The position numbers were made by a program, and so were the translations under genes. DNA of 15,698 bases from Eubacterium sp. (GTDB lineage Bacteria; Bacillota_A; Clostridia; Lachnospirales; Lachnospiraceae): positions 1 through 15,698 of the forward strand of contig JAMPGN010000089.1 of NCBI GenBank assembly GCA_023663915.1. Direction: 5' to 3'. The notes under the pieces are model-generated. The model was not told the origin of the DNA. It did no database searches and saw only the letters and a list, made by a program, of their open reading frames with translations. The stretch's first letter is position 1; every line of letters begins with the position of its first letter. Positions 1 to 15,698 of the stretch are shown here, in pieces.

Positions 1-10
1 TGCCCATTAA

Positions 11-157
11 GCAGAGTTTGCAAAGGTGTACTTTTACAAAGAGACCCTCCGGCATCTGAAAGTGTTGAAAAAAGATGTAAAAAAATTGAAAAACGTCGAA
101 AATCAAAAAAAGCGATTGAACAATCCGTTTTTTTATGATAGACTAAGAAACTGTTAA
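11..157 (+). pseudogene. possible C-terminal tail of an upstream gene (unidentified)
   Basis: From position 11 to the TAA at 155-157 one frame is open and its translation is protein-like: a lysine-rich helix followed by NPFFYDRLRNC and the stop. A TAA lies in the same frame at 8-10, so it cannot simply continue an upstream gene unless that gene is frameshifted or the reading is in error. The only plausible start inside is GTG at 26, preceded by AAAG but without proper spacing. Another frame is also open from base 1 to a TGA at 136-138. This is therefore either the remnant of a broken upstream gene or chance. No family is recognised. Confidence 0.3.
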
Positions 158-187
158 AGCAGCTATGTAAGTTTTGTAAAAGTACAC
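26..187. repeat. 15-bp inverted repeat pair (26-40 / 173-187)
   Basis: GTGTACTTTTACAAA at 26-40 is the exact reverse complement of TTTGTAAAAGTACAC at 173-187, separated by 132 bases. The right copy overlaps the palindrome at 183-202 just upstream of the first glycosyltransferase. It could be paired operator half-sites or a long-range RNA stem. I do not recognise the motif. Confidence 0.45.
116..144 (+). promoter_or_regulatory. candidate sigma-A promoter upstream of the locus
   Basis: TTGAAC (116-121) and TAGACT (139-144) are separated by 17 bases, each matching 4 of 6 consensus positions. The site lies inside the possible upstream reading frame and in AT-rich DNA where such matches are frequent. 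It is a weak prediction. Confidence 0.3.
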
Positions 188-202
188 ATTTCAAAATGTG
201 TA
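183..202. promoter_or_regulatory. hyphenated palindrome in the leader
   Basis: TACACATTT, a two-base centre CA, then AAATGTGTA form perfect 9-bp arms. It lies 25 bases before the ATG of the first glycosyltransferase and could be an operator or a small RNA hairpin near the ribosome binding site. No regulator can be named. Confidence 0.4.
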
Positions 203-227
203 TGAAGATTGCAGCGGAGGAGAGACC

Positions 228-1175
228 ATGGCATCTGATTATGCGGTTGTAGTGGTGACATATAACCGGCTGGCGCTTCTGCAGGAATGTCTGGAACAGG
301 TGGAGCGTCAGACGCTTCCGCCGAGGAAGATCATCGTGGTAGATAATGCATCCACGGACGGCACGGCGGCGTATCTGCGGGAATGCGAACGGGAGAAAGC
401 CTGTTACCAGATCATCACCTGCGCGGAAAATACAGGCGGCGCAGGCGGGTTTGAGCGGGGCATGCGGGCGGCGGAGAGAGAAGACGTGACGTGTCTGCTG
501 ATGATCGACGACGATGCCATCCTTGCCGTGGACTATATGGAAAAAATCATGGAGGCAAGACGGCATTATCCGGCATATCGGGCGTACGCGGGCATGGTGA
601 TGACGGCGGACAGGATCGATACCTATCACCGCAAGAACATCATCAGACCGGGGCTGCTGCAGAGAAATTGTCCGGAAGAATGTTATACAGACAGACATGC
701 CGGAGCGCCTTTTGCCTGTGATGTCGCGTCCTTTTGCGGCATGGTGGTGGACAGGGCGCTGGTGAACAGGGTCGGACTGCCCTGCGGGGCATATTTTATC
801 TGGAACGACGATACGGAATATTCCCTGCGGCTGAACCGCTATACGCGGTTTCTGGTCATACCGGAAGCGCAGCTTGACCATAAGACAACGGCATATGTTA
901 AGAAATATCCACACAGGCGTTATGATTGGCGTGAGTACTACGGGATCAGGAACCGCCTGCTGTATGTCAGAAAGCATGGCAATATGCTGGACAGGGTGGT
1001 AAACAGGGTGGATATGTTCTGTCATATCGTACTGCGCAACTGGTTGTTTGGCATCGTCAATATGGACGGTTATGACTGGAAATATGAGAAGCGCCTGGTC
1101 AGGGAAGCATACCGTGATGCACGGCTGCCCGAAGCGCTTCCTAAGGACGTCCGGGTCGCTGAGAAATACATATAA
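228..1175 (+). CDS. GT2 family glycosyltransferase, galactofuranosyltransferase-like
   Basis: The 315-residue product is a cytoplasmic GT-A glycosyltransferase predicted to transfer a sugar from a nucleotide donor to a lipid-linked acceptor. Visible motifs are the N-terminal VVVVTYNR strand (residues 7-14), VVDNASTDGT (37-46), the NTGGAGGFERG loop (68-78), a DDD metal-binding motif at 94-96, the WNDDTEYSLR acceptor/catalytic motif at 192-201 and His218. The NTGGAGGF plus DDD plus W-DD-E combination is typical of GlfT1/GlfT2 and WbbL/RfbF-like transferases. The start is ATG 228 because GGAGG at 216-220 sits 7 bases upstream; the in-frame ATG at 198 has no Shine-Dalgarno site. It ends 18 bases before the next gene's start and lies two genes before the UDP-galactopyranose mutase, which favours a galactofuranose (Galf) donor. 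Rhamnosyl transfer remains possible. Confidence 0.88.
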   Translation: MASDYAVVVVTYNRLALLQECLEQVERQTLPPRKIIVVDNASTDGTAAYLRECEREKACYQIITCAENTGGAGGFERGMRAAEREDVTCLLMIDDDAILAVDYMEKIMEARRHYPAYRAYAGMVMTADRIDTYHRKNIIRPGLLQRNCPEECYTDRHAGAPFACDVASFCGMVVDRALVNRVGLPCGAYFIWNDDTEYSLRLNRYTRFLVIPEAQLDHKTTAYVKKYPHRRYDWREYYGIRNRLLYVRKHGNMLDRVVNRVDMFCHIVLRNWLFGIVNMDGYDWKYEKRLVREAYRDARLPEALPKDVRVAEKYI

Positions 1176-1193
1176 GATATGCCGGAGGGAAAC

Positions 1194-3014
1194 ATGGTTA
1201 CAGAAGTGAGGATTCAGGATATTTTATGGCCTAAGGACGGGATCTGCACGGACGTGGAGATGTACTTTCATTCTAACTATAAGAGAAGCATTGTCTGGGA
1301 AGAGGATATCTGTATCCTGTTTCGCAAGGGCGGGGTCGTGACAACGGACACCTATTTTAACAGTCTGACGATCGAAAAATGGAGGAAGTATACAGAAGCA
1401 GGCGCAATACGGCTCACATTGTTTCTGCAGGGAAAATGTAACGTAAGCCTGTGCTGGAAGCAGAAGATCAATGACAGATATGTGGAGAGGGAACTGAAAA
1501 ACAGCACGATCGATGCGGCGCAGCGGACGACGGTTACGCTGGAATATCCAGAGGAAACAAAGGGTATGTTCTATTTCCGCATAGAAGCGCTGGAAAAAGG
1601 GGCGAAACTCTATGGCGGCTATTATGCGACCGAGATCGAGGAGACGCAGCTTCGTCCCGTGAAGCTTGGCATCGTGATCTGTACCTATAAGCGGGAAGCG
1701 TACGTGTGCAATAACATCAGACTGCTGAACCGGGATATCATAGAGAACCCGCAAAGCCCGCTCTATGGTAGCGTGGAGGTCTTTATCTCGGATAACGGAC
1801 ATAGCCTGGACGAATATGGTCTGCAGAGCGGGAACGTACATATTGTGCCCAATAAAAACGCGGGCGGTGCGAGCGGATTTACCAGAGGTCTGATCGAAAT
1901 CCTAAGGCGGCCGGATCAGAAGATCACACATGCGCTGCTGATGGACGACGATGTGATCGTGGACACAGCGTCCATCCTGCGCACGGCGGTTATGCTTGCC
2001 CTGTTAAAAGAGGAATACCGCACTGCTTTTATCGGCGGCGCGATGCTGCGCTCTGACCAGAGAAATATACAGGTAGAGTCCGGCGCAGCCTGGAATGCAG
2101 GGAATCTTGTCTCGCTCAAAGCCGGTCTGGATCTGCGGCTGTGGCAGAACTGTCTGATCAATGAGCAGGAGGAATACAGGGAGTTTAACGCATGGTGGTA
2201 TTGCTGTCTGCCCATGGAGCTGGTCAGTGAGGACAATCTTCCGTTACCAATTTTTATACGCGGCGACGATTTAGAGTACGGACTGCGGAATATGAAGACG
2301 CTGATCCTGCTGAACGGGATCTGTGTCTGGCACGAGCCTTTTGAAAATAAATATGCATCTTATCTGGAATATTATATTATCCGCAACCGGCTGATCGATA
2401 ACAGCTTTCATTTTCCGGGCTGGGGCAAGAAGGAGCTGGTGCGGGAACTGCTCCGGGAATATCGACGGGAGGGGTATCTGTACCGGTACAAGAACGTATC
2501 GCTTTTTATCTGGGGCATCCGGGATTTCCTAAAGGGGATCGACTTCCTGGAACAGACGGATGCGGAAGCGCTGCATAGAGAGATCATGGCGTCCGGTTAT
2601 CGGGCGCTGCCGGCGGAACAGCTGGCTGTCCCCTTCTACTATAGGGAGTATGAGAGAGGACGCAAGGAAAAGCATTCGGCATTCCACGAAGTGGTGCGGC
2701 GGCTTACCTTGAACGGCTATCTGCTGCCGGCGAAGCATGTGCGGACGGTGCCCATGGCGCAGCCGAGACCGGAGTTCGTCTGGCGGGCGCGGACGATTCT
2801 CTTCTATGACATCGTGGAAAATAAAGGTTTTGTGACGCACAGGAGTCTGCGTACTTTTATCAGACAAGGGCTGGAAGTGCTCCGTATGATCTGTGTGATC
2901 TGGGTTAAGTATGATCGGGCGAAGCAGAGTTATATCGACCGTGGGGACGAGCTTAGACGGCTTGCATTCTGGGAGAAGTACCTTGGGATAGGAGGGGTGG
3001 CAGATGAAGTATGA
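1194..3014 (+). CDS. galactofuranosyltransferase GlfT2-like glycosyltransferase
   Basis: The 606-residue product resembles mycobacterial GlfT2 (637 residues), the processive UDP-Galf transferase that builds galactan. An N-terminal beta-rich domain (about 1-155) is followed by a GT-A domain starting at LGIVICTYKR (158-167), with ISDNG (198-202), NAGGASGFTRG (222-232), the DDD metal motif (251-253), GDDLEYGLR (357-365) and W379-H380, matching the layout of GlfT2's Asp catalytic residues and C-terminal His. A helical C-terminal region of about 200 residues follows. ATG 1194 is chosen because GGAGG (1184-1188) is 5 bases upstream; the in-frame ATG at 1179 overlaps the region before that site. The last 11 bases overlap glf, indicating translational coupling. 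Linkage type and acceptor cannot be read from sequence. Confidence 0.88.
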   Translation: MVTEVRIQDILWPKDGICTDVEMYFHSNYKRSIVWEEDICILFRKGGVVTTDTYFNSLTIEKWRKYTEAGAIRLTLFLQGKCNVSLCWKQKINDRYVERELKNSTIDAAQRTTVTLEYPEETKGMFYFRIEALEKGAKLYGGYYATEIEETQLRPVKLGIVICTYKREAYVCNNIRLLNRDIIENPQSPLYGSVEVFISDNGHSLDEYGLQSGNVHIVPNKNAGGASGFTRGLIEILRRPDQKITHALLMDDDVIVDTASILRTAVMLALLKEEYRTAFIGGAMLRSDQRNIQVESGAAWNAGNLVSLKAGLDLRLWQNCLINEQEEYREFNAWWYCCLPMELVSEDNLPLPIFIRGDDLEYGLRNMKTLILLNGICVWHEPFENKYASYLEYYIIRNRLIDNSFHFPGWGKKELVRELLREYRREGYLYRYKNVSLFIWGIRDFLKGIDFLEQTDAEALHREIMASGYRALPAEQLAVPFYYREYERGRKEKHSAFHEVVRRLTLNGYLLPAKHVRTVPMAQPRPEFVWRARTILFYDIVENKGFVTHRSLRTFIRQGLEVLRMICVIWVKYDRAKQSYIDRGDELRRLAFWEKYLGIGGVADEV

Positions 3015-4098
3015 CTATCTGATCGTCGGCGCAGGACTGTACGGAGCCGTATTTGCACAGGAAGCCAAAAGGAAAGGGAAAAGCTGTCTGGTAATCGACA
3101 GACGGGCGCATATCGCCGGCAATATCTATACGAAAGAGGTAGAGGGGATACAGGTACATGTATACGGGGCACATATTTTCCATACTTCGGATCAGAAAGT
3201 GTGGGATTATGTAAACCAATTTGCGGCATTTAACCACTATGTCAATTCCCCGCTGGCGGTCTATCGGGACGAGCTGTATAATCTGCCCTTTAATATGAAT
3301 ACTTTCAGTAAAATGTGGGGCATACGGACGCCGCAGGAGGCAAAGGATATCATTGCAGGACAGATCGCTGATTTGAAGATTACCAAGCCGCGTAATCTGG
3401 AAGAGCAGGCGCTTTCCCTGGTGGGAACAGACGTATATGAAAAACTGGTCAAAGGGTATACGGAGAAACAGTGGGGACGAAGCTGCACCGAGCTTCCGGC
3501 TTTTATCATCAGGCGGCTGCCCCTGCGGTTTACTTACGACAACAATTATTTCAATGACAGATACCAGGGCATTCCGATCGGCGGATATACGGCGATGGTC
3601 GAAAGGATGCTGGAGGGTGTTGAAGTAAAGCTGGGTGTTGATTATTTGGAGCACAAAATGGAATTTGACGGTATGGCGGACAGGGTTATCTATACCGGAC
3701 AGATTGATCGTTATTTTGATTATTGCGAAGGCGTGTTGGCGTACCGAAAGGTGCGTTTCGAGCAGGAAGTGCTGGACTGCGATAATTACCAGGGGAACGC
3801 TGTCGTCAATTACACGCAGCGGGAGGTGCCATACACGCGGATCATCGAGCACAAGCATTTCGATTTCGGCGCCCAGCCTGTGACGGTAATTTCCAGGGAG
3901 TATCCTGCGGAGTGGCATAAGGGAGAGGAACCATATTATCCGGTCAATGATGAGAAGAATAACGCCATCTATGAAGCATATCGGAAGCGGGCGGCGAAGG
4001 AACAGAACGTGATCTTCGGGGGCAGGCTTGGCGAATACCAGTACTACGATATGGATAAGGTGGTCGGCAGGGCGCTGGCGATGGCGGATCGTGAGTGA
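3004..4098 (+). CDS. glf: UDP-galactopyranose mutase
   Basis: This flavoenzyme interconverts UDP-galactopyranose and UDP-galactofuranose, supplying the Galf donor. The 364-residue product starts with the FAD-binding Rossmann segment YLIVGAGLYG (5-14), carries the acidic end of the second beta strand (VIDRR, 30-34) and HIAGN (36-40). It has YGAHIFHT (54-61), a family hallmark, then GYTEKQWG (151-158) and the active-site region RFTYDNNYFNDRYQGIP (175-191). Length and motifs match bacterial Glf throughout. GGAGG at 2991-2995 precedes ATG 3004 by 8 bases. The gene overlaps the GlfT2-like gene by 11 bases, so donor synthesis and donor use are coupled. Its TGA is followed 35 bases later by the AT-rich membrane-protein gene. 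Confidence 0.97.
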   Translation: MKYDYLIVGAGLYGAVFAQEAKRKGKSCLVIDRRAHIAGNIYTKEVEGIQVHVYGAHIFHTSDQKVWDYVNQFAAFNHYVNSPLAVYRDELYNLPFNMNTFSKMWGIRTPQEAKDIIAGQIADLKITKPRNLEEQALSLVGTDVYEKLVKGYTEKQWGRSCTELPAFIIRRLPLRFTYDNNYFNDRYQGIPIGGYTAMVERMLEGVEVKLGVDYLEHKMEFDGMADRVIYTGQIDRYFDYCEGVLAYRKVRFEQEVLDCDNYQGNAVVNYTQREVPYTRIIEHKHFDFGAQPVTVISREYPAEWHKGEEPYYPVNDEKNNAIYEAYRKRAAKEQNVIFGGRLGEYQYYDMDKVVGRALAMADRE

Positions 4099-4133
4099 AT
4101 GTATCAGGAATTGGTGCTATAAAAGGGGAAAAT

Positions 4134-5861
4134 ATGAAAATAAATCATATTGAAAAAATATATCGCTATGTAATTGGTTCCGTTTCTATAGCAGTTTTAT
4201 TATTGATCGCAATTTATAATGCAAAAATGACCAGCTATCTTGTCAAGTGGGAAGTGACATATTATGTCAAGGACAGTTTTTTTATTAATATGCTGTCTTT
4301 TGGGTTGCTGGTTTTGATTTTAATGAAGTTTAAACAAAATAAACTGTATGAAATATTGTCAAATAAATTCTCTGAAGACAGACAATTTCAAAAAGTTAAA
4401 TCCGTGTTATTATTAATAATTTTTTTTGAAGCAGCATTTTGGGCAGTCAGCACACAGTTTATCCCTGGAGTCGATGAGGGGGAGATTCAGCAGTTTGTCT
4501 TTGACTTTATGAAAAAAGACTATTATATGTTTGCGCCGGGTGGATATATGTGCAGGAGTGCAGACAATAGAGGATTGTTTCTTTTTGAGTGCTTCATATC
4601 TGTTGTTTTCGGAAATAAAAATTATTTGGTATATGAGTTAATCAATTCATTTGCTATTGCCATGATATATAAACAGTTTACTGAAATTATGGAAGAATAC
4701 AAATTTAATAGAATTGTTCAGCTTTCTGTAATTATAATCGGTGTACTTTTTTTCCCACTTATAGGGTATTCAATTATGGTGTATGGCAACCTTATGGGAA
4801 TAGCGCTTGGAGTAGCGGCTATAAAATATGAATTGAGATTTTTGGGCAGATATGAGTGGAAAAACGCATGTAAGAGTGCATTTTTTATAATAATAGCAGT
4901 GTTATTAAAGAGTAATATTTTAATTTATTTAGTTGCAATGACTCTATTTGCCATACTGAAATTGGTTGTATTGCAAAGGAAAGAGATTTTATGCTTTATC
5001 ATTTTGCTGATTTTGGGGTATGAAATGCAGTCTGTAATTCCTACATATATTTTGGAAAACATTACGGGTTATGAATTAGACAGTCCGTATTCATATTGGT
5101 CATTTATTGCTATGGGGCTTCAGGAGTCAGAACTGGCTCCCGGCTGGTGGAATGGGTATATTCATACGAATTATTGGGAAAATGATGGGGACACACAGCT
5201 ACAAGCAATAAAAGCAAAAGAAAGTATTAAAAATTCAATAAATCAATTTACTGATGATCCTCAATATGCATTTTGCTTTTTTACGAAAAAGATTGCATCA
5301 ACATGGGCTAATCCTACATTTCAATGCTTTGCAACTGTAAGGAATGGGTCTAATATTGAAGTTCCGCATTGGGTTTCGGCGATACTTAGTTATCCGGGAC
5401 AATATATTATTGTCAAATATCTTAATTTAATGGAATTTTTAATTCTTGCAGGAGCAATTACGGAACTGCTGATTAGCTGGTTTGAGAGTAATTATATTGA
5501 TCGATTAATTTTTCCTATGATTTTAGTAGGAGGATTTTTCTTTCATGTTTTTTGGGAAGCAAAGGCAAGATATGCATTAATGTATTTTGTTGTATTAATA
5601 CCATATGCGGTAATGGGTTATACGGGTTTAGTGGCGAAATTAGAAGAAATGTATCATAGGTCGATTAATACAATGATCAAATCAGTAAGGACTTTTACCA
5701 TCAGAAGATTGTATTTTATTGTCTTAAATTGCATTTTGCTGTCAGTGTATTTTTACTGTTATTCAGATAATAATGGTGGAAAAATATTAGCGGAAAATAC
5801 AGAGGAGTATTCAATCTATCTTGAGGAAGAGGGGCATAGAATGCTCATAAATAAAAAATAA
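4134..5861 (+). CDS. polytopic membrane protein, probable GT-C type glycosyltransferase
   Basis: The 575-residue product has roughly ten or more hydrophobic segments (e.g. 11-28, 50-64, 88-106, 196-214, 248-272, 284-298, 431-449, 460-474, 480-495, 523-542). A D-E pair in the first large outside loop (PGVDEGE, 111-117) is the position of the catalytic acid in GT-C transferases. A long outside loop (about 318-425, with GWWNGY and WANPTF) and a late E-x-K-x-R-Y segment (475-480) recall GT39-like Firmicutes proteins. Such enzymes use polyprenyl-phosphate sugars outside the membrane, and the next gene could make that donor. ATG 4134 follows AGGGGA at 4124-4129; a GTG at 4095 overlapping the glf stop is in frame but has no ribosome site. 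Base composition is strikingly more AT-rich than its neighbours, suggesting separate origin. A polymerase (Wzy-like) is an alternative. Confidence 0.7.
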   Translation: MKINHIEKIYRYVIGSVSIAVLLLIAIYNAKMTSYLVKWEVTYYVKDSFFINMLSFGLLVLILMKFKQNKLYEILSNKFSEDRQFQKVKSVLLLIIFFEAAFWAVSTQFIPGVDEGEIQQFVFDFMKKDYYMFAPGGYMCRSADNRGLFLFECFISVVFGNKNYLVYELINSFAIAMIYKQFTEIMEEYKFNRIVQLSVIIIGVLFFPLIGYSIMVYGNLMGIALGVAAIKYELRFLGRYEWKNACKSAFFIIIAVLLKSNILIYLVAMTLFAILKLVVLQRKEILCFIILLILGYEMQSVIPTYILENITGYELDSPYSYWSFIAMGLQESELAPGWWNGYIHTNYWENDGDTQLQAIKAKESIKNSINQFTDDPQYAFCFFTKKIASTWANPTFQCFATVRNGSNIEVPHWVSAILSYPGQYIIVKYLNLMEFLILAGAITELLISWFESNYIDRLIFPMILVGGFFFHVFWEAKARYALMYFVVLIPYAVMGYTGLVAKLEEMYHRSINTMIKSVRTFTIRRLYFIVLNCILLSVYFYCYSDNNGGKILAENTEEYSIYLEEEGHRMLINKK

Positions 5862-5881
5862 ACTAAGAAAGAGATACCTAA

Positions 5882-6607
5882 ATGGATAAATTATTTATTG
5901 TAATACCGGCATATAACGAATCGGAAAATATCAGATCGGTCATAGAAGACTGGTATCCGGTGATAGAACAATACAGCGGAGGCGGCGCGTCGAGGCTGGT
6001 GATCATAGACGACGGCAGCAGGGACGATACATATGCGATTATGCAGGAGCTGGCAACGAAACGACCGTTACTGCAGCCGCTTACCAAGCCAAACGGCGGG
6101 CATGGCGCAACGGTTCTATATGGGTATCAGTATGCACTAGAAAATGGAGCGGATTATATCTTTCAGACGGACTCGGACGGACAGACGCTGCCGGAGGAGT
6201 TTCATCAGTTCTGGGAAAACAGAAAGCGGTATCGTGCGGTGATCGGATATCGGAATCATAGAGAGGACGGCTTCTCCAGAATATTGGTCACGAAGACGCT
6301 AAAGCTTGTGCTGCGGCTGGTATTTAGTCTGAATGTCACGGATGCAAATACGCCGTTTAGGCTGATGGACCGTGAGGCGCTTGCAGAATACCTTCCGGAT
6401 ATTCCTAAGGATTTTAACCTTTCCAATGTCATGCTGACCGTGCTGTTATTATACAACAAGGAAACGGTAAAATTTATTCCCATTACATTTCGTCCGCGCC
6501 AGGGCGGCGTAAATTCGATCAATCTGCCTAAAATCATAAGAATCGGCATGAGAGCGGTCAAGGATTTTCGGACGATTAAAAAAGGAATGAAGCGGCATAA
6601 CAGATAG
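5882..6607 (+). CDS. DPM1-like GT2 glycosyltransferase (polyprenyl-phosphate sugar synthase)
   Basis: The 241-residue product has the GT2 fold: FIVIPAYNE (5-13), VIIDDGSRDDT (40-50), KPNGGHGATVLYG (69-81), the metal-binding DSDGQ (97-101) and GYRNHREDG (122-130). A basic C-terminal segment with RQGGVNSI follows. These motifs match dolichol/polyprenyl-phosphate mannose or glucose synthases, which load one sugar onto undecaprenyl phosphate at the inner face. There is no C-terminal membrane domain, so it must act as a peripheral enzyme. It starts 20 bases after the GT-C-like gene with only a weak AGAGA-type ribosome site, consistent with readthrough coupling. The pair makes sense as donor synthase plus outside-facing transferase (inference). 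The sugar is not determinable. Confidence 0.85.
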   Translation: MDKLFIVIPAYNESENIRSVIEDWYPVIEQYSGGGASRLVIIDDGSRDDTYAIMQELATKRPLLQPLTKPNGGHGATVLYGYQYALENGADYIFQTDSDGQTLPEEFHQFWENRKRYRAVIGYRNHREDGFSRILVTKTLKLVLRLVFSLNVTDANTPFRLMDREALAEYLPDIPKDFNLSNVMLTVLLLYNKETVKFIPITFRPRQGGVNSINLPKIIRIGMRAVKDFRTIKKGMKRHNR

Positions 6608-6666
6608 GAATATGAGGTTATGGACAGATAAGGAGCAGGCGGAAATGATGAAGCGGGAGGAGCAGG

Positions 6667-7713
6667 TTGAAATTGAGGGAAAAGAATCTGGGGGGGGGGC
6701 AGAACGCAGGTATCGTGCAGAGAGATTCTGCGCTGGATATGATGAAGGGCTGGCTGACTGTTCTCATGGTATTATCGCATTTAACCTATGTGATTCCATT
6801 TGATGGGATCGACAAAATAAATAGCTATGTGAATTTAACCACTTTTTCGGGGTTTATGTTCTGCTTTGGCTATGTATGCCGGAGCGCGTATATTGAAAGC
6901 AAACGGCAGAACGTGGATAAAAGGTTAATCAGAGGAGCATTTAAGTCGTTATTGGCATTTTACATCTGTGGGATAGGATTTTATATGCGGGGAACGGCGC
7001 TGGATTGGGGAAAAGTACTTTTTTTACAGGTCATTCCGACACTGACAGAGTTTCTGGTCAGTTTTAGCCTGATGTATATCATGATATTGATTTTCAGAAA
7101 GCAGTTAAAAGAACTGTCATGGAAAAGTTGTATTTTGACTGTGATAGCCTCATTGATTATCACAGCAGTATTTCCGTTTGAGATGATTAGCAGCCCAGTG
7201 ATGGGAAGTATAGTAGGAACGACGGCGTACTGTTCGTTTCCATTGCTGGCGTATCTTAGTTATTTTTTAATAGGAAGTCTGCTTGCAAAATATCAAATCA
7301 CATGGAACAGCTGGTTATTCATAACAGTATGTATTTCGACGGGGATATTTTTTGTTTTCTGCAAAGTAAACGGAAGGCTGCCGGGAAGGTTTCCGCCGAC
7401 GGTATTATGGGTGTTAGGCGGTAGTCTGTTTATTTATTTGTATTATTGCTTTTTCAAGCTGATGTCACAAAAAGGAAAAGAAGTGACGCCGCTTATTTTT
7501 ATAGGGAAACATACGCTGGTGTTTTTGGTCGTAAGCAATTTGTTGATCTTTTCGGTATGGAATCATCTGGTTGCTGAAAGAATATGGGAAACCATATCCA
7601 TGAATCGATGGGGATGCAGATATATGATCTATATTATAATAACGTTTGTTCTGTCGTGGGGTGTGATCAGAATAAATGAAAAGAGAAAGCAAAGCGCCCT
7701 TGTCATGAAATAA
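6667..7713 (+). CDS. membrane acyltransferase (acyltransferase-3 / O-acetylase-like)
   Basis: The 348-residue product has about ten membrane helices and begins its conserved part with RDSALDMMKGWLTVLMVLSH, the D-x-x-K...H pattern of acyltransferase family 3 proteins that O-acetylate surface glycans. In the frame as sequenced the start is TTG 6667, with GGAGG at 6656-6660 six bases upstream. Ten consecutive G at 6690-6699 fall in codons 8-11. A second start, ATG 6645 (AGGAG at 6631-6635), reads into the same tract in another frame and would enter the acyltransferase if the tract lost one G or gained two. Expression may therefore be phase-variable, or the tract length may be a sequencing artefact. 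It follows the DPM1-like gene by 59 bases. The substrate is probably the exported polysaccharide (inference). Confidence 0.75.
   Translation: MKLREKNLGGGQNAGIVQRDSALDMMKGWLTVLMVLSHLTYVIPFDGIDKINSYVNLTTFSGFMFCFGYVCRSAYIESKRQNVDKRLIRGAFKSLLAFYICGIGFYMRGTALDWGKVLFLQVIPTLTEFLVSFSLMYIMILIFRKQLKELSWKSCILTVIASLIITAVFPFEMISSPVMGSIVGTTAYCSFPLLAYLSYFLIGSLLAKYQITWNSWLFITVCISTGIFFVFCKVNGRLPGRFPPTVLWVLGGSLFIYLYYCFFKLMSQKGKEVTPLIFIGKHTLVFLVVSNLLIFSVWNHLVAERIWETISMNRWGCRYMIYIIITFVLSWGVIRINEKRKQSALVMK
6690..6699 (+). repeat. G10 homopolymer tract at the acyltransferase 5' end
   Basis: Ten consecutive G, the longest G run in the window, lie 23 bases into the acyltransferase reading frame. G tracts of this size are classic slipped-strand mispairing sites. 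Translation starts in two frames lie upstream (TTG 6667 and ATG 6645), each with a purine-rich ribosome site. Confidence 0.9.
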
Positions 7714-7720
7714 AAGATGA

Positions 7721-7756
7721 GTCGCGTAAGCGACGACGGCTGCGAAGCAGACGCTT
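7721..7756 (+). repeat. paired mini-hairpins, GTAA and GAA loops, after the acyltransferase
   Basis: Eight bases after the stop, GTCGC-GTAA-GCGAC (7721-7734) forms a tetraloop hairpin. CTGC-GAA-GCAG (7740-7750) forms a GCGAAGC-type mini-hairpin. An alternative fold pairs AAGCG (7728-7732) with CGCTT (7752-7756), followed by TTTTAT, so the element may act as a weak terminator. The GCGAAGC core is shared with the repeats at 9159-9298. Confidence 0.6.
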
Positions 7757-7813
7757 TTATGAATGGCAAAGGCTGAACTGTTACCTATGTGGAATGGCAT
7801 ATGGCAGTGTACC

Positions 7814-7835
7814 TTGACAATTTCATACTTTACAT
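7814..7835 (+). repeat. left copy of 22-bp inverted repeat
   Basis: The 22 bases starting TTGACAATTTCATAC are the exact reverse complement of 9084-9105. The two copies bracket the PD-(D/E)XK gene together with its promoter. Flanking bases on the two sides are unrelated. Confidence 0.85.
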
Positions 7836-7995
7836 TAGTATGCCGACGATCGGGGTGCGGATTCATCTGTGAATATGACGCTTTACAATGCGTTGCACAA
7901 ATGGTATGCTTTTATAAAATAGAAATTATTCCGATTCAAAAAAACTTTAAAAGCATAATAAACGAAATATCGTCTATTGTTTTTATAAAAAAAGG

Positions 7996-8024
7996 TTGAC
8001 GATCCATTGCGATTCACATATAAT
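7996..8024 (+). promoter_or_regulatory. strong sigma-A promoter of the PD-(D/E)XK gene
   Basis: TTGACG (7996-8001), a 17-base spacer and a perfect TATAAT (8019-8024) lie 44 bases before the ATG at 8069. This is the best promoter in the window and shows that the gene is transcribed independently of the surrounding polysaccharide genes. Confidence 0.85.
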
Positions 8025-8068
8025 GAAAGAAAAACGTTTGCTAAAACGTGCGCGAAGGGTGTGGATAT

Positions 8069-9040
8069 ATGGACGAAAAAATGAGGACACAGTGGCACTC
8101 GGCATTTTATGCCGCTACACGTCTTGAACTGAGGAGCAATGTGCAGGATTTGATATTTGAAGATGAATTTCTATTGAATACAAAGCCCTTGCAGGTGGAT
8201 CTGCTTGTGATCAAGAAGACGAATGCTGTAAAGATTCAGAATGAAATAGGGCGGCTTTTTGAAGGGCACAACCTGATCGAGTACAAATCGCCAGACGATT
8301 CGCTTGGCATAGACTGTTTTTTTAAAACATATGGATACGCATGTATTTATAAGGCATCTTCGGGGAAAGAGGACGGGATTACAGTTGATGACGTCACCAT
8401 TACCTTTATCCGATATTCCAAGCCGTACAAGCTTATAAAATGGCTGCAGGAAAATGAATATGGTATTGAAGAAAAATTTCCGGGAATATATTATATAAGT
8501 AAGAAGGGCGGCTTTAAAATACAGATCATTGTATCCAAATATATCAGTTCGCAGAATCATAGCTGGCTGGCATATTTGAAGCATGGTCTGCAGGAGGCGG
8601 AAGCCATAGCATTATTAAAAGAGGCGAAGGCACTCAGGAATCTGGCAGAGCATGAATATGCAGACTCTGTGCTGCAGGTAGCTGTACAGGCGAATCGGGC
8701 AGTCTTTAACAAAATCAAGGAGGAATCGGAAGATATGTGCGAGGCATTGAGAGAGCTGATGGCTCCGGAATTTGAACAGGCGATAGAAGAGACAGAAAAA
8801 AGGGTAACGGAAGAGGTCACAAAGAAAGTAACAAAAGAAGTGACAAGGGAAGTAACAAAAGAAGTAACGGAAGAAGTAACAAAAGAAGTAACGGAGAAAG
8901 GCATCAAAATATTTGTCATAGACGGCGTCGAGGAGGGCAGAACGGAGCAGGTCATCATAGATAAGCTCGTGAGGCTTTTCCATATTGATGAAAGCGCTGC
9001 GAGGGAATATTTTACCAGATATTCAACCGCGACAGTATAA
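8069..9040 (+). CDS. Rpn-like PD-(D/E)XK nuclease-family protein with KEVT repeats
   Basis: The 323-residue product belongs, by recollection, to a protein family abundant in Lachnospiraceae and related to Rpn/PD-(D/E)XK transposase-type nucleases. The likely active site is D44 (QVDLLVI) with E71-Y72-K73 (LIEYKSP), followed by LGIDCFFKTYGYACIYKA (79-96). A helical region with ADSVLQV and MCEALRELM (223-231) follows, then eight 4-residue VT[EK][EK] repeats (246-277) forming a charged coiled segment, and a short C-terminal module. ATG 8069 has GAAGGG at 8054-8059; the GTG at 8048 is less likely. It has its own promoter and terminator and lies between inverted repeats, so it looks like an inserted cargo gene rather than a polysaccharide gene. 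DNA cleavage is a family inference. The family is sometimes given unrelated metabolic names in databases; nothing here supports those. Confidence 0.75.
   Translation: MDEKMRTQWHSAFYAATRLELRSNVQDLIFEDEFLLNTKPLQVDLLVIKKTNAVKIQNEIGRLFEGHNLIEYKSPDDSLGIDCFFKTYGYACIYKASSGKEDGITVDDVTITFIRYSKPYKLIKWLQENEYGIEEKFPGIYYISKKGGFKIQIIVSKYISSQNHSWLAYLKHGLQEAEAIALLKEAKALRNLAEHEYADSVLQVAVQANRAVFNKIKEESEDMCEALRELMAPEFEQAIEETEKRVTEEVTKKVTKEVTREVTKEVTEEVTKEVTEKGIKIFVIDGVEEGRTEQVIIDKLVRLFHIDESAAREYFTRYSTATV
8804..8899 (+). repeat. eight 12-base coding tandem repeats
   Basis: Eight imperfect copies of a 12-base unit (consensus GTAACAAAAGAA) encode residues 246-277 as repeated V-T-K-E. The unit keeps the reading frame, so copy number can vary without breaking the gene. 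The amino acid pattern predicts a highly charged helix. Confidence 0.9.
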
Positions 9041-9075
9041 CTGATATGGCGAAACCGATTAAATAATGATTTGAG

Positions 9076-9133
9076 AAAACTTGATGTAAAGTATGAAATT
9101 GTCAATATAAATTCATATTTTGCATCAAGTTTT
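9076..9133 (+). terminator. long AU-rich hairpin terminator after the PD-(D/E)XK gene
   Basis: AAAACTTGATG (9076-9086) pairs perfectly with CATCAAGTTTT (9123-9133). The inner bases continue to pair imperfectly down to a loop near 9103-9106, giving an almost fully palindromic 58-base element. The sequence after it is TATTTTATATATT. It begins 36 bases after the stop codon. Its left arm contains the right copy of the 22-bp inverted repeat, so it may be a mobile-element end as well as a terminator. Confidence 0.75.
9084..9105 (-). repeat. right copy of 22-bp inverted repeat
   Basis: Exact reverse complement of 7814-7835. It lies inside the hairpin at 9076-9133 downstream of the PD-(D/E)XK gene. 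Confidence 0.85.
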
Positions 9134-9158
9134 TATTTTATATATTTAGAAAATTACT

Positions 9159-9298
9159 CCAAAGTGTGGAAGAATGCGGAGCATTCTTCTCAAGATAATT
9201 TGCGAAGCAAATTTTCTTGTGTAATAGGAAATTCCGCCAAAGAGTGGAAGAATGCGAAGCATTCTTCTCAAGATAATTTGCGAAGCAAATTTTCTTGT
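9159..9298 (+). repeat. two 62-bp direct repeats, each a double GAA-loop hairpin
   Basis: The copies at 9159-9220 and 9237-9298 differ at only two of 62 positions, with a 78-base period. Each contains GAAGAATGC-GAA-GCATTCTTC (GGA loop in copy one) and then CAAGA-T-AATTTGC-GAA-GCAAATT-T-TCTTG, a 12-bp stem with one mismatch. Both hairpins close with the GCGAAGC-type triloop known to be unusually stable in DNA. They occupy the leader of the next gene and end 18 bases before its ATG. Too few copies, and no spacers, for a CRISPR array. Confidence 0.9.
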
Positions 9299-9316
9299 AG
9301 GAAAGGAGAGATTTGT

Positions 9317-11671
9317 ATGACAAATATTCTGGAAACGCTTTCATCAGAGCATAAATTATGTACCGGTTGCGGCGCATGCCGCAATATCTGTCCTGTGGAC
9401 GCCATTACGATGTGCGCAGACCGCGAGGGCTTTATGCATCCCAAGGTGGAATCGGAGAGATGTGTCGATTGTGGGTTATGTGAAAAAAATTGTCCGGTAT
9501 TACATCCCAAATATGCAAATCTGAAGAAACCAGAATGCTATGCAATGATGGCGGCAGATGAAGAACGATGGACAAGCGCAAGCGGAGGGTTTGTTCCCTT
9601 AGTGGCAAGATGGATCCTAAAGAAAGGCGGAGTCGTATATGGAGCAGCGTGGGATCAGGAATGGAACGTGTGTCATATAGAGATTGAAGATGAGGCGGAA
9701 TTATATAAAATAAAAGGCTCCAAATATTTGCAGGGGAGCGTTGGGAAGACCTATCGGTCGGCAAAGAAAAAATTACAGGACGGAAAATGGGTGTTATTTA
9801 CGGGATTACCTTGTCAGATTGCGGGATTGTACAGCGTACTGGGGAAAATGAATACAGAGAAGCTGGTCACAATAGATATTTTGTGTCATGGCGCTCCATC
9901 CCACAAAGTATTCAGAAAATATATAGAAGAAAATTATGATCTCGAAACATTGGAACGGTTTGAATTTAGGGATAAATCCGTCTTTGGATGGTCATCAACG
10001 ATTAATTGCTACTTCACAGATGGAAAGGAAACACATATAACGGGACAGGAAGACAGCTATTATAGGGCATTCCTGCCCTGTATGATCATGCGTCCATCTT
10101 GTGGACAGTGCGCTTTTTCCAGACTGCCGAGGCAGGGAGATCTTACGGCGGGCGATTTCTGGGGTGTGGAGCGAACAGAACCAAAATGGAACGACAAAAA
10201 GGGAACTTCAGCAATCCTTGTGAATAATAAAAAGGGCAAAAAAGTTTTGAACGCGTTGTCATCGCAGATGAAGCTTTTAGAGCCGGTATCCATGGAGGCG
10301 ATCACACATATCAATAAAACGGTGGAGCAGCCTTTTAAAAGTCATTCCGGAAGAAAACACTTCTTTAGCAGTATGGACATAAAGCTCTTTAACGAGCTGG
10401 TAGAATGCGCCTTGTCGCACAAGTATGATATCGGCATAGCAGGTTTATGGTATGGGATCAATTATGGCTCTATTCTGACCTATTACGCATTATACAATGT
10501 TGTGCGGAGCTTAGGGTACGATGCCGTAATGCTTCCGAAACCGAACAGTCTGTGGGAAGAACGTTTCAACAGTCCGGATACCATAGCGCAGAAGTTTATA
10601 TGGAAACATTGCAATGTGTTCCTGCCATATCCGACGCAGAATGATTATTATTTTGCCAATGACAGCTGCAGAGATTTTCTTTTGGGCTCGGATGTTATCT
10701 GGAATTATGAAATTTGCGGCAGACAAAGCGATATGTTTTTCTTTCTCGACTGGGTGGAGAACGGGCATAAGAAAATAGCCTATGCCGCTTCTTTCGGCAA
10801 TGGCACATGGGGACCAGAGGCATATGAGCAGTCGGCATCCTATTATTTAAAAAAGTTTGATGCTATCTCCATAAGAGAACGTGAGATGATAGAACCGGCA
10901 CGGGAAAAAATTGGAAGAAATGACATCGTGAATGTTCTGGATCCGGTTTTTTTATGTCCGGTGCAATTGTATGATGAGGTCATACAAGATATCAAAAGAG
11001 AGAATAGAACGCCTTTTGTATTTGCATATATTTTGAGACATGGTCATCCAGAAGATAATAAGCGTCTATTGGAATTGGTCAGAAAGCTTTGCCACCTGGA
11101 AGCCTTTATTTGTGCAAATCCAAATGAATACGACAAAATGAAGAAAGCGTATGGGGAAGATGTGCTTCCTGTTCTGTCTGTAGAAGAGTGGATTTATTTT
11201 ATGAAAAATGCCGCTTTTTATCTGGGAGACAGTTATCATGGTCTTTGTTTCAGTCTTATATTCCATAAGCAGTTTATCATTGTCTACAGACCGGCAAAGG
11301 TGAATGCTTCAAATGAAAGATTCAAAAGCTTATTAAGGATTGTCGGTCTTGAGGAAAGGCTGCTGGAGGATGAGACGGTCGATCTGCAGAAGGCAGCGGA
11401 ATTGATCCAGAAGCCGATCGATTGGGAGGCAGTAGACGAAAGACTAGATCAGGCGCGGACATTTTCTTATCAGTGGCTGAAAAATGCGTTGGAGGAACAG
11501 ACGGGGAATCGATATACAGTTGAAGAGATCATAAAGGATAAGGAAAACAGAAAGCTGTTTCAAATGTATAACGAGCTGCATAAGAAAAATAGTATGCTCT
11601 TTAAGGAACTGGAAGAAATAAAGCAGCAGATCACTGAAATGCGTGCAGAACATCGGTTTAGGAAAAGATAG
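9317..11671 (+). CDS. fused ferredoxin/FrhB-like reductase and polysaccharide pyruvyl transferase
   Basis: The 784-residue product joins two enzymes often encoded separately in polysaccharide loci. Residues 1-65 carry two 4Fe-4S motifs (C15, C18, C21, C25 and C49, C52, C55, C59). Residues about 70-345 match the coenzyme F420 hydrogenase/dehydrogenase beta-subunit (FrhB-like) fold, with LPCQIAGLY (164-172) and further cysteines C255, C262, C265. Residues about 368-700 match polysaccharide pyruvyl transferase (WcaK/CsaB type): IAGLWYGINYGSILTYY (374-390), GSDVIWNYE, DPVFL and the hallmark DSYHG (638-642). A coiled-coil tail (about 745-780) ends it. The start is ATG 9317, with GGAG at 9305-9308; upstream in-frame codons run through the hairpin repeats and are not coding. 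The pyruvyl half would add pyruvate ketal to a glycan; the redox half's substrate is unknown, and F420 itself need not be involved. Confidence 0.85.
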   Translation: MTNILETLSSEHKLCTGCGACRNICPVDAITMCADREGFMHPKVESERCVDCGLCEKNCPVLHPKYANLKKPECYAMMAADEERWTSASGGFVPLVARWILKKGGVVYGAAWDQEWNVCHIEIEDEAELYKIKGSKYLQGSVGKTYRSAKKKLQDGKWVLFTGLPCQIAGLYSVLGKMNTEKLVTIDILCHGAPSHKVFRKYIEENYDLETLERFEFRDKSVFGWSSTINCYFTDGKETHITGQEDSYYRAFLPCMIMRPSCGQCAFSRLPRQGDLTAGDFWGVERTEPKWNDKKGTSAILVNNKKGKKVLNALSSQMKLLEPVSMEAITHINKTVEQPFKSHSGRKHFFSSMDIKLFNELVECALSHKYDIGIAGLWYGINYGSILTYYALYNVVRSLGYDAVMLPKPNSLWEERFNSPDTIAQKFIWKHCNVFLPYPTQNDYYFANDSCRDFLLGSDVIWNYEICGRQSDMFFFLDWVENGHKKIAYAASFGNGTWGPEAYEQSASYYLKKFDAISIREREMIEPAREKIGRNDIVNVLDPVFLCPVQLYDEVIQDIKRENRTPFVFAYILRHGHPEDNKRLLELVRKLCHLEAFICANPNEYDKMKKAYGEDVLPVLSVEEWIYFMKNAAFYLGDSYHGLCFSLIFHKQFIIVYRPAKVNASNERFKSLLRIVGLEERLLEDETVDLQKAAELIQKPIDWEAVDERLDQARTFSYQWLKNALEEQTGNRYTVEEIIKDKENRKLFQMYNELHKKNSMLFKELEEIKQQITEMRAEHRFRKR

Positions 11672-11692
11672 AGAAGGGAAAAGGGCGGCGAA

Positions 11693-12787
11693 ATGTTTTT
11701 GATCAGTATAGCAATGTTTTTGATCGCTCCGTTTACGGCATGGAAAATCCATAGCAGGGTACAGGGATATAAGGGACAAAAAAGCATCGGTATGTTTATT
11801 GCATATTTTATCCTATTAAACGCCTGTACATTTGCTGTATCCGAATACCGGGGCATAGATATGCGTCAATGGAATCCATTTACCACGACGATGTCATACC
11901 GGATAAAATATATATCCTTCAGCACTTTTCTGGGTGTGGTCTCAGCAGGGGTATTGCACAGCCTCTCAAGCAGGGGCATGACCTTAGAGGAAATGATTCG
12001 CTATTCCACAAAATTTTTTCATGACATGAAGAAATATTTTCCCTATGCCGTCCGCGCTGCCAAGGCGGATTTAAAGGCAGAAGTGAGCAACTCCCTATTG
12101 GACTGGCTGTGGTGGCTGATCGAACCGTTTTGCATGATGTTGATTTACACGGTTATGTTTGGCATTGTATTTGATGCGGCGGAACCGTATTTTCCGGTCT
12201 TTATTTTTATCGGTATTACCATGTGGAGTTTTTTTACCAGAGGAGTTACGGGCAGTGTGGAAATGGTACGCGCCAACAGGGAAATTGTTACAAGAATCTA
12301 TCTGCCGAAATATATTCTGCTATTTTCAAAGCTTATGGTGAACGGATTTAAGATGCTGGTATCTTTTGCGGTGATTGCGGTTATGCTGGTTGTATTTCAC
12401 GTTAGGATAACAGGCAATGTGTTGTATTTCTTACCGATTCTGCTGGTTCTTTTCCTGCTGACTTTTGGCGTGGGAAGTATACTCATGCATTATGGCGTGT
12501 ATGTGAATGATTTATCTTATATTACGGGGATCCTGCTTACCATGATGATGTATCTGACGGGCACATTTTATGCGGTAGCGAAGCAGATACCGGCGCCCTT
12601 CGGATCGGTACTGGAACGGGCGAATCCGGTCGCGTTTCTGATTGCTGAGATGAGAAATGTGGTACTTTATGGGCAGGCGCCCGACTGGAAGCTTTTGCTG
12701 ATCTGGTGCGGGGCGTCCATTCTTTTGATCTGGATCGGGGTGGTTACCATCTACCGAAATGAAAATGCTTATGTGAAGGTGATATAG
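11693..12787 (+). CDS. ABC-2 type polysaccharide export permease with N-terminal extension
   Basis: This is the membrane subunit of an ABC exporter for lipid-linked polysaccharide (Wzm/TagG type). Residues about 100-364 look like a normal permease of some 260 residues: the entry segment KKYFPYAVRAAKADLKAEV, six membrane helices and the late ANPVAFLIAEMRNVVLYG region. Residues 1-100 are an extra piece with three hydrophobic segments (about 1-17, 33-50, 74-91) not usual for this family. No internal ATG near residues 96-101 has a well-spaced ribosome site, while AAGGG precedes ATG 11693 at good distance, so the long form is favoured. The stop abuts the ATG of the ATPase gene without a gap, indicating a coupled pair. 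It follows the pyruvyltransferase by 21 bases. Confidence 0.88.
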   Translation: MFLISIAMFLIAPFTAWKIHSRVQGYKGQKSIGMFIAYFILLNACTFAVSEYRGIDMRQWNPFTTTMSYRIKYISFSTFLGVVSAGVLHSLSSRGMTLEEMIRYSTKFFHDMKKYFPYAVRAAKADLKAEVSNSLLDWLWWLIEPFCMMLIYTVMFGIVFDAAEPYFPVFIFIGITMWSFFTRGVTGSVEMVRANREIVTRIYLPKYILLFSKLMVNGFKMLVSFAVIAVMLVVFHVRITGNVLYFLPILLVLFLLTFGVGSILMHYGVYVNDLSYITGILLTMMMYLTGTFYAVAKQIPAPFGSVLERANPVAFLIAEMRNVVLYGQAPDWKLLLIWCGASILLIWIGVVTIYRNENAYVKVI

Positions 12788-13534
12788 ATGCAGAATAAGG
12801 GCAATGCGATCGAGTTACATGACGTATGTATCAACTACAGTATTATGCAGAACATATCGATCCGCAAGACTTTTTTACATAAAAAGAAGAAAAACGAGGT
12901 GTTTGAGGCGGTAAAGCATGTATCGTTTGCTGTGCGTGAGGGAGATATCCTGGGGATCATCGGCAAAAACGGCAGTGGGAAATCCACGCTGCTGAAATCC
13001 ATTGCGGGTGTATTTTCACCGAATTCTGGCATCATAGATCTGAAAGGACATTCCGTATCGCTCATGTCGCTGGGCGTAGGGTTTAAGGATTTGCTTTCTG
13101 GACGTGAAAATATTATTCTGTCGGGTATGCTGCTTGGATTTTCGGAGAAAGAGATTGCGGAAAAATCACAGGCAATTATCGAGTTTGCGGAAATTGGAGA
13201 TTTTATCGACAGACCAGTGCGGACGTATTCCAGCGGTATGTACTCCAAACTTGCCTTTGCCATTACGGCGATGTTGGAGACGGATATCATGCTTGTGGAC
13301 GAGGTGTTGAGCGTCGGGGACGAGCAGTTTAGGCGCAAGAGTCTGGCGAAAATGAAAGAGCTGATCAATGACAGAAGGCGGACGGTGCTGATTGTCTCAC
13401 ATAGTATTCCGACGCTACAAGAACTGTGCCATCAGGTGTTATGGCTGCATGACGGGGAGGTCAGGGAGCTGGGAGATACGCATGAGGTGCTGGGGCATTA
13501 TGAGACGTACATGATGGGATATCCTATGCAATAA
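12788..13534 (+). CDS. ABC transporter ATPase for polysaccharide export (Wzt/TagH type)
   Basis: The 248-residue product energises export with the preceding permease. It shows Walker A GKNGSGKST (59-67), the signature YSSGM (147-151), Walker B IMLVDE (167-172) and the switch His205 in IVSHS. The N-terminal HKKKKNEVFEAVKHVSF segment is typical of the polysaccharide-export subfamily. The protein ends soon after the nucleotide-binding domain. It lacks the C-terminal carbohydrate-binding domain of Wzt proteins that recognise a capped O-antigen chain end, so export is probably not cap-dependent (family inference). AAGGTGA at the end of the permease gene provides the ribosome site. Confidence 0.93.
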   Translation: MQNKGNAIELHDVCINYSIMQNISIRKTFLHKKKKNEVFEAVKHVSFAVREGDILGIIGKNGSGKSTLLKSIAGVFSPNSGIIDLKGHSVSLMSLGVGFKDLLSGRENIILSGMLLGFSEKEIAEKSQAIIEFAEIGDFIDRPVRTYSSGMYSKLAFAITAMLETDIMLVDEVLSVGDEQFRRKSLAKMKELINDRRRTVLIVSHSIPTLQELCHQVLWLHDGEVRELGDTHEVLGHYETYMMGYPMQ

Positions 13535-13548
13535 AAAGCCAGCGCTTC

Positions 13549-13577
13549 TTTACACGCTCCGGTTTAAATGTTAGAAT
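13549..13577 (+). promoter_or_regulatory. sigma-A promoter of the AAA/PD-(D/E)XK gene
   Basis: TTTACA (13549-13554), a 17-base spacer and TAGAAT (13572-13577) each match 5 of 6 consensus bases. They lie between the ABC operon and the next gene, so that gene can be expressed on its own. Confidence 0.75.
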
Positions 13578-13604
13578 AAACTGCATAAAGAGGGGCCGGC
13601 AGCT

Positions 13605-13619
13605 GGTCGGGCGCCGATC
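13605..13619 (+). promoter_or_regulatory. GC-rich hairpin in the leader of the AAA gene
   Basis: GGTCGG-GCG-CCGATC forms a 6-bp stem (one G-T pair) with a 3-base loop, just upstream of the GGAGG site at 13627-13631. There is no following T run, so it is not a terminator. It may influence translation or mRNA stability. Confidence 0.4.
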
Positions 13620-13637
13620 CTCTCATGGAGGAAGCAT

Positions 13638-15227
13638 ATGCGGTATTTTAATACGGAAGGGCGCTGTAAACCGGACGAACATTATATGGTGTGTCTCGAT
13701 GACAGGCTGGATCAAATAAAGCGGCTGTATATAGACAGTGGAAAATATTTTATGATAAATCGGGGCAGACAGTATGGCAAGACGACTACTCTGCGGGCGT
13801 TGGCGGAGTATCTCAAGGATGATTATATGGTCGTTTCCATGGATTTTCAAGGAATTGGTGCAGAAGAATTTATTGATGCACAGATCTTCGTTCATGCTTT
13901 TGCGAGTGAATTTATGGACGCGGCTGCAGGAACTGGACGGGAAGACATGCGGGAGCTGCTGCAGCCGTTGGAGGATTTTGTGGATTGCGCAGCGGACAAA
14001 AGTCTGCGGGAACTGTTTACGCGGCTGAGCCGGATATGCGCTGCGTCAGAGGCGCCGGTTATATTAATGATTGATGAAGTTGACAGTGCCTCAAACAATC
14101 AAGTGTTTATTGATTTTCTCGCACAGCTTAGGAAGTATTACCTTAACAGGGAGAACTGTGCCATTTTTCATTCTGTCGTGCTTGCGGGTGTATATGATAT
14201 TAAGAACCTAAAATTAGAAATCAGACCGGATGCAGAGCACCGATATAATAGTCCGTGGAATGTGGTGGCAAACTTTGATCTTGAAATGGCTTTCTCACAA
14301 AAGCAGATCGCAACAATGTTACAGGAGTATGAGTCAGACCATCATACTGGACAAAATATGGCGGAGGTCGCGGAAGAAATCTATCAGTATACAGCAGGAT
14401 ATCCTTATCTGGTATCGGTACTTTGCAAGCTTATGGACGAAAAACTGCCGATGCAGACAATTTTTGCGGAGCATATGGAGGTCTGGACGCGGAGAGGAGT
14501 TGTGGAAGCGGTAAAGTTGTTGTTGAATGAACCGTTTTCGCTTTTCCAAAGCATGATCAGACAGTTAAGTGAGTACCCTGAATTGAAGCAGATGCTGAAC
14601 GCCCTTTTGTTTCAAGGGAAAAGAATCACTTTTAATACGGACAATCCGGTCATTGAATTGGCGTTTATGTTCGGATACATTGTGAACAGGGCAGGCAGCA
14701 TTCAGGTGGCAAATAGAATATTTGAGATGCGTCTGTATGGATATTTTCTTTCGGAGGAAGAACTTACCAATGCGATATATGACGAGGCGCAGGGGAATAA
14801 AAGTATATATATCCACGGCGGGCGGCTTGACATGAGACTGGTACTCGAAAAATTCGTCCAGCATTTCAATGAGATCTACGGTGACAATGACGAAAAATTC
14901 ATCGAAACCTACGGACGTAAATTTTTCCTGCTGTATCTGAAGCCGATTATCAACGGAATCGGTAATTATTATATTGAGGCGCAGACGCGGGACGCAAGAA
15001 GAACAGATGTTATTGTAGACTATCAGGGCGAGCAGTTCATCGTGGAACTGAAAATATGGCATGGGAATGAGTATCATGAACGGGGTGAGCAGCAGCTTGC
15101 CGGATATTTGGATTACTACCACCAGAAGAAGGGATATCTGCTCAGTTTTAATTTCAATCAGCACAAAGAAACAGGCGTGAAGGAACTGCAGATCGGTGAC
15201 AAGTGTATCGTGGAAGCGGTGGTGTAA
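13638..15227 (+). CDS. AAA ATPase with C-terminal PD-(D/E)XK nuclease domain
   Basis: The 529-residue product has an N-terminal P-loop domain and a C-terminal nuclease-like domain, the arrangement of AAA-ATPase-like/PDDEXK_9 proteins. The nucleotide site is INRGRQYGKTT (40-50), a family variant of Walker A in which Arg replaces the first Gly. Walker B is ILMIDEVD (142-149). The YTAGYPYLVSVLC segment (251-263) is typical of the helical lid. The nuclease motif is D457 (RRTDVIVDY) with E470-L-K472 (FIVELK) and a following QLAGYLDYY (486-494). All catalytic residues appear intact. GGAGG (13627-13631) is six bases before the ATG. It has its own promoter and no link to sugar metabolism. Function is unproven; a role in mobile elements or defence is speculation. 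Confidence 0.85.
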   Translation: MRYFNTEGRCKPDEHYMVCLDDRLDQIKRLYIDSGKYFMINRGRQYGKTTTLRALAEYLKDDYMVVSMDFQGIGAEEFIDAQIFVHAFASEFMDAAAGTGREDMRELLQPLEDFVDCAADKSLRELFTRLSRICAASEAPVILMIDEVDSASNNQVFIDFLAQLRKYYLNRENCAIFHSVVLAGVYDIKNLKLEIRPDAEHRYNSPWNVVANFDLEMAFSQKQIATMLQEYESDHHTGQNMAEVAEEIYQYTAGYPYLVSVLCKLMDEKLPMQTIFAEHMEVWTRRGVVEAVKLLLNEPFSLFQSMIRQLSEYPELKQMLNALLFQGKRITFNTDNPVIELAFMFGYIVNRAGSIQVANRIFEMRLYGYFLSEEELTNAIYDEAQGNKSIYIHGGRLDMRLVLEKFVQHFNEIYGDNDEKFIETYGRKFFLLYLKPIINGIGNYYIEAQTRDARRTDVIVDYQGEQFIVELKIWHGNEYHERGEQQLAGYLDYYHQKKGYLLSFNFNQHKETGVKELQIGDKCIVEAVV

Positions 15228-15379
15228 CCGTCCGGCATAGTAAATGTTTGTATGGATCATGTGATTGTGTAACATATTAAGATTGATTTAGCTATACCAG
15301 ATTATTTCTATATCAAAAAGGTGCAAAGTCTTGATGATTTCATAAAGACTTTGCACCTATATATATTATTATTGTGCAA
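15228..15379. other. convergent intergenic region
   Basis: This AT-rich gap separates the AAA gene (plus strand) from the small minus-strand gene. Apart from the inverted repeat at 15319-15358 I see no gene, promoter or repeat in it. Confidence 0.7.
15319..15358 (-). terminator. strong intrinsic terminator, probably bidirectional
   Basis: AGGTGCAAAGTCTT (15319-15332) and AAGACTTTGCACCT (15345-15358) form a perfect 14-bp stem with a 12-base loop. Read on the minus strand it is followed by TTTTTGAT, an ideal tail, 21 bases after the stop of the 60-residue gene. Read on the plus strand the tail is ATATATATTATT, weaker but usable for the AAA gene. Confidence 0.9.
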
Positions 15380-15562
15380 TCACAATGTTATGTCTTCAAT
15401 ATTTACGCCCATAGAAGACAATTTTGCTACTGTTAGCTTGATAGAATAATCAAGTTCTTTGTTTTCTTGGTTACCGTTTGATTGTTTTATGCGCTGTAGT
15501 TCTGCATATCGGTCAATTGTCATTGTTATTAATTCTTTATCGGACATAATTTCTTGAACCAT
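15380..15562 (-). CDS. small conserved-looking hypothetical protein (60 aa)
   Basis: The product is a 60-residue, mostly helical, charged cytoplasmic protein with no membrane segment, cysteines or known motif. Its pattern (SDKELITMTIDRYAELQRIKQ ... ELDYSIKLTVAKLSS) suggests two amphipathic helices. The gene is convincing because it is a complete unit: a near-consensus promoter at 15601-15629, a GGCGGTG ribosome site about five bases from the ATG at 15562, and a strong terminator at 15319-15358. A second ATG, five codons in, is an alternative start. I do not recognise a function; small helical proteins of this size include regulators and antitoxins, but no partner gene is visible here. Confidence 0.72.
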   Translation of the reverse strand: MVQEIMSDKELITMTIDRYAELQRIKQSNGNQENKELDYSIKLTVAKLSSMGVNIEDITL

Positions 15563-15600
15563 CCTTTCACCGCCTTTTTATATTGAATATTATTAGTATC

Positions 15601-15629
15601 AGTATAGCGGATTGTTTGGAAAGTGTAAA
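15601..15629 (-). promoter_or_regulatory. sigma-A promoter of the minus-strand small gene
   Basis: On the minus strand TTTACA (15629-15624) and TATACT (15606-15601) are exactly 17 bases apart, each one mismatch from consensus. They lie about 40 bases before the ATG at 15562. Confidence 0.85.
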
Positions 15630-15698
15630 GCCTTTATTTCATTATTCAGCTCTGAAAGGTAAATTCCTTTATAACCTACCTAGATACCGCAAATTTCC

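Follow-up and report, generated by a model that had tools for sequence, protein, structure and literature searches.

Does the run of ten G near the 5' end of a membrane acyltransferase gene simply encode three glycines, or is it a length-variable switch that sets whether, and from which start codon, the enzyme is translated? We consider this question for a 15,698-nucleotide stretch of DNA, referred to here as the window, in the light of the reading frames that meet at the run, of the homologues of the enzyme and of the long G-runs present in related genomes.

Results

Reading frames at the poly-G tract

The acyltransferase is encoded on the forward strand by an ORF of 348 residues (6667–7713), which matches the Pfam family PF01757 (Acyl_transf_3) with 40.4 bits against a cut-off of 31, over profile positions 2–324 of 326, and has no NCBIfam match. 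The Pfam match begins at residue 21, after a G10 homopolymer on the same strand (6690–6699) that codes for Gly-Gly-Gly in this frame. This homopolymer is the sole G-run of at least eight on both strands of the window. It supplies three overlapping 8-mers of G, compared with a mean of 0.58 in shuffled windows, and three or more were found in 8 of 200 shuffles; judged within the window, the run exceeds chance only weakly.

Three forward-strand frames lead into the tract. The first opens at TTG 6667–6669, preceded by a ribosome-binding-like GGGAGG (6655–6660), and is in frame with the acyltransferase when the tract holds 10 (or 13) G; a second in-frame TTG (6673–6675) aligns by eye with the first residue of the homologue P0005 (MRDKNLRGGG). 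The second frame opens at ATG 6645 or ATG 6648, the former with its own ribosome-binding-like site, AAGGAG (6630–6635), and as sequenced it extends over 52 codons (6645–6803) to a TGA at 6801–6803. The third is closed by two TGA stops within 6668–6676 (6668–6670 and 6674–6676). By frame arithmetic, the acyltransferase is entered from TTG 6667 or TTG 6673 with G10 or G13, and from ATG 6648, 6645 or 6612 with G9 or G12. With G8 or G11, the entering frame is shut by TGA 6674 (also by TGA 6668) with no start codon beyond, which corresponds to an OFF state. G9, G10 and G11 thus present three different entering frames, and the gain or loss of a single base would change what is translated.

The original prediction had described the ten G at this position, the in-frame TTG 6667, the other frame from ATG 6645 to the stop at 6801–6803 and the passage of that frame into the acyltransferase with nine or twelve G. 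Each of these points is borne out, with ATG 6612 as an additional entry. Its proposal of a choice between starts stands in that there are two possible ON frames, and has to be widened by the OFF frame at 8 or 11 G, which it had left out.

A promoter-spacer placement between –35 and –10 elements was not found at the window locus, where the tract sits inside an ORF. No second assembly of the locus was found in the sequence collections searched, the plasmid collection searched with it gave no match, and the 135 pattern matches in viral contigs included no relative of it.

Gene neighbourhood of the acyltransferase

The acyltransferase belongs to a forward-strand gene run that includes two family-2 glycosyltransferases, one of them upstream of it (5882–6607; 84% identical in the related locus L001, described below). 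The same run contains a galactofuranosyltransferase-2-like protein (1179–3014; PF17994, Glft2_N), a UDP-galactopyranose mutase (GLF; 3004–4098) and, downstream, an ORF that combines FrhB/FdhB_C and polysaccharide pyruvyl transferase (9071–11671). An ABC-2 permease, assigned by Pfam, and the ORF after it, interpreted as its ATPase, follow on the same strand (11693–13534) and are conserved in L001 and in a second related locus, L002. This galactofuranose-type gene run suggests a surface polysaccharide with galactofuranose, which the window acyltransferase would O-acylate.

Two other features of the neighbourhood deserve mention. At 9147–9298, a tandem repeat with a unit of 78 bases (1.9 copies, 93%) and palindromic pieces falls in the predicted N-terminus of ORF 9071–11671, which makes the TTG start of this ORF doubtful. 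ORF 8048–9040, with 12-base repeats at 8804–8900, separates the acyltransferase gene from that of the pyruvyl transferase; it has no Pfam or NCBIfam match and no counterpart in L001, and we take it to resemble Rpn-type nuclease/transposase proteins.

Homologues and closest relatives

The set of close homologues comprises 11 proteins, the window's own and ten others at 63–71% identity. In five of the 11 (P0001, P0004, P0005, P0006 and P0008), Gly-Gly-Gly occupies the corresponding position ahead of the conserved RD-ALDMMKGW, and three (P0002, P0003 and P0007) are without the Gly run. P0010 and P0011 start only at MKGW/MMKGW, past the Gly run, as a frameshifted ORF would, and P0009 shows proline-rich nonsense just ahead of the conserved RD-ALDMMKGW part. 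The residues that lead into the run in the TTG frame of the window, LREKNL-GGG (REKNLGGG), have their counterparts in RDKNLRGGG (P0005), RDKILRGGG (P0006), EKFARGGG (P0008), NKNIGGG (P0004) and NKNIGG (L001). Judged by these residues, it is the TTG frame that has been conserved, and because the homologue N-termini match it, G10 as sequenced most likely represents the ON state.

A scan of GTDB representatives for the acyltransferase returned 24 loci, among which L001 and L002 alone are close (66–67% identity), the others standing at 28–36%. L001 has the gene run in the same order as the window, with 66–84% protein identity; its acyltransferase opens with an ATG in the equivalent frame and carries an interrupted run, G7-A-GG. 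This interrupted tract, together with the three of 11 close homologues that are without the run, implies that the switch is not universal in the subfamily. Downstream of the L001 gene run, a G9 run (L001:12193–12201) is located in another ORF (11702–13021).

The L002 contig becomes C-rich at the expected tract position, and L002 appears to be the species of P0009. According to the accessible text of PMC9187656, Illumina reads can fail past G-tracts, a failure termed 'G's end'. Such a failure can explain both why L002 ends in C-rich sequence and why the N-terminus of P0009 is odd, and we therefore rejected this break as proof of a length mixture; it suggests no more than the presence of a tract at this position.

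The genomes of L001 and L002 (G001 and G002) belong to one Lachnospiraceae genus of 77 genomes, in six of which the acyltransferase profile was matched, twice closely (649 and 620 bits) and four times distantly (139–157 bits). The level of protein identity between the window and L001 suggests that the window's organism lies in or near this genus.

Long G-runs in the genus and the family

The original prediction also called for a comparison with related genomes, and there long G-runs prove to be over-represented, with a length peak at 10 and in similar kinds of gene. Runs of at least ten G (G≥10) number 10–37 in each of 18 of the 77 genus genomes, and exceed G8 runs in each. At least five G≥10 runs are present in 35 of the 77 genomes, where they outnumber exact G8 runs (487 versus 125), whereas 36 genomes have at most three (47 versus 274 exact G8). 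The counts of G≥10 versus exact G8 are 19 versus 1 in G001, 27 versus 2 in G002 (some of whose runs are contig-end artefacts), 37 versus 3 in G372, 28 versus 6 in G062, 33 versus 7 in G440 and 32 versus 4 in G439, in contrast with 0 versus 34 in G429 and 0 versus 54 in G433. Only some members of the genus therefore show the excess of long G-runs.

In a sample of 397 genomes from the family, 249 have zero G≥10 runs and 11, by eye, have ten or more. Three of these 11 belong to the genus (G001, G062 and G372) and eight lie outside it, so that the habit is neither general in the genus nor limited to it. Other Lachnospiraceae lineages may share it, with the reservation that in some of the tract-rich genomes outside the genus, e.g. 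G198, runs lie near contig ends. One family genome outside the genus, G148 (1.6 Mb), holds 21 G≥10 runs and may be a lineage that shows this habit independently. In a profile search, MutS scored over the cut-off in 74 of the 77 genus genomes; judged by MutS alone, loss of mismatch repair is therefore not supported as the cause of slippage in the relatives.

Length and sequence context of the tracts

We read 172 runs of at least nine G in stretches of ten genus genomes and kept 147 of them, the other 25 lying less than 110 bases from the end of the stretch or less than 60 from an N. A further 15 listed runs (in G002, G372, G402 and G405), most of them no more than about 600 bases from the beginning of a contig or in junk sequence at contig ends, were left out. 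The 147 tracts comprise 5 of G9, 107 of G10, 27 of G11, 5 of G12, 2 of G13 and 1 of G15, G9 being under-counted because most tracts came from a search for G≥10. Over 664,968 bases (both strands, overlaps unmerged), G-run counts fall from 339 at G5 through 30 at G6 to 1 at G7 and 1 at G8, and then stand at 107 at G10; the counted loci were chosen for holding long runs, while the valley at G7–G8 is unselected.

This distribution bears on a first alternative, namely an assembly miscount in which the true run has nine G, the gene starts plainly at ATG 6645 and no switch exists. Short-read data are troublesome at G-runs, as the accessible text of PMC9187656 indicates, and ATG 6645 does possess a good AAGGAG site. 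However, the homologues (P0005, P0006 and L001) read the TTG frame ahead of the run, and a G10 peak over ten related genomes would be hard to obtain from random miscounts, so that we consider a miscount unlikely.

Tract length also differs between species. Flank-matched orthologous tracts hold 10 G in L132, L146, L213 and L218, 11 in L245 and 12 in L183; others hold 10 in L137 and L235 and 13 in L191, and the overall span between species is G9–G13. A GntR-family ORF begins 24 bases after the L137 run. Between two assemblies, L221 (genome G402, G11) and L173 (genome G399, G10), one G in the run is the sole difference over 3010 bases, a piece of evidence weakened by the fact that short-read assemblies can miscount a G-run and that there are two assemblies of unstated depth. 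In both, the run (at about 1500) stands 172 bases upstream of a CpsB/CapC gene, followed by Wzz, in a capsule-type operon.

By rough and uncurated thresholds, 60 of the 147 tracts lie in an ORF that stays open across the run, and 17 are flanked on either side by ORFs in different frames (a label that takes in plain gene junctions). Another 14 and 8 have a long frame on just one of the two sides, 9 lie in an antisense frame and 39 are intergenic. For the 70 tracts outside sense ORFs, a TATAAT-like hexamer (at most one mismatch) directly follows the run in 22, compared with 2 of 70 when the opposite strand is read (p 7e-6); the corresponding figures for tracts in or between ORFs are 6 of 77 and 1 of 77. 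TTGACA-like hexamers before the run showed no significant enrichment (13/70 versus 6/70, p 0.14). The excess of TATAAT-like hexamers points to a likely promoter-spacer class among some of the relatives' tracts. A T immediately follows the run in 115 of the 147 tracts, compared with 70 of 370 runs of G5–G7 in the same sequence (p 1e-36). This preference is also seen inside ORFs (44 of 60), and a –10 box explains only a part of it.

Genes that carry or are split by tracts

Among the best 25 of 84 Pfam families found on 99 ORFs or pieces from the 147 tracts are Acyl_transf_3 and Methyltransf_11 (5 each), LRR_5 (4), the flagellin N-terminus, CotH, Glycos_transf_2 and FkbM methyltransferase (3 each), and MBOAT and ATPgrasp_ST (1 each). 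When forty tract ORFs were examined singly, 29 were matched at E 0.001 (a few of them below the curated cut-off) and 11 had no match. The matches include WcbI, sulfatase, TylF, MBOAT, FkbM, prepilin peptidase, AraC, a solute-binding protein and an ion channel, a mixture which indicates that not all tract genes are surface-glycan genes. Surface-gene enrichment among them is an impression, drawn from counts of tract genes alone.

Both open and broken frames occur at these loci. L151 (G10) and L237 (G12) hold in-frame Acyl_transf_3 genes in which, like that of the window, the run falls close to the N-terminus, and have an ON-like arrangement. Out of seven two-frame cases, two contain the halves of one gene in different frames across the run, according to a Pfam search of the separate pieces, and are OFF-like. 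In L195 (G10), PF01757 is matched over 3–177 before the run and over 176–320 after it in the other frame (23.5 bits, below the cut-off of 31). In L188 (G11), DNA_methylase is matched over 2–211 before the run and 237–322 after it, both over the cut-off. The remaining five (L248, L219, L157, L147 and L144) gave no sign of one split gene. The L195 and L188 splits are apparent OFF states, or alternatively frozen frameshifts. The L188 gene (L188:714–2206) is a C-5 cytosine DNA methylase in two frames at its G11 run and is a possible phasevarion switch.

These loci can be set against the second alternative, in which the window run is a fixed and invariant poly-glycine stretch, kept or tolerated for reasons of the protein itself. 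Such a stretch would fit the position of the run ahead of the acyltransferase domain match, and the three homologues without it do seem intact. It would not account for similar runs of the relatives in unrelated proteins and between genes, for two genes split out of frame at the run, or for the single-G difference between the otherwise identical L221 and L173, and we regard it as quite unlikely.

Discussion

Based on the above data, we propose that the window G10 is a poly-G contingency (phase-variation) tract that switches the start choice of the acyltransferase, a reading that we consider probable. Slipped-strand mispairing is the standard cause of length change in runs of this kind. Slippage of the DNA polymerase on G10 would gain or lose a G and thereby change the start codon that reads into the acyltransferase. 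At G10, the enzyme would be ON through the TTG start, in the frame that the homologues conserve. With one G fewer (or two more), translation would pass to the ATG starts; with one G more (or two fewer), the entering frame would be closed and the acyltransferase OFF. The enzyme would probably acylate the galactofuranose-containing surface polysaccharide of the neighbouring genes, and the tract would make this glycan decoration vary from cell to cell. Slippage at the window locus, the use of the ATG starts and the acyl acceptor are what we infer from the arrangement of frames and genes.

A fixed mixture of products from transcriptional or ribosomal slippage at one DNA length (by a programmed frameshift, or with the 52-codon ATG frame serving in leader-peptide control) could draw on the two overlapping frames with good ribosome-binding-like sites that flank the run, but is quite unlikely given that the start region has no special RNA fold (z –0.51), that orthologous tracts differ in DNA length and that ribosomal slippage would be meaningless for the 70 of 147 relatives' tracts placed outside sense ORFs by rough thresholds, 22 of them with a –10-like hexamer against 2 on the opposite strand.

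A contingency tract at the window locus, as the original prediction had supposed, therefore stands as the best reading, and in view of the related-genome tracts this locus is apparently one of many. It is most likely part of a larger set of poly-G switches, or phasome, in related Lachnospiraceae. On the scale of the genus, we lean towards a phasome comparable to that of Campylobacter, with as many as 37 G≥10 tracts in a single genome, in MutS-bearing bacteria. It would combine frame switching of glycan acyl-, methyl- and glycosyltransferases, flagellin, LRR/CotH surface proteins and regulators with promoter-spacing of capsule and regulator operons, and would extend to at least one DNA cytosine methylase. 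The window would be a three-state member of this set (TTG-ON, ATG-ON and OFF).

The Lachnospiraceae are a family common in the gut. If the proposal is true, a group among them varies its surface by slippage as Campylobacter and Neisseria do, and phage sensitivity, antibody recognition and strain tracking could be affected. Short-read metagenomes would break or mis-annotate the tract genes, and existing deep data should contain G-tracts of mixed length. This would also be a case of mononucleotide phase variation in bacteria that bear MutS. Among the literature matches listed, from a search whose scope left aside most subscription papers and preprints, there is no account of Lachnospiraceae with poly-G phase variation; the accessible part of a 2025 review of phase variation (PMC11868660) contains neither the word Lachnospiraceae nor the word Firmicutes. 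Poly-G contingency loci as such are already known, and the Lachnospiraceae set is large and apparently undescribed.

In Campylobacter, the reading frame turns surface-modification genes ON or OFF and, to our knowledge, MutS and MutL are missing. C. jejuni NCTC11168 has 29 polyG/polyC loci with at least seven repeats, according to the accessible text of PMC4965091. The tracts considered here are like those of C. jejuni in the presence of many G-runs per genome, in frame-based ON/OFF switching and in affecting surface-modification genes. They differ in the lineage, which is Lachnospiraceae, in the presence of MutS in nearly all of the genus genomes and in that some tracts stand right before a –10-like hexamer. 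At the lic1A-type loci of Haemophilus influenzae, the length of a repeat selects alternative start codons and yields more than two expression states. The window resembles lic1A in that repeat length would choose among starts, but the repeat is tetranucleotide there and mononucleotide here, where use of the ATG starts is putative.

G-tracts in an O-glycan acetylase and a glycosyltransferase of Neisseria are mentioned in the accessible text of PMC9187656. As far as this text goes, Neisseria shares with the window an intragenic G-tract for phase-variable acylation of a surface glycan, the acceptor being putative here, and differs in being another kind of bacterium with another gene context. The same text describes a G-tract switch of a sortase-dependent pilus in Bifidobacterium breve UCC2003, a commensal, and mentions further G-tracts there, both intragenic and in promoter spacers. 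In B. breve, as proposed here, G-tract slippage joins or splits ORFs; the phylum and the genes are different, and the present genus is distinguished from what that text covers by its 10–37 runs of G≥10 in each of 18 of 77 genomes, in genes for glycan modification, flagellin, adhesins and regulators, among others.
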